Assembly: GCA_030645235.1 (NCBI GenBank)
Contig: JAUSMV010000030.1
Location: 1,546,988-1,610,987 of the forward strand
DNA from: Parvibaculum sp.
GTDB taxonomy: Bacteria; Pseudomonadota; Alphaproteobacteria; Parvibaculales; Parvibaculaceae
DNA length: 64,000 nucleotides
Direction: 5' to 3'
A model generated the notes under the pieces. The model was not told where the DNA came from. It saw nothing but the letters and a program-made list of their open reading frames with translations, and ran no database searches. How positions within the stretch are numbered: the stretch's first letter is position 1; each line of letters starts with the position of its first letter. The position numbers were made by a program, and so were the translations under genes. This document shows, one piece after another, positions 1 through 64,000 of the stretch.

Positions 1-402
1 GCCGCCGTTGCCGATTGGCGCGTCGATGTGGACGCCACGCAGAAAATCAAAAAGGAAGCAGGGGCCGCCACGCCCTCGCTCACCCTTGTTGAAAATCCCG
101 ACATTCTCGCGACGATTTCAAAACTCAAAACCAATCGCCCCGATCTCGTGATCGGCTTTGCCGCTGAAACCGAAAAGGTCATCGAGCACGCGATTGCCAA
201 ACGCTTGCGCAAAGGCTGCGACTGGATTGTCGCCAACGACGTGTCACCCGAAACCGGCGTCATGGGCGGCGACCTGAACACGGTTCATCTCATTTCCGCT
301 GACGGACAGGAAGACTGGCCGCTGCTGCCCAAACAGGCGGTCGCCGAACGTCTCGCCCGCAGCGTCCTCACCTATATCCAAAACAAGAAGTCCAAAGCAT
401 GA
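1..402 (+). CDS. coaBC: Phosphopantothenoylcysteine decarboxylase/synthetase, C-terminal part
   Basis: The window opens inside this gene; 133 C-terminal residues are visible in frame 1. They carry the CoaB (synthetase) signatures AAVADWR and KIKK near the start and the NDVS motif further on. CoaBC makes 4'-phosphopantetheine in coenzyme A synthesis: it joins cysteine to 4'-phosphopantothenate using CTP, and its missing N-terminal half would decarboxylate the product. The stop codon overlaps the dut start in ATGA, so the two genes are probably translationally coupled. A coaBC-dut pair is common in alphaproteobacteria. Confidence 0.93.
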
Positions 403-866
403 GTGCAGATATTTCCATCGCCGTGCAGCGTCTCCCTCACGGGGCTGATTTGCCGCTGCCGCGTTACGAGACCGACGGTGCCGCAGGCATGGATCTCGTC
501 GCTGCCATCGCCGCTGATGAACCTCTCGTGCTCGCATCCGGCGCGCGCACGCTTGTGCCCACAGGCCTTGCGATTGCTCTGCCGCGCGGCTTTGAAGCGC
601 AGGTCCGTCCGCGCTCAGGTCTCGCTGCCAAAAATGGTGTCACGGTTTTGAACTCGCCCGGCACAGTCGATAGCGACTATCGCGGCGAGGTCAAAGTCAT
701 CCTCATCAATCACGGGCCGGAGGCTTTCACCATCACGCGCGGCACACGCATCGCGCAAATGGTCATCGCACCGGTCACGCGCGGCATCTTCCGCGAAGTC
801 GCTTCACTTGACGAAACAGCGCGCGGCGCTGGCGGTTTTGGTTCGACCGGCACAGGAGGCCAATAG
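399..866 (+). CDS. dut: dUTP diphosphatase
   Basis: A 155-residue protein, the usual length for trimeric dUTPase. All five motifs are present in order: AGMDLVA (about residue 28), PRSGLA (about 70), [11 protein letters not shown] (about 88), GTRIAQMV (about 117) and the Gly-rich GAGGFGSTG tail that closes over the substrate. It hydrolyses dUTP to dUMP and pyrophosphate, keeping uracil out of DNA and supplying dUMP for dTMP synthesis. The start overlaps the coaBC stop by 4 nt. Confidence 0.97.
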
Positions 867-869
867 TTC

Positions 870-1319
870 ATGCTTCGCCTTTCCAAGAAAACTTGGCTCG
901 CGCTTGAAGCGGTTGTGGACGTTGCGATCAACGCGCGGCCCGATCCTGTGCAGTCCAAAGAAATCACCAAGCGTCAGGGCATCCCGCAACGCTATCTCGA
1001 ACAAGTGATGCAGCAGCTCGTTCATGCGGGCATCCTCAAAGGCGTGCGCGGACCGCGCGGCGGTTATCGTCTGGCGCGCGAACGCCGCCGCATTTCAGTC
1101 GGTGAAGTTGTGCGCGTCGTCGGTGCGATGGAATCGGCTGATGATCCTGTTACAAGCGGGCCCTCCGATCTGGGCGAGCGCGTCATTGCGCCGCTCTGGC
1201 AGGAAGTGCAGACCGAGTTGATGGAACGTCTTGAAAAAATCACTGTCGATGATCTCTGCCGCCGTGCCGAAAGCGCCGGCGTTGACAATGGTGTCCCCAC
1301 CCCCGACTTCACCATTTGA
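870..1319 (+). CDS. Rrf2 family transcriptional regulator
   Basis: 149 residues. The N-terminal winged helix (residues 1-80) contains the family signature RGPRGGYRLAR at about residue 60. The IscR-type cysteine cluster is absent: only one Cys is seen, near residue 130, so an Fe-S cofactor is unlikely. The start lies 3 nt after dut and the gene is followed 34 nt later by cysK. Rrf2 proteins without the cluster next to cysK (CymR type) often control cysteine metabolism. That role is an inference from context. Confidence 0.9.
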   Translation: MLRLSKKTWLALEAVVDVAINARPDPVQSKEITKRQGIPQRYLEQVMQQLVHAGILKGVRGPRGGYRLARERRRISVGEVVRVVGAMESADDPVTSGPSDLGERVIAPLWQEVQTELMERLEKITVDDLCRRAESAGVDNGVPTPDFTI

Positions 1320-1353
1320 GTTTTGAACATTTTTTCCGACACAGGAGAACAAG

Positions 1354-2307
1354 ATGTCTGACAAAAAACCAGGTCGCGGTCGTATCTATGACAATATCAC
1401 GCAGACCATCGGCGACACGCCGCTGGTGCGCCTGAACCGCATGGCGAAAGAAGCCGGTGCGGTTGCTGACATTCTCCTGAAGCTCGAATTTTTCAATCCC
1501 ATGTCGAGCGTCAAGGACCGTATCGGCGTCGCGATGATCGATGCGCTCGAACGCGAAGGCAAGCTTCTGCCTGACACAGTTCTCATTGAACCCACATCCG
1601 GCAATACAGGCATTGCGCTCGCTTTCGTCGCTGCCGCGCGCGGCTACAAGCTCGTCCTCTGCATGCCGGAAAGCATGTCGCTTGAACGGCGCAAGATGAT
1701 TGCGATCCTCGGCGCACAGATCGAACTCACGCCGGCCGAAAAAGGTATGAAGGGCGCCATCGCACGCGCCGAAGAATTGCTGTCGGTCTATCCCAACTCC
1801 GTCATGGTGCGTCAGTTTGATAATCCGGCCAATCCCGACATTCACAAGCGCACGACAGCAGAAGAAATCTGGAACGACACCAATGGCGCGGTGGACGCCG
1901 TCATTTCCGGCGTCGGCACAGGCGGCACGTTTACAGGCGTCGGCTCATTGAAGGTACGCAAGCCTTCCCTGCAAATGATCGCGGTCGAGCCCGAAGACAG
2001 CCCCGTCCTTTCAGGCGGTCAGCCCGGCCCGCATAAAATTCAGGGCATCGGTGCCGGTTTCATTCCGGGCAATCTCGACAAATCCCTCATTGACGAGGTC
2101 GTCACCATCGGCAATGAAACGGCGTTCGAGACCGCGCGCAAAGTCGCCAAGCTCGAAGGCATCCCTTGTGGCATTTCATCGGGTGCGGCCATTGCCGCCG
2201 CGCTCGAAGTCGGCACGCGGCCCGCGATGAAGGGTAAAACCATCGTCGTGATTATTCCTTCTTTCGCCGAACGCTATCTTTCAACGGCGCTTTTCGACGG
2301 TATCTGA
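1354..2307 (+). CDS. cysK: Cysteine synthase A (O-acetylserine sulfhydrylase)
   Basis: 317 residues, a typical OASS length. The PLP lysine is in [11 protein letters not shown] (about residue 53). The phosphate- and substrate-binding loop [11 protein letters not shown] follows at about residue 80, and the Gly-rich [13 protein letters not shown] loop at about 188. It makes L-cysteine from O-acetylserine and sulfide in the cytoplasm. An AGGAG ribosome site lies just before the ATG. It follows the Rrf2 gene in the same direction and is probably co-transcribed with it or regulated by it. Confidence 0.97.
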
Positions 2308-2339
2308 TTTTACGACGACCTGTCACACCGAGTACCCCC

Positions 2340-3326
2340 ATGCTTGCCAAGCTCAATATCGACCGCTTCCTGCAACTCATCATCGCGGTCGTGATTGCGG
2401 CCATCATCTATCCGGCGGCGGGGGCGACAGGCAGCCCGCTTCATATTGAATATGTCGCGAGCTACGGCATCTCGATTGTCTTCTTTCTCTACGGGCTCAC
2501 GCTCGCACCGGAAAAAATGAAAGCGGGCCTCGTCAAATGGCGTGTGCATATTGTTGTGCAGCTTGCCACTTTCGTTCTCTTCCCGCTTGTCGTCCTCGCG
2601 CTCATCGTTACGTTGCGCGGTCGCCTGCCCGACGAAGTGCTTGTCGGTTTCTTCTATCTTGCGGCGCTCCCCGGCACCGTCTCCTCATCGGTCGCGATGA
2701 CGTCGCTTGCCCGCGGCAATGTGCCCGTCGCGATTTTCAACGCAACGCTGTCGGCCTTCCTCGGCGTCTTTCTCACACCGCTTCTGATGGCATGGTATCT
2801 CAACACGACAGGCGCATCGCTGCCGCTTGAAAGCGTCATTCTGAAAATTGTGTTGCTGGTGCTGGTGCCCACCGCCATCGGTCAGGTCGCGCATTTCTGG
2901 TTGAAAGATTGGGCGACGCGCAACAATGCATGGCTCAAATGGTGCGACAAGGCGGTGATCCTCGCCATCGTCTATAATTCATTCTGCGATTCAATCGTGG
3001 AAGGCGTCTGGTCGGATCACGATGCGAGCCTGCTCGCCACCATGATCGCCCTCGTTATCGCGCTCTTCTTCGTCATCTATTATCTGATGAAGCTGCCTTG
3101 CCGCGTTCTGGGCTTTGATCGCGAAGACACGATCGCCTGCATTTTCTGCTCATCGAAAAAATCACTCGCGACCGGCGTGCCTTTGGCGAAAGTCATTTTC
3201 GGCGCGACGCCCGCGCTTGGTCTCATCATCGCACCGCTGATGCTTTTTCACTTTTTCCAGCTTGTGATCGTCAGCGTCATCGCCAATAAATATGCGCAAG
3301 AGGCCGATGCCGACGCTAAGGCTTAA
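2340..3326 (+). CDS. Bile acid:sodium symporter family (SBF-like) membrane transporter
   Basis: 328 residues, highly hydrophobic, with about nine or ten membrane spans. It matches the SBF-like family (YfeH/RCH1 type), with the conserved polar stretches TVSSSVAMTSLARGN (about residue 115) and SSKKSLATGVPLAK (about 270) that line the ion path in this fold. The substrate cannot be read from sequence; bile acids are not implied. The stop codon overlaps the convergent HxlR gene by 4 nt. Confidence 0.88.
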   Translation: MLAKLNIDRFLQLIIAVVIAAIIYPAAGATGSPLHIEYVASYGISIVFFLYGLTLAPEKMKAGLVKWRVHIVVQLATFVLFPLVVLALIVTLRGRLPDEVLVGFFYLAALPGTVSSSVAMTSLARGNVPVAIFNATLSAFLGVFLTPLLMAWYLNTTGASLPLESVILKIVLLVLVPTAIGQVAHFWLKDWATRNNAWLKWCDKAVILAIVYNSFCDSIVEGVWSDHDASLLATMIALVIALFFVIYYLMKLPCRVLGFDREDTIACIFCSSKKSLATGVPLAKVIFGATPALGLIIAPLMLFHFFQLVIVSVIANKYAQEADADAKA

Positions 3327-3781
3327 AGCGTAACGGCACCCGGTCCTGCTTCCACATGCACGTCGCGCGCATGGAGCGGCTCACCGCAATCTGAGCAGAT
3401 CAACTCGCCCACCGTCACATGGCCGCATGTGTCATGGATGCGCAGGAGCGGCACGCCTTCCGGCCCCGCCATATGCTTGTCGCCCCATTGGGCGAGCGTC
3501 ACCATCACAGGATAGAGGTCACGGCCGCGCTCGCTCAGGCGATACTCTTCGCGCTTCGGGCGCTCCTGATAGGCGACCCTGTCGAGCACGCCCGCCTCGT
3601 GAAGTTTCTTCAGGCGGTCGGCGAGCACATGACGCGCGATACCGAGACGGCTTTCAAAAGCCTCAAAGCGCCGCGTGCCCAAAAAACATTCGCGCAAAAT
3701 CAGCAGTGTCCAGCGGTCGCCGACAACGGACAATGTCCGCGCCACCGAACAGGCCTCCTGGTCGAGATCTTCCCAACGCAT
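3323..3781 (-). CDS. HxlR family transcriptional regulator
   Basis: 152 residues. The winged helix-turn-helix at residues 10-95 includes the family hallmark SVVGDRWTLLILRE and the segment HVLADRLKKL. The C-terminus holds a small zinc-ribbon-like arrangement, CGHVTVGELICSDCGE (residues 120-135), seen in a subset of HxlR proteins. It is divergent from the SDR gene, with GAAC/GTTC repeats in between, so it probably controls itself and that gene. The inducer is unknown. Confidence 0.9.
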   Translation of the reverse strand: MRWEDLDQEACSVARTLSVVGDRWTLLILRECFLGTRRFEAFESRLGIARHVLADRLKKLHEAGVLDRVAYQERPKREEYRLSERGRDLYPVMVTLAQWGDKHMAGPEGVPLLRIHDTCGHVTVGELICSDCGEPLHARDVHVEAGPGAVTL

Positions 3782-3793
3782 CTGCTCACCTCT

Positions 3794-3857
3794 GAACGAG
3801 CGGGTTCATTTTCGTTCATCAGGATAGCTTGACAGGTTCTCTTATGGAACCCACTTT
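3794..3857 (+). promoter_or_regulatory. Divergent promoter region with GTTC/GAAC inverted repeats
   Basis: A TTGACA -35-like element (3829-3834) faces the SDR gene. An inverted repeat GGTTC-N7-GAACC (3835-3851) fills the spacer. A second, shorter one, GAAC-N6-GTTC (from 3794), lies nearer the HxlR start. The position over a divergent promoter suggests an HxlR operator. The -10 element is weak and its choice is uncertain. Confidence 0.5.
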
Positions 3858-3894
3858 CAACCGATCTTGCCGCAATCCTTTCAGGAGCGCCCCC

Positions 3895-4611
3895 ATGAAC
3901 CAGAAAGCGTCCACAAAACCCGTTGCCCTCATCACCGGCGTCGGCCCCGGTACAGGCTCGGCCCTTGCCCGCCGCTTCCACAAAGCAGGCTATGCAGTGG
4001 CGATGCTGGCGCGCGACGCCGACCGCCTGAAGGCATTGGAGACCGAACTTTCAGGCTCAAAAGCCTATATCTGCGACGTGGCGGACAGCGCCCAAGTCCA
4101 TGCAACGATTGACAAAATCAGGTCCGACCTCGGCAAGCCGGACGTGCTGATCCACAATGCGGTCGGCGGCGGCTGGGGCACGTTCCTCGACATCAAACCG
4201 GAATTGCTCAACCGCAATTTCCAGATCAACACGATGGGTCTCCTCTATCTCGCGCAAGCGCTTGCGCCCGATATGATCGCCAAGGGCAAGGGCACGATCA
4301 TCGCCACCGGCAACACATCCGCCCAGCGCGGCCGCGCCCTCTTTGCAGGCTTTGCGCCCACCAAAGCCGCCCAGCGTATTCTTTGTGAAAGCATGGCGCG
4401 CGACTTGGGGCCCAAAGGTGTCCATGTCGCTTACGTCCTTATCGATGCCGTCATCGACGTGCCGTGGACGCGCGAAGCCTTTCCCGACAGACCGGATGAT
4501 TATTTCATTCAGCCCGCGCACATTGCCGATGAAGTTTTCCATGTCAGCGAACAGCCGCGCTCGGCATGGTCCTTCAATGTCGAAATTCGTCCCTTCGGCG
4601 AAGTCTGGTAA
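3895..4611 (+). CDS. SDR family protein lacking the catalytic tyrosine
   Basis: 238 residues from the ATG at 3895, chosen because AGGAG lies just upstream and the protein then begins shortly before the Rossmann strand VALITGVGPGTGSALA. A longer reading from 3829 adds residues unlike the family. The NAD(P) loop TGxxxGxG is present. The usual active-site YxxxK is FAPTK, so Tyr is replaced by Phe. Catalysis by the standard SDR mechanism is therefore doubtful. Similar Phe variants form a known side branch of SDRs with unclear activity. Confidence 0.88.
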   Translation: MNQKASTKPVALITGVGPGTGSALARRFHKAGYAVAMLARDADRLKALETELSGSKAYICDVADSAQVHATIDKIRSDLGKPDVLIHNAVGGGWGTFLDIKPELLNRNFQINTMGLLYLAQALAPDMIAKGKGTIIATGNTSAQRGRALFAGFAPTKAAQRILCESMARDLGPKGVHVAYVLIDAVIDVPWTREAFPDRPDDYFIQPAHIADEVFHVSEQPRSAWSFNVEIRPFGEVW

Positions 4612-4653
4612 AAGCCGCCAATCGAAATTCCGCGCCGCGCCCCGAAAGTTTAA

Positions 4654-5433
4654 GTGATGAACATGTCCGTCCCCGTTGCTGAACCGATCTTCTCTTCTGA
4701 CGGCAATGATTGGGTGCCCCATGCGGAAGCGAGCGGTCCCTTCCGCGGTCTCCATGGCGGCGCCGTCTCAGGTCTCGCCGTCGCCGTGCTGGAAGAAATG
4801 GCACGCGCTGAAGGCTTTGGCATACCAACCACAGCGACCGTTTTTATTCTGCGACCCGCGCCACTTGAAAAACTCCAAACCAAAGTCACGCCGCTCCGCA
4901 TCGGTGGCCGTGTCGCTATTTTGGAATCGGAACTTTTTTGCGGCGACAAGCTCATCGCCAAAGCGACAGCCGCGTTTGTGAAACCGATCAACTTACCCGA
5001 ACTTAAAATTGCAGAAGCGCCACAGATAAAAGTTGATCCCACATCGCTCCCCAAATGGCAACGCACGACCAATGTGACCCGCATCACATTCTTTGACGCA
5101 CTCGACATTCGCGATGATGGCAAAGGCACCAAATGGGGAAGGATGCTCCGCCCCATGACACCTTTCGACACACCTTTCGCCAGCCTCTTTGCCTTATCGG
5201 ATAACGGCACGCCCTATTGGCTTTCGGGCACGGAGCTCTGGCCACCGCGTTGGGGCTTTCCGAATATCGATGTCGCGCTCCACGTCACGCGCCCGCGCGT
5301 CGGCGACTGGGTCGGTGTCACGCCGACTTCCGATTGGCGTGTTGAAGGCAATGGTCTTACCGAGGCCGCGATCCATGACGAGCAGGGTTTGTTAGGTCGT
5401 GGTTGCCAAACGGTTGTCGTCACACCGATCTAG
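4654..5433 (+). CDS. Acyl-CoA thioesterase-like protein with two hotdog domains
   Basis: 259 residues. The N-terminal half (about 20-105) has the hotdog pattern GPFRGLHGGAVSGLAVAVLEE, as in the TesB-like thioesterase family. The second hotdog (about 140-258) contains WLSGTELWPPRWGFPNIDV. Such double-hotdog proteins hydrolyse acyl-CoA thioesters; the chain length preferred is not evident. Two adjacent ATG codons (4654, 4657) have only a weak ribosome site. It follows the SDR gene by 42 nt and may share its transcript. Confidence 0.82.
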   Translation: MMNMSVPVAEPIFSSDGNDWVPHAEASGPFRGLHGGAVSGLAVAVLEEMARAEGFGIPTTATVFILRPAPLEKLQTKVTPLRIGGRVAILESELFCGDKLIAKATAAFVKPINLPELKIAEAPQIKVDPTSLPKWQRTTNVTRITFFDALDIRDDGKGTKWGRMLRPMTPFDTPFASLFALSDNGTPYWLSGTELWPPRWGFPNIDVALHVTRPRVGDWVGVTPTSDWRVEGNGLTEAAIHDEQGLLGRGCQTVVVTPI

Positions 5434-5437
5434 GTCC

Positions 5438-5456
5438 TCTCCCCTCTCCGGGGAGA
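5438..5456 (+). terminator. Hairpin after the thioesterase gene
   Basis: A perfect 7-bp stem, TCTCCCC-loop-GGGGAGA, starts 5 nt after the stop codon. The following tract (ATATTCCTTTT) is only moderately T-rich, so this may be a weak intrinsic terminator. Confidence 0.5.
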
Positions 5457-5543
5457 TATTCCTTTTCGGGCATAATTTTATTGTCAGGCATAAAGTGGAA
5501 AATCCCCACCCGTGCATATGTTTTTTTTGCGCCTCACGCGACA

Positions 5544-5607
5544 CTCGACGAACCGACTAACGATCTCTGCATGGAAACACTCAATCTCTTGCAAGAAATG
5601 TTGATTG
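5544..5607 (+). repeat. ABC-F-derived interspersed repeat, copy A
   Basis: One of three copies in the window (others 26555-26620 and 49296-49359). It shares about 90% of positions with the 49296 copy in the common core, judged by eye. Read in frame it gives LDEPTNDLCMETLNLLQE, which matches the Walker-B/D-loop segment of ABC-F ATPases such as Uup (LDEPTNxLDxETLxLLxE). It stands alone: neither flank continues the ABC-F sequence. It lies in the 273-nt gap between the thioesterase and E1-like genes. Confidence 0.8.
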
Positions 5608-5706
5608 TTTCGAGCCTTTGTTGAGCCTCAAAATCACTTAATTCCCGCTTTTCTAAAGTCCTCTCCCGCCCGCAAAAACGCTATACTCCGCTCAGGAGAA
5701 AACCAG

Positions 5707-6495
5707 ATGTTCCTCACCGACACCCAGTTAGAGCGCTACGCCCGCCATATCGTGCTGAAAGAAATCGGCGGGCCGGGCCAGAAGAAATTATTGAAATCCC
5801 GCGTGCTCGTCATCGGCGCAGGCGGTCTCGGTGCGCCTTGTCTGATGTATCTTGCCGCCGCCGGTATCGGCACAATCGGTATCATTGATGCTGACACGGT
5901 GTCGCTCTCCAACCTCCAGCGTCAGATTATTCACGATACGGACAATATCGGTATGCTGAAGGTTGAAAGTGCCGCCATCGCTCTCGCGCGCATCAATCCA
6001 GACGTTCACGTCATTGCTCACCGCGAACGCCTCACCGCCGAGAACGCTGAGATCATCATTGCCGATTATGATCTCGTCGCCGATGGTTGCGATAATTTTC
6101 CGACGCGCTTTCTCGTCAACGACGCCTGCCATGCCACCAAGCGCACGCTGATCTCAGGTGCCGTCGGTCCCTTTGAAGGTCAGCTCGCGACGTTCAAATC
6201 GCATGAGCTGGATGATAAAGGCGTGCCTTATCCGAACTATCGCGACCTCGTGCCCGAAGCCCCGCCCGCTGGCATGATGCCGGCCTGCGAAGAAGCAGGC
6301 GTACTCGGCGCGCTTACCGGCGTCATCGGCTCGATGATGGCATTGGAAGTCATCAAGGAAATCACAGGTGCCGGCACGAGCCTTGCCGGACGGTTGTTGA
6401 TTTACGACGCCCTCGACATGCGCATGCGCGTCATCGGCTTGCCGCATGATCCGGAGAACCCGCTGACAGGTGCGAAGGCAACAGCCGTCGCCTGA
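5707..6495 (+). CDS. HesA/MoeB/ThiF family E1-like adenylyltransferase
   Basis: 262 residues from the ATG at 5707, chosen because AGGAG lies 8 nt upstream and residue 1 then matches the family N-terminus (LTDTQLERYARHI). The ATP loop GAGGLGAP is at about residue 38, the Arg finger region SNLQRQIIH at about 70, and DGCDNFPTRFLVND at about 128. The family adenylates the C-terminus of MoaD- or ThiS-like proteins for sulfur transfer. The zinc CxxC pair of MoeB is missing (NYRD where CYRC is usual) and no second pair is seen near the C-terminus, so the exact partner is uncertain. Confidence 0.9.
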   Translation: MFLTDTQLERYARHIVLKEIGGPGQKKLLKSRVLVIGAGGLGAPCLMYLAAAGIGTIGIIDADTVSLSNLQRQIIHDTDNIGMLKVESAAIALARINPDVHVIAHRERLTAENAEIIIADYDLVADGCDNFPTRFLVNDACHATKRTLISGAVGPFEGQLATFKSHELDDKGVPYPNYRDLVPEAPPAGMMPACEEAGVLGALTGVIGSMMALEVIKEITGAGTSLAGRLLIYDALDMRMRVIGLPHDPENPLTGAKATAVA

Positions 6496-7491
6496 TCACA
6501 TGATCGCGGGAATGACGCGGTCCGGCGGACGGTGTCCGTCCATGAATGTCTTGATATTGACGATCACCTTACCGCCCATTTCAACGCGGCCTTCAATGGT
6601 CGCGGAACTCATATGCGGCAGTGACACGACATTGCGGAGTTTAATGAGGCGCGGATTGATCTTCGGCTCGTTCTCAAACACGTCCAGTCCCGCGCCGCCC
6701 AATTCGCCTGCCTCCAGCGCGCGCACCAGCGCGTTCTCATCGATGATCTCACCGCGCGCTGTGTTGACGATATAGGCGTCGGGCCGCATCAGTTTCAAAC
6801 GTGCCGTATCGATCAGATGGAACGTCGCGGGCGTATGCGGGCAGTTCACCGAAACGATATCGACCTTGGGCAACATGTCGTTGAGGTTTTCCCAATAGGT
6901 CGCTTCGAGTTCTTTCTCCATCACGGCGTTGGCCGGTTTGCGGTTGTGATAATGAATTTCGAGACCAAAGGCTTTGGCACGGCGCGCCACCGCCTGCCCG
7001 ATGCGGCCCATGCCGATAATGCCGAGGCGCTTGCCGAAAATGCGTCTGCCGAGCATCCATGTCGGCGACCAGCCCGGCCACTCGCCTTCATTGTCGCGCA
7101 GGAAACGCGCGCCTTCAGAGAGACGACGCGGCACGGCGAGAATGAGTGCCATGGTCATGTCAGCCGTGTCTTCGGTCAGCACGCCCGGTGTGTTCGTCAC
7201 CGTGATGCCGCGACGGCGGGCAGTCTCGACATCCACATTGTCAACGCCTGTACCAAACTGCGCGATGAGGCGGAGCTGTGGTCCGACCTGGGCCAGGAGT
7301 TTCGCGTCGATCCTGTCGGTCACGGTCGGCACCAGCACGTCGGCTTCCTTGACGGCGGCCACCAACTCGGCATGGCTCATTGCATGATCGTCGGCGTTCA
7401 ATCGCACATCGAAAAGCTCCCCCATCCGCGCCTCAATCACATCAGGCAATTTGCGGGTCACGATGACGAGCGGTTTTCTGGGAGAGGGCAT
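6496..7491 (-). CDS. D-2-hydroxyacid dehydrogenase (glyoxylate/hydroxypyruvate reductase type)
   Basis: 331 residues. The NAD(P) Rossmann loop GIIGMGRIGQAVARRAKAFG is at about residue 158. The catalytic triad is visible: Arg in NTARGEII (about 241), Glu in FENEPKIN (about 270) and His in LPHMSSAT (about 289). It resembles D-glycerate dehydrogenases, which interconvert D-glycerate and hydroxypyruvate or reduce glyoxylate; the exact substrate is inferred. It is convergent with the E1-like gene, with no gap between the stop codons. Confidence 0.92.
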   Translation of the reverse strand: MPSPRKPLVIVTRKLPDVIEARMGELFDVRLNADDHAMSHAELVAAVKEADVLVPTVTDRIDAKLLAQVGPQLRLIAQFGTGVDNVDVETARRRGITVTNTPGVLTEDTADMTMALILAVPRRLSEGARFLRDNEGEWPGWSPTWMLGRRIFGKRLGIIGMGRIGQAVARRAKAFGLEIHYHNRKPANAVMEKELEATYWENLNDMLPKVDIVSVNCPHTPATFHLIDTARLKLMRPDAYIVNTARGEIIDENALVRALEAGELGGAGLDVFENEPKINPRLIKLRNVVSLPHMSSATIEGRVEMGGKVIVNIKTFMDGHRPPDRVIPAIM

Positions 7492-7630
7492 GGACTGAAC
7501 GGAGCCTTGAGTGAGTAAGGGACGAGACGGATTTCTGCCTCCCTTGTCTAGCAGAGGGCGGGGGACTTGCCCAAGCGCGTTTCACAGTGGTGACACCATA
7601 ATCTCTCCCCGCCGAATGTCTCTTGGTCCC

Positions 7631-7660
7631 TTGACCCGTCATGGCGGCCCTTGCGATAAA
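7631..7660 (+). promoter_or_regulatory. Probable promoter of the SH3-domain gene
   Basis: TTGACC (7631-7636) and GATAAA (7655-7660) are spaced 18 nt apart on the plus strand, upstream of the exported SH3 protein. Predicted transcription start is near 7667. Confidence 0.5.
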
Positions 7661-7743
7661 GGACACGTGACCAAATCACTTTGCGTTACATGCTGCTTGG
7701 GGCCACCACCAGAAAGAAGCCGATCATCGCCAGATTCAGGGAA

Positions 7744-8355
7744 ATGTCCCGGCTTGCCTTGTTCCACCGCCGCCTCGCGCCGGTGCTTGGCCTCGGCCTG
7801 ATTTTCGCGCTCAGTCACGCCTTGCCGCTTCATGCGACTGAAAAGGCCGAAGCGAAAACCGCGCCGAAGGAGAAAGCCGCTTCCAGGGACAATATAGGCA
7901 CGGACACGGGCCTGCCCGTCCCCCGCTTCGTCAGCCTCAAATCGGCCAAGATCAACGTGCGCCGCGGTCCCGGCAATGACAATCAGATCAGCTGGGTCTT
8001 CAAGCGTAAAGCGCTGCCGGTTGAGATCATCGCCGAGAGCGGACGCTGGCGCAAAATCCGCGACCATGACGGTGAGACCGGCTGGGTGTGGCACGCCATG
8101 CTCGACGGACGCCGCAGCGCCATCGTCATGGGCAAACCCGACGCCACCGGCAAAGTGATGGACCCCGCCTCGCCCGTCGCGCTCTTTGCCGAACCGTCTG
8201 AAAAATCAAAAATCATCGCCTATGCCGAAGTCGGCGTCATCGGACGGTTGCCCTTCTGTCAGGACCAATGGTGCGAGCTTGAAGTCAATGGCTATGAAGG
8301 CTGGGTGCTGCGGTCCGAAATCTGGGGCGCTTATACAGCCGAGAATTTCGAATAA
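7744..8355 (+). CDS. Exported protein with two bacterial SH3 domains
   Basis: 203 residues from the ATG at 7744. A signal peptide is clear: RR near residue 9, then a Leu/Ala-rich core ending LPLHA. Two SH3_4-type domains follow, at about 52-110 (INVRRGPG...WRKIRDHDGETGWV) and about 130-195 (WCELEVNGYEGWV). Such periplasmic domains commonly bind peptidoglycan or proteins. Starts at 7681 (TTG) and 7690 (ATG) are also possible and would lengthen the signal region. No enzymatic domain is seen. Confidence 0.82.
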   Translation: MSRLALFHRRLAPVLGLGLIFALSHALPLHATEKAEAKTAPKEKAASRDNIGTDTGLPVPRFVSLKSAKINVRRGPGNDNQISWVFKRKALPVEIIAESGRWRKIRDHDGETGWVWHAMLDGRRSAIVMGKPDATGKVMDPASPVALFAEPSEKSKIIAYAEVGVIGRLPFCQDQWCELEVNGYEGWVLRSEIWGAYTAENFE

Positions 8356-8358
8356 TTT

Positions 8359-8949
8359 TCAGGCAAAATCAGCGGCGAGTGACGTGCGCGTCGCGCCGTC
8401 AACCAGCGCCATATGGCCGTAATTTTCATGCGCGATGGTCAGCAACACACGCACGTTCGGGTCGCGGAACTTTTTAATCGCATCGGCTGAAAACGGAAAA
8501 TGCAGAAAGTGAACAGCTGAGGTTTTGCCATCAGCTTTTGTTCGCTCAATCTCGCCTTCGGGCACCACCGCATCAATACGGATGTCACCCACTTCAAAAT
8601 GAATTTTTGTTTCAACGCCTGTGAGACGCCGCAGCTCGCGTTCGCGCCGCTTCTCATCGTCGATTTCAAACATCAGGGTTGCGACAAGTTCTGCACCATT
8701 CGGAATAAGCGGATTATAGGCGTCGAGCTCATCGACCAATTGCTCGGCACCACCACGCTCAATGTGCAGCATTTCATGCACCTGATGAAACATGGTGGCG
8801 AAATTTTCAAAATAGAACGTGGCAAACGGCCCGACAGCGATGCGGCGCGAACGCTTCAGTTCCGTGATCGCGACGCGGCGCGCTTTGCGCTCACTGGCAT
8901 AAGTCTCATAAGGCAGAATATCTGCCGCTGTGATTGCATGTTTCGCCAT
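8359..8949 (-). CDS. DUF3501 family protein
   Basis: 196 residues from the ATG at 8949, with the start 11 nt after the Fe-S oxidoreductase stop. Recognised as DUF3501 by its N-terminus (DILPYETYASERKARR), the central FATFYFENFATMFHQVHEML stretch and its genomic pairing. The biochemical function is unknown to me. The tight pairing with a rubrerythrin/Fe-S gene group suggests a role in peroxide or oxygen protection; this is an inference. Confidence 0.85.
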   Translation of the reverse strand: MAKHAITAADILPYETYASERKARRVAITELKRSRRIAVGPFATFYFENFATMFHQVHEMLHIERGGAEQLVDELDAYNPLIPNGAELVATLMFEIDDEKRRERELRRLTGVETKIHFEVGDIRIDAVVPEGEIERTKADGKTSAVHFLHFPFSADAIKKFRDPNVRVLLTIAHENYGHMALVDGATRTSLAADFA

Positions 8950-8960
8950 TTTATTTCCAA

Positions 8961-10307
8961 TCACTCAATCAAACCCCAGGCGCGCGCCATAATCTCAATC
9001 GGGTGCTGCATGGTGGGCGGTGTTTTCTCGCCCATCTCGTCGATCTCTTGCACCAGATGTTTTGCCGCCAGCGGGCAATCCGACGTCACATATTTATTGT
9101 CGGTCTTGGCCACATTCTTTGCTGCGATTTTACCGACCTTCATTGCGACATCAAACGTCTCTTTCATCACACCGAATGTGCCGCCATGACCGGAGCAGCG
9201 CTCCACCACATCAACTTTCATCTCCGGCACAAGGCGCATCATCTCGGCGGATTTCGGTCCCATATTCTGCGCGCGTGCATGACAGGCCAAATGCGCCGTC
9301 ACGCCGCCTTCAACAGGACGCAGGCCTTCGGCCAGTCCTTCTTTTTTTGCTATATCGACAACATATTCGTCGATGTCATAGGTCGCCTGCGCGAGCCTTT
9401 GCACATGCGCGTTGTCGGGCAATATCAACGGCCACTCAAACTTAAACATCAATCCGCAGGACGCTGTCAGCGTTACAATGTCATAGCCTTCATCGATGAG
9501 GGCGCACATTTCGGCGGCGACTTTTTCGGCTTGTTCCGCGACCTTCGCGATATTGCCTTGTTCGAGAAACGGCATGCCACAGCAGCCGGGATAGGCGACG
9601 CGTGTTTCAACGCCGTTATGCGCGAGCACCAGTCGTGCGGCCTCGCCCACTTGTGGATTGTTGTAATTGATAAAGCAGGTCGCAAAGATCGCTGCCTTGC
9701 GTCCCTTGGCGGGCGCGTCTTTTGCCGCCGCTGCACCGGTTTTGTCCTGTGCCTTGGCGCGCATCGTAAATGTCTTGCCGTAAAACTTCGGCAGTTCGGC
9801 GCGCGCATCAATGCCTGCGAGTTTTTCTAAAACAGGCCGCGTCAGCTTGTTTGATTTGGCCGACCCCCAATTGGCGAGCGGCGCGACGGGCGCGGCCAGC
9901 GTGCCGTTGCGATCTGTCTTGCCAAGTTCCGAGGGCACAAAGGGAAAGCCGTGTTCTTTGGCTTCCACCGCACGGTAGCGCAGCATCAGATGCGGAAAAT
10001 CGAGATTGAATTCATGCGGCGGCACGTAAGGGCATTTCGTCATGAAGCACATATCGCACAGCGTGCAGGCGTCAATGACGGGACCGAAATCTTTAGACGC
10101 AACCGTATCGAGTTCTTCGCTCGGCGCGGCGTCGACGAGGTCAAACAAGCGCGGAAAACTGTCGCAGAGATTGAAGCAGCGGCGGCAGCCGTGGCAGATG
10201 TCAAAAACGCGGCGCAATTCCTCGTCGAGTTTTGCCTCGTCATAAAAATCAGGCTCACGCCACGCCAAAGGATGCCGTGTCGGCGCTTGCGTACTGCCTT
10301 CTTTCAT
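8961..10307 (-). CDS. Heterodisulfide reductase/GlpC-like Fe-S oxidoreductase
   Basis: 448 residues from the ATG at 10307, preferred over 10328 because GGGGAG lies 6 nt upstream. Two ferredoxin-like cluster motifs are near the N-terminus: CHGCRRCFNLCD (about 38-50) and CTLCDMCFMTKCP (about 85-98). Two CCG-type motifs follow in the C-terminal half: YPGCCGMPF and ERCSGHGGTFG. This is the HdrD/GlpC electron-transfer architecture. It lies between rubrerythrin and DUF3501 on one strand and could be the electron donor for peroxide reduction; that is an inference. Confidence 0.9.
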   Translation of the reverse strand: MKEGSTQAPTRHPLAWREPDFYDEAKLDEELRRVFDICHGCRRCFNLCDSFPRLFDLVDAAPSEELDTVASKDFGPVIDACTLCDMCFMTKCPYVPPHEFNLDFPHLMLRYRAVEAKEHGFPFVPSELGKTDRNGTLAAPVAPLANWGSAKSNKLTRPVLEKLAGIDARAELPKFYGKTFTMRAKAQDKTGAAAAKDAPAKGRKAAIFATCFINYNNPQVGEAARLVLAHNGVETRVAYPGCCGMPFLEQGNIAKVAEQAEKVAAEMCALIDEGYDIVTLTASCGLMFKFEWPLILPDNAHVQRLAQATYDIDEYVVDIAKKEGLAEGLRPVEGGVTAHLACHARAQNMGPKSAEMMRLVPEMKVDVVERCSGHGGTFGVMKETFDVAMKVGKIAAKNVAKTDNKYVTSDCPLAAKHLVQEIDEMGEKTPPTMQHPIEIMARAWGLIE

Positions 10308-10339
10308 TGGTGCTCCCCGAAAGCTCACATAGACAAAAG

Positions 10340-10364
10340 AGGGGAGGCGCGATCCGCCTCCCCT
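10340..10364 (-). terminator. Intrinsic terminator or attenuator after rubrerythrin
   Basis: A perfect 10-bp stem, AGGGGAGGCG / CGCCTCCCCT with a 5-nt loop, is followed on the minus strand by CTTTTG. It sits between rubrerythrin and the Fe-S oxidoreductase, so it would give higher rubrerythrin expression than downstream genes if read-through is partial. Confidence 0.72.
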
Positions 10365-10379
10365 TATCTCTGTCAGGCT

Positions 10380-10802
10380 TTAGCTGTTGAGACTGTCGAG
10401 CGCCTTTTGGAAACGACCGGCATGGCTCTTTTCGGCTTTAGCCAGCGTCTCGAACCATTCGGCGATTTCGTCAAAGCCTTCTTCGCGCGCGGTGCGCGCC
10501 ATGCCGGGATACATGTCGGTATATTCATGCGTCTCGCCGGCGATCGCGGCTTTGAGATTGAGATCCGTGGGTCCGATGGGTTCGCCCGTGGCCGGGTCGC
10601 CCACTTCTTCCATGAATTCAAGATGGCCATGCGCATGGCCGGTTTCGCCTTCAGCGGTCGAGCGGAAGACGGCGGCGACGTCATTGTAGCCTTCGACGTC
10701 GGCCTTCTGCGCGAAATAGAGATAGCGGCGGTTTGCCTGGCTCTCACCGGCAAAGGCAGCTTTGAGATTTTCAACGGTCTTTGATTTGGCAAGCGATGAC
10801 AT
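10380..10802 (-). CDS. Rubrerythrin (ferritin-like domain only)
   Basis: 140 residues from the ATG at 10802, preceded by GAGGAG. The four-helix di-iron pattern is clear, with Glu/His ligands in [12 protein letters not shown] (about 20), [11 protein letters not shown] (about 52), [13 protein letters not shown] (about 82) and [10 protein letters not shown] (about 120). The C-terminal rubredoxin domain of classical rubrerythrins is absent. Members reduce hydrogen peroxide in the cytoplasm. An ICE-box promoter lies upstream, so iron control through Irr is likely. Confidence 0.93.
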
Positions 10803-10895
10803 GATTGGCTCCTCACCCGTTAGCACCGGTCAGGACTATCAGGAAGCCCTCACGCGATATGTTTCATCCTCCGTCCGGAGCGGACGGTTAACGAA

Positions 10896-10944
10896 ATCAT
10901 AGAAGTATCCCATGCGCTTGGTCAACACATTAGAATTCTTCTAA
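10896..10944 (-). promoter_or_regulatory. Rubrerythrin promoter with a perfect Irr box (ICE)
   Basis: On the minus strand: a perfect inverted repeat TTAGAA-N3-TTCTAA (10930-10944), 4 nt, then TTGACC (10925-10920), an 18-nt spacer and TATGAT (10901-10896). The repeat matches the known Irr iron-control element (TTTAGAA-N3-TTCTAAA). The start would be near 10889, placing a CCGTCC-N5-GGACGG hairpin (10871-10887) at the extreme 5' end of the mRNA. Confidence 0.85.
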
Positions 10945-10982
10945 CTAAGAGTGAATAGCAACTGGCCCAAGGCCGGACAGGC

Positions 10983-11426
10983 TTAGCTGCGCGGATCGCC
11001 CGCAAGGCGCACGATCACATCGACACGGGCAAGGCTCGTGCCTTCCGGTGCTGCCGGCAGGCCCATAACGGCGATCTGGTCGCCGTTGATATCCATCAAC
11101 CGGCCTGAATTTTCGACGAAGAAGTGATGATGATCCGAAATATTGGTGTCGAAATAGGTGCGCGAGCTGTCCACCACGACTTCGCGCAGCAAATGCGCGT
11201 CGGTGAACTGGTGCAGCGTGTTGTAAACGGTGGCAAGTGAAACGCTGACGCCCGCTTTCTGGGCTTCCTCGTGCAGGGCTTCCGCCGTCACATGGCGGTC
11301 GCCGCCGTCAAACAGCAGACGGCCAAGCGCAAGCCGCTGGCGCGTCGGGCGCAGCCCGGCGTCACGCAGTCTCGTCAATGTCTGGGCAAAAGGCCGCTCT
11401 TCTTGCGACAACTTGGCTTCGGTCAA
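10983..11426 (-). CDS. irr: Iron response regulator Irr (Fur family)
   Basis: 147 residues. A Fur-type winged helix spans about 15-85 (RDAGLRPTRQRLALGRLLF, SLATVYNTLHQF). The motif FDTNISDHHHFFVE at about 107 holds the three consecutive His typical of Irr, where haem binding is linked to its control. Irr binds ICE boxes under iron limitation in alphaproteobacteria, coordinating haem synthesis and iron storage. It is divergent from fabA, a conserved arrangement. The promoter probably uses TTGACA at 11490-11485 on the minus strand; I see no ICE box there. Confidence 0.95.
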   Translation of the reverse strand: MTEAKLSQEERPFAQTLTRLRDAGLRPTRQRLALGRLLFDGGDRHVTAEALHEEAQKAGVSVSLATVYNTLHQFTDAHLLREVVVDSSRTYFDTNISDHHHFFVENSGRLMDINGDQIAVMGLPAAPEGTSLARVDVIVRLAGDPRS

Positions 11427-11749
11427 CGCATTTAACCTTTATTGGAACCATTACAATCTTCAAAATGGGCCATGGCCTGCCTAATGTCAAGGCAGATTGG
11501 CATTAGCTTTTTCAGGGCTATTGCCGCAGCCTGTCGCGGCTCAATAAAAAGCGGCATTCGCGCCGTTTTCCTTGGGAGCCACTGACAAATCGTTAGAATG
11601 ACAAGCAGGTTTCCGTGTCCTTTCCTATATGTTAGGAAGCGCAGGCGAGGAAGCAAATCAGGGGGGCTCTAAGCTCACCCAAAAGCAAGATCAAGCCACA
11701 CGCGGCAGCCCCGAAGGTGCCGCGCGACAGGCATCAATGAGTGAGCGGA
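11427..11749. promoter_or_regulatory. irr / fabA divergent intergenic region
   Basis: 323 nt without a convincing gene. The minus strand holds TTGACA (11490-11485) for irr. The plus strand holds a CTATAT -10-like sequence (11625-11630) that could serve fabA, without a clear -35. TTAGAA occurs once (from 11593) but lacks the matching half, so it is not counted as an Irr site. Confidence 0.45.
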
Positions 11750-12268
11750 ATGGCCGAGCAAAAATCGAGTTACACATTGGAAGAGCTGCTCGAATGCAGC
11801 CATGGCCGCATGTTCGGCCCCGGCAATGCGCAGCTGCCCTTGCCCCCGATGCTGATGATCAGCCGTATTCTCGAAATCGCGGATAAGGGCGGCGAGCACG
11901 ACAAGGGTCTCATCCGCGCCGAGTTCGACATCACACCCGATCTCTGGTTCTTCCCCTGCCATTTTGAAGGTGATCCGATTATGCCGGGTTGCTTGGGGCT
12001 CGATGGCGCATGGCAGCTTCTGGGCTTCTTCCTTGGCTGGATTAACGGCAAGGGCAAGGGTCGCGCGCTTGGCGTGGGTGAGGTGAAGTTCTCCTCCATG
12101 GTCACGCCCGCCAATAAAAAAATCACCTACAACATCCAGTTGAAGCGCGTCATCAACCGCCGCCTCGTGCTTGGCGTTGCTGATTGCACCATCTATGCGG
12201 ATGACGAGCTGGCCTATACCATCACCGACATGAGAGTCGGCCTACAGACGGCAGAACAAGCAGCCTGA
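11750..12268 (+). CDS. fabA: 3-hydroxydecanoyl-ACP dehydratase/isomerase
   Basis: 172 residues from the ATG at 11750; a GTG at 11741 is an alternative. The active-site His is in [14 protein letters not shown] (about 71) and the Asp in LGLDGAWQL (about 85). The enzyme dehydrates 3-hydroxydecanoyl-ACP and isomerises the product to the cis-3 form, the branch point of anaerobic-type unsaturated fatty acid synthesis. It heads the fabA-fabB-fabI run. Confidence 0.97.
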
Positions 12269-12312
12269 TCGCTGACACGTTTTCTTTCCACCGAACCTAT
12301 AAAGAGGCAGCC

Positions 12313-13542
12313 ATGAGGCGAGTGGTCGTAACCGGCATGGGGATCGTCTCCTCCATCGGGAACAATACGCAGGAAGTCCAAGCGAGCTTGCGCGAAGGCC
12401 GCTCCGGCATCGTCAAATCTGATGTCTATGCCGAGATGGGTTTCCGCAGTCAGGTCCATGGCAGTCTGAAAATCGATCTCGAAAGTGCCGTTGACCGCCG
12501 GGCCCGCCGCTTCATGGGGGATGGCGCTGCTTACGCTGCCGTCGCCATGCAACAGGCGATCACGGATGCGGGTCTCACAGACGATCTCGTCTCTAACCCG
12601 CGCACAGGTCTCATTGTCGGCTCGGGCGGTCCCTCCACCAAAGCGATTGTGGCCGCTGCCGATATGGCGCGCACCGAACCCGTCAAGGGTCCGAAAAAAG
12701 TCGGTCCCTTTGCCGTGCCGAAAGCTATGTCGTCCACTTGCTCTGCGAACCTTTCGACATGGTTCAAAACCAAAGGCGTCAATTATTCGATCAGCTCGGC
12801 TTGCTCAACGTCGGCCAACTGCATCGGCAATGCCGCTGAAATGATCCAATGGGGCAAACAGGATATTATGTTTGCCGGCGGCGGCGAGGAACTCGACTGG
12901 ACTTTGTCGGTCCTCTTCGACGCGATGGGTGCGATGTCGGCCAAACGCAATGACACGCCGGAAAAAGCCTCACGCGCTTACGACAAAGACCGCGACGGTT
13001 TCGTCATCTCCGGCGGCGGCGGCATTCTGGTGCTCGAAGAACTTGAACATGCCAAAGCCCGCGGCGCGAAAATTTACGCGGAACTCGTGGGCTATGGTGC
13101 CACCGCTGACGGGGCAGACATGGTTGCACCGTCAGGCGAAGGCGCAGTGCGCTGCATGAAAATGGCACTCGAAAATGTCAAAGGCCAGACGGTTGACTAC
13201 ATCAACCCGCATGCGACCTCGACACCTGTCGGCGACATTCCTGAAATCAAAGCGATCCTTGAAGTCTTTGGTGCGAACACACCGCCGATCAGCGCCACGA
13301 AATCCCTCACGGGTCACGCGCAGGGTGCGGCCGGTGTGCATGAAGCGATTTACACTTTGTTGATGATGCAGGGCGGCTTTATCGCAGCATCCGCCAATAT
13401 CGACGAAATCGACCCGGAAGTCGCTGCCGCCAATATCGTTCGTCAACGGATCGACGGCGCGAACATCAATCTTGCCATCTCCAACAGCTTCGGCTTTGGC
13501 GGCACCAACGCAACATTAGCCTTTCAGCGTTATAACGGCTGA
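12313..13542 (+). CDS. fabB: Beta-ketoacyl-ACP synthase I
   Basis: 409 residues. The catalytic Cys is in [13 protein letters not shown] (about 163), with His in [11 protein letters not shown] (about 299) and in [12 protein letters not shown] (about 335), giving the Cys-His-His triad. It elongates unsaturated acyl-ACPs and works directly with FabA, whose gene is 44 nt upstream. An AGAGGCAG stretch lies just before the ATG. Confidence 0.97.
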
Positions 13543-13573
13543 GGTCACGATATGAATAGGGGCGGGCACTAAG

Positions 13574-14425
13574 ATGCACGGGTCTGAACAAAAGCCGGGA
13601 GAGAAGGCCTTGACCTTGAGCGGTCCCCTGATGAAGGGCAAACGCGGCCTCATCATGGGCGTCGCCAATGATCACTCCATCGCCTGGGGCATTGCCAAGA
13701 TGCTCGCCGAGCACGGCGCGGAACTCGCCTTCACCTATCAGGGCGATGCCTTCGGCAAGCGCGTAAAGCCGCTTGCTGACAGTGTCGGCTCGAAGATCCT
13801 CATCCCCTGCGATGTCACTGACAGCCAGAGCATGGACACGGTCTTCCGTACCCTGAAGGAACAATGGGGCACCATTGACTTTCTTGTGCATGCGATTGCT
13901 TACTCTGACAAAAATGAACTCAAAGGCCGCTATGCCGATACGAGCCGCGAAAACTTTTTGCGCTCAATGGATATTTCCTGCTTCTCCTTTGTTGAAGTTT
14001 CGCGCCGCGCCGCTGAGATGATGCCGAACGGCGGCTCCATCGTGACGCTGACCTATGAAGGCGCGCAGCGCGTCATGCCGAATTACAACGTCATGGGCGT
14101 CGCCAAAGCCGCGCTTGAAGCGAGCGTGCGCTATCTCGCGTCTGATCTGGGCCGCGACGGTATCCGCATCAACGCGATTTCAGCCGGTCCCATGCGCACA
14201 CTCGCAGGCTCCGCCATCGGCGATGCGCGCTTCGTGCATAAGTGGAACAAAACACACTCTGCGCTCAAAGAAACAATCGAACTTGAACATGTCGGCGGCG
14301 CAGGCCTCTATCTGCTTTCCGACCTCAGCGCCCGCGTCACAGGTGAAATCCATTACGTTGACAGCGGCTACAACATTATCGGTCTCCCCCGGGCCGAAGA
14401 AATTAAGTCTGACGACGACGCTTAA
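13574..14425 (+). CDS. fabI: Enoyl-ACP reductase (NADH)
   Basis: 283 residues. The SDR-like fold has the FabI signatures: the dinucleotide loop GVANDHSIAWGIAKML (about 27-42), HAIAYSDKNELKGRY (about 108) and the catalytic Tyr-x6-Lys in YNVMGVAKAAL (about 173-180). It reduces the enoyl-ACP double bond in the last step of each elongation cycle and is the triclosan target class. Its position after fabA-fabB completes the operon. Confidence 0.96.
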   Translation: MHGSEQKPGEKALTLSGPLMKGKRGLIMGVANDHSIAWGIAKMLAEHGAELAFTYQGDAFGKRVKPLADSVGSKILIPCDVTDSQSMDTVFRTLKEQWGTIDFLVHAIAYSDKNELKGRYADTSRENFLRSMDISCFSFVEVSRRAAEMMPNGGSIVTLTYEGAQRVMPNYNVMGVAKAALEASVRYLASDLGRDGIRINAISAGPMRTLAGSAIGDARFVHKWNKTHSALKETIELEHVGGAGLYLLSDLSARVTGEIHYVDSGYNIIGLPRAEEIKSDDDA

Positions 14426-14446
14426 AGCGTCCAAACGGGGGTAGCC

Positions 14447-15061
14447 ATGATCCTGAGACTCGGCACCGCGCTCGCTTGCGTGGTCCTGACCATGTTCGCG
14501 CTCGCGCCGCATGCACAGGCAGAAAACCTCAAAGAGGCCGAACGCGCGCGGTGGGCAAGATCCGTTGGCAATGTTCTGAAGTCGACGCGATACCCGATGC
14601 CGGTTGAATGCATCAGCAGTTTCTGCACGACCGACATGGCAACCGTCAGCTTCGATATTTTACCGGACGGCACGGTAACAAACGTCAAAATTTCCAAAAG
14701 CTCCCGCGACGAAATCGTTGATCGCCACGCCATCGACTTCATCAAAAAACTGAGCCCTCTTCCAGCCTCGCCAACGACCTGGACCTATCCCGAAATAATG
14801 CATTACAGCTTCCAGTATGGTTTCGGCAACCCGCAATGGCGTATCCCCGGCGATCCGGGCGCGCCGTCCATTGACGATTTGCAAAGCAGACGGGACCTGC
14901 GGACTAACTTTCCGCTCAACACCAATCGCGGGCAGAGTGATACACCTGCCACGCAAAATAGCGATCCTGTTGCCGAGCACAGAGAATGTGTAAATTCGGT
15001 CAGCGGCGCTGTGCGTGGCGACGTGACGGAAGCAAATCGTCTCTGCAGCGAAAGAAATTAG
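14447..15061 (+). CDS. Exported TonB-C-like domain protein (first of a tandem pair)
   Basis: 204 residues. A signal peptide (residues 1-24, ending PHAQA) is followed by a TonB C-terminal-like fold at about 55-115 with the hallmark ILPDGTVTNVKISKSS and AIDFIKKLSPLP. A C-x4-C pair (CISSFC) precedes the fold and is also found in the next gene, suggesting a disulfide. There is no retained membrane anchor or Pro-rich spacer as in a true TonB, so energy transduction is unlikely. The C-terminal third is low-similarity with two more Cys. Confidence 0.75.
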   Translation: MILRLGTALACVVLTMFALAPHAQAENLKEAERARWARSVGNVLKSTRYPMPVECISSFCTTDMATVSFDILPDGTVTNVKISKSSRDEIVDRHAIDFIKKLSPLPASPTTWTYPEIMHYSFQYGFGNPQWRIPGDPGAPSIDDLQSRRDLRTNFPLNTNRGQSDTPATQNSDPVAEHRECVNSVSGAVRGDVTEANRLCSERN

Positions 15062-15078
15062 AGCGACGAGGAGGAAGC

Positions 15079-15549
15079 ATGTTCCGTGATCTGACTTTAT
15101 TGTTTGCGACGGCGCTTGCTCTCACGTTTTGCCCCGCCTATGCGGCGGATAACAGTTGGGCCAATGAGGTTGGTGACGGCTATGGCCTTGCGTCCACAGA
15201 CGCAATCGAAAAGCCGTCAAAACCAGAAGCGCCTGACAAGGTGACGACCAGTGCCGCAATGGCTGACTGGATGGAGACGGTCGGAGAACGGATGAGTTCA
15301 ACAAAACCGCCGCTTCCTGATACTTGCAGAAGTGATGAGTGTCATGTGGACACGCTACCGGTTCTGCGCGTGGATATATTGAACGACGGATCGATTTCAA
15401 AACTGAGGTTAAAAAAATCATCCGGCAATCAAAAGATTGATGCTGCCGCATTTGATTTTGTTAGAAGCCTTGCGCCATTTCCTCCCTTACCTTCAAACGA
15501 CGGAGGGCATGCCGGTATGCAGTTTGAGGTCATAGTGCCCTTTCCCTGA
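15079..15549 (+). CDS. Exported TonB-C-like domain protein (second of a tandem pair)
   Basis: 156 residues from the ATG at 15079, chosen for the strong GAGGAGGAAG ribosome site. A signal peptide ends near residue 24 (PAYAA). The C-terminal half repeats the first gene's pattern: C-x4-C (CRSDEC), then VDILNDGSISKLRLKKSSG and AFDFVRSLAPFPPLP. It is a paralogue of the upstream gene, 17 nt away. Function unknown; the pair follows fabI on the same strand. Confidence 0.74.
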   Translation: MFRDLTLLFATALALTFCPAYAADNSWANEVGDGYGLASTDAIEKPSKPEAPDKVTTSAAMADWMETVGERMSSTKPPLPDTCRSDECHVDTLPVLRVDILNDGSISKLRLKKSSGNQKIDAAAFDFVRSLAPFPPLPSNDGGHAGMQFEVIVPFP

Positions 15550-15602
15550 CAGTGGCGCAAACGTGCCTCTATTATCACTGCCACGCCTCCTCCAAAACAA
15601 AA

Positions 15603-15628
15603 AGAGCGCCGGATTTCTCCGGCGCTCT
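15603..15628 (-). terminator. Intrinsic terminator of the RcnB-like gene
   Basis: A perfect 10-bp stem AGAGCGCCGG / CCGGCGCTCT. On the minus strand it is followed by TTTTTGTTTT, the expected U-tract, so it ends the RcnB-like transcript. On the plus strand the tail is poor. Confidence 0.85.
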
Positions 15629-15650
15629 CTTCATTTGGAAACTCACGTGC

Positions 15651-16325
15651 TCAGTAGAACATCGAAAAGACGATCTGCGAGATGAAGCCGTTATGGGCGT
15701 TCACGAGGAACACGTTGTTGCTCACACGCACCCACTGATAGCCGTAAGGCGGGCGTTGCAGGCCATAGACACGGTGGTCGATCACATAGGCGCGATTGCG
15801 ATAGGCAATCGGCAGACGGTCACCACGGTTCCATGCGCGACGCGCATCATATCCACGAGGGGCATGCCATGCGGGACCACGCACCGCATTATAGCGGCGA
15901 CCGTTATACTCGTAACCGCGCGGACCATTGCGGTCATTGTTGCCGTAGTGACGGTCATTGCCACGGTCCCCACGGTCATTGCCACCGCGCTGATTGTCAG
16001 AATAACCACCGCGATCCCCGCGATCATTGTCACGACGATCATTGCCGCCGCGATCATTATTGCCCTGCTGGTTGCCACCCTGCTGCGGGCGACTCTGCTG
16101 GGCACCCCCCTGCTGAGAACCATTGCCGCGCGGCTGGTTGTTATTCTGTTGGCCCTGCTGCTCGCCACGGTTGGGACGATCCTGTCCGTCGCGGGCCTGT
16201 CCATCGCCACGATCACCACGATCCTGACGTGACTGGCCCTGATCGCCACGCATATCAGCGGGCGCGGCGAAGGCCGTGCCTGAAAGAAGGCTCAACGCGA
16301 GGGCGGCTGCAAATGCGGTTTTCAT
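15651..16325 (-). CDS. RcnB-like exported protein with a long Gly/Arg/Asn/Gln-rich region
   Basis: 224 residues from the ATG at 16325 (GGAG 6 nt upstream). A signal peptide ends near residue 21 (GTAFA). Residues 24-135 are low complexity, first Q/N/G-rich, then repeated NDRGD and DRGG units. The C-terminal 70 residues match the RcnB family (GDRLPIAYRNRAYVIDHRVY, PPYGYQWVRVSNN). RcnB of enterobacteria affects nickel/cobalt homeostasis in the periplasm, but many alphaproteobacterial homologues are uncharacterised. The repeat region is predicted disordered. Confidence 0.8.
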   Translation of the reverse strand: MKTAFAAALALSLLSGTAFAAPADMRGDQGQSRQDRGDRGDGQARDGQDRPNRGEQQGQQNNNQPRGNGSQQGGAQQSRPQQGGNQQGNNDRGGNDRRDNDRGDRGGYSDNQRGGNDRGDRGNDRHYGNNDRNGPRGYEYNGRRYNAVRGPAWHAPRGYDARRAWNRGDRLPIAYRNRAYVIDHRVYGLQRPPYGYQWVRVSNNVFLVNAHNGFISQIVFSMFY

Positions 16326-16446
16326 CTCTGTCTCCATAAGGCGCATCCGGGATCGGTTGCTTTGCCTCGTTGAAACAAATCTATGCCGCCCGCCCTGAAC
16401 CAAAGCTGGGGTAGCCGTTATCTGGCGTTCATGTTGAAACAAAAAA

Positions 16447-16468
16447 GGCGCCGGATTTCTCCGACGCC
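16447..16468 (-). terminator. Intrinsic terminator of pnp
   Basis: The stem GGCGcCGG / CCGaCGCC with one mismatch is followed on the minus strand by TTTTTTGTTT. It lies 27 nt after the pnp stop and closely resembles the terminator at 15603. Confidence 0.82.
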
Positions 16469-16495
16469 CTCTTCAATTATTCCGTACCGACAGAA

Positions 16496-18679
16496 TTAGT
16501 CGCGACGGGGACGACGCGAACGGTCGCCGCCTTCGCGCTTTTCGCGCGGCTGTTCGGCGGGCTCGTTTTCGTAAACGATCTCTTCGCCGGTTTCCTGGTT
16601 CACATGCTTCATCGACAGGCGAACCTTGCCGCGATCATCAAAGCCCAAAAGCTTCACTTTGACCTTGTCGCCTTCTTTGACCACGTCAGAGACTTTTTCA
16701 ACGCGTGTCGGGGCCATCTGCGAAATATGCACGAGGCCGTCACGCGGTCCGAAGAAGTTGACGAAGGCGCCGAAGTCAACGGCCTTCACAACCGTGCCTT
16801 CATAGATCGCACCGACTTCAGGTTCGGCGACAATGCCGCGGATCCATTCGAGCGCCTTGCGGATCGATTCACCGTCGGACGATGCCACTTTGATCGTGCC
16901 GTCATCCTGAATGTCGATTTTCGCGCCGGTCTTTTCGACGATCTCACGGACAACCTTGCCGCCTGTGCCGATGACTTCACGGATTTTATCGGTGGGCACC
17001 TGAATGACTTCGATGCGCGGGGCATGCTCACCCATTTCAGGACGGGCTGTGTCGAGCGCCTTGGCCATTTCGCCGAGAATGTGGATACGGCCGCCTTTGG
17101 CCTGTTCCAGCGCGATCTTCATGATGTCTTTGGTGATGCCGGTGATCTTGATGTCCATCTGGAGCGATGTGACGCCTTCGGACGTTCCGGCCACTTTGAA
17201 GTCCATGTCGCCCAGGTGATCTTCGTCACCAAGGATATCCGACAGAACGGCAAAGCGTTCGCCTTCGAGGATCAAGCCCATCGCAATACCGGCGACGGCG
17301 CGCTTCAGGGGCACACCGGCATCCATCATCGCCAGCGAACCGCCGCAGACGGTTGCCATTGAGGACGAACCGTTCGACTCGGTGATTTCCGAGACGAGGC
17401 GCAGCGTGTAGGGGAACTCGATCTTTGTCGGCAGGACCGCACGCAGCGCACGCCAGGCGAGCTTGCCGTGACCGACTTCGCGGCGACCCGTGAAGCCGAC
17501 GCGGCCTGTTTCGCCGACCGAGAAGGGCGGGAAGTTGTAATGCAGCAGGAAGTTTTCTTTGTACGTGCCTTCCAGCGCATCGATGAACTGCTCGTCTTCG
17601 CCGGTGCCGAGTGTGGCCACAACGAGCGCCTGCGTTTCACCGCGTGTGAAGAGCGCCGAGCCGTGTGTGCGCGGCAGAAGACCGACTTCGGACACGATGG
17701 CGCGAACGGTTGAGAGATCGCGGCCGTCGATGCGCTTCTTCGTATCGAGGATCGAGTTGCGGACAACGTCGCTCTCAATCGTCTTGAAGACGCCGCCGAC
17801 GGCGGTTTCGGGAAGAGCATTTGCATCTTCAGGATTGCAAAGCGCGGCTTTCACCTTGTCTTTGGCTTTGGCCAAAGCTTCGTGGCGTTCGCCTTTGTCT
17901 TTGAAGCCGTAAGCGGCGCGGATGTCGCTTTCGACAAGCGTGCGCACTTTGGCTTCCAATGCGCTTTCGTCGGCTTTGACGAAGGGGCGGGGTTCCTTGG
18001 CGCATTTTTCGGCCATGCGGATGATCATGTCGATCACGGGCTGGAAGCCTTTATGACCATGCATGACGGCGCCGAGCATGATTTCTTCCGAAAGCTCTTT
18101 GGCTTCTGATTCAACCATCATCACAGCGTCGGTCGTGCCGGCGATGACGAGGTCCAATGAGCTCTCGCCCATTTCGTCGATCAGCGGGTTGAGCTTGTAC
18201 TCACCATTGATGTAACCGACGCGGGCCGCACCGATCGGACCCATGAAGGGCAGGCCGGAAATCGTGAGAGCAGCCGACACGGCCACCATCGCGACGATAT
18301 CGGGATCATTTTCCATGTCGTGTGACAGGACCGTCACGATCACCTGCGTCTCGTTCTTGAAGCCTTTGGCAAAGAGCGGACGGATGGGACGGTCGATCAG
18401 GCGCGACACGAGTGTTTCTTTTTCGCTGGGGCGGCCTTCGCGCTTGAAGAAGCCGCCGGGGATCTTGCCCGCAGCGTAGGTTTTTTCCTGGTAGTTGACG
18501 GTCAGCGGAAAAAAGTCGAGGCCGGGTTTCGGCTTGCGCTCGCCCACAACGGTGGCGATCACAGTGGTCTCGCCATAGGTGGCGATGACGGCGCCGTCGG
18601 CCTGACGGGCGACTTTACCGGTTTCAAGGGTAAGCGTGCGGCCTGCCCATTCGATTTCTTCGCGTGTAACTTCAAACAT
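16496..18679 (-). CDS. pnp: Polynucleotide phosphorylase
   Basis: 727 residues from the ATG at 18679; AAGGA lies 8 nt upstream and [13 protein letters not shown] matches the family start. The order is RNase PH domain 1, helical domain, RNase PH domain 2, KH domain ([15 protein letters not shown], about 565) and S1 domain (about 625-695), then a basic tail ending in RRPRRD. It degrades RNA 3' to 5' with phosphate and is part of the degradosome. It follows rpsO as in most bacteria. Confidence 0.98.
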
Positions 18680-19007
18680 CTTTATTTCCTTCATACATGC
18701 ACCGACACGTCTTTGCGTGATCCCCCGTTGGGGCGGTGCATTTTCTGCCGCTGACGTCGCGGCCGGACATATTGGATTTCTGTCTGCGTGTGCCGGTTGA
18801 GGCCACTAACATTTGTGAGACCGATCATGCCGAGACAGGCTATGAGCGGTCCTCGCGCAAACATCAATCCGTTAACGGACGAATGTCTCTTCTTGTTGTT
18901 CAGCCAGGCAATCAAAAAGTACAAAGTGCCGGTAGAGCATTTTCACACGCTTTACCGACACTCATTACTCAGCTTGTCTGAACCATCGGGGAAATAAGCA
19001 ACCCCGA
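18680..19007 (-). promoter_or_regulatory. rpsO-pnp intergenic leader
   Basis: 328 nt without a convincing gene. Near rpsO there is a 7-bp inverted repeat (ATCGGGG / CCCCGAT, about 18986-19009) that lacks a T-tract on the minus strand. Near pnp there are G/C-rich hairpins. In other bacteria this region carries an RNase III-cut leader through which PNPase limits its own synthesis; the same is plausible here but not shown by sequence. Confidence 0.35.
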
Positions 19008-19277
19008 TTAACGACGGATGCCCAGACGGGCAATCAGGTTTTCATAGCGCTTCTGGTCGCCCTTCTTGACGTAATCAAGCAGCGAACGGCGCAGGCTCAC
19101 CATCTTCAAAAGACCGCGACGCGAATGATTGTCCTTCGCGTGGGTTTTGAAATGTTCCGTGAGGTTGGTGATGCGTTCTGTGAGGATCGCCACCTGTACT
19201 TCGGGCGAACCTGTGTCGCCTTCTTTGGCGGCGAAGTCTTTGATGATCTGCGCTTTGCGCTCTGGTGTCACCGACAT
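19008..19277 (-). CDS. rpsO: 30S ribosomal protein S15
   Basis: 89 residues, the standard length. Family signature: [17 protein letters not shown] (about 20-38), then [20 protein letters not shown]. It binds the central domain of 16S rRNA early in 30S assembly. It lies 12 nt after truB, as in most alphaproteobacteria. Confidence 0.98.
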
Positions 19278-19289
19278 CGGGATCTCCTA

Positions 19290-20210
19290 TCAATCGAGAT
19301 TAAAAACACGCACGGGGCGAAGCTCACCGGCCAAATATTCCGTTAGCGCCACAGGGTTGCCCTTGTGTGTTGCCAGAACCTGTCCGGAGAAAATCGGGGC
19401 ATCACGCCCGCGCAATAAAACCGCCTGACCCTGCTTTAAGCGGGAGGCATCGTCTTCGCTTAAGGCGAGTACCGGGATGTCGTCCAGGGCCGTCTCAAGG
19501 GGTTTCAGATGCGTCCACAGAGCGTCGGAAGCGGGCGGAATATGACCGAAGTCCATCAGTTTATCCAGCGCAATTGCGTCCGCCTCGCGAAATGGCCCAT
19601 GGGCGATGCGCCGCAGGGCGCTGACATGGCCGACCGTGCCCAAAAGAAGCGCCAGATCGCGGGCCAAAGAGCGCACATAGGTGCCCTTTGAGCATGAAAT
19701 CTCGATCACCGCCCCCTCCGGGCCCAATTCCAGCAACTTTGCATTATGGATAGTAACAGGGCGCGCTTTCAACTCCACCACCTCACCGGCGCGGGCGAGA
19801 TCATAGGCGCGCTCGCCATCGACCTTGATCGCGGAAAAGGCCGGCGGTACCTGCATGATCTCGCCGGTGAAGCTTTTGAGGCCTTCCACGATCTCATCGG
19901 CGCCCGGGCGATGATCGGATGTTGCCACCACCGACCCTTCAAGATCGTCGGTCGTGGTGGATGTCCCGAAACTCACGGTGAAACGGTAGCCCTTGGTCGC
20001 ATCAATGATGAAGGGAACGGTCTTGGTCGCCTCGCCGAGCGCCACCGGCAGAATGCCCGACGCCAAAGGATCGAGCGTGCCTGCGTGTCCTGCTTTTTGT
20101 GCATTAAAAATACGCCGCACCATCGCGACGACATTGGTCGATCCCGGTCCCACCGGCTTATCGACAATGACCCAGCCCGAAATATGATCGCCCTTTTTAC
20201 GGCGACCCAT
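19290..20210 (-). CDS. truB: tRNA pseudouridine(55) synthase
   Basis: 306 residues. The catalytic Asp is in GHAGTLDPLASGIL (about residue 46). The conserved Tyr region DATKGYRF and the KGTYVRSLARDLA motif (about 177) are present. It makes pseudouridine-55 in the T-loop of tRNAs. The start shares a base with the rbfA stop, consistent with coupled translation. Confidence 0.97.
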   Translation of the reverse strand: MGRRKKGDHISGWVIVDKPVGPGSTNVVAMVRRIFNAQKAGHAGTLDPLASGILPVALGEATKTVPFIIDATKGYRFTVSFGTSTTTDDLEGSVVATSDHRPGADEIVEGLKSFTGEIMQVPPAFSAIKVDGERAYDLARAGEVVELKARPVTIHNAKLLELGPEGAVIEISCSKGTYVRSLARDLALLLGTVGHVSALRRIAHGPFREADAIALDKLMDFGHIPPASDALWTHLKPLETALDDIPVLALSEDDASRLKQGQAVLLRGRDAPIFSGQVLATHKGNPVALTEYLAGELRPVRVFNLD

Positions 20211-20680
20211 CAGGCCCGATCTTCCTCAGTGGGGAGGTCGTCTTCCTCGTCGTCATCGGACTCGTAATCCAGATCCTGGGCGACCTGCGGCGAGTTCAGC
20301 AGCTTGTCCACCGCTTCCGCCTTATCAAAAGACGTGTCGGCAATGAAGGTGAGGTCAGGCAAAAATTTGAACGTGAGTTCTTTAGCAAGTTGTCCGCGCA
20401 GAAAACTTTTCACCCGCGTCAGCGCCACGGCAAGCTTTTCAGAATCCTCGCCCGTGAGACTGCCGCCCAAGGGTGCCACAAAGCATGTCGCCTGACGCAT
20501 ATCATAGGTCATGCGCACTTCCGAAATCGTGATCGCCTTGTCCATCAGTTCAGGATCATGGATCGTGCCGCGCCCGATAATGTCAGCCAACGCCCGGCGC
20601 ACAAGTTCGCCCGCGCGGAGCTGCCTCTGGCTCGGCCCGCGTGTGCCACGTTTTGCTCTTTTGGGATCGGGTTTACGCAT
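20210..20680 (-). CDS. rbfA: 30S ribosome-binding factor A
   Basis: 156 residues. A KH-like fold with SEVRMTYDMRQATCFVAPLGG (about 53-73) and the RGQLAKELTFKFLPDLTFIADTSFD stretch. The acidic C-terminal tail (ESDDDEEDD) is common in alphaproteobacteria. It acts in 30S maturation and cold adaptation. It follows infB after a 157-nt gap that holds a repeat element. Confidence 0.96.
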   Translation of the reverse strand: MRKPDPKRAKRGTRGPSQRQLRAGELVRRALADIIGRGTIHDPELMDKAITISEVRMTYDMRQATCFVAPLGGSLTGEDSEKLAVALTRVKSFLRGQLAKELTFKFLPDLTFIADTSFDKAEAVDKLLNSPQVAQDLDYESDDDEEDDLPTEEDRA

Positions 20681-20696
20681 GGTGGTCCATCATCGC

Positions 20697-20829
20697 CGTC
20701 ATTGCGAGGAGCGAAGCGACGCGGCAACCCGGATGACCGACCCGCAGATGCGGAAAGTCAGAATGGGTTGCTTCGCGGCGCCTGTCCTTGGGCCTACGCG
20801 GAGCGCAGACCCGAGGGCTCACAATGACG
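20697..20829. repeat. Imperfect inverted-repeat element with CGTCATTG ends
   Basis: 133 bp between infB and rbfA. The outer arms are CGTCATTGCGAG at the left and CTCACAATGACG at the right, with inner arms GCAACCC / GGGTTGC. The CATTGCGAG...GAAGC pattern is that of a widespread family of short intergenic palindromic repeats seen in many proteobacteria. It carries no ORF of its own. As RNA it could fold between infB and rbfA in the operon transcript. Confidence 0.75.
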
Positions 20830-20837
20830 AACTCTTC

Positions 20838-23660
20838 TTATTCCAGTGAACGCTTCACCACTTCGACATCGAAACATTCGATGACGTCGCCCGGACGCAT
20901 GTCCTGATAGCCTTCGAACGCCATGCCACATTCCTGACCGGACTGCACTTCGCGCACTTCGTCCTTGAAGCGTTTGAGTGTCGAGAGCTTGCCTTCGTGT
21001 ACCACAACGTCGTCGCGGATAAGGCGGACAGACGAACCACGGCGCACGACGCCTTCCGACACACGGCAACCGGCAATCTTGCCGACCTTCGAGATGTTGA
21101 AGATTTCGAGGATCTGCGCATTGCCCAGGAACGTCTCGCGCAGTTCCGGCGAGAGCATGCCGGACATGGCCGCTTTGATATCATCCACGAGATCGTAGAT
21201 GACGGAGTAATAACGGATTTCAACACCGGCCACACGGGCCGCATCACGCGCCTGGGTATTGGCGCGCACGTTGAAGCCGATGACGGGAGCACCCGACGCT
21301 GTCGCCAGCGTAATGTCGCTTTCGGTCACGCCGCCGACGCCTGCATGCAGCACGCGGGCTTTGACTTCGTCGGTGCCGAGCTTTTCGAGCGCCTGCACGA
21401 TCGCTTCGGCCGAACCCTGAACGTCCGCCTTCACGATGATCGGCAGTTCTTTCAGGTTCTTCTCTTTGAGCTGTGTCAGCATCTGATCGAGCGATGTGCG
21501 CCCGCCTGTGCCGACGCGCTTGTCGCGGTTCATGCGCTGACGATAATCAGTGACTTCACGCGCACGGGCTTCGGATTCCACAACCGACAATGTGTCGCCT
21601 GCTTCCGGTGCGCCGCCAAGGCCGAGCACTTCAACAGGTTCGGACGGACCGGCACTCGGTACGTTCTCGCCACGGTCATTGATGAGCGCACGCACGCGGC
21701 CCCATTCAGCGCCCGCCACGATAATGTCGCCGACTTTCAGCGTGCCGCGCTCAACGAGCACGGTGCCGACCGGACCGCGACCGCGATCGAGTTTGGCTTC
21801 CACGATAATGCCTTCGGCGGCACGATCGGGATTGGCTTTGAGGTCGAGCACTTCGGCCACAAGCAGGATTGTTTCTTCGAGCTTATCCAAACCGAAGCCT
21901 GTCTTGGCCGAGATCGGCACGGCAATCACATCGCCGCCGAAATCTTCGACCACGACTTCATGCTGCAACAGCTCGTTCTTCACGCGCGTCGCATCAGCGT
22001 CGGGCTTATCCATTTTGTTGATCGCAACGATCATCGGTACGCCGGCGGCTTTGGCATGATTGATCGCTTCAATCGTCTGCGGCATCACGCCGTCGTCGGA
22101 CGCGACGACTAGGATCACAATGTCGGTGACGCGGGCACCACGCGCACGCATCGCGGTAAAGGCGGCGTGACCGGGCGTATCAAGGAAGGTGATCTTCGCG
22201 CCTTCGCTCATCACAACCTGATAAGCGCCGATATGCTGGGTGATGCCACCGGCTTCACCCGCCACAACGGATGTCTTGCGCAAAGCGTCGAGCAGCGATG
22301 TCTTGCCGTGGTCAACGTGACCCATGACGGTAACGACTGGCGCGCGGCTGATTTTGTGATCGTCAATATCTTCTTCGCCGACGAGACCTGATTCAACGTC
22401 AGACTCGGCAACGCGGAGCACGGTATGTCCGAGCTCTTCGGCAACCAACTGGGCCGTGTCTGAATCGATCACATCTGTGATCTTCAGCATGATGCCCTGC
22501 TTCATCAAAATCTTGATGACGTCGACAGCACGTTCGGCCATGCGGTTGGACAGTTCCTGAATCGTGATGATTTCAGGAATGACCACTTCGCGCATGACTT
22601 TCGTCGGCGCATCGTGAATGCCCGCAAGCTTCTTCTTTTCGCGTTCCACACGACGGCGCATGGAGGCAAGCGAGCGCTGGCGGTCGCCGCCTTCTTCAAA
22701 GGCTTTGGTGATCGTGAGCTTGCCGGTGCGGCGCTTCTGCTCAACACGCGGTGAGGGAGCGGCCTTCTTGACGGCAGCGCCCGGTGCGCCGTGGCGCTTG
22801 GGCTTGCCTTCATCATCGGCCACTTCATCATCCAGCAACGCGGCACCGCGCGGGGCGGCCCCTGTGCTTGTATGGGCGGGACGCTCATCAATATCAAGAC
22901 GACGCTTGGCTTCGTCAGCGGCGCGACGGCGCGAAAGTTCGTCCCCTTCGCGGCGCTGCACTTCTTCCGATTCACGCGCAGCCGCTTCAAGACGCTCGCG
23001 TTCGCGGCGCGCGTCGATTTCGGCAAAGCGTTTGGTTTCGTCTTCGGCGCGCTTGCGGTCATCGTCTTCACGTGAACGTGCGCTATCGAGCGCCAGGGCG
23101 CGGGCTTGTTTTTCTTCTTCGGTCAGCGTGCGCAGCACAACGCCGGAACGGTTGGCGCGCGGCGCGGGCCGTGCGGCGCGTGTCGGTGCCTTACCGGCAG
23201 GAGCTGCGGGCGCAGCAGCGGCGGCCGCTTTCGGTGCTTCGGCTTTGGCGGCAGAGACTTCAGCTTTGGCTTTGGCCGCAGGGGCTTTTTTGGCAACCGG
23301 CTCTTCTGCCTTGGCTTCAACCACAGGTTCAGGCGCGGCGACAGGTTCGGGTGCTGCAACAGGTTCGGGCGCTTTGGCTTCAACCACAGGCGCGGGAGCC
23401 TCAACGACAGGGGCGGGCGCTGGCGCTGCGGCGACCGGCGCGGGGGCGGCTTCCTTGACGGGTTCGGCCACAGGTTCGGGCGCGGCGGCACCGCCTGTAT
23501 TGATCTTCCGCGTCTTCTTGCGCTCAACCACAACAGTCTTGGTGCGGCCATGCGAAAAATTCTGGCGCACATGGCCAGCATCAACAGTGCGGTTCAGGCT
23601 CAGGGTTTTACCGCCTGAGGCCTTCGGCTTGCGTTCGCTCGAGTCGGTCGAGTCGTTCAT
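20838..23660 (-). CDS. infB: Translation initiation factor IF-2
   Basis: 940 residues from the ATG at 23660 (AGGA 5 nt upstream); an ATG at 23678 is an alternative. The N-terminal 180 residues are a low-complexity Ala/Pro/Glu/Val region with repeated APEPV units, followed by a charged coiled region. The GTPase domain has [14 protein letters not shown] (G1), DTPGHAAF (G3) and NKMDKPDAD (G4). Domains II-IV follow and bind initiator tRNA. It delivers formyl-Met-tRNA to the 30S subunit. Confidence 0.98.
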
Positions 23661-23724
23661 TCCAGTCCTAACATTCATTCACCGGCGCCGGAGGCGCCAA
23701 GTATTCAAGGGCGCGATCTGCGCC

Positions 23725-24354
23725 CTAACAATCAGGGCGTGACTTACGCCCATAGCTTTCAAGTCTGGCGAGGTCGCCTAAGACTTTTCGTTCCATGCTG
23801 CCTTTTGTCAGGGCAGCATGTACCACATTTGATCGGCCCAGTGCCAAATCCATTTCGTCGCCCCAAAGGGGTTTGAAAATGGGGGCATCGGCCTTTCCGA
23901 GCGCCGCATAACGGGACCGTAATGACCCGGCGAGCTTGCGCTGTCCGTCCTCAGACCCGTCCCGCGCACCAATCAGCGCCGCGAGACGACCGGCGGAGAT
24001 CTCCGCCAAAACCTTCTCATAGCCGGTGATCAGTTCACCGGCCTTGCGCGCGAGCCCCAAAGCAGACGCCGCACGCTTGGCCAACAAGGCTTCCACCTCG
24101 TCGGCAAGTCCTTCATCCGCCTCAGCTTTTGCCTTGGCAGCTTTGGCAAAAAGGCCCTTTTTTATGGCGGTTTCCACCGCCGACCTTGTTGCCGTCACCC
24201 AAAGCCCACGGCCCGGAAGCCGCTCGGCCAGATCGGCCACAACCTTCTCGTCCGGCCCGATCACAAAGCGGATCAACCCGTCTTTGGACCCGACCTCGCC
24301 GCTGACAATGCAGCGGCGCTCTTCTTTTGCGGCCTCTTTGCTCACAGCGGCCAT
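23725..24354 (-). CDS. ylxR: YlxR-like (DUF448) RNA-binding protein with L7Ae-like C-terminus
   Basis: 209 residues. The N-terminal YlxR domain (about 10-85) has RRCIVSGEVGSKDGLIRFV and LPGRGLWVTATRSAV. The C-terminal half resembles the L7Ae fold of small nucleic-acid-binding proteins (ALGLARKAGELITGYEKV). It sits between nusA and infB, with 3 nt to nusA. YlxR proteins bind RNA and have been linked to transcription or RNase P; the precise role here is unknown. Confidence 0.9.
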   Translation of the reverse strand: MAAVSKEAAKEERRCIVSGEVGSKDGLIRFVIGPDEKVVADLAERLPGRGLWVTATRSAVETAIKKGLFAKAAKAKAEADEGLADEVEALLAKRAASALGLARKAGELITGYEKVLAEISAGRLAALIGARDGSEDGQRKLAGSLRSRYAALGKADAPIFKPLWGDEMDLALGRSNVVHAALTKGSMERKVLGDLARLESYGRKSRPDC

Positions 24355-24357
24355 GAA

Positions 24358-25965
24358 TCAGGCCTCGTCAGCCTCTTCCGCTTCAGCGGGCGCGTTGGCC
24401 GCATCAAGATCGGCCTGCGTGATCCAGCCCATCTGAAGGCGCGCGGCCATGATAAGCGCATTGGCCTCATCCGGTGTGAGGTCGAAGCCTTCGAGAGCAC
24501 CCTTCTGGTGCTGACGCTCGCCGTTCACTTGCTCGTTCCAGCCCAGCAGATCGTCCGTGGCGCAACCGGCAAGATCCTCAACCGACTTAATGCCTTCTTC
24601 GCCGAGCGCGACCATCATCTTCGGTGTCACGCCTTCGATCTCGCCCAGCGCATCTTCGACGCCAAGCTCAATGCGCTTATCGTCAAATTCGGCGTTCTGG
24701 CGATCGATATAGTCCAAAGCGCGGTTCTGAATTTCCTGCGCTGTGTCTTCGTCAAAGCCTTCAATCTCAGCGATTTCATCAAGCGCCACATAAGCGACTT
24801 CTTCAATCGAGGCAAAACCTTCCGACGCCAGCAGCTGCGCGATGACTTCGTCAACGTCGAGGGCTTCGGCAAAAATCGCGCTGCGCGAGGCAAACTCGGC
24901 CTGACGACGTTCGCTTTCTTCGGCTTCCGTCAGAATGTCGATGTCCCAGTTCGTGAGCTGCGAGGCAAGACGCACGTTCTGGCCACGACGACCAATCGCC
25001 AGAGAGAGTTGGTCATCGGGGACAACCACTTCAATACGTTGTGTGTCTTCATCAAGCACAACTTTCACGACTTCGGCCGGCGCGAGTGCGTTGACGATGA
25101 AAGTCGCGGCATCGGGCGACCACTGGATAATGTCGATCTTTTCGCCCTGCAGCTCGTTCACCACGGCCTGCACGCGTGTGCCGCGCATACCGACGCAGGC
25201 ACCGACGGGATCGATTGAGCTATCGTTCGACAGCACAGCGATTTTCGCGCGCGAACCCGGATCACGGGCCACCGCTTTAATTTCGATAATGCCGTCATAG
25301 ATTTCGGGCACTTCCTGCGCAAAGAGCTTCGCCATGAACTGGGGATGCGTGCGCGAGAGAAAAATCTGGGGGCCGCGCTGTTCGCGGCGCACGTCATAGA
25401 TGTAAGCGCGCACACGGTCGCCATTGCGGAAGGTTTCGCGCGGCAGCAACTCGTCACGGCGCACAATCGCTTCGCCGCGGCCAAGGTCTGTCACCACGTT
25501 GCCATATTCAACGCGCTTCACGATGCCGTGAACGATCTCGCCGATACGGTCTTTATATTCGTCATACTGGCGCTCACGCTCGGCGTCGCGCACTTTCTGC
25601 ACGATCACCTGCTTGGCCGTCTGTGCCGCGATGCGACCAAAATCAACCGGCGGCAGCTCGTCTTCGATGAGATCGCCCAATTGCGCGGCAGGGTTGCGGC
25701 GCTGGGCTTCTTTCAACTCAACCTGCACGGCGTCGTTTTCAAGTTCTTCAACGACTTCAAGGAGGCGCACCAGACGAATTTCACCCGTTGTCGGGTTGAT
25801 CCGCGCACGGATTTCATTTTCAGCGCCGTAGCGCGAACGCGCGGCTTTCTGAATGGCCTCCGCCATCGCCTCGATGACGACTTCGCGGTCAATGGATTTT
25901 TCGCGCGCGACCGCATCTGCGATCTGCAACAGCTCAAGTCGATTGGCGCTGACTGCCGTAGCCAT
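24358..25965 (-). CDS. nusA: Transcription termination/antitermination protein NusA
   Basis: 535 residues. The N-terminal RNAP-binding domain, the S1 domain (about 135-200), two KH domains ([17 protein letters not shown] at about 250; [15 protein letters not shown] at about 320) and two acidic C-terminal repeats are all recognisable. It modulates pausing, termination and antitermination. It lies 3 nt from rimP, in the conserved rimP-nusA-ylxR-infB operon. Confidence 0.98.
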
Positions 25966-25968
25966 ATT

Positions 25969-26658
25969 CTATTCTCCGTCCGCTGGGGTCGGGTCATCCC
26001 GATCCCTCCGCTTCAAACTTTCAGTGATGAGGTCGTCGCTCATAACGAGCTTGGCCTCGGCGATATTACGAAAATCCAGACCGATGATCTGAATTTCGCT
26101 TTGTCCTTCCGGCTGGTACTCAATCAGCACCTCGCCGTCTTCAAAGCCTTGCAGGTTGCCGCGAAAACGTTTGCGGCCTTCAATGGCTTCGCTGAGTTCG
26201 AGTTTCGCTTCAAAACCCGCCCAGCGTTCAAAATCCTTGGGCCGTGTCAAAGGCCGGTCGATACCGGGCGAGGACACCTCCAGATTATACTCCCCGCTGA
26301 TCGGATCTTCGACATCGAGGATAGCGGAAATGAGATTTGAGAGTTCCTCACAACCCGCGACGTTCATTTTGCCATCGGGACGCTCGGCCATGATCTGCAA
26401 CGTGTGACCGTCATGCAGCCCGTAACGCACGCGGACGATCTCGAAATTGGCAGCGCTCGCAGACGGGGATAAAAGTTCGAAAATTTTGCGCGGCTGACCG
26501 TGTCCGGCGACCAAATGCGTATCGAGGATATCTTTCAACGCGTCTGTTTCTGGGCTCGACGAACCGACACACGAACTCGACATGGAAACACTCGATCTCT
26601 CACAAGAAACACTCGATGTTTCTTGTGTGGTCTCTTTGCTCGTGTCAGTGGTCTGCAT
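25969..26658 (-). CDS. rimP: Ribosome maturation factor RimP with unusual N-terminal extension
   Basis: 229 residues from the ATG at 26658. The core (from about residue 37) is typical: FEIVRVRYG, DVEDPISGEYNLEVSSPGIDRPL and the Sm-like C-terminal domain. The first ~35 residues are Ser/Thr-rich with two Cys, and residues ~13-35 are encoded by the antisense strand of the 26555-26620 repeat. An alternative start inside the repeat (26583) has GAGTG 5 nt upstream, better placed than any site before 26658. RimP is needed for 30S maturation. Confidence 0.93.
   Translation of the reverse strand: MQTTDTSKETTQETSSVSCERSSVSMSSSCVGSSSPETDALKDILDTHLVAGHGQPRKIFELLSPSASAANFEIVRVRYGLHDGHTLQIMAERPDGKMNVAGCEELSNLISAILDVEDPISGEYNLEVSSPGIDRPLTRPKDFERWAGFEAKLELSEAIEGRKRFRGNLQGFEDGEVLIEYQPEGQSEIQIIGLDFRNIAEAKLVMSDDLITESLKRRDRDDPTPADGE
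26555..26620 (+). repeat. ABC-F-derived interspersed repeat, copy B (antisense within rimP)
   Basis: The plus strand reads LDEPTHELDMETLDLSQE, again the ABC-F Walker-B/D-loop pattern. It is aligned over its whole length with copies A and C. It lies inside the 5' coding end of rimP on the opposite strand. Its right end forms part of an 11-bp perfect hairpin (26601-26627, CACAAGAAACA / TGTTTCTTGTG) near the rimP start. Confidence 0.8.
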
Positions 26659-26723
26659 CAATGGATCAGCTATCCTAGGTCGGGAACAAGTCAGCAAAGC
26701 TGTCGCTTTGAACCCCAAGAAAC

Positions 26724-26759
26724 AAAAAAAGCGGGCCCCCGTTTCCGGAGACAACCCAC
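26724..26759 (-). terminator. Intrinsic terminator after trmB
   Basis: On the minus strand, a two-part stem (GTGGG...CCCGC outside, CTCC...GGGG inside) is followed by TTTTTTT. It lies 76 nt past the trmB stop and before rimP, separating metK-trmB from the rimP operon. Confidence 0.6.
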
Positions 26760-26834
26760 TCGGTAGCGCGAAGATCACTCTTCGTTATGAAGTGGTCGGT
26801 ATATAGCGCGCAATCGGGGATAAGAGCAAGTCCC

Positions 26835-27590
26835 TTACGCTTTGTGCTCAAATCTCAGGTAAGCGGGCAGGCGGTTTTCACGCAGCGCTTTCTGCTCATA
26901 GCGCGTTTGCGGCCAGTCGTCGGGGCGCAGGCGGCACTCGTCTAGTGACTTGTTTTTCCAGACAAATTGGCCTTTTCCTAGCGCATTATGCGCGGCGATA
27001 TGTTTCAGCACCCAGTTCACATAGTCAGGAATATCAGAGGCAAATCGAAGCTCGCCACCGTCCTTCATGGCGGCTGAAATCATCGCCAGAGTTTCGGCAT
27101 TCACGAAGCGGCGCTTCTTCTGATCCTGCTTCGGCCAGGGGTCGGGATAGAGAATAAAAACGCGGGAGAGGCTTTGGGGTGACAGTTTTTCAAGCAAAAA
27201 CCGCGCGTCGTCGGCATGGATGCGGACATTCTGGAGATTATGATCTTCAATCTCGGTGACGAGTTTCGCGACTCCGTTGATGAAAGGCTCGCAACCCATG
27301 ATCCCGATGCGGGGATTTTGTTGGGCCTGCCATGACAGATGCTCGCCGCCGCCAAAGCCGATCTCCAGCCAGCACTCATCAACCGCTGTCGTGAACAGCG
27401 TTTTTGGCTCAATCCCAGAGGATTCATGAGCGCTTTCAAGCGAAATGGAGACCTTGGTGAACAAGGTCTCCATCAACAGCGCCTGGCGGGGTCGAAGCGT
27501 CTTGCCCTTGGTCCGCCCGTAAACATGGCGGCGGGTTTCAGCCTCGGCCGCTATGTCTTCAGCGGATTTCCGCTTTGAGTTTGTCGGCAA
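26835..27590 (-). CDS. trmB: tRNA (guanine(46)-N(7))-methyltransferase
   Basis: 251 residues if the TTG at 27590 is the start, which overlaps the end of metK by 32 nt. No ATG or GTG is available before residue 40, and starting there would lose the conserved [12 protein letters not shown] segment. The SAM site [14 protein letters not shown] (about 78) and the family signature [17 protein letters not shown] (about 150) are clear. It methylates G46 in the tRNA variable loop. Confidence 0.93.
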
Positions 27591-28728
27591 GGTCGGTCTT
27601 TTCCCAGGAAAAACCGCCATCCGCCTCAGGGGTCCGGCCAAAATGACCGTATGAAGCGGTGCGGGCATAGATCGGACGGTTGAGTTGCAGAAGCTCGCGG
27701 ATACCACGCGGCGACAAGTCCACCACACGCGGGATCGCCGCTTCAATCGCGGCTTCGTCCACTTTGCCGGTGCCGTGCAGGTCAACATAGACCGACAAGG
27801 GCTTCGACACACCGATGGCATAGGCGAGCTGGATCGTCGCGCGGTCGGCAAGTCCTGCGGCCACAATGTTTTTTGCGACATAGCGCGCGGCATAAGCGGC
27901 CGAGCGATCAACCTTGGTCGGGTCTTTACCCGAGAACGCGCCGCCGCCATGAGGGGCCGCGCCGCCGTATGTGTCCACGATGATCTTGCGACCGGTGAGA
28001 CCACTATCACCATCGGGACCGCCGATGACGAAGTTGCCCGTGGGGTTCACATAGAATTCTTCTTCTTTGGGGAACCAGCCCTTGGGCAGAACTTCCACGA
28101 CATAGGCGCGGACAAGTTCGCGCAGGTCCTTCTGGCTCACGTCTGCCTTGTGCTGGGTCGAGACCACAACCGAGGTAACGCCGACGGGCCTGCCGCCTTC
28201 ATAACGCAGTGTCACCTGGCTTTTAGCATCCGGTTCAAATTCCGGACGACGACCGGAGCGGCGGTCGATCGCCATGCGCTCAAGAATACGGTGGGAGTAA
28301 ACAATGGGTGCCGGCATCAGCACGTCTGTTTCAGTGCAGGCATAACCAAACATGATGCCCTGGTCGCCGGCGCCTTCGTCTTTATTGCCGGCGCTATCGA
28401 CGCCCTGCGCGATGTCAGCGGACTGGGCGTGCAGCAACACGTCAACGTCGGCATGGTTCCAATGGAAACCGTCCTGCTCGTAACCGATCTTCTTGATCGC
28501 CATGCGCGCTGTATGCGCGATGAGTTCATGGGTGATCTCGGAAGGCCCGCGCACTTCACCGGCCAGCACAACCTGATTGGTCGTGGTCAGGGTTTCGCAA
28601 GCGACGCGCGCATAGGGGTCAGCAGCGAGATAAAGATCGAGCACCGCGTCCGAAATCTGGTCGCAGACTTTGTCCGGATGACCTTCGGAAACAGATTCAC
28701 TCGTGAACAGATAGTTTGACCGTGCCAA
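27559..28728 (-). CDS. metK: S-adenosylmethionine synthetase
   Basis: 389 residues from a TTG start with AAGGGG 8 nt upstream; no in-frame ATG is nearby. The ATP motif [16 protein letters not shown] (about 16), [12 protein letters not shown] (about 118) and the phosphate loop [16 protein letters not shown] (about 255) are complete. It makes SAM from methionine and ATP. I looked for a SAM riboswitch in the 121-nt leader and did not recognise one. Confidence 0.97.
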
Positions 28729-28849
28729 TTGTCGTGCCCCTTATGCGGAAATAACGGCTGCCTGAGAGCGCGGGCCAAGAGCCAACGCCGGTTTCGGTGC
28801 CTGTTTTTGCAAGGAACCGAGGGCGGGTCAACTGGAACCTAAAAGAGGA

Positions 28850-29332
28850 CTATGCCTCATCCTCATTGTCACCATCACCAAGCCCGTCATGAGGCTCTGC
28901 CGCCCCGTCCGGCGCGCCATCGCTGAGATCATCAGACGCATCGGCATTGCCCAGCGCTTTCACGAGTTCGAGGAGTTTTTTACGTATTTTGGGGTCGGAA
29001 ATTGAGAAAAAGGCCGAATTGAGCTGAATCCCTTCCATGGAGGACAACATATCAAGCTCAAAGGCGCTCTGGTCGGCTTCCGCCTGATCAAAGCCCGCAC
29101 CGCCCTCGTCATCGCCGGTCAGGCCTTCAAAGAAGAACTCAACGGAGACGCCGAGCATGCGGGCAATCTGGAACAAACGGCTCGCGCCGATACGGTTCGA
29201 GCCTTTTTCGTATTTCTGCACCTGCTGAAACGTCAAATCCAGACTGTCGCCCAGTTTTTCCTGCGACATACCAATGAGCATCCGGCGCATCCGGACCCGG
29301 CTGCCGACATGAACATCAATCGGATTGGGCAT
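28850..29332 (-). CDS. XRE family helix-turn-helix regulator
   Basis: 160 residues from the ATG at 29332. The HTH at about 12-66 (RMRRMLIGMSQEKLGDSLDLTFQQVQKYEKG) is followed by LFQIARMLGVSVEFFFEGL and then an acidic tail rich in Asp, Glu and Gly. The family is conserved between lnt and metK across Hyphomicrobiales. Targets are not evident from the sequence. A start at 29380 is possible but adds residues outside the family. Confidence 0.88.
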   Translation of the reverse strand: MPNPIDVHVGSRVRMRRMLIGMSQEKLGDSLDLTFQQVQKYEKGSNRIGASRLFQIARMLGVSVEFFFEGLTGDDEGGAGFDQAEADQSAFELDMLSSMEGIQLNSAFFSISDPKIRKKLLELVKALGNADASDDLSDGAPDGAAEPHDGLGDGDNEDEA

Positions 29333-29430
29333 TTTTCTGGGCAATGCGGCCTCACGTCTCACCAGCAAAGGGACTGGCACGATATTACAACTTTGAAGAA
29401 ATGAAACACAGAAAATACAATCTTAGGTTG

Positions 29431-31092
29431 CTACCGGCGCTGCAGAAGCGCGACGCCCGCCGCTGACAGCATCAACAGGACCGCCAGTATCCAATCACCA
29501 AAGCGGGCATAGGGCGTTGGCTCAAGACGGGGCGGCAAGGCGACATCGATAATACCTTCGCTATTCAAAGGGAGCGACGCGACGATCCGCCCATAGGGAT
29601 CGATAAGAGCCGAGACACCTGTATTGGCCGAGCGCGCCACCGGCAGACCCTGCTCGACTGCGCGGAGCCGCGCTTGATCGAGGTGCTGATAAGGACCGCT
29701 TGAAGGACCAAACCACGCATCATTGGTCACGTTGACGATCCAGTAAGGGCGCTCGCGCGGCGAGATCACATTGCCCGGAAAAATAATCTCGTAGCAAATG
29801 AGAGGGCTGAAGGACGGTACGTCTGCCACAGTGAGCGTCTGTGGCCCCGGTCCCTCGTCAAAACTCCCCTGAATTTGCGTGAGTTTTCTCAGGCCGATTT
29901 TTTCGAGCCAGCGATGATAGGGCAGATACTCACCAAAGGGCACAAGATGCGACTTGTCATAGGTCGCCACAATCTGACCGTCTGAATTGACGGTGTAAAA
30001 GCTATTGTAGAAATATTGCAACCGGTCGGGCGGGCCTTCGGGGGCGGGTTCACCACGGACACTGCCCGTCATCAGTGTCGCGCCGTCAGGCAGAATGCGC
30101 GAAATTCCCGACAGCACAAAGGGCTCGCGCGCGAGAAAAATCGAAAGCGCGGATTCAGGCCAGATCACAATCGATTTTGCCGTGAGGCCTGTTGGCAGCG
30201 TTTCGCTCGGTTGCGAACTCAGGCGCAGAAACTCGCCCAAAACCGCCATGCGACTTTCCGGTTTCCACTTCATCGTTTGCGGCACATTGGGCTGCACAAG
30301 ACGCAGTATGCTCGTCTCCGCATCCGGCTCCGTCTCGGGTGCTGCCAGTGCAATACGCGCAAGACCACCGCCCCACATCAGCGCAAGACACAGGAAAGCC
30401 GTCGCAGGCGCACGCCATTGCGACCAGAGGTCCGCCGAATGATCCTGACGCAGATCAAATGCGGCGGGTGCCGACATTGCCAGCACGGTGACGAAGCTCA
30501 GGCCATAGGGACCGATCAGCGCCGACCATTGCATAAGGTAGAGCGAACTCACCAGACTTTCGCCGATGAGGTTCCAGGGGAAGCCCGTGAAGATATGACC
30601 GCGTAACCATTCAAACATCACCCATGATAAGGCGAGCACGACAAGGCGGGCATAACCTTCAAACCAAAAAAGTCGCGCGAGCATTGTGGCACCGGCTACA
30701 AACAGCGCGAGACCTGCGGGCAACACCACAACCGCAAAGGGCATGAGGAGCGCAAACTTCTCGGCTTCCACCATGAAGGCAAAACCGATCCAGTAAAGCC
30801 CGAACAGAAAATACCCAAAGCCAAACCACCAACCAATGGCGGCAGATGCGCGGATAAGTTGACGACGCGTGAGATGTGTTCCCGGTCGTGTCAGACCATC
30901 AAGTAGCCAGACGAGAATAGGAAAGGTCAGAAACAAAACGGGAAGAATATGCACGGGCGCGAGCGCCAAAACGGAGAGTGCGCCGGCAAAAAATGCCGCC
31001 GCCCAACGCCGCCAGCCATCAAGCAATCCGAGATCAAGCGCAACGCGATGCAAGCCATCACGCATGAAGCCTAAGCCGCGATCAAGTTCCAT
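29431..31092 (-). CDS. lnt: Apolipoprotein N-acyltransferase
   Basis: 553 residues from the ATG at 31092, one nucleotide after the corC stop. Six to eight N-terminal membrane spans precede the nitrilase-like domain. The catalytic Glu is in IWPESALSIF, Lys in TYDKSHLVPFGEYLP and Cys in SPLICYEIIFPG. It adds the third acyl chain to lipoproteins in the inner membrane. It sits next to corC, as in many proteobacteria. Confidence 0.96.
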   Translation of the reverse strand: MELDRGLGFMRDGLHRVALDLGLLDGWRRWAAAFFAGALSVLALAPVHILPVLFLTFPILVWLLDGLTRPGTHLTRRQLIRASAAIGWWFGFGYFLFGLYWIGFAFMVEAEKFALLMPFAVVVLPAGLALFVAGATMLARLFWFEGYARLVVLALSWVMFEWLRGHIFTGFPWNLIGESLVSSLYLMQWSALIGPYGLSFVTVLAMSAPAAFDLRQDHSADLWSQWRAPATAFLCLALMWGGGLARIALAAPETEPDAETSILRLVQPNVPQTMKWKPESRMAVLGEFLRLSSQPSETLPTGLTAKSIVIWPESALSIFLAREPFVLSGISRILPDGATLMTGSVRGEPAPEGPPDRLQYFYNSFYTVNSDGQIVATYDKSHLVPFGEYLPYHRWLEKIGLRKLTQIQGSFDEGPGPQTLTVADVPSFSPLICYEIIFPGNVISPRERPYWIVNVTNDAWFGPSSGPYQHLDQARLRAVEQGLPVARSANTGVSALIDPYGRIVASLPLNSEGIIDVALPPRLEPTPYARFGDWILAVLLMLSAAGVALLQRR

Positions 31093-31093
31093 G

Positions 31094-32101
31094 TTATCCC
31101 GCTGCCCGGTCTTTTTGCTTTTTTGACGGCGTTTCTTCCGTTCTCTCAACCACATCCGGCTTTGCGGTCAAGTGGATACGCAGTTTCTTGATGCGGCGCG
31201 GGTCAGCGTCACGCACTTCAAATTCAAGTCCCATCGGATGCTTGATCAGTTCGCCGCGAACCGGCACACGACCGACAAGCGAAAAGACGAGACCACCTAA
31301 AGTTTCAACATCGTCTTCGCTGTCTTCATCCACCAAACGCATATCGAGCATGGTTTCCAACTCTTCAATCGGCGCGCGTGCATCGGCGTCAATCGCACCG
31401 TCACTGCGCGTCATCAACGCGGGACCTTCATCCACGTCATGCTCATCTTCAATGTCACCGACAATTTCCTCGACGAGATCCTCAATCGAAACAAGCCCGT
31501 CCGTGCCGCCATATTCATCAATCACAAGAGCAAGATGAATGCGCGTTGCCTGCATCTTCACGAGAAGATCGAGCGCGGGCATGGAGGGAGGGACAAAAAG
31601 CACGTCACGGCGCACGGATTTCAGCGCAAAAATTTTCGCAGAGGACTTATCCCCGCCTCCTTCACCGGCACCAAACTTTTCGTCGGGTGGCGTCAGATAT
31701 TCGACCACATCCTTGATATGGACCATGCCGATCGGATCATCAAGCGTGTCGCGGTAAATCGGCATGCGCGAATGATTGGAGTCCGCATAGAGACACAAAA
31801 GCTCACTCAGCGTTGCACTTTCCTCGACCGCCACAATGTCAGCGCGCGGCACCATCACATCATCCACGCGCAAATTGCCAAAGCTCAGGATATTGCCGAG
31901 CATATGACGTTCTTCGGGCGTCAGTACGCGACCTGTCTCATCGTGACCTTCAAGCGCTTCTTCCAGACTTTCGCGCAGAGTAGGGTCAGACGCCGCCGGC
32001 AATTTCATCATTTTGCGCCAAAGCCCGCGCAAACCGCTTTGTTTTTCGGCGGCTGATTTCAGCTCAGCGTCCGGCTCCTTATGACTGGGGCTGTCAGACA
32101 T
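31094..32101 (-). CDS. corC: CorC/HlyC-type CBS-domain protein
   Basis: 335 residues from the ATG at 32101, overlapping the ybeY stop by 8 nt. A CBS pair (about 85-215; VDDVMVPRADIVAVEE, IHLALVIDEYGGTDGLVSIEDLVEEIVGDIEDE) is followed by a C-terminal CorC_HlyC domain. There is no membrane DUF21 domain, so it is a soluble or peripheral protein. Homologues are tied to magnesium/cobalt export; the neighbours ybeY and lnt make this the usual cluster. Confidence 0.93.
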   Translation of the reverse strand: MSDSPSHKEPDAELKSAAEKQSGLRGLWRKMMKLPAASDPTLRESLEEALEGHDETGRVLTPEERHMLGNILSFGNLRVDDVMVPRADIVAVEESATLSELLCLYADSNHSRMPIYRDTLDDPIGMVHIKDVVEYLTPPDEKFGAGEGGGDKSSAKIFALKSVRRDVLFVPPSMPALDLLVKMQATRIHLALVIDEYGGTDGLVSIEDLVEEIVGDIEDEHDVDEGPALMTRSDGAIDADARAPIEELETMLDMRLVDEDSEDDVETLGGLVFSLVGRVPVRGELIKHPMGLEFEVRDADPRRIKKLRIHLTAKPDVVERTEETPSKKQKDRAAG

Positions 32102-32651
32102 CGTGAGCGCCCCCGCGCATCGCGTCCGTGGCATAGGGATCAGAAATATCCAGATCTTCAAGTATGTCGCGTTCCATCGCTTCCATTTCTTCGGCTTCAA
32201 TATCTTCTTCGTGATCTTGTCCGAGAAGATGGAGAACACCGTGGACAACAAGATGCGTCAGGTGATGAGCAAAGGTTTTATTCTGTTCCGCCGCTTCGCG
32301 CGCAATGGTCTCCCAAGCGAGGACAACGTCGCCAAGGAGATGCGGGCCCATATCAATCAGCGGCTCGCCGCCGACCGCATAGGGAATAGCCCCGGTCGGA
32401 AAGGACAGGACATTGGTCGGCTTGTTCTTACCGCGATAGGTCTTGTTCAATTCCTGTACAAAGTCGTCATTTGCCAGTACCACGCAAAGTTCAGCATCAT
32501 TGCCCGGTCCGGCCACAACATAGGCGTGTTCGGCCGCCCGGCGCACAATCTCTTCTGTGCCGTTCGGCCAAACACCAGCCTCACACATGATGTCGATGTC
32601 GAGACCGGAAACGGGAGTTGACCCGTCCAGGGCCGCTCTCGCTCCGCTCAT
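32094..32651 (-). CDS. ybeY: Endoribonuclease YbeY
   Basis: 185 residues. The zinc motif HxxxHxxxxxH is present as HLVVHGVLHLLGQDH (about 131-145). The NKTYRGKNKPTNVLSFP stretch (about 69-85) is diagnostic. It acts in 16S rRNA 3'-end processing and ribosome quality control. It follows phoH, 34 nt away. Confidence 0.96.
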   Translation of the reverse strand: MSGARAALDGSTPVSGLDIDIMCEAGVWPNGTEEIVRRAAEHAYVVAGPGNDAELCVVLANDDFVQELNKTYRGKNKPTNVLSFPTGAIPYAVGGEPLIDMGPHLLGDVVLAWETIAREAAEQNKTFAHHLTHLVVHGVLHLLGQDHEEDIEAEEMEAMERDILEDLDISDPYATDAMRGGAHDV

Positions 32652-32685
32652 CGCATAATTCGTTTCATCGGTTGCCTCTTAAGGA

Positions 32686-33711
32686 TCAGCGCGGGTCAAG
32701 CAATCCCCTGTCGCGTGCATTATAGGCCTTAACCACCTTTGTCACGAGAGGGTGGCGCACCACATCGGCGTCGGTAAAGCGCACAGTGGCTACATCCGGC
32801 ACACCGCTGAGCACATCCAGCGCATCCACAAGGCCCGATTTAGCCCCCAGCGGCAGGTCAACCTGGCTCGGATCGCCGGTGATTGCCATACGGCTGTTTT
32901 CGCCCAAACGCGTCAGAAACATCTTCATCTGCACGGGCGTCGTGTTTTGCGCTTCGTCGAGGATAACATAGGAATTGGCCAACGTGCGGCCGCGCATGAA
33001 GGCGAGTGGGGCTACTTCAATCACACCGCTTTCGATTTCTTTCACGACCTGCTCACCAGGCAACGTGTCATAAAGCGCGTCATAAAGAGGCCGCAGATAA
33101 GGGTCGATCTTCTCTTTCAGGTCGCCCGGCAAAAATCCGAGCTTCTCGCCCGCTTCAACCGCCGGACGCGACAGGATGATGCGGTCCACGCGCTTTTGCA
33201 AAAGCATCTGCACGGCGACGGCAACGGCCAGATAAGTTTTACCCGTACCGGCAGGACCGATGCCAAAGACAAGCTCATGGCTCATCAGCGCATCGATATA
33301 TTCTTTCTGCATTTGCGAGCGCGGACCGATGGAACGTTTTTTCGTCTGGATTTGCCGTCCGACGATATTGCCCCCGCCTTCGCCTTGCGGCGCTTGCGAC
33401 ATGCGGATTGCGCCGTCCACTTCGCCTGCTGTCACATCTTGTCCTGACTTCAACCGTTGATAAAGATCGCGCAACACCCGGTCTGCCTGTTCACGCGCTT
33501 TGGGTTTGCCGGTAATCACCAGTTTGTTGCCGCGAGAGCTGGCATGAACACCCAACCCTTCCTCGATACGCGCGAGATGCTGGTCATGTTCGCCAAACAA
33601 TTCGCTTAAGAGCCTGTTGTCATCAAAGGCGATGATGAGATTCTCACTCTCCCCTTTGACAACCGTGCCGGTATTCGATGCGGTCCACTGATTTGATACG
33701 CCCAACTGCAA
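32686..33711 (-). CDS. ybeZ: PhoH-like ATPase (YbeZ)
   Basis: 341 residues. Walker A GIGPAGTGKTYLAVA (about 150), Walker B SYVILDEAQN (about 248) and the SRPAVEAGEKLGFLPGDL segment are clear. An N-terminal KH-like region precedes the ATPase. YbeZ associates with YbeY in RNA metabolism. It lies between miaB and ybeY, the common order. Confidence 0.95.
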   Translation of the reverse strand: MQLGVSNQWTASNTGTVVKGESENLIIAFDDNRLLSELFGEHDQHLARIEEGLGVHASSRGNKLVITGKPKAREQADRVLRDLYQRLKSGQDVTAGEVDGAIRMSQAPQGEGGGNIVGRQIQTKKRSIGPRSQMQKEYIDALMSHELVFGIGPAGTGKTYLAVAVAVQMLLQKRVDRIILSRPAVEAGEKLGFLPGDLKEKIDPYLRPLYDALYDTLPGEQVVKEIESGVIEVAPLAFMRGRTLANSYVILDEAQNTTPVQMKMFLTRLGENSRMAITGDPSQVDLPLGAKSGLVDALDVLSGVPDVATVRFTDADVVRHPLVTKVVKAYNARDRGLLDPR

Positions 33712-33767
33712 CCTGTCCTTTCAGACGTTAACGTGAACTAGAGACCAGTCTTGTCATCACGTAATCT

Positions 33768-35204
33768 TTAGGCAGGGGCAAGTACTTCCCTCACCAAACG
33801 ACCACGTAAACTTTGTGCAAAGCCTTCTTCGATGTCGATCTCCGCGATCTGACCGAAAAGCGACGCGGGTGCATTTTCGATATGCACGGATTGGAGATAG
33901 GGGCTGCGACCGACGAGCTGCGTCGGCGTGCGGCCCTTGCGGTCAAACAAAACAGGGAGACGTCGACCGGCGCAGGCGCGGTTAAACGCCACCTGCTGCT
34001 CGCCGATAAGGGCCTGCAAACGCTGCAGGCGTTCAACTTTTACCTCTTCAGCAATCTGTTCATCGCGCGTTGCCGCAGGTGTGCCGGGCCGCGAAGAATA
34101 TTTAAACGAATAGGCCTGCACGAAGCCAACTTCGCGGATAAGTCCAAGCGTCGCTTCAAAATCAGCATCCGTTTCACCGGGAAAGCCGACAATGAAATCG
34201 GACGAGAGTGCGATATCGGGCCGCGCCGCCCGGATTTTTTCAATAAGACGAATATAATGTTCCGCCGTATGCTGGCGGTTCATCGCGTCAAGTACGCGGT
34301 CGGAGCCTGACTGGACCGGCAAATGAAGATAGGGCATCAGTTTTTTGACATCGCCATGCGCTTCGATCAGCGCGTCATCCATGTCGCGGGGATGACTTGT
34401 CGTGTAGCGCAGACGCTCAAGTCCGTCGATCTTTGCTAAAGCGCGGATAAGTCCGCCAAGTGTTGTCGGTCGCCCCGCTTCATCTTCACCGTGAAATGCG
34501 TTGACGTTTTGACCGAGCAATGTGATCTCGCGCACACCGCCATCCACCAGCGAACGTGCTTCATCGAGAATGCGCGTCAGCGGTCGTGAATATTCAGACC
34601 CGCGCGTATAAGGCACCACGCAGAAGGTGCAGAACTTATCGCAGCCTTCCTGAATGGTGAGGAAGGCGGTCGGCCCGCGCGCCAATGTCTTGCGCTTTTC
34701 AGCTGCTGGCATCGAGACAAACTTATCCTCGGCAGGAAAGTCTGTTTCGACCTGTGCCGGTCCGCCATTTCCCGACCGCGCCACCATCGCAGGCAGATTG
34801 TGATAGGATTGCGGCCCCACGATCATGTCGACATAAGGCGCGCGACGCTGCATCTCAGAGCCTTCGGCTTGCGCCACGCAACCAGCCACACCAATGACGA
34901 GTTTTTTGCCGCCCGCTGCTTCGCGCTCGTTCTTCATGTCACGCAGACGGCCGAGTTCTGAATAGACCTTGTCGGCAGCGCGCTCGCGGATGTGGCAGGT
35001 GTTAAGCAGAACAATGTCAGCATCGTCAGGCGACGATGTCTCGCTATAGCCATGCGGTGCCATAACATCGACCATACGGTCACTGTCATAGACATTCATC
35101 TGGCAGCCATAGGTTTTGATGAAGATTTTTTTCGGTGCGGCGTCTGCAACATCCGAAAGCATTGAGCCGGAGGAAGTTGGGCCGTCTTGGTCCTCTATCC
35201 TCAT
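33768..35204 (-). CDS. miaB: tRNA-2-methylthio-N6-dimethylallyladenosine synthase
   Basis: 478 residues. The N-terminal Fe-S Cys are in [15 protein letters not shown] and GVAGCVAQ. The radical SAM motif [15 protein letters not shown] is at about residue 190, and the TRAM domain is at the C-terminus. GAGGAA precedes the first ATG by 8 nt. It adds a methylthio group to A37 of tRNAs reading U-starting codons. Confidence 0.97.
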
Positions 35205-35404
35205 GAGGCATTCCTCACGGGAAATCTCGTTTTGGTGACATCCGGCACGTGATCAGTCCGGGATAAGAAATGCGGGTCATACAAGGCTTGCGTTTGTCTC
35301 CGTCGCAGGCTCACCAAATCATCCTCAGTCTAGCATGAGGAGCGGGGCCGGAACACATTATATCGATACCGTCCTGCATCACGAGTCAACTAATCGCCGC
35401 AGGC

Positions 35405-36259
35405 TCAGCCCGTCTTACGAGCCTCTGCCGCTGCGTTAGGGCTTTGTGCCTCGACAGTTTCAGGCAGACGTCGCCCGCTCAAAGCCGCGACCACGCCTTC
35501 ACGGCAGCGCGTCTCGCAATAAAGAGCCAATGCCTTACGGTTGCCGACTTCGCGGATTGTCACGGGCTTGTGATATTCGACATGAATTTCGATGGGGCCG
35601 AGCGAGAAGGCCTCCCAGAGATGGGGAAAGAGATCCATATCGCCATACCAGGCAAAATAAGGCCGGAAGCGGCGACCCATGGGTAGACCACAAAGCCGCA
35701 TATAGGAGACTGAGACGGGCTGGACGACGAGATCGTCCTCGCGGTCGGCCTCGCTATTGACGACCGAGAGTTGAGCCACGCTCATCAGCGCACTCTTGAA
35801 GGGCAGCACGCGATTGCCGTCACTTGACGTACCTTCGGGAAAAAGGATCAGCGTGTCGCCGGATGAAATGCGGGCATGGATCTCATTACGCTTTTCAACC
35901 GTGCGGGTGCGTCTCTCGCGCTCGACAAAAACCGTCTGCTGCAATTTTGCAAGCCAGCCGAAAAAGGGCCAGCCCGCCACTTCACTTTTGGCAACAAACG
36001 AGGAAGGCGCGAGCGAGCCCATGATCGGAATATCAAGCCAAGAGGTGTGATTGGCGGTAATAAGGCAGGAGCCTTTATACGCCTCACCACGCGTCACGAT
36101 CTCAATGCCGATGAGCCAGCACAAATAACGGTGGTAATAGTTCGGGATTTTTTTAGCGACCGGCAGTCGCAATTTAAGCGCCAAAGCCTGCACCGGCATC
36201 AACAGCAAGGCCGATAATACAAAACCGGCGAGAAGTACGCCTGCACGAATTTGTCCCAT
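35405..36259 (-). CDS. plsC: 1-acyl-sn-glycerol-3-phosphate acyltransferase
   Basis: 284 residues from the ATG at 36259 (GAGG 10 nt upstream). A hydrophobic N-terminal segment (residues 5-30) anchors it. The HX4D motif is NHTSWLD (about 80) and the second block FPEGTSSDGN is at about 152. It acylates lysophosphatidate in phospholipid synthesis, on the cytoplasmic side of the inner membrane. A longer start at 36403 would overlap fur and is unlikely. Confidence 0.93.
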   Translation of the reverse strand: MGQIRAGVLLAGFVLSALLLMPVQALALKLRLPVAKKIPNYYHRYLCWLIGIEIVTRGEAYKGSCLITANHTSWLDIPIMGSLAPSSFVAKSEVAGWPFFGWLAKLQQTVFVERERRTRTVEKRNEIHARISSGDTLILFPEGTSSDGNRVLPFKSALMSVAQLSVVNSEADREDDLVVQPVSVSYMRLCGLPMGRRFRPYFAWYGDMDLFPHLWEAFSLGPIEIHVEYHKPVTIREVGNRKALALYCETRCREGVVAALSGRRLPETVEAQSPNAAAEARKTG

Positions 36260-36305
36260 CAGCTTCAACCTCACCTCTAATACCGGCCCCCGGATGGGAG
36301 CGGCA

Positions 36306-36809
36306 TCAACCTTTCTTGCGCGGATCGCCCGGCTTTTTGTCACGATCAAGCGGAAGGCCGTAAAGTTCGAGACGATGATCGACAAGTTCAAAACCCAGTT
36401 CACGCGCGATGATTTGCTGCAAACGTTCTATCTCATCATTGTGAAACTCTATGACACGACCCGTGGATAAATCGATCAGGTGATCGTGATGTTCTTCCGG
36501 CACCTGCTCATAACGTGAACGGCCATCACGGAAGTCATGACGCTCCAGAATGCCTGCCTCTTCAAAGAGGCGCACAGTGCGATAAACGGTAGCGATTGAG
36601 ATCTTGGCATCGACCGCCGAGGCGCGGTGATAGACCTCTTCGACGTCAGGATGATCATGGGCAAGTGACAAAACGCGCGCGATCACACGGCGCTGCTCGG
36701 TCATGCGCATATTTTTCTCAATGCACTGATTTTCAATGCGGTGCTCGTCGGTATGATCGACAGCGCCTTGGGCATGCTGGGAGTCGTTTGCAGAGATGTT
36801 TTTCGTCAT
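36306..36809 (-). CDS. fur: Fur family metal-responsive regulator
   Basis: 167 residues from the ATG at 36809; shorter starts near residue 8-10 of the core are also possible. The DNA-binding part has MRMTEQRRVIARVLS and ISIATVYRTVRLFEEAGI. The metal site EEHHDHLIDLSTGRVIEFH is complete. In Hyphomicrobiales this orthologue often senses manganese (Mur) and shares iron control with Irr; which metal applies here cannot be told from sequence. Confidence 0.93.
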   Translation of the reverse strand: MTKNISANDSQHAQGAVDHTDEHRIENQCIEKNMRMTEQRRVIARVLSLAHDHPDVEEVYHRASAVDAKISIATVYRTVRLFEEAGILERHDFRDGRSRYEQVPEEHHDHLIDLSTGRVIEFHNDEIERLQQIIARELGFELVDHRLELYGLPLDRDKKPGDPRKKG

Positions 36810-36971
36810 TGCCGTCTTGCTGATTTCGAAGGGGGCTGGTTCTGATGGTGGCTGGTTTCGATAGTCGCCGCTGGAACAGGCGTGCAAAGTGCCGCAACTG
36901 ACCTTCTTTTAACACACTAAATTGCTGAACTATAACCGTTTGACAGCCAATAACCCTATGAAAACTGGGGA

Positions 36972-37418
36972 TTACGGCAGTTTAAGCGCCATTGTGAGGG
37001 CGGCAACCGCCCCGCTCACGCGCCCATAATAGGCCGCGCGCCGCCCCACACACTCAAATCCCATGCGGCGATAAAGAGCCAGGCCCGCCTCATTATCCTC
37101 GGCAACTTCCAAAAAAAGCGATTTGACGCCTTGGGTCATGGCGAGCGCCGCAACAGCTTCCATAAGCCGTGTACCAAGTTTTTTGCCTCTTGAGGCCGAA
37201 CCCACCGTGATAGTGAGGATTTCCGCTTCATCGAGCACGATACGGGCCATGACAAAGCCTTCGAGCTTGCCGCTATCCTCTGCCTTCAGGATAAAGACAC
37301 CGGGACTTGCCATAAGTCCCGCCAGCGCCCTTGCGTCCCAAGCGTCGTCAAACCCCGCCGCATGCAAACGGGCAAGCTCCGTCAGATCTGCTTCAGCGAC
37401 CGGCACGATCGCACTCAT
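36972..37418 (-). CDS. rimI: Ribosomal-protein-alanine N-acetyltransferase
   Basis: 148 residues with a GNAT fold: ILTITVGSASRGKKLGTRLMEAV (about 68-90) is the acetyl-CoA binding loop and ALYRRMGFECVGRRAAYY (about 115-132) the family C-terminus. It acetylates the N-terminal Ala of S18. It touches tsaB by one base, a conserved pair. Confidence 0.93.
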   Translation of the reverse strand: MSAIVPVAEADLTELARLHAAGFDDAWDARALAGLMASPGVFILKAEDSGKLEGFVMARIVLDEAEILTITVGSASRGKKLGTRLMEAVAALAMTQGVKSLFLEVAEDNEAGLALYRRMGFECVGRRAAYYGRVSGAVAALTMALKLP

Positions 37419-38110
37419 CAGGTGAAAACCGGATCAAACCCGCCCGGCAATTTCGCGTCGGGCGCGCGCAGATAAAGGGGTTCGGGTGCAACACGGAAAT
37501 GATCGCCCCCCCGCGCGGCAATGCGGGTCTGCGCAATGCGGGCAACCGTCAGCGCGTCTGGTTGAGCCGGATTGTCGGCCAAACGAAACGCCAGACCCCT
37601 GGCCGTGAGTTGCTCATTCAGAAGTTCAGCGCCGGTGCCGACCAGCACAAAGCGGGCGCCGGAAAGGTACGATATCGCGTCACCGACATTCACGAGCAAA
37701 GGCTCTATCAACGGTCTATGCGCGGCATCAAAACCTTGCAGATAAAGCTCATCACGGCGCGCATCAAAACTTGCCACAATCACTTCGTCCTTACCTGCCA
37801 CAACAGGTTCCGCAATCGCCTCCAGCGTCGTCACGCCGACAAGGGGTAAAGCCCGCGCCAGCGCAAAACCGCGCGCGGCTGCAATGCCGACGCGCAATCC
37901 TGTAAACGTGCCGGGTCCGACCGTGACGGCAAGCGCCCTAAGATCAGCGGGGATAAGGCCGGCCTCATCAAGCATGCGCGCGATCAGATCCATGACTTCT
38001 TCGGCATGGCCGCGCGTACGCAATTCAAAATGACAGGCAAGGATATCCTCACCGTGGACAACAGCCACAGAAAGAGCGCCTTGCGCCGTATCTATCGCGA
38101 GCAGGGGCAA
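37418..38110 (-). CDS. tsaB: tRNA threonylcarbamoyladenosine synthesis protein TsaB
   Basis: 230 residues if it starts at the TTG at 38110, giving MPLLAIDTAQGALSVAV, which matches the family N-terminus; GGAG lies 11 nt upstream. An ATG at 38152 is possible but would overlap the nitroreductase gene. The ASKHA-type fold includes TVGPGTFTGLRVGIAAARGFA (about 78-98). It partners TsaD in t6A37 formation on tRNA. Confidence 0.92.
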   Translation of the reverse strand: MPLLAIDTAQGALSVAVVHGEDILACHFELRTRGHAEEVMDLIARMLDEAGLIPADLRALAVTVGPGTFTGLRVGIAAARGFALARALPLVGVTTLEAIAEPVVAGKDEVIVASFDARRDELYLQGFDAAHRPLIEPLLVNVGDAISYLSGARFVLVGTGAELLNEQLTARGLAFRLADNPAQPDALTVARIAQTRIAARGGDHFRVAPEPLYLRAPDAKLPGGFDPVFT

Positions 38111-38129
38111 TGAACCAAAAGCTCCGTAA

Positions 38130-38723
38130 TCAGATGATTTTAGCAATGTCATCAAAAGCAAAACGCGGGCTGCGCTCAAACACGGCTTTGGGATCGCCAT
38201 GGCCGATATTGCAGAGAAAGTTCACTTTGATATTTTTTTCGGGGAAAAAAGCTTCCTCGACTTTCGCCACGTCAAAGCCCGACATCGGACCACAATCAAG
38301 ACCGAGTGCACGCGCTGCAATCATAAAATAGGCGCCCTGCAACGTCCCGTTGCGCACGGCATGGCTCGCCGCCCATTCGGCAGACCAGTTGAACCAGGTC
38401 TTGGCTTCAAGCTGATGGGGGAAGAGCATGGGCAGGTGCTCATAGAACTCAACATCGTAGCCAATGATGACGCAAGCCGGTGCCGCCATGGTTTTCGCCA
38501 GATTGCCTTCCGACAAAGCGGGTTTGAGTTTTTCTTTCGCTTCTTTCGAGCGCACGATCACGAAACGCGCGGGGCTCATATTGGCGCTCGTCGGACCCCA
38601 TTTCATCAGGTCATAGACGGCGCGGATTTCATCGTCAGTGACCGGCTGATCAGTCCATGCGTTTTGCGTGCGCGCGGTGCGAAAAATTGTGTCGAGGGCG
38701 GCATCGTTCAGTTTGGCGCTCAT
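38130..38723 (-). CDS. Nitroreductase family protein (RutE/HadB type)
   Basis: 197 residues. The N-terminus [40 protein letters not shown] is the malonic semialdehyde reductase (RutE) pattern; FMN contacts include RTARTQNAW and NMSPARF. The C-terminus CNIGHGDP is typical. RutE-like enzymes reduce 3-oxopropanoate in pyrimidine breakdown, but no other rut gene is seen here, so the substrate is open. Confidence 0.9.
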
Positions 38724-38844
38724 GGCTGGGGAAACTCCGGAAAAGGAAAGAGGTTAGCCCCCAGAATAGCGGGCATAAAAATTTGCGAAAGCCGTCAGAG
38801 CGAACAATGACTTGTCGTCAGAAACACCGCGATAAAAAGAATGC

Positions 38845-39405
38845 TCAAACCGCGCGCACTTCCAGCACTTCGGGCACATAATGCTTCAGCGTGTTTTCAA
38901 CGCCGCGCTTCAATGTGACGGTCGATGAGGGGCAGCCCGCGCAGGAACCGACCATGTTGAGATAGACAATGCCCTGATCAAAACCTTGAAAGGTAATGTC
39001 GCCGCCATCCTGCGCAACCGCCGGGCGGATGCGCGTGTCGAGGACTTCCTTGATCTCGCGTACAATCTCCGCGTCGTCCCCTTCATGCTCCGCATGGGCT
39101 GATTTTTCATTTGCCGCCGCGCCATAAAGAAGGCTCGCGCCGGAGGTGAAATGTTCCATGATCGCGCCGAGAAGAGCGGGCTTTAAATGCTGCCACTCGC
39201 CCGCCGACTTTGTCACCGTGATAAAATCGGAACCGAAGAAAACACCGGCGACACCCTCGACACCAAAGAGCTTTGCCGCAAGAGGTGAGCGCTTGGCTAC
39301 CTCATCATTGGGGAAGTCCGCGACCTGACCTTCGCCCATAACATCGCGGCCGGGAAGAAATTTCAGCGTCGCGGGGTTCGGTGTGGCTTCGGTCTGAATG
39401 AACAT
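38845..39405 (-). CDS. Nfu-type Fe-S cluster scaffold protein
   Basis: 186 residues. The N-terminal Nfu_N domain (MFIQTEATPNPATLKFLPG) is followed by a NifU-like C-terminal domain with the cluster-binding CxxC in VGSCAGCPSSTVTLKRGVE (about 150-160). It carries Fe-S clusters to target proteins. It is often next to usp and tsaB in Hyphomicrobiales, as here. Confidence 0.95.
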   Translation of the reverse strand: MFIQTEATPNPATLKFLPGRDVMGEGQVADFPNDEVAKRSPLAAKLFGVEGVAGVFFGSDFITVTKSAGEWQHLKPALLGAIMEHFTSGASLLYGAAANEKSAHAEHEGDDAEIVREIKEVLDTRIRPAVAQDGGDITFQGFDQGIVYLNMVGSCAGCPSSTVTLKRGVENTLKHYVPEVLEVRAV

Positions 39406-39511
39406 GGCGCGTTGGTCCTCAACAGGGTCGCTGGCCTAAACCCTTTTTATATAAGGGATTTAGACACTGAATAAGGTTCTATAGATGGACCTGTGACTTG
39501 CGGGAATCAAG

Positions 39512-39656
39512 TTTGACCTCACGCGTCAAATCGCCGGAAGGTCAAACAAGGCCATTCGCCGCGGCTTTTTTTACATTTATGGCGAACCTATGCCGGCAAA
39601 AACGGGTTTAGTTTTCAGTTTATGCCCTCCCGATATAGTGACATGATCCGTGTCAC
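39512..39656 (+). promoter_or_regulatory. Two inverted repeats upstream of the GST gene
   Basis: TTTGAC-N7-GTCAAA (39512-39530) and GTGACA-N7-TGTCAC (39638-39656) share the same spacing. The second directly follows a TATAGT-like -10 (39634-39639) and resembles CRP/FNR-type half-sites. They lie in the 276-nt gap between nfu and the GST gene, and could be operators for the GST. Confidence 0.45.
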
Positions 39657-39681
39657 AAAATAATAAAGAGGGAGATTCACA

Positions 39682-40719
39682 ATGGCTGAGAAAGCACCGG
39701 TCTGGCTACGCGGGGCGCCCGGATCACCTTACACACGCAAGATGTTATCGCTCCTGCGCTACCGTCACATCGCTTACCGCTTCATGGTCCGTCCGCATGG
39801 CCCGATCGAGGGCTTTCCTTCACCCAAGGTCGAACTCCTGCCGACCTTCTATCTGCCGGGGGCCGATGGACAGCTTGAAGCGGTCGTTGATTCAAGCCCA
39901 CTCATCCGCCGCTTTGAAAGCGAGTATGCAAATCGCAGCGTGATCCCCTCTGACCCTGTCATGCGCTTTGTCGACAACCTGCTTGAAGACTTCGCTGATG
40001 AGTGGCTCACCAAAGCCATGTTCCACTATCGCTGGGCCTTTGTAGCTGACATTGCGCAGGCCGCCGCTATCCTGCCGCGCTGGTCAGCAATCACGGCAGA
40101 TGAAGAAACGGCGGGCAAACTCGGCAAATTCTTCTCCAAACGCCAGATCGACCGGCTCTATGTGGTAGGCTCCAATGAGGTGACCGGAAAAATCATCGAA
40201 GCCAATTACGTCAAATATCTCGATGCCCTGAATGCCCATCTCGGGCAACATCCGTTCCTCATGGGTGCGCGTCCAGGTGCTTCCGACTTTGCGGCTTTCG
40301 GACAATTGACGCAGCTTACACATTTCGATCCGACACCGAGCGCGTTGACACTCAAACATGCGCCGCGCGTTTACGCCTGGGTCGATGTCATGGAGGATCT
40401 TTCAGGGCTTGAGGCAAGCGAGACGGGATGGCTTACACGCGAGACGCTACCCGACACGCTGAAACACATGCTCAGGCTCGTCGGCACGGCTTACATGCCG
40501 CTCCTGCTAGCCAATGCACGCGCCATCAACGCCGGCGAGAAAACCATGACCACCACAATTGACGGCGCGACATGGACACAAGATGTGATGCCTTATCAGG
40601 CGAAGTGCCTTTTGTGGCTACGCCATGCTTTTGCCGATCTCGATAAGGCCGATCAGGCATTCGTTCTGGCGCTTCTCACCGACACGGGCTGTCGCGATCT
40701 CATCAGTGCCGAAGTCTGA
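39682..40719 (+). CDS. Glutathione S-transferase family protein with long C-terminus
   Basis: 345 residues; a GST is usually about 200-230. The N-terminal thioredoxin-like domain has GSPYTRKMLSLLRYRHIAYRF (about 11-31) and the glutathione loop DSSPLIRRFES. The helical C-terminal domain ends near 260 (YLDALNAHLGQHPFLMGARPGASDFA), followed by about 100 residues that also read as helical. A GGGAG ribosome site precedes the ATG. The substrate is unknown. Confidence 0.85.
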   Translation: MAEKAPVWLRGAPGSPYTRKMLSLLRYRHIAYRFMVRPHGPIEGFPSPKVELLPTFYLPGADGQLEAVVDSSPLIRRFESEYANRSVIPSDPVMRFVDNLLEDFADEWLTKAMFHYRWAFVADIAQAAAILPRWSAITADEETAGKLGKFFSKRQIDRLYVVGSNEVTGKIIEANYVKYLDALNAHLGQHPFLMGARPGASDFAAFGQLTQLTHFDPTPSALTLKHAPRVYAWVDVMEDLSGLEASETGWLTRETLPDTLKHMLRLVGTAYMPLLLANARAINAGEKTMTTTIDGATWTQDVMPYQAKCLLWLRHAFADLDKADQAFVLALLTDTGCRDLISAEV

Positions 40720-40725
40720 AACCTC

Positions 40726-41211
40726 TCACGCCAGCGCGTGAATTGCCTCGTCGGTGAGCGTGCCGGGAACAACGGTGACCGGAATGCGAAAGCCGCTGCT
40801 GCCGATGAGCGAGACCAATGGTCCAGGCCCTTCACGACCCGTACCGGCAGCAAGGACGAGGATCGCAATGTCTTTGTCTTCATCGATAAATTTTAGAAGC
40901 TCGTCCGCCAGTCGACCTTCTCGGATTACCAGTTCGGGGATGATACCCGCATAATCGTTCACATGCGCGGCGAGCTTATGCAGCACGGCTTCGGCTTCAG
41001 CGCGCGCTTCTTCGCGCATGATATTCTGTACACCGAGCCAATGACCCGCTGTGTCCGGCGGTCCGAGAACGGCAAGCAGCGTCACAACACCATTGGTGTG
41101 CTGGGCGCGCAAGCTTGCAAAGTGAATGGCGACTTCGGATTCCGGCGTGCCGTCAGCCACCACAAGAAACTTGCGGCGTTTGGCAACTGATGGATTTTCA
41201 CTCTCTGTCAT
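40726..41211 (-). CDS. Universal stress protein family protein
   Basis: 161 residues from the ATG at 41211. The UspA fold is seen in FLVVADGTPESEVAIHFASLRA (about 15) and the closing strand FRIPVTVVPGTLT (about 143). The region around LAAGTGREGPGPLVSLIGSSG resembles the ATP-binding loop. It lies 6 nt from the convergent GST stop. The exact stress role is not known. Confidence 0.88.
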   Translation of the reverse strand: MTESENPSVAKRRKFLVVADGTPESEVAIHFASLRAQHTNGVVTLLAVLGPPDTAGHWLGVQNIMREEARAEAEAVLHKLAAHVNDYAGIIPELVIREGRLADELLKFIDEDKDIAILVLAAGTGREGPGPLVSLIGSSGFRIPVTVVPGTLTDEAIHALA

Positions 41212-41282
41212 GTCGCGCTTTCGCAATGCAGATCAATTATGCGCGGCATGGTGTCATTTGCGGGGCAAAACGACAAGGCTCG

Positions 41283-42380
41283 CTATTTGAGCAAGACATT
41301 CGCCACTTCACGCGCCTGAGTGCGAGCGCGCAGCAAGTAGAAACCTTGCGCGGCCAAATGGCTCGGCTGGAAAGCCGCGTCGGGCTCACCATTGATAATC
41401 ACGAACGGTGAAAGCTCGGCGGCCTCGCGGAATGTATCGAGCATCTGCGCCCATGCAGCGCCCAGATTTTTTTCTTTGATCACCGGCGCGAAATCCTCGC
41501 CCAGCACTTTCAGCAAGAGATAATAGCCATAGAGTTTGCCTTTGGTATTGTAGAATACATCGTCAGCATTGCCGTCGATAAAGTCGCTCGAATGATCGCG
41601 CACTTCATCATCAAGAACAGCGGATTGCGAGCCGAGATCGGAAGCGATCCGCTCAATCGTTGCCATGAGGTTGTCGGCGCGGCGCTCAAAGGTGGCATTG
41701 CCTGCGGCGAGGCGCGTGTTATAGGCAAGCAACGCCTGACGCGCCGAACGATATTGCGATTCAGAACTTGCGCGCGGAGCAAGCGAGACAGATGGGTTCC
41801 AGAGCCAGACGTCGCCAGGGTATTGGAGCAGGCCTGCTGCCTTTTGCAAATCCTTATCCGCTTCGCTCGATCCGCGTGTACGACCGACCTGATCCGTCAA
41901 TTCAAATGAGAAGCGTGCCAATGCGCTCATCAATCCCATCTGAAAATTCGGCATATTGTCGAGGGCCGCGCCCGGCTGAAAAAACGGGTCGTTCGCCGTC
42001 CAACCACTTTCATTGACCTCACGATCAATGAGAGCGGCCATCATCGCCACCGATTTCGAGCCGCCTGTTTTGGCCGCATTTTCACCACTGGGTACAAAAT
42101 CCGGATCATCGTTCACCGAATGCACCAGCGCCATGCCGATCGGATAATAGAGCAGCATCAGGATGAGCACGGCGATAAGGCCGCGTTTGACGAAGCCGCC
42201 TAAACCCGGACGGTCATTCAAATTGTGCCAAAAGCGCGAAAGGCGGCCTTGCGACGGCGCATCGCCACCTGTGACTCCATCAGCGCTCACCCACTCTTTG
42301 CGGTAGGTCCAGCTTTGGACGAGCTTGTCACGTAACCCGCGATAGGTGTTGCTCAACCAGTTCAGGATGTTCGTTCCCAT
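41283..42380 (-). CDS. DUF2333 family membrane-anchored protein
   Basis: 365 residues from the ATG at 42380. A single N-terminal membrane span (about 58-80, AVLILMLLYYPIGMALV) is followed by a large soluble domain, probably periplasmic. The family pattern is seen in SLAPRASSESQYRSARQALLAYNTRLAAGNA and DGNADDVFYNTKGKLYGYYLLLKVLGEDF. Function unknown. It sits between usp and trpS. Confidence 0.85.
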   Translation of the reverse strand: MGTNILNWLSNTYRGLRDKLVQSWTYRKEWVSADGVTGGDAPSQGRLSRFWHNLNDRPGLGGFVKRGLIAVLILMLLYYPIGMALVHSVNDDPDFVPSGENAAKTGGSKSVAMMAALIDREVNESGWTANDPFFQPGAALDNMPNFQMGLMSALARFSFELTDQVGRTRGSSEADKDLQKAAGLLQYPGDVWLWNPSVSLAPRASSESQYRSARQALLAYNTRLAAGNATFERRADNLMATIERIASDLGSQSAVLDDEVRDHSSDFIDGNADDVFYNTKGKLYGYYLLLKVLGEDFAPVIKEKNLGAAWAQMLDTFREAAELSPFVIINGEPDAAFQPSHLAAQGFYLLRARTQAREVANVLLK

Positions 42381-42488
42381 ACGTTCGGCACTCTCTCGAA
42401 AGGCCATCTGGCACGTCACTCCTTGCTGAACGCAAAACCTTCTCTCAGATAGGAAGTGCTCACCGAAAATTAAAGCACCGATGTTTGA

Positions 42489-43502
42489 TCAAATGAAGCC
42501 GACGATCTCGCGTACGCGCTTGTTCACAGGGCCGGCAATCGCTTGTGCACGCTCAGCACCGTTAGCAAGAACTGTATCAATATAGCCTTGATCGCTCTCC
42601 ATCATCCGTTTCATTTCGGATGTAATGGGCGAAAGTTTCGCAACCGCCAGTTCAGCCAACGCCGGTTTAAAAACACCAAACTGCTTGCCGCCAAATTCTT
42701 TAAGCACATCCGCCTGCGTGAGACCTGACAAGGCCGCATAGATGCTGACGAGATTACTCGCGCCCGCGCGCCCTTCAAGACCACCAACCGTTTCAGGCAG
42801 AGGGTCAGGGTCGGTCTGGGCTTTACGGATTTTCAAGGCAATCGCGTCGGCGTCGTCTCTGAGCGTAATGCGTGAATAATCCGACGGATCGGATTTCGAC
42901 ATTTTCTTGGTGCCGTCGCGCAAGGACATGACGCGCGTGGCCGGACCCATTATGAGGGGTTCGGGCTGTGGGAAAAAATCCGGCACGTTGAAATCATTAT
43001 TGAACTTTTGCGCAACGTCGCGGGCAAGCTCCAGATGTTGTTTCTGGTCCTCGCCGACCGGCACATGCGTTGCGCGATACGCCAAAATGTCAGCCGCCAT
43101 CAACACCGGATAGGCATAGAGCCCCACTGAGGCCTGCTCGCGGTCTTTGCCGGCCTTATCTTTGAATTGGGTCATGCGATTCAACCAGCCGATGCGCGCG
43201 ACGCAATTTAAAATCCAGGCAAGCTCAGCATGGGCTGACACTTTCGACTGGTTGAAAATGATGTGCTTGTCGGGGTCGATGCCCGCTGCGATATAGGCGG
43301 CGGCGACTTCGCGCGTATTGGCGGCAAGTTCTTTTGGGTCTTGCCAGACCGTGATCGCGTGGAGATCGACGACGCAATAGATGCATTCATGCGTCTCCTG
43401 CAGCCCGACGAAATTGCGGATCGCGCCAAGATAATTGCCAAGATGCAGGTTGCCCGTGGGCTGCACACCGGAGAAAACGCGATTTTTGGGCTTTTCCATC
43501 AA
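42489..43502 (-). CDS. trpS: Tryptophanyl-tRNA synthetase
   Basis: 337 residues. The class I HIGH motif is [13 protein letters not shown] (about 16), and KMSKS is in [14 protein letters not shown] (about 199). It charges tRNA-Trp. It follows murJ in the conserved glnD-murJ-trpS order, but with a 366-nt gap here that holds the candidate small RNA. Confidence 0.97.
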
Positions 43503-43649
43503 ACTCTGTCCGTCGTTTCGGCCACATACCCGCTCAATGGCTGCGCGCGGCCTTGTAGATATTGCGCCTGAGTATCCGCAGGTCTGGGGTTTATGCGGCC
43601 AAGACCCCGCAATGGCAATGGTTTCGCGTTGATGGCCCTCTATTTCATA

Positions 43650-43710
43650 TTAGAATTGTTCAAATCTATTGACAGAGACCGGTCCGCCCACCAGATTAGA
43701 ATAGTTCTTA
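43650..43710 (+). promoter_or_regulatory. Promoter with two ICE-like Irr boxes
   Basis: Box 1 TTAGAA-N3-TTCAAA (43650-43664), then 4 nt, then TTGACA (43669-43674). The -10 is weak (CAGATT at 43692 or AGATTA at 43693). Box 2 TTAGAA-N3-TTCTTA (43696-43710) would sit over the transcription start. Each box differs from TTAGAA-N3-TTCTAA at one position. The 4-nt gap between box and TTGAC equals that at the rubrerythrin promoter. Confidence 0.65.
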
Positions 43711-43865
43711 CTTGAGAGATGCCCCATGGGCAGACGTGGCGAGGCGACTTGGGTTGAAGTGACATCTAAGTGAGGCAACACCTATGAGCGATGCGTGATT
43801 CTCCTTCCGCAAGCTCATAAAGACGAGCGGCCCTGGCGGCGGAACTGCCGGGGCCGTTTTATTTT
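43704..43865 (+). ncRNA. Candidate Irr-regulated small RNA (possibly dual-function)
   Basis: Inferred transcript of about 160 nt between an ICE-box promoter and a strong terminator. It contains a 15-codon ORF (43726-43773, MGRRGEATWVEVTSK) with GAGAG about 7 nt upstream, a 4-codon ORF (43784-43798), and a CU-rich stretch TTCTCCTTCC (43799-43808) that could pair with ribosome sites. I do not recognise an RNA family. It could instead be the mRNA of a very small protein. Confidence 0.5.
43829..43865 (+). terminator. Intrinsic terminator of the candidate small RNA
   Basis: The stem CGGCCCTGGC / GCCGGGGCCG (with one G-U pair) is followed by TTTTATTTT on the plus strand. On the minus strand the hairpin lacks a T-tract, so it does not primarily serve murJ. 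Confidence 0.8.
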
Positions 43866-43868
43866 GTC

Positions 43869-45410
43869 TCAGCTCCGCCGCACCGCACTGCGCAAATCAG
43901 AGAGCCGCGCGGCACCTGTAAACTGACAGAAACCCGCATAGACAATGAGGCCGCCTGCGATGAGGCCCGCGAGCACCGAGACGCTTGCGATGAAATGCAG
44001 GTTGAAAGCGGGCTCCAGATACATTGAACCCACCCACAGAGCAGCGCCCATACCGGCAGACGATAGAAGCGTCAGCGGCAAGCGTTGCTTGAGTTGTGCG
44101 TCAGGCGCGAAGTGACCCTGACGCCAGAGGCGAAAACCAAGCTGCACTGTGTTCGTCCATGCCGCAATCGTCGTGCCCCAAGCGATGCCGGGAAAGCCGA
44201 TGAACTGGAAGAGAACGAAACTCGTTACAACATTGACGGCCACACTGAAACCCGCAAATTTCAAAGGTGTCCATGTGTTTTCGCGGGCGAAGAAAGCAGG
44301 CGAAAAAACCTTGTTGAGCACGAAGGCCGGAAGGCCGATGGCATAGATGCCGAGCGCAATCGCGGTTGCGTGTGTATCAGCACTTAAGAAACGCCCGCGC
44401 TCGAACAGCACTTTGATTATGTCATAAGGAATAACGGCAAGGGCGACAGCCGCAGGCACAGTCAGCAACATCGAAAATTCAAGCGCACGGTTGAGACTTC
44501 TGTGTGCGCCCGCATCATCCTTCGCCCGCAAGCGGCGCGACAGATCAGGCAGCAGCACCACACCGATGGCTATACCGACGACGCCAAGCGGTAATTGATA
44601 AATCCGGTCGGCATAATAAAGCCACGAGACCGCACCCGCCTGCAGTGTCGCGATCATAGTGCCGACGGTGAGGTTCACCTGACCGATGCCGCCTGCAATG
44701 ATACCGGGGATGCCGAGCTTGACGAGACGCTTCACGTCGGGCGTCAGGCGGGGACGACGCAGATGAAGCACCATACCCGCGCGATGGCAGGCATAGGTCA
44801 GCCAGATAAACTGAATGACACCGGCGCTCGCCACACCCCATGAAAGCGCGAAACCCGGATTTTCGCTTAAGGGTACAAAGACAAAAAGCGCAACGATCAT
44901 CGTTACATTGAGAATGACGGGTGCTGCCGCACCGGCAAAAAACTTGCCGAGTGAATTCAGGATCGCCGCCTGCAAGGCCGTCAGCGAAATGAAAAGCAAA
45001 TAGGGGAACGTGATGCGACTGAACTCAACCGCCCACACATGCTTTTGCGGATCGTCGCCAAAGCCCGGCGCAAAGACATGAATGAGCGCGGGCATGAACA
45101 CCATCGCAAGAATGGTGAGAACAAGCAGCGCAAACAAAAGCGCTGATGTGGCTTCTTCCGCAAAGCGTTTGGCAGAAGCCTCGCCCTCGCCTTCGAGACG
45201 CTTGGCAAAAAGCGGCACGAAGGCAGAGTTGAACGCGCCTTCGGCAAAGATCGAACGAAACATATTGGGAAAACGGAAGGCGACAAAAAAAGCGTCCGCA
45301 ATCGGACCCGACCCGATGGCGGAGGCCACCATCATGTCGCGCACAAAACCCAGGATGCGGCTCAAGAATGTTGTGCCGCCGACGGTCGCGGCGGAGCGAA
45401 GAAGGTTCAT
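43869..45410 (-). CDS. murJ: Lipid II flippase MurJ
   Basis: 513 residues with about 14 membrane spans of the MOP fold. The N-terminus MNLLRSAATVGGTTFLSRILGFVRDMMVA and the conserved ASAIGSGPIADAFFVAFRFPNMFR are diagnostic. It flips lipid II across the inner membrane for peptidoglycan synthesis. The start overlaps the glnD stop in ATGA. Confidence 0.97.
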   Translation of the reverse strand: MNLLRSAATVGGTTFLSRILGFVRDMMVASAIGSGPIADAFFVAFRFPNMFRSIFAEGAFNSAFVPLFAKRLEGEGEASAKRFAEEATSALLFALLVLTILAMVFMPALIHVFAPGFGDDPQKHVWAVEFSRITFPYLLFISLTALQAAILNSLGKFFAGAAAPVILNVTMIVALFVFVPLSENPGFALSWGVASAGVIQFIWLTYACHRAGMVLHLRRPRLTPDVKRLVKLGIPGIIAGGIGQVNLTVGTMIATLQAGAVSWLYYADRIYQLPLGVVGIAIGVVLLPDLSRRLRAKDDAGAHRSLNRALEFSMLLTVPAAVALAVIPYDIIKVLFERGRFLSADTHATAIALGIYAIGLPAFVLNKVFSPAFFARENTWTPLKFAGFSVAVNVVTSFVLFQFIGFPGIAWGTTIAAWTNTVQLGFRLWRQGHFAPDAQLKQRLPLTLLSSAGMGAALWVGSMYLEPAFNLHFIASVSVLAGLIAGGLIVYAGFCQFTGAARLSDLRSAVRRS

Positions 45411-48202
45411 TCAGCCGCTGCCGCTTCTGACTTGCGGCGCGAGCGGGCGGGGCGCGCGTTCTGCGTCGGGTCTGCCAGTGCCTCAAGCAGATGACGCTCA
45501 ACCGCTTTCTTCTTGTTCGCGTTTGTCACCTTATGACCGATCACGTCTTTGACATAGAACACGTCCACCGCGCGCTCACCGTAGGTTGTGATATGGGCCG
45601 AGCCAATGGTGAGACCGAGATGGAAGAGCGCCTTGGTAAGCGCATGGACAAGACCCGGACGATCAAGCCCGTTCACTTCAATGACGGTGTAAGTTTCCGA
45701 TGCTTCATTGTCGATATAGACCATAGGTGCAATCGAGAAGGCGCTCGCCTTGCTGTCACCCTTGAAACGCTGGTCAATCAATTCCGGTGGCAGAACCTCA
45801 CCCGCCAGCACTTTGCGGATCGTATCTTCAAGGCGCTGAATGCGGCGGGGTTCGGCAATCGCGCCGCCCGCTTCGTCCTGCACCCAGAGCATGTCGAGGG
45901 CCATGCCGTCACGCGTCGTGAAAATTTTGGCGTCCACAATGTTCATGCCAAGGATCGCGCAGGCACCGGCAAAGCGTGAGAAAAGGCCCGGATGATCCTG
46001 CGAATAAAGCGTCACCACTGTCACATCGCGCGTCGGTTCCGGACGCGCCGCAATCGTGAGGCCGCTGTCTTTTGCGTCACGGATCAAGCGGGCATGGCGC
46101 TCATGTGTCTCGGCGTCAAAAGCGAGCCAATAACTATCGGTGTGACGTGCTTTATAAACAGCGCGTTCGGTTTCTGCCCAATCCGTGAGACGTACCCCCA
46201 AAGCTTCTTTGGCTTCAGCAACACGACCCGCACGGTTCAGCACATCTTCACCACCCTGCAGAAGCGCCATGGTTTCAAAATAGAGCTCACGCAGCAACTG
46301 CGCCTTCCAGCCGTTCCAGACGCCGGGGCCTACGGCTTTGATATCCACCACCGTCAGGATGAAAAGCAATTTGAGGCGTCCGGGACTTTGCACGAGGTTG
46401 GCAAAATCGCGCACGGTGCGCGGATCAGAGATATCACGGCGTTGCGCGACGTCTGACATCACAAGATGGTTTTTAACAAGCCATGCGACCGTTTCAGTTT
46501 CCGCCGCGCTCATACCGAGACGCGGACAGAGGTGGCGCGCGATGCGTTCGCCTGCGTCTGAGTGATCCTCCTCGCGACCTTTGGCGATGTCATGCAAAAA
46601 CACAGAGAGATAAAGCGCATTGCGACCCTGCAAGGTCGACATAATTTCAGTGGCAAAGGGCGTGTCGATATTCTCGCCGCCCTTTTCGACTTCCGACAGG
46701 ATGCCGATGGCACGCAGCAAATGTTCGTCTGCCGTGTAGTGGTGATACATATTAAATTGCATCAGCGCGACAATGCGGCCGAAGTCGCGCACGAAACGAC
46801 CGAGCACACCTGCCTCGTTCATCAAGCGCAAGGTACGCTCAGGATCTTTGCGTGAGGTCAGAATTTCGAGGAAGAGGCGGTTTGCCTCCTCGTCGGCGCG
46901 CAGTTCGCTGCCGATATATTTCAGCGAGCGTGTAACAAGTTTCAGCGCGTCGGGATGAATTTCCAACTCGTCCGCATCGGCCACCTGAAAGATGCGAATG
47001 AGATTTACCGGATCATTTTCAATTGCTTTGTCAGATGTGAAGTCGAGACGCCCACTTTCAAGCTTGAAACCTTTGATGACTTTCTTGCGCCGCAGCTTCT
47101 GCATGAAGCGACCGATGCCGGGTTTCTTCTTGCGTTCCTGATCTTCGAGCGCGGCGCAGAAAATGCGCGTCAGGTCGCCCACATCTTTGGCGATCAGGAA
47201 ATAATGCTTCATGAAACGCTCAACCGCTTTCAGGCCGCCATGGCCGTGATAGCCCAAACGGTTTGCCATTTCGGTTTGCAGATCAAACGTAATGCGTTCT
47301 TCAGCGCGGCCCGTGAGGAAATGCAGCTCGCAGCGCACGGCCCAGAGAAAATCCTCCGCCTTGCGAAAGGTCGCATATTCGGCACGCGTGAAGACACCCG
47401 CCTTGATGAGATCGGAGGATTGTTTGACGCGGTAGAGATATTTCGCAATCCAGAAAAGCGTATTGAGATCGCGCAGGCCGCCCTTACCGTCTTTGACATT
47501 CGGCTCAACGAGATAGCGGCTCTCGCCCGCACGCGCATGACGCACATCGCGTTCGGTCAACTTGGCTTCGACAAATTCATTGCCCGTGCCTTTGACGAGT
47601 TCCTCATCGAAGCGGCGTTCAAGTTCATTGAACAGAGCCTCGTCGCCATCAAGGTAACGCGCCTCCAGCAGAGCTGTGCGAATTGTAAAGTCTTCGCGCG
47701 CGAGACGGATGCAATCGGGAATGGTGCGGGTCGAATGACCGACTTTCAGCCCCAGATCCCAAAGCACATAAAGCATATATTCGACAATACTCTCGCCCCA
47801 TGGCGTCTGCTTGTAAGGCAGCAGAAACAGAAGATCGATGTCGGAGCCGGGAGCGAGTGCGCCACGGCCATAGCCGCCGACAGCGGCAATCGACAATGTC
47901 TCGGCCTTGCTCGGATTGTTCGACGGGTAAACGTGCTTGATCGTGAAAGCGTAAAGGGCACACAGGATCGTGTCCTGCAGATAGCAGAGGCTTTCGGCGC
48001 AGACACTGCCGCGATGGGCGCCCTGTTCGAGCCTTTCGCGCGCCTTGAGGCGGCCAGCGACCTGCGCGGCCTTCAGGGTTTCGACCAGCGCTTTTTTTAA
48101 TGCGTCGCTATCGCCCTTGTGGCGCACAGCGAGAGCTTCAAGCTCGCTTGTGAGGCGGGCGGGATCGACAATTTCAAGAAGGCTGGGCGTCATGCGGCCC
48201 AT
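45407..48202 (-). CDS. glnD: Bifunctional uridylyltransferase/uridylyl-removing enzyme
   Basis: 931 residues from the ATG at 48202 (GGAG 8 nt upstream). The nucleotidyltransferase site is GGYGRGALAPGSDIDLLFLLP (about 108). The HD domain has FLHDIAKGREEDHSD (about 530), and two ACT domains close the protein (about 705-920). It (de)uridylylates PII proteins in response to glutamine and so sets nitrogen assimilation. Confidence 0.97.
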   Translation of the reverse strand: MGRMTPSLLEIVDPARLTSELEALAVRHKGDSDALKKALVETLKAAQVAGRLKARERLEQGAHRGSVCAESLCYLQDTILCALYAFTIKHVYPSNNPSKAETLSIAAVGGYGRGALAPGSDIDLLFLLPYKQTPWGESIVEYMLYVLWDLGLKVGHSTRTIPDCIRLAREDFTIRTALLEARYLDGDEALFNELERRFDEELVKGTGNEFVEAKLTERDVRHARAGESRYLVEPNVKDGKGGLRDLNTLFWIAKYLYRVKQSSDLIKAGVFTRAEYATFRKAEDFLWAVRCELHFLTGRAEERITFDLQTEMANRLGYHGHGGLKAVERFMKHYFLIAKDVGDLTRIFCAALEDQERKKKPGIGRFMQKLRRKKVIKGFKLESGRLDFTSDKAIENDPVNLIRIFQVADADELEIHPDALKLVTRSLKYIGSELRADEEANRLFLEILTSRKDPERTLRLMNEAGVLGRFVRDFGRIVALMQFNMYHHYTADEHLLRAIGILSEVEKGGENIDTPFATEIMSTLQGRNALYLSVFLHDIAKGREEDHSDAGERIARHLCPRLGMSAAETETVAWLVKNHLVMSDVAQRRDISDPRTVRDFANLVQSPGRLKLLFILTVVDIKAVGPGVWNGWKAQLLRELYFETMALLQGGEDVLNRAGRVAEAKEALGVRLTDWAETERAVYKARHTDSYWLAFDAETHERHARLIRDAKDSGLTIAARPEPTRDVTVVTLYSQDHPGLFSRFAGACAILGMNIVDAKIFTTRDGMALDMLWVQDEAGGAIAEPRRIQRLEDTIRKVLAGEVLPPELIDQRFKGDSKASAFSIAPMVYIDNEASETYTVIEVNGLDRPGLVHALTKALFHLGLTIGSAHITTYGERAVDVFYVKDVIGHKVTNANKKKAVERHLLEALADPTQNARPARSRRKSEAAAAE

Positions 48203-48304
48203 GGGGCTCACTCCGGATTTTTTGTAAGTCAGGTGCCAAATCAAGGCGTTGCCTAAATCTAACCCGCGCAGCGCGAGCCGACGACAGATGTTTTCCAATT
48301 CCGT

Positions 48305-48486
48305 GTGCGGCCAAGGCTTAAGCGATCACAATTCGAGGCCGCGGCCATAAAAAGGACAAAAACCGGAGCCCAGAATTGCTCAAGACGGAAGCAAAGTGAC
48401 CGCGACCCCCCTAACGCGGCAGGTCTTCTCTCTCTTACGGGTGATACTTGCGGCACGTCCGGCGAAGGCGTGCCGCAATTTTTTGA
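48305..48486 (+). ncRNA. Candidate leader RNA or small RNA before the methyltransferase gene
   Basis: About 180 nt ending in a perfect intrinsic terminator at 48449-48486, upstream of the methyltransferase start at 48524. A GTG-initiated ORF opens at 48396 with GGAAG 5 nt upstream and reads through the terminator. A palindrome GGCCGCGGCC lies near 48340. It could be an attenuator or an independent short RNA; no family is recognised. Confidence 0.35.
48449..48486 (+). terminator. Strong intrinsic terminator upstream of the methyltransferase gene
   Basis: A perfect 10-bp stem TTGCGGCACG / CGTGCCGCAA followed directly by TTTTTT on the plus strand. No annotated plus-strand gene ends before it; it must stop a short upstream transcript. 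Confidence 0.85.
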
Positions 48487-48523
48487 AGCCGTCGGGACTT
48501 GCCAAGGCTTGGCCGCGCCCTCT

Positions 48524-49294
48524 ATGTCTAGGCGGTATAAACCCGCTCGCATCAAGGGCTGCCCTTTGCCACAGAACACGACAATCGACCGCCGCAAAAT
48601 CTTTGGCCGCCTGTTGCAGGGATGGTGGAAGGACCGCGCCCAGTTTTCGCGCAAGAAGATCGCCCGCACATGTCCGATCTGCGCGTATCACGGGACGTTC
48701 CTGTCGGTGGGGCGACCGTCACGCTGGGATACGCGTTGCCCGAACTGCGGATCGCGCGAGCGGCACCGGCTCATTCAGCTCTATCTCAACGACCAAGGCA
48801 TTGATTTAGAACAGAAATCCATCCTGCAATTCGGTCCGGAAAAATGGCTGATGCGGGCGATGAAGAACAATCCGAAATATGAGCCGGCCGACCTTTATTC
48901 GCCGATTGCGAAGTTCCGCCTCGATATTACGGCGATCGACCGGCCCGATAATGCCTTTGATGTGGTGATCGCCAACCATGTTTTTGAGCATGTGGATGAA
49001 GACGCCAAAGCCATGCGCGAGATGTACCGGATCCTGAAACCGGGCGGCCTCGGCTTCTTCTCCGTGCCGATTAATCTAAGCCGGGCAGAGACTTACGAGA
49101 ACCCCGCAATCACCGATCCCGATGAGCGGATGGTGCATTTCGGGGGCACGGATCACCGGCGCTTCTATGGCCGCGACTTCAAAACGAAGCTCGAAGCGGC
49201 GGGCTTCAAGGTCGAGGAATATCGCCGCGCGCCGGACGAAGAGGTGAAATGGGGCCTCTTGCGCGACGAGTGCATCTACGTCGCGACCAAGTGA
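48524..49294 (+). CDS. Class I SAM-dependent methyltransferase with N-terminal Cys motif
   Basis: 256 residues from the ATG at 48524; the start is uncertain because no good ribosome site is seen. The N-terminus has two CxxC pairs (CPICAYHG, CPNCGSRE; about 50-75) typical of a zinc ribbon. The methyltransferase-11 core has AFDVVIANHVFEHVDED and YRILKPGGLGFFSVP. The canonical GxGxG loop is degenerate (ILQFGPEKWLM). Sugar- or polysaccharide-related methyltransferases share this layout, but the substrate is unknown. Confidence 0.8.
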   Translation: MSRRYKPARIKGCPLPQNTTIDRRKIFGRLLQGWWKDRAQFSRKKIARTCPICAYHGTFLSVGRPSRWDTRCPNCGSRERHRLIQLYLNDQGIDLEQKSILQFGPEKWLMRAMKNNPKYEPADLYSPIAKFRLDITAIDRPDNAFDVVIANHVFEHVDEDAKAMREMYRILKPGGLGFFSVPINLSRAETYENPAITDPDERMVHFGGTDHRRFYGRDFKTKLEAAGFKVEEYRRAPDEEVKWGLLRDECIYVATK

Positions 49295-49295
49295 T

Positions 49296-49359
49296 CAGTC
49301 AGTATTTCTTGCAAGAGATCGAGTGTTTCCATGCAGAGATCGTGTGTCAGTTCGTCGAG
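49296..49359 (-). repeat. ABC-F-derived interspersed repeat, copy C
   Basis: On the minus strand it reads LDELTHDLCMETLDLLQE. It begins 1 nt after the methyltransferase stop codon and lies between that gene and mutS. It is the best match to copy A (about 5-7 differences over the core, counted by eye). Neither side continues an ABC-F gene. Confidence 0.8.
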
Positions 49360-49383
49360 TACGCTGTCGGGGTGCGGAAATGG

Positions 49384-49425
49384 TTATCCCCGCCCTTTTA
49401 TCCCCGCAAAATAAATCTATCCCCG
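49384..49425 (+). repeat. Three direct TATCCCCG repeats
   Basis: TTATCCCCG at 49384-49392 and 49398-49406 and CTATCCCCG at 49417-49425, just before the mutS stop. They resemble DnaA boxes only loosely. Function unknown; they may be chance. Confidence 0.4.
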
Positions 49426-49428
49426 TCT

Positions 49429-52098
49429 TTACAGGCTCTTTAGGCGGTAGAGCGCTTCGAGCGCCTCTTTCGGCGTCAGCTCATCGGGATTGATTTTTTT
49501 CAACTCAGCCTCCGCCGCACTCTCTTTGGATGCAACCGCAGGTTTTGCTGAAGCTGAGAATAAGGGCAGGTCGTCGATCAGCGTCGCGGTCTTGCGGCCT
49601 TCATTTCCCTTTTCCAAAGCGGTCAAAACTGTCTGTGCACGGACAATGACACTCGGCGGCAGGCCTGCGAGTTTGGCGACCTGAATGCCGTAGGAGCGGT
49701 CGGCGGCCCCTGCGGCGACTTCGTGCAAAAACACCACATCGCCTTCCCATTCCTTGACGCGCATGGTGGCGTTGGTGAGACGCACAAGCTTCTCATTGAG
49801 CGCGGTCAGCTCATGGTAATGCGTGGCAAAGAGGGCGCGGGATTTGTTGACTTCGTGGAGATGTTCAACCGCGGCCCATGCAATCGACAAACCGTCAAAG
49901 GTCGCGGTGCCGCGTCCGATTTCATCAAGGATCACCAGCGCGCGGGGACCGGCCTGATTGAGGATTGCGGCGGTCTCGACCATCTCGACCATGAAGGTCG
50001 AGCGACCGCGCGCGAGATCGTCCGCCGCGCCGACACGCGAAAACAGGCGATCGACCGTGCCGATATGCGCACTCTCAGCGGGCACGAAACTGCCCATCTG
50101 GGCCATGATGGCAATGAGAGCGTTCTGGCGCAGAAAGGTTGATTTACCGGCCATATTCGGGCCGGTCAGCAACCAGAGATTTTTGTCACTGAGATCGCAA
50201 TCATTGGGCACGAAAGGTTGCGGCGCGGCATCGCGCAGGAGCGCTGCTTCGACCACGGGATGACGCCCGCCCTGAATAGCAAAGCTCAGACTGTCATCCA
50301 CACGCGGCCGCGCGTAGCGGCACTCGGCGGCCAACTCGGCCAAAGCCAATGTGGTATCGAGCACGGCCAGCGCATTTGCGGCCCGCGCGATCTCGTCTGA
50401 CAGGCCAAGTGTTTCGGCGACCATCTCATCATAAAGCGCAAGCTCGGCGGCGAGCACCTGGGCGGCGGCATCCGCGATGCGGCTCGCGAGAGAAGCAAGT
50501 TCTGCTGTCGTGAAGCGCACGGCGTTCGCCAGCGTCTGGCGGTGGATATAGCTTTCAGATTTCATCAAGGGGTCGGCGTTTTTCGGACCGACTTCGATGT
50601 AGAAGCCCAGCACATTATTGTGGCGCACCTTGAGCGATGAGACGCCGGTGTCATCGGCATATTTCACCTGCAATCCGGCGATGAGGTGGCGCGCATCGTC
50701 GCGCAGCATCCGGTGCTCATCGAGCGGGGCGGAGACACCCTTGGCAATAAAGCCGCCGTCGCGCGCAAGGAGCGGCAGATTTTCAGACAGCGTTGCCGTG
50801 AGGCGCGTGCGCAACGATGGGGCGGCGCTGCGCAGGGCGAGGCTCACATCCGTTACGATTTGCGGCAATGGAAGAAGTGACTGCGGCACAGCGGTTAAAT
50901 GCGCGGCAAGCGCGTGGGACGCCGCCAGTCCGTCGCGGATGGAGGCCAGATCACGCGGGCCGCCGCGCTGCAAAGAAAGACGCGACAGAGCGCGGGCCAT
51001 GTCGGGGGCGGATTTTAAAAGCTGGCGCAATTCAGCGCGCAGGCCGCGTGCGTCCAGTCCCCATTCGACCGCATCGAGACGGTCATTGATCGCGACGGGA
51101 TCAGTGAGCGGGGCGCTCAGTCTTGCGCCCAGTTCGCGCGCGCCTGCGCCTGTCACGGTGCGGTCGATCACATCAAAGAGCGAGCCTTTGGCCTCGCCCT
51201 TCAGGGTTTTCGTGAGTTCGAGATTGGCGCGGGTCGCCGCATCAATCTGCATCGCCTTGTCAGTGCCCGCGGATTGAGGCCGCGCGAGTTTCGGCATGCG
51301 GCCGACCTGCGTCAGTTCCACATAGTCGAGCAGCGCGCCCATGGCGGCGATTTCGACTTTGGAAAACGTGCCGATGCCGTCCAAGGCACCGACGCCAAGA
51401 TGCGCCTTCAACCGGCGCTCGCCCGTGCCGCTGTCAAAGCGCGAGGCGGGGAGCGCCGAGAGCGCATTACGGTGCGCATCGAAAAGCGGCGCGAAACTCT
51501 CGTCCATCAGGAAACTGTCGGCGAGGATGATTTCGCCCGGATCAAGACGGGCAAGCTCTGCGCCGAGGCCTGACGGCTCCACCGATGTCACCGCAAAGGT
51601 GCCGGTTGAGACATCGCAATAAGCAAGGCCGATGGCAGACCCTGCCGCGATGCGGGCGAGGCTTGCTAAATAATTATGGGCGCGGGCGGGAAGCAGCGTG
51701 TCTTCGGTCAAGGTGCCCGGCGTCACAAGGCGGATCACCTGACGCTTCACAACGGATTTCGCCCCCCGCTTTTTCGCCTCGGCGGGGTCTTCGACCTGCT
51801 CGCAGACGGCAACCTTGAAGCCCGCACGGATCAGGCGTTCGAGATAGTTTTCGTGGGAATGGACGGGGACGCCGCACATGGCGATGTCTTGCCCTAAATG
51901 CTTGCCGCGTTTGGTGAGCGCAATGGAGAGGGTTTCAGACGCTTTGACCGCATCGTCAAAGAACATCTCGTAGAAATCACCCATACGGTAGAACAGGATA
52001 GCGTCAGCGTAGCCCTGCTTGATCTCCAGATATTGCGCCATCATGGGAGTTGAATCTGCGGGGATCGCAGAGACGGCGGTTTCGGGAAGATCGCTCAT
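49429..52098 (-). CDS. mutS: DNA mismatch repair protein MutS
   Basis: 889 residues. The mismatch-binding Phe-x-Glu is in [13 protein letters not shown] (about 38). The ATPase has Walker [16 protein letters not shown] (about 640) and the [25 protein letters not shown] motif (about 720). It recognises mismatches and recruits MutL. It lies next to maeB and glnD as in related genomes. Confidence 0.98.
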
Positions 52099-52304
52099 GG
52101 ATAGGGTCTGACCGGCTTTGAGGGTGGGCGGAGAGACCCTAACAGATTGAGGCGGGCCGAAAAGGGGTGCGGCGATGCCTCATCTCGCCAAAAAATGCAC
52201 ACACGGCTTGTACTTAAGCGGCGCAGAGCCTAAAAACTGCGCTCCGCCCCTGTGGACAACTTCGGGTAGCCGGTTCCAGCTGCCCCTTCTGAATTCAAGA
52301 GATC

Positions 52305-54572
52305 ATGAGCAAGAAGAAGCGCCGCCAGTTTACCGACGAGGAAGCCCTGCTTTTCCATTCTATGGGAAAGCCCGGCAAGCTCGAAATCAACCCGACAAAG
52401 CCGATGGCGACCCAGCACGATCTGGCGCTTGCCTATTCGCCCGGCGTTGCGGTGCCGGTGCGCGCTATCGCGGAAAACCCGGACGCGGCCTACGAATACA
52501 CAACCAAGGGCAATATGGTCGCCGTGATTTCCAACGGCACGGCCATTCTGGGTCTTGGTGATCTCGGCGCGCTGGCCTCCAAGCCCGTGATGGAAGGCAA
52601 GGCCGTCCTCTTCAAGCGCTTTGCTGACGTTGATTGCATCGACCTTGAAGTCGATACCAAGAATGTGGACGAGTTCATCGGCGCGGTGCGCTATCTCGGC
52701 CCCTCGTTCGGCGGCATTAATCTCGAAGACATCTCGGCACCCGACTGCTTCATCATCGAAAGCCGCTTGCGCGAGATGATGAACATTCCCGTCTTTCATG
52801 ACGATCAGCACGGCACCGCGATCATCACCGCGGCCGGTCTCATCAATGCGCTCTACCTCACGGGTCGCGACATCAAAGACACCAAGGTTGTCGTCAATGG
52901 CGCGGGTTCGGCGGGCATTGCCTGCCTCGAACTCATCAAGGCGCTGGGCCTGCCGCATGACAATGCGCTGCTCTGCGACACCAAGGGCGTGATCTATCAG
53001 GGCCGCGCCGAAGGCATGAACCAGTGGAAGTCGGCTCATGCGATCGTCACCAAAGCGCGCACGCTGGAAGATGCGATGGTGGGCGCCGATGTCGTGCTTG
53101 GTCTCTCGGCCAAAGGCGCGCTGACGCCGAAGATGATCAAATCGATGGCGGCAAAGCCCATCATCTTTGCGATGGCCAATCCTGATCCTGAAATCACGCC
53201 GGAAGAAGTCTCGGCCATTCGCGATGATGCGATCGTCGCGACGGGCCGGTCTGACTATCCCAATCAGGTGAATAATGTTCTCGGCTTTCCTTACATCTTC
53301 CGCGGTGCGCTCGATGTGCGCGCGACGCAGATCAATGAAGAAATGAAAATCGCCTGCGCCCATGCGCTGGCGAAACTCGCGCGTGAAGATGTGCCCGACG
53401 AAGTGGCCGCTGCGTACCAGGGCGAGCGTCCGCGCTTTGGCCCGCAATATATTATTCCGGTGCCGTTTGACCCGCGGCTGATCCGCGAAATTCCGCCCGC
53501 TGTTGCCAAAGCCGCGATGGACAGTGGCGTTGCGCGTCATCCCATTGTCGATATGGACGCCTATAAGAACACGCTGTCGGCACGTCTGTCGCCGACGGCG
53601 GGCATGTTGCAGGTGATCGTCGATAAGGTGCGCCGCGATCCGAAACGCGTCGTCTTTGCCGAAGGTGAAGAAGAGCGCGTGATCCGCGCGGCGATCACGT
53701 TCCGCGATTCAGGTCTTGGCCATCCGATCCTTGTCGGGCGTGAAGACAAGGTACGCGAAGTGCTGGCCGGTATCGGGCTTGATCCCAAAACCGATCTCGA
53801 TATCCGCAATGCGGCCAATTCACCGCAAGCGACCGCCTATGCCGACTTTCTCTATAACCGTTTGCAGCGCCGGGGTTTCCTCACACGCGACTGCACGCGG
53901 CTTGTGAATAATGACCGCAACATCTTTTCAGCCTGCATGGTTGAAATGGGGGATGCGGATGCGATGGTCACCGGCACGACACGCAATTACGCCGTCGCGC
54001 TTGAAGATGTGCTGAAAGTCATCGACCCGATTGAAGGGCGTCGCATTATCGGCGTGACACTTGTTGTCTCGCGCAATCAGACGGTGCTGGTCGCCGACAC
54101 GAATGTGCATGAAATGCCGACCGCCGAAGAACTCGCTGACATTGCGATGTCGGCGGCAGACGTCGCGCGGCGTCTCGGCTATGAGCCGCGCGTTGCGATG
54201 CTCTCGTCCTCCACTTTCGGCAATCCGATGCATGAGCGCTCCGAACGTTTGCGCGAAGCGGTGGCCATTCTCGATGCGCGTCATGTTGATTTTGAATATG
54301 ACGGCGAAATGGCAGCTGACGTTGCCCTGTCGCGCGAAGCGATGGCGAATTATCCGTTCTGCCGTCTCTCTGACACCGCGAACGTCCTCATCATGCCCGC
54401 GATCCATTCGGCCGCGATTTCGACAAAGCTTTTAAAAGAGCTTGGTCAGTCAACGCTGGTCGGCCCGCTGCTTGTGGGCCTCAAGCGTTCGGTGCAAATC
54501 GCGCCCATTGGCTCGAACGTCACTGATCTGGTGAACCTTGCCGCGATTGCTGCCTATAATTTAGATCGCTGA
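52305..54572 (+). CDS. maeB: NADP-dependent malic enzyme (with phosphotransacetylase-like C-terminus)
   Basis: 755 residues, the usual length of the fused bacterial form. The malic enzyme domain (1-420) has FHDDQHGTAIITAAG and the NAD(P) loop VVNGAGSAGIACLELI. The C-terminal third resembles phosphotransacetylase (VVFAEGEEERVIRAAI, MHERSERLREAV), which in this family is regulatory rather than catalytic. It converts malate to pyruvate and CO2. Confidence 0.96.
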   Translation: MSKKKRRQFTDEEALLFHSMGKPGKLEINPTKPMATQHDLALAYSPGVAVPVRAIAENPDAAYEYTTKGNMVAVISNGTAILGLGDLGALASKPVMEGKAVLFKRFADVDCIDLEVDTKNVDEFIGAVRYLGPSFGGINLEDISAPDCFIIESRLREMMNIPVFHDDQHGTAIITAAGLINALYLTGRDIKDTKVVVNGAGSAGIACLELIKALGLPHDNALLCDTKGVIYQGRAEGMNQWKSAHAIVTKARTLEDAMVGADVVLGLSAKGALTPKMIKSMAAKPIIFAMANPDPEITPEEVSAIRDDAIVATGRSDYPNQVNNVLGFPYIFRGALDVRATQINEEMKIACAHALAKLAREDVPDEVAAAYQGERPRFGPQYIIPVPFDPRLIREIPPAVAKAAMDSGVARHPIVDMDAYKNTLSARLSPTAGMLQVIVDKVRRDPKRVVFAEGEEERVIRAAITFRDSGLGHPILVGREDKVREVLAGIGLDPKTDLDIRNAANSPQATAYADFLYNRLQRRGFLTRDCTRLVNNDRNIFSACMVEMGDADAMVTGTTRNYAVALEDVLKVIDPIEGRRIIGVTLVVSRNQTVLVADTNVHEMPTAEELADIAMSAADVARRLGYEPRVAMLSSSTFGNPMHERSERLREAVAILDARHVDFEYDGEMAADVALSREAMANYPFCRLSDTANVLIMPAIHSAAISTKLLKELGQSTLVGPLLVGLKRSVQIAPIGSNVTDLVNLAAIAAYNLDR

Positions 54573-54644
54573 TTTCGGCTCCGGGGCTTGATCGGTATTT
54601 TTTGACGCGCCATGATGAGGCTTCATTTTTGTGAAGGTTTCATC

Positions 54645-55088
54645 ATGGCGTTTTTCAAATCAGCGGCTCTTGCAACTACTCTGCTTGCTTCAGCATTTGT
54701 TTTTTCAGCCCATGCTGAGGATGCCGCAAACCCGTGGCCTGAAGGGGCGAAGCCTTACATCATCTCACCCGCCGATGGTGCGACAGTGAAAAGCCCTGTC
54801 ACGGTGATCTTCGGGTTGAAAGGTTTGGGCGTGGCCCCTGCCGGTGTTGAGAAACCCAAGACCGGACATCATCATTTGCTGATCGATACAGCCGCACCGT
54901 CAGGTGAAGATCTCGGCTTTGCCATTCCGACAGATGACAACCATAAGCATTTCGGCGGCGGTCAGACGGAGACCACGATTGAACTCACACCCGGCAAGCA
55001 CACGCTGCAACTGATGATGGGCGACGCGGCCCACGTGCCGCATCATCCGCCGCTCGTTTCAGATGTTGTCACGATTACGGTTGAGTGA
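54645..55088 (+). CDS. Exported DUF4399 protein
   Basis: 147 residues from the ATG at 54645 (AAGG 7 nt upstream). A signal peptide ends near residue 25 (SAHAE). The DUF4399 pattern is seen in PADGATVKSPVTVIFGLKGLGVAP and the His-rich KTGHHHLLID, DNHKHFGGGQTE and HVPHHPPLVS. The His clusters could bind metal. Function unknown; small and probably periplasmic. Confidence 0.85.
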   Translation: MAFFKSAALATTLLASAFVFSAHAEDAANPWPEGAKPYIISPADGATVKSPVTVIFGLKGLGVAPAGVEKPKTGHHHLLIDTAAPSGEDLGFAIPTDDNHKHFGGGQTETTIELTPGKHTLQLMMGDAAHVPHHPPLVSDVVTITVE

Positions 55089-55091
55089 AAC

Positions 55092-56078
55092 TCAACCGTT
55101 GGGTGTTGAGCCAAATTTGGTCGCATAACGCTCAGCGATCTGCGCGACCGGAAAAACAATCAGCACGTCGGTCGTGCCGAATTGCCGGTCGATCACCGCG
55201 CCGTCGCCGATATAGCAGCCTGCGCGCAGATAGCCTTTGATCATCGGGGGTAACATACGCCAGGCCTGTTTGGGATTGATCTGATCCTTGGGGATCAGGT
55301 TCATCTCGACAAAGCGGTCGGGCAGGGCGCGCACATACCAATCATCCGGCGTCAGATGAAAGTGATAGAGATAAGACAGCGGGATCGCGAGATCGGCAGG
55401 CTCGGTGCTTTCAAAGCTCGCGCAGCCAAACATCACATCGAGATTGCGGCTCGCCACATATTGCGCGATGCCATGCCACAAAAGTTCAACCGTCGGGCGG
55501 TTGCGGTATTGGGGCAGGACGCAGGAGCGGCCAAGCTCCAGAAACTGCATGTCGGGACCGGCGCGCGCGAGAAGCGGCTCGATGGCAAATTCGCTGGCGG
55601 TGTAAAAGCCGCCATTGCGGTCGGCCACTTCCTGACGCAAGAGCCGATAGCAACCGACAACGGCTTCAGGGCGGAAGCAGCCTTCTTCGGCGTCATCGAC
55701 AAGTTTGTGATCAACCACGAGAAGGTGATCGCAAAAGGCATCGAAGCGGTCAACGTCGCGGCGCGTGGTGCGCGTCACCTCATCGGGGGTCGCTGACATT
55801 TCTTCGTAGAAGACGCGGTAGCGCAAAGCCTGTGCGGCATCGATCTCGGCTGCCGTGGTCGCAATGCGGACCTCAAGCGTGCCCTTGCGGCCAAAGCTCA
55901 TCGGCACTGCAACGCCTGTTGCAGTCCTCACGTCTTTGTCCGCCCGACCTTTGTCCGCTTGTGATGCGGGCACCGTCATCGGCACATCCCTCATACGCAT
56001 AGCGCCCAACCCCGCCCGAAGCCGGTTTTGGGCGATCTTTGCCGCCAAACTTGGGTATTCCAAGCTCTGGACAAACAT
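55092..56078 (-). CDS. OlsB-like N-acyltransferase (GNAT, ornithine lipid type)
   Basis: 328 residues from the ATG at 56078 (AAAGGA 7 nt upstream). The core LEVRIATTAAEIDAAQALRYRVFYEEM (about 68-95) and FLELGRSCVLPQYRNRPTVELLWHGI (about 178-203) match the OlsB/hemolysin-like acyltransferases that make lyso-ornithine lipid from acyl-ACP. No olsA is adjacent, although plsC-type acyltransferase occurs elsewhere in the window. The N-terminal 60 residues are an extension. Confidence 0.85.
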   Translation of the reverse strand: MFVQSLEYPSLAAKIAQNRLRAGLGAMRMRDVPMTVPASQADKGRADKDVRTATGVAVPMSFGRKGTLEVRIATTAAEIDAAQALRYRVFYEEMSATPDEVTRTTRRDVDRFDAFCDHLLVVDHKLVDDAEEGCFRPEAVVGCYRLLRQEVADRNGGFYTASEFAIEPLLARAGPDMQFLELGRSCVLPQYRNRPTVELLWHGIAQYVASRNLDVMFGCASFESTEPADLAIPLSYLYHFHLTPDDWYVRALPDRFVEMNLIPKDQINPKQAWRMLPPMIKGYLRAGCYIGDGAVIDRQFGTTDVLIVFPVAQIAERYATKFGSTPNG

Positions 56079-56250
56079 ATAGCGTTCCTTTCATCAAGAT
56101 GCACCCCTGCCATTACCCGGACACGGGGCCTGGCGCAGCTCACGGACCACTTGTCGCGCATTTATGCGCCAATCGTGTGACGGTCCCAAAGGTCTGAAAG
56201 GATTGGGGTTTTGGGTCAGCCCCGTCCGGATGCCGGGGCTTCGCGACGAA

Positions 56251-57681
56251 TCAAGAGGCGGTGCGCCGCTCGATCCGCCAAAAGATCACGATCAGGACGA
56301 TGGCCGGCAGCGCCATGACGCCGGTCACGAGAAAGAACGGCACATAGCCTGCCGTCTTTTCAGTCAGCAGCGGCCATTGGGTCATGAAAAAATCACGTAA
56401 AGGTCCCGGTGCACTGAAGCCATCGACCATGCGGCCGGACTGACCGCCCAGCAATTTGCCGGGCAGCGCATAGACCGAACTGAAAAGCGCATATTGGGTG
56501 GCGGTGAATTCGCGCGCTGTCAGGCTCGACATATAGGCAATGAGACAGGTGCCTGCGAAGCCGCCGGAGAAATTTTCAGCGCTGATGGTGAGCGTGAGGG
56601 CGGTGAGATCCGTACCCTGAACAGCAAGCCATGAGAACATGAAATTGGTCAGCATCGCCGCTGTCACGCCGATAAACAGCGAGCGCATGATGCCGATGGC
56701 GGCGACGACAAGCCCGCCGACAATGGCGCCGAGAATGGTCATCCAGACGCCGAAGAGTTTGACGACCGTGGCGATTTCCGAGAGCGAGAAGCCCAAATCG
56801 ATGTAGAGCGGGTTTGCCATCACGCCCAAAACAAAATCGGGCACGCGATAGAGTCCGATGAGTGCCAGGATCGCCAGAGCCTTCCAGCCTTCGCGGGCGA
56901 AGAAGTCGATGAAGGGGGCGAAGATCGCGCGGTAGATCCATCCGACCGTGTCTTTGGCGCGGCCGGTGAGATCAAAGCGCGCGGTGAAGGCATCGACCTT
57001 GTCCTCGCCGATGATGGTGGCGGCGGCCTCGATGAGGCGCGGCGACAGGAGCGTCGCGATGATGCCGATGCCCATCAGCAGCGCCATGCTGAGATAGGCC
57101 ATATGCCATGAAACGAGATCGGCCATATAGAGCGCGCCGGCGCCGGACGCGATGATCGCAAAGCGGTAACCGAGCTGATAGGCCGCCGCCATGGCGCCCT
57201 GTTCCTCGTCGCTCGCGGCCTCAATGCGCCAGGCGTCAATCGAGATGTCCTGCGTGGCCGAGGCAAAGGCGAGGAGCACGGCGAGGAGTGCAATCGGCAG
57301 GAGCGAGACGGAGGGATTGCAAAAGGACATGGCAATCAGCGTCACGGCAATGACGATCTGTGCCAGCAACATCCAGGCACGGCGCTTGCCGAGCATCCGA
57401 TCCAGCAGCGGCAAGCGGATCTGATCGATCAAGGGGGCCCAGAGGAATTTCACCGTATAGGCAAGGCCGACATAGCTCATCAACCCGATATCGGTGCGCG
57501 AGACGCCGGCGGTGCGCAACCAGGCCGAGAGCGTGCCGAAGACCAGCAGGAAGGGCAGGCCCGACGAAAAGCCCAAAAGCAGCATGAAAAAGAGGCGGCG
57601 TTCGGAAAAGACGACAAGCGCGCCTGCGAGCCGCGCGCGCCAGTGCTTATCGCCGTCTGTGCTTTGTGATGTCTCTGACAC
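56251..57681 (-). CDS. AmpG-like MFS permease
   Basis: 476 residues with a GTG start behind GGGGG. About 12-14 membrane spans. The N-terminus MLLLGFSSGLPFLLVFGTLSAWLRTAGVSRTDIG and ATQDISIDAWRIEA match AmpG, which imports muropeptides (GlcNAc-anhydroMurNAc peptides) in cell-wall recycling. No ampD or beta-lactamase gene is nearby, so the role is inferred from family. Confidence 0.9.
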   Translation of the reverse strand: MSETSQSTDGDKHWRARLAGALVVFSERRLFFMLLLGFSSGLPFLLVFGTLSAWLRTAGVSRTDIGLMSYVGLAYTVKFLWAPLIDQIRLPLLDRMLGKRRAWMLLAQIVIAVTLIAMSFCNPSVSLLPIALLAVLLAFASATQDISIDAWRIEAASDEEQGAMAAAYQLGYRFAIIASGAGALYMADLVSWHMAYLSMALLMGIGIIATLLSPRLIEAAATIIGEDKVDAFTARFDLTGRAKDTVGWIYRAIFAPFIDFFAREGWKALAILALIGLYRVPDFVLGVMANPLYIDLGFSLSEIATVVKLFGVWMTILGAIVGGLVVAAIGIMRSLFIGVTAAMLTNFMFSWLAVQGTDLTALTLTISAENFSGGFAGTCLIAYMSSLTAREFTATQYALFSSVYALPGKLLGGQSGRMVDGFSAPGPLRDFFMTQWPLLTEKTAGYVPFFLVTGVMALPAIVLIVIFWRIERRTAS

Positions 57682-57715
57682 TTGGTGCCCCCATGCGAAT
57701 CATACGGGGGACACT

Positions 57716-59983
57716 TTAGGCGACTGAGTGGGCTTTCGCATCTGTCGGGGAAATGCCCATGTCGCTGCGCCGGTCGGACCATGTGGCCAGCATGCGGGCC
57801 AGCGCATCCGGCGCGACGGGTTTGGAGAGATAATCATCCATGCCGGCAGCGAGGCAAACCCGGCGATCATCCGCCATCGCGTTGGCGGTGAGCGCCACGA
57901 TGGGCAGGCTGGAGCGTTCGTCGGACAAGGTGCGAATGTGCTGCGTGGTGGCAAAACCGTCCATGTCGGGCATATGCAAATCCATCAGCACGAGATCGTA
58001 ATCCCTGCCATCGGGCCGATCGAGGGCGGCGAGGACTTCGATGCCGTTTTTGGCAATCGTGACCTTGTGGCCATCACGTTCGAGCAGGGTGCGCGTCAGC
58101 AGCGCGTTGATGTCATTGTCCTCGGCGACCAGCACATTGAGCCGCGCGGTCCATTCAGGCTCGGTCTTTTTTGTGCGATGGGTATCGCTGATGCGGGCAT
58201 CGTCGGTAAAGGCTTTGAGATCGGCCAGCAGCTTGTCTTCATCAAGACCGGCGGGCGAAAATTTCTCATCAGAAGATTGCCGGTGCGTGCCGCTGCGCAA
58301 GGTCTCAAGGCGGGTCTCAAGTGAGCTTGCCCGCACGGGGCGCACAAGATAGCCGTCAAAGCGGCGCTGTGTAAGCGAGGGATTACCTTCCTGACCGAGC
58401 ATGGCGGGGAGCCTGTCGCGATCCTGCGGGCGCAGCAGCACCAACGCATCAATGCCGGGCGAGACGGCGCGCGCGCGTGACAAGAGGTCAGCGCCGGCGC
58501 CTTCGGCCGTATCAATCGGCAGGAGGATCACATCGTAAGCCGACGCCACGAGCGCATTGATCATCGCTTCACCCGTCTCAACGAGATCGACCTTGGCGCC
58601 TGCGAGCCGCGCGCTGCGGGCAAGGGACGTCGCCAGGATCGGGCGGTCATCGAGCATCAGCACGCGCTGACCCTCAAGATTAACACGACGGGGCGCTGCG
58701 TTTTCAACCGCCGTCAAAGGCAGGTGCACACGGAACACCGAGCCCCGACCAGGCGTGCTTTCAACGCTGATTTCGCCACCCATCGCAATCACGAGCTGAC
58801 GCGAAATGGCAAGGCCAAGCCCTGCCCCTTCAAAGCGGCGTGCGAGTGTCTGATCGGCCTGTACGAATTCGTCAAAGATCACATGCAAGGCCTCGGATGA
58901 AATGCCAATGCCCGTGTCTTCGACTTCGATAAGGATATTGGCTTTGTCATCCGTGTACGAATAGGATTCAAGATTGGCGCGGATAGTGACGCCGCCGCTC
59001 TCGGTGAATTTGATGGCGTTGCCCGCAAGATTAATCAGCACCTGACGGATGCGCGCATCATCACCCAACAGGCGCACAGGGATCAGCGGATCGATCTCGG
59101 CCATGATTTCAAGGCCTTTATCAAAAGCCTTGGGTGACAGGAGCTCACAGACGCTTTCAAGTGCGCCGCGCATATCGAGCGGGCCTAAAGTGATCGTGAC
59201 TTTGCCCGCCTCAATCTTTGAATAATCGAGAATGTCATTGATGATGGCGAGAAGCGCCTCACCCGATGTCTTCACCGCTTCTGCATAAGTACGCTGTGCC
59301 GGCGTGAGACTTGTATCGAGGAGCAGATTTGTCATACCAAGCACACCGTTCATGGGCGTGCGGATTTCATGACTCATCGCGGCGAGGAACTGACTTTTGG
59401 CGCGGTTGGCCGCCTGGACTTCATCGAGTGTGAAAGCGAGTTTTTCTTCAACTGCCTTACGCTCTGAAATATCGCTGCCGACGATCTGAATTTGTTTGAG
59501 CTCGCCCGCCTCATCATGGATCGCAAATTCTTCCCATGAGAACCAGCGCATACCATTTGCTGTCTCAACACGCTGGTCATAACGCACACGGGTTTCGGGT
59601 GATTTGGCGGCGAGCTGTCCGAGATGGCGCGGCTTTTCACCTTCGGGCACGTTGGGCGCGAAGGGTCGCCCGATAATCGACGCACGCTCAAGACCGAAGG
59701 TGGTGCAAAACACATCATTGACGTAAGTGACGCGGCGATGAGCATCCTGACGCAAAATCACATCACCCTGCACAGAGACAAGATCGCGGTAATGTTCTTC
59801 GCGCTCGGCGAGCTCCCATGTCTTGTCACGCAGGCTTTCAAGCGCGGCCTCGGCCTTCACCGCATCGGCGCGGTTTGCCTTTGCGCGCGCAGAAGCCCGC
59901 CGCCAGGCTTCAACACCCAGCAGTAAAACGCTCGCCATTGCCAATAGGACAAGCGGCACAGGATCGCTGTTCAGAAACGGCAT
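57716..59983 (-). CDS. Hybrid sensor histidine kinase with PAS and two receiver domains
   Basis: 755 residues from the ATG at 59983 (GAGG 10 nt upstream). A single N-terminal membrane span (about 8-25), a coiled stretch, a PAS domain (about 65-180), HisKA with MSHEIRTPMNGVLGM (about 206) and HATPase (DTGIGI, GAGLGLAIS). The first receiver-like region (about 440-540) is degenerate (LLPID where the phospho-Asp would be). The second (about 610-745) is intact: AEDNDIN, LMDLHMPDMDG and KPV. The stimulus is unknown. Confidence 0.92.
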   Translation of the reverse strand: MPFLNSDPVPLVLLAMASVLLLGVEAWRRASARAKANRADAVKAEAALESLRDKTWELAEREEHYRDLVSVQGDVILRQDAHRRVTYVNDVFCTTFGLERASIIGRPFAPNVPEGEKPRHLGQLAAKSPETRVRYDQRVETANGMRWFSWEEFAIHDEAGELKQIQIVGSDISERKAVEEKLAFTLDEVQAANRAKSQFLAAMSHEIRTPMNGVLGMTNLLLDTSLTPAQRTYAEAVKTSGEALLAIINDILDYSKIEAGKVTITLGPLDMRGALESVCELLSPKAFDKGLEIMAEIDPLIPVRLLGDDARIRQVLINLAGNAIKFTESGGVTIRANLESYSYTDDKANILIEVEDTGIGISSEALHVIFDEFVQADQTLARRFEGAGLGLAISRQLVIAMGGEISVESTPGRGSVFRVHLPLTAVENAAPRRVNLEGQRVLMLDDRPILATSLARSARLAGAKVDLVETGEAMINALVASAYDVILLPIDTAEGAGADLLSRARAVSPGIDALVLLRPQDRDRLPAMLGQEGNPSLTQRRFDGYLVRPVRASSLETRLETLRSGTHRQSSDEKFSPAGLDEDKLLADLKAFTDDARISDTHRTKKTEPEWTARLNVLVAEDNDINALLTRTLLERDGHKVTIAKNGIEVLAALDRPDGRDYDLVLMDLHMPDMDGFATTQHIRTLSDERSSLPIVALTANAMADDRRVCLAAGMDDYLSKPVAPDALARMLATWSDRRSDMGISPTDAKAHSVA

Positions 59984-60097
59984 CGTCGGCAAACCTCTTC
60001 CTCAGGTCTGCCAAAATGCACCTTACATGGTTTCCAACTGATTACCGGCGGGCGGAATCGGGGCCAAAACCGGCGTTTTTGCTGCCGGATTGCCTAT

Positions 60098-61078
60098 TTA
60101 TTGCGGTGCCTCATAGGTCACGATTTCCGACCCGTCGGCAGGCACGGTCTGCAGATAGGCATAGATCGCGCCGAGATCTGCATCCGTCATACCGGCATAG
60201 GCGGTCCAGGGCATTTCCGTGTCCATTTCACCTGCGACCGGCATGAGCTTTGATAATTCAGCCTCGTTACGCGCACGGAAACGGGCGATGAAATCTGCGC
60301 GCGTCCATGCGCCGATGCCGGCTTGCTTGTCCGGCGTGATATTGGCCGAGCGGGCAAGACCGCCAGCGGCGAGGCCGAAGACATTGCCACCCGCAAAAGG
60401 CACGCCCACAGGTTCACCACGCGCATTGCGCAACGTGTGGCATTCAAAGCAGGCCGACGCATAGGCGAGATAGTGACCGAGCGCCACTTCATCTGATGCG
60501 TCGGGCCGCTTTTGCGGTTTGGCATCGGCGGCGACAAAGCGCATGGCGATTTTGATCGGGAGCGGCGCATCAAGCGGCGGCAGCGTCACGGGTTGCGGCG
60601 GCAGCGAGCGCAGATAGGCAACAAGCGCCGTCACGTCTTCGGGATCGAGCCTGCTGTAAAAGACATAAGGCATGAAGGCAAACATCGCGCGCCCGTCGCG
60701 GTCCACGCCCGCTGTGATGGCGCGATAGATTTCACCATCACTCCAGGTGCCCAAAGCCGTCGGCGTCAGGTTGGGCACATTCATCTCGGCCGGCAGACCT
60801 TTTTCCGGCCCGCCCATATAGCGACCCGCGGCAATGCGCGTGTTGTCGGGTATGCCGGAAAAGCGATGGGGTTCCAGTTCCGGCGTATGGCAACCGACGC
60901 AGGCCAGCGCGTTGTTGAAGAGATAATTGCCGCGCGCGACGCGCTCAGGCGTCAGTTCGACTTTGATGTCGGGCGCCGGTGAGACACGCGGAAAGACCAG
61001 AAAGACCGTGCCCAACGCCGCTACAATAATCGCGGCGAATGCGCCTGCAATCGCCAAACCGATCGTCCGTCCCGACAT
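60098..61078 (-). CDS. Membrane-anchored dihaem cytochrome c
   Basis: 326 residues. An uncleaved N-terminal span (about 8-30) anchors it, with the rest periplasmic. Two haem sites, CVGCH (about 60) and CFECH (about 212), each head a cytochrome c domain; likely Met ligands are in FAFMPYVFYSRL and MPWTAYAGMTDADLGAIYAYL. It resembles the cytochrome subunit of alcohol/aldehyde dehydrogenases, but no dehydrogenase gene is adjacent, so its electron donor is unknown. Confidence 0.9.
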   Translation of the reverse strand: MSGRTIGLAIAGAFAAIIVAALGTVFLVFPRVSPAPDIKVELTPERVARGNYLFNNALACVGCHTPELEPHRFSGIPDNTRIAAGRYMGGPEKGLPAEMNVPNLTPTALGTWSDGEIYRAITAGVDRDGRAMFAFMPYVFYSRLDPEDVTALVAYLRSLPPQPVTLPPLDAPLPIKIAMRFVAADAKPQKRPDASDEVALGHYLAYASACFECHTLRNARGEPVGVPFAGGNVFGLAAGGLARSANITPDKQAGIGAWTRADFIARFRARNEAELSKLMPVAGEMDTEMPWTAYAGMTDADLGAIYAYLQTVPADGSEIVTYEAPQ

Positions 61079-61162
61079 TTGCTTTCCCCCGCCTTTGCCG
61101 ATTTTTGCCGATATATTCTCCGTAACCGGAAAAAAGGCAAGTCACGTTTTAAGCCGGGAATG

Positions 61163-61546
61163 TCAGAGCGCGGTGTTGATGTACCAATTATTATCGGCGT
61201 GGATAAGCGTGGTTTTAAACATTCTGGTTTTGCCGTCGCGATAGGTCAGCACAACGTCATAAAGCGCGATCTTGTTATAAGAAATGACGCCGCCGGAAAC
61301 CTCAATCTCCTTGAGGCCGCCATGGGCCAAAAACTCTTTGGTCCAGTTTGTCACCGCATCATCAAGCGTGCTTTCTGAAAATTTCTTATGCAGTTCCGGC
61401 GAGAAACGCGCGGACGCCTCTGAACGGTTGCCGCGGGCAATATCGTCAAAAAAAGCATGCACTTCATCATCGCTGCCGCGGCCACAGCCGACAAGCACTA
61501 CAAGGGCCAAAGCACCGAGCAAAAAACCGAAACTGAACTTCTTCAT
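61163..61546 (-). CDS. Small lipoprotein
   Basis: 127 residues from the ATG at 61546. A lipoprotein signal ends in LVVLVGC (Cys near residue 21). The mature part resembles small NTF2-like/DUF4878-type domains (FFDDIARGNRSEASARFSPELHKKF, TLIHADNNWYIN). No specific function is recognised. Confidence 0.75.
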   Translation of the reverse strand: MKKFSFGFLLGALALVVLVGCGRGSDDEVHAFFDDIARGNRSEASARFSPELHKKFSESTLDDAVTNWTKEFLAHGGLKEIEVSGGVISYNKIALYDVVLTYRDGKTRMFKTTLIHADNNWYINTAL

Positions 61547-61658
61547 CACATCCACCCCCAGCAAAATGCCTTTGGGATAATCCCATGTTGCGCTTTAACT
61601 GGTTAAGAGAATGTTACTATCCACAGGGGCGCACAGGCGGTTCAATGGGTCGGGGGCT

Positions 61659-63257
61659 CTAATGAGCAGGAGCTTGGGGTTCGTCTGACAATTTGGCGGC
61701 TTTGCAAAAGGGCACGATCAGCAGCGCCAGCACAAACATGGCCGCCATCACGACAAAGACATCCTGAAAAGCAAGCGTCAGTGCCTCACGCGCCACAAGA
61801 TGCCCCATCTCAGCCTCGACCATCATGCGGGCGAGATCAGGGTCCGACGTCCATGCCCCGATACGCGCCGCCATGGCATTGAAGCCGTCGAGATTAGCCG
61901 TGTTTACCGCTTCGCCGAGCCTTGAGGCATTGGCACGGGCAAAATCGCCGAGCCATGTCGTCACCGAGGCGATGCCGATCGCTCCGCCCAAATTACGCAT
62001 AAGGTTGAAGAGGCCCGAACCGTAGCGCAGTTCCTCCGGCCCCAGACTGTTCAAGGCCATGCCGACGGACGGCACGATGCAGAGAAGGAGCGCAAAGCCG
62101 CGCAGGCCCTGCGGGATGAACAGCTCATCAAACCCCCATGACGAAGTGACAAAGGAAAACATCCAGAGCGAGATGGCAAAGAGCGAAAAGCCGACGCTGA
62201 TGACCACGCGCTGATCAACAACCGTCGTCAGCCTTGCGGCAAGCGGCGCGCTGAACACCATGAAAATACCGGCAACAAAAACGGTCATGCCGATATCGAG
62301 GCTTGAATAACCGCTGACACGCCCGAGAAAAACGGGTGTCAGATAAGTCGCTGAGTAAAGTCCAAAGCCGATCACGATGTTGAGGACGCAAGCGAGCGCA
62401 AAGACCGGATTGCGAAAGGGCGTCAGTTTCAACACCGGCATGGTCGAATAGAAGGACCGCTCGAGGAACACCAGAAAGCCGATGAAGGAGACCCAGGCCA
62501 CTGTGCGGATCGTCTCATCTTCAAACCACTGGTAACGCGGGCCTTCTTCCAAAATATATTGAAAGGCGCCTAGGAAGATCGCGAGCGATGCCACATGGAG
62601 CCAGTCGATGCGCTTCAGCATGGACAAATTGGCTTCATCAACCTTGCCGAGTGTAGCGAGCGAAACCGCGATGATTGTGCCGGGGATGACGTTGATGAAA
62701 AAGAGCCAGTGCCAGCTCCATGTCTCGGTGATGAGACCACCAAGCGTCGGGCCCAATGTGGGCGCGAGTGTTGAGACCATGCCGAGAACCGCCGGGATCA
62801 TGGCGCGCTGCTTGCCGGTGAAAAGCGAAAAGCCCGTGGCAAAAACGGTCGGTACCATCGCGCCGCCGACAAAGCCTTGTATCGCGCGAAAGATGATCAT
62901 CGATTCAATCGACCAAGCGAGACCGCAAAGAAGGCTCGCCAGCGTGAAGAGCACAGCGGAGCCGACAAAGAGCCAGCGCGTTGAAATGGCCTGAGAGAGA
63001 AAAGCGGCCAAAGGAATCATCACGATCTCGGCCATGAGATAGGAGGTTTGCACCCAGGCGATTTCGTCCGGTCCTGCCGAGAGGCCCGCCTGAATGGAAT
63101 TCAACGACGCCGCGACGATCTGAATGTCGAGGAGCGCCATGAACTGGCCGAAGGCCATGATTGCAAAAATCAGAAGCTTGCGTTTGTCGGACATGGACGC
63201 AACGGGATCGGCCGAGAGGGGGACGGGGTTGAGGGGGGCCGCGTCTGAAATACTCAT
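61659..63257 (-). CDS. DHA2 family MFS efflux transporter (EmrB type)
   Basis: 532 residues with about 14 membrane spans. The N-terminal pattern FMALLDIQIVAASLNSIQAGLSAGPDEIAWVQTSYLMAEIV and RAIQGFVGGAMVP match EmrB-like proton-driven drug exporters. No EmrA-type membrane-fusion protein gene is next to it in the visible sequence. Divergent from the TetR gene, which probably controls it. Confidence 0.92.
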   Translation of the reverse strand: MSISDAAPLNPVPLSADPVASMSDKRKLLIFAIMAFGQFMALLDIQIVAASLNSIQAGLSAGPDEIAWVQTSYLMAEIVMIPLAAFLSQAISTRWLFVGSAVLFTLASLLCGLAWSIESMIIFRAIQGFVGGAMVPTVFATGFSLFTGKQRAMIPAVLGMVSTLAPTLGPTLGGLITETWSWHWLFFINVIPGTIIAVSLATLGKVDEANLSMLKRIDWLHVASLAIFLGAFQYILEEGPRYQWFEDETIRTVAWVSFIGFLVFLERSFYSTMPVLKLTPFRNPVFALACVLNIVIGFGLYSATYLTPVFLGRVSGYSSLDIGMTVFVAGIFMVFSAPLAARLTTVVDQRVVISVGFSLFAISLWMFSFVTSSWGFDELFIPQGLRGFALLLCIVPSVGMALNSLGPEELRYGSGLFNLMRNLGGAIGIASVTTWLGDFARANASRLGEAVNTANLDGFNAMAARIGAWTSDPDLARMMVEAEMGHLVAREALTLAFQDVFVVMAAMFVLALLIVPFCKAAKLSDEPQAPAH

Positions 63258-63300
63258 AGATGATCCCCTTCAGGCCCCGCTTTTCTCTTTCGGGGAGGTC

Positions 63301-63331
63301 TTGACTTATAGTATGATGATCATCATATAAA
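63301..63331 (+). promoter_or_regulatory. TetR-gene promoter with a palindromic operator
   Basis: TTGACT (63301-63306) and CATATA (63324-63329) with 17-nt spacing. A perfect 16-bp palindrome TATGATGATCATCATA (63312-63327) fills the spacer and overlaps the -10. This is the expected place for a TetR autorepressor site that also controls the divergent exporter. Confidence 0.75.
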
Positions 63332-63356
63332 CCTCACACGAGGAGATACAAGTCCC

Positions 63357-63938
63357 ATGCGTTACTCTGAAGAGCACAAAGCCGAGACCCATAAGCGCTT
63401 GCTTGGCGTCGCCAGTGCTGTCTTGCGCAAAAGCGGTCCTGACGGCTTGTCGGTCGCCGAGACGATGAAGGCGGCCGGTCTCACGCATGGCGGCTTTTAT
63501 GCGCATTTCAAATCGAAAGACGCGCTGCTGACCGAAACATTGACTTATGTGTTTGAAGAGATGCGTGAGCTTTGGGACCGGCGCACGGCGAGCCTTGCGC
63601 CCCGCGCGGGCTTAGAAAAATTCATCGACCAATATGTGTCTGAGCGTCACCGCGATCACGCCGCCGATGGCTGTCCTGTCGTTGCGCTGAATTCTGATCT
63701 GCCGCGCCAGTCCAAGAAATTCCGCAGCGCTTTCGACAAGGGTGTGAAGTCCATGCAGACGCGCCTCAGCGCGCGGCTTGAAGCGGCAGGCGTCAAAGAT
63801 CATGACACGCTTGCCCCTGCCCTTCTCGCCATGATGGTCGGGGCGGTCGCTCTGTCGCGCACGCTTTCTGACAAAGCCCAGTCTGACGCATTGCTCGCCA
63901 CCACGCGCGAAACCATTAAAGCGCGCCTTCTTTCCTGA
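63357..63938 (+). CDS. TetR/AcrR family regulator
   Basis: 193 residues (AGGAG 10 nt upstream). The N-terminal HTH is KRLLGVASAVLRKSGPDGLSVAETMKAAGLTHGGFYAHFKSKDALL (about 12-57). The C-terminal ligand domain resembles AcrR-type regulators with CPVVALNSDLPRQSKKFR. Divergent from the DHA2 exporter, it probably represses it; the ligand is unknown. Confidence 0.93.
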   Translation: MRYSEEHKAETHKRLLGVASAVLRKSGPDGLSVAETMKAAGLTHGGFYAHFKSKDALLTETLTYVFEEMRELWDRRTASLAPRAGLEKFIDQYVSERHRDHAADGCPVVALNSDLPRQSKKFRSAFDKGVKSMQTRLSARLEAAGVKDHDTLAPALLAMMVGAVALSRTLSDKAQSDALLATTRETIKARLLS

Positions 63939-63971
63939 CTAGCCCGCACTCCCCGAAGACGAGGTCATGCC

Positions 63972-64000
63972 ATGACAATTGCTCTCCCCAATGCAGATGC
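63972..64000 (+). CDS. Start of an unidentified gene, cut by the window edge
   Basis: An ATG with GAGG 7 nt upstream opens a reading frame (MTIALPNAD) that runs off the end. It lies 33 nt after the TetR gene on the same strand. Too short to identify. Confidence 0.4.

Follow-up and report, generated by a model that had tools for sequence, protein, structure and literature searches.

Irr-regulated genes that carry ICE boxes in alphaproteobacteria include rubrerythrin/mbfA, ccpA and bfr. In gammaproteobacteria, the iron small RNA RyhB is controlled by a different regulator, Fur. Under iron depletion, Irr represses its targets in all species that had been studied by the time of a published study, in which a start site inside an Irr box was described as consistent with repression (PMC3413700). 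In Rhodobacter sphaeroides, the level of katE is up in an irr mutant, yet neither an Irr box nor Irr binding was found at katE (PMC3413700). Small RNAs that originate from mRNA 3' ends have also been reviewed (PMC9438474).

We analysed a 64-kb stretch of DNA (hereafter the window), in which the region between trpS and murJ had been put forward, in an earlier note, as an Irr-controlled small RNA gene. Comparison with relatives indicates instead that this intergenic stretch is very probably (at roughly 93%, in our estimate) what remains of an Irr-controlled katA transcription unit after an internal deletion of ~1.4 kb. It shares with rubrerythrin/mbfA, ccpA and bfr the same type of operator over the promoter, with irr in the same genome and window, but differs from them in lacking a regulated coding sequence and in having two boxes, not one, that flank the -35 and -10. 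Like RyhB, it combines a promoter under an iron regulator with a brief non-coding sequence and a terminator; it differs from RyhB in its predicted iron logic, which is the opposite, in its regulator, and in that the unit appears to be a gene remnant. The catalase katE of R. sphaeroides has no box (PMC3413700), whereas the katA catalase of this family has two. Small RNAs from mRNA 3' ends (PMC9438474) offer a further, possible likeness, in a predicted 3' UTR hairpin with a pairing-type loop and a terminator.

Anatomy of the trpS-murJ intergenic stretch

The features are as follows, in window positions.

10380-10826, minus strand: rubrerythrin, which adjoins irr; the window's best ICE box (10929-10945) lies between the two genes
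42489-43502, minus strand: trpS, flanking gene on the other side of the stretch from murJ
43589-43617, minus strand: probable trpS promoter, TTGCCA ... CATAAA; the element GGTTTATGCGGC...GGCAATGG ahead of trpS is conserved
43649-43665, no strand: ICE (Irr) box 1, directly upstream of the -35; ATTAGAATTGTTCAAAT, 11/14 ICE positions
43669-43674, plus strand: -35 TTGACA of the putative former katA promoter; aligns with TTGACN in 5/5 katA relatives
43692-43697, plus strand: weak -10 CAGATT, with a 17-nt spacer from the -35
43695-43711, no strand: ICE (Irr) box 2, overlapping the -10 and the predicted start; ATTAGAATAGTTCTTAC, 11/14 ICE positions
43704-43725, plus strand: putative katA 5' leader remnant; alignable to the relatives' leader and ribosome site as far as the ATG of katA
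43726-43729, plus strand: putative deletion junction, ATGG; matches the katA start and also TATGGC codons near the katA end
43730-43762, plus strand: last katA codons, ADVARRLGLK and stop TGA; relatives end GAGVAxRLGLK
43783-43819, plus strand: hairpin of the katA 3' UTR whose loop, UGAUUCUCCUUC, is an anti-Shine-Dalgarno sequence; fold seen in the window and in 4/5 katA relatives
43800-43806, plus strand: CU-rich stretch TCTCCTT
43825-43866, plus strand: katA terminator, a GC-rich stem and then TTTTATTTT; hairpin found by sequence scan, with a match in G003
43869-45410, minus strand: murJ, flanking gene

The layout described in the earlier note was confirmed. Two ICE boxes do flank TTGACA, the second lies over the predicted start (which, deduced from the -10, would be near 43704), and the GC-rich terminator hairpin said to follow about 160 nt downstream was found by a sequence scan of the window, as a terminator-like hairpin at 43825-43859. 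The likeness in box placement to the rubrerythrin promoter also held: TTGACA begins 3 nt past the 17-mer of box 1, and the rubrerythrin promoter has the identical geometry (TTGACC, minus strand), its box-to-TTGACC spacing being that of the katA promoter. A generic sigma-70 scan did not call a promoter at this stretch.

Within the window, boxes 1 and 2 rank second and third among ICE sites, behind the rubrerythrin box at 10929. Sites of equal ICE quality are expected about 0.8 times per window, and among 300 simulated windows none held two such boxes within 60 nt of each other. In the whole genome, TTAGAANNNTTCTAA with at most one mismatch occurs at five sites, both boxes of the stretch included; a backward control pattern occurs at 14 sites, more than the ICE pattern, so that the count alone proves nothing and only position counts. 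The five best ICE sites of the genome lie upstream of rubrerythrin, of katG and of a 377-aa frame, with the remaining two at the stretch. The irr gene is itself in the window (10983-11426, minus strand), and matches the IrrA model NF045678 with an E-value of 3e-66 and 222 bits, against a cut-off of 150.

The perfect ICE core found ~50 nt upstream of the 377-aa frame (L173 1500-1516, G000:C55:204839) lies ahead of what is presumably NAD(P) transhydrogenase alpha (pntA), which, if real, would be an unexpected Irr target.

Two other readings of the stretch were rejected. Control of trpS by the ICE boxes is disfavoured, since trpS has its own probable, conserved promoter closer to the gene (the element GGTTTATGCGGC...GGCAATGG is kept in most genus members, with katA present or absent) and the boxes track katA. 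A small open reading frame from the ATG at 43726 does not match the katA frame and has no relatives.

katA at the same locus in relatives, and its replacement by katG

Taken over its full length, the intergenic DNA is not conserved. When 61 genomes were searched, the one notable same-genus match was to the terminator part, in G003 (79% identity, E 6e-7), where it is located directly after katA. The G003 frame upstream of the matching terminator encodes a 492-aa catalase and starts just past the second ICE box. A further terminator match, in G011, falls inside a 196-aa coding frame, which we take to be 5-formyltetrahydrofolate cyclo-ligase, and was set aside as chance.

We identified katA, with a product of ~485 aa, in five same-genus genomes. 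The order trpS(-)-katA(+)-murJ(-) is found in four of them (G004, G006, G015 and G020), while G003 has trpS, katA and then a different gene. Upstream of katA, all five carry a pair of ICE boxes, spaced by 46-48 nt, around TTGACN and a -10, which reads TAAATT, TAACTT, TAAGTT or TAGTTT in these relatives versus CAGATT in the window. Four further genera of the family share this two-box plan ahead of katA (G027, G029, G030, G033, G034 and G036). Conservation between trpS and murJ, to which the earlier note had looked for a small RNA, is present for the boxes (five genomes) and for the terminator (G003), but as parts of katA. What resembles a small RNA gene in its promoter and terminator can turn out to be the scar of a deletion, a question that is settled by comparing gene order among relatives.

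Several genus members have an autotransporter-like gene with trpS or katA on one side and murJ on the other (L002 1600-3054, and katA-less relatives), indicating that this locus gains and loses genes often.

Aligned to the start and end of katA, the window contains the leader up to the ATG and directly thereafter the final katA codons, the junction reading P-W-A-D-V-A-R-R-L-G-L-K-stop versus Y-G-A-G-V-A-x-R-L-G-L-K in relatives. In a six-frame translation of the 64-kb window, the pattern VA.RLGLK* has a single match, at 43736-43762. Retained are the two-box Irr promoter, the greater part of the leader, the last 10-11 katA codons, the 3' UTR hairpin and the terminator. The ATGG microhomology at the junction could have allowed the deletion. 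In a trpS tree and in a trpS+murJ tree, this genome groups with the katA carriers with 90-91% bootstrap support, indicating that the loss of katA is particular to this genome. The boxes, katA codons and terminator show little decay, as would be expected after a recent deletion, or under selection on the remaining parts.

A profile search of this genome found no monofunctional (PF00199) catalase, and katG is present. Among 27 genomes of the genus, five have katA and the other 22 katG, with no overlap; the chance of such a split would be ~1 in 80,000 for independent genomes, which genomes of one genus are not. In this genome, katG is arranged like katA, with a pair of ICE boxes around TTGACG at a distance of 42 nt (L175 1500-1558, G000:C55:2857-2915), and an ICE box matching at least 11/14 positions was found at 19/20 katG loci checked in the genus, most loci having one box. 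The catalase of this genus, katA or katG alike, thus usually carries Irr boxes, and each replaces the other completely. We propose that the task of removing peroxide would have passed to katG, under the regulator shared with katA, leaving the old katA unit as a relic.

Possible fate of the remnant transcript

Given the published repression by Irr at low iron (PMC3413700), the promoter of the stretch would be silent when iron is low and active when it is high, contrary to RyhB. At low iron, Irr would cover the -35 and the -10/start region and block transcription; at high iron, with Irr lost, a non-coding RNA of ~160 nt would run from ~43704 to the terminator. An Irr-controlled non-coding RNA of this length could therefore still be made from the remnant, as predicted from the layout of promoter and terminator. 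Its likeliest function is none.

The best-surviving alternative to a functionless transcript, although we consider it unlikely, is that the remnant acts as a small RNA made at high iron, the deletion having put a regulatory hairpin of the katA 3' UTR behind the Irr promoter. The earlier note had pointed to a CU-rich stretch able to pair with ribosome sites, and this part holds in a modified form: the stretch forms the loop of a hairpin, with an anti-Shine-Dalgarno sequence, that derives from the katA 3' UTR and is conserved in it. The UCUCCUU loop, complementary to the Shine-Dalgarno sequence, is kept in the window and in G003, G004, G006 and G015, but the katA 3' UTR of G020 lacks it, and short inner pairs take up some of the heptamer in G004, G006 and G015. 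It is better kept than neutral sequence would be, katA fourfold-degenerate sites being only 62-78% identical.

The stem varies among the five sequences, and several of its inner positions have changed on both sides, yet the inner six positions give standard pairs in 30/30 cases (counted by hand in the window and four katA relatives). When 3' arms were re-paired among sequences, however, the mean was 22/30 pairs and some combinations also reached 30, and the comparison rests on few sequences (n=5). The -10 of the remnant is also weaker than those of the katA carriers, and zero Rfam families match the predicted RNA at the gathering cut-off. Alphaproteobacterial small RNAs in Rfam were considered and rejected, the best relaxed scores (ar7 and ctRNA) being far below cut-off.

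Additional support for a working RNA comes from two katA-less genomes, G016 and G007 (L010, L019), in which one ICE box upstream of trpS is followed by a hairpin with a GUCUCC loop and by a second hairpin. Both hairpins are well conserved between the two genomes, and the unit is possibly a stand-alone Irr-controlled RNA, judging from its arrangement. The hairpin pair was also considered as a dispersed repeat, which we rejected, as searches of six genomes found no other full copies. A broader proposal, which we hold to be still more doubtful than a working RNA in the window, is that loss of the katA coding sequence freed the 3' UTR hairpin to become a stand-alone, high-iron, Irr-controlled RNA with an anti-Shine-Dalgarno loop, and that the same happened separately in the G016/G007 lineage. 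If true, this would be the birth of a small RNA through deletion of its host gene, with sister species still showing the ancestral state. Should the RNA of the remnant prove functional, it would provide a datable case of a small RNA arising by loss of the gene in front of it.

Weaker alternatives and an observation upstream of trpS

The deletion could also be an assembly artefact in an organism with an intact katA, which we regard as very improbable. The junction is known from one genome and one assembly, of 86 contigs and with 3.3% contamination. Against an artefact, a katA fragment was found nowhere in the assembly, katG sits on a contig of 863 kb, and each of the 27 genus genomes has either katA or katG, never both.

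Least credible of all is the original proposal of a dedicated Irr-controlled small RNA gene, a RyhB counterpart acting at low iron: the Irr-type promoter, the terminator and a plausible transcript stand, but their anatomy belongs to katA, relatives of the same clade have katA at the locus and lack an independent non-coding gene, and the RyhB analogy would run in the wrong direction, as repression by Irr occurs at low iron (PMC3413700) and the promoter is covered by box 2.

In katA-less genomes (L012, L013, L015, L017, L018 and L020), we additionally observed three spaced, Pho box-like CTGTCA repeats upstream of trpS, which adjoin a decayed ICE-like site.
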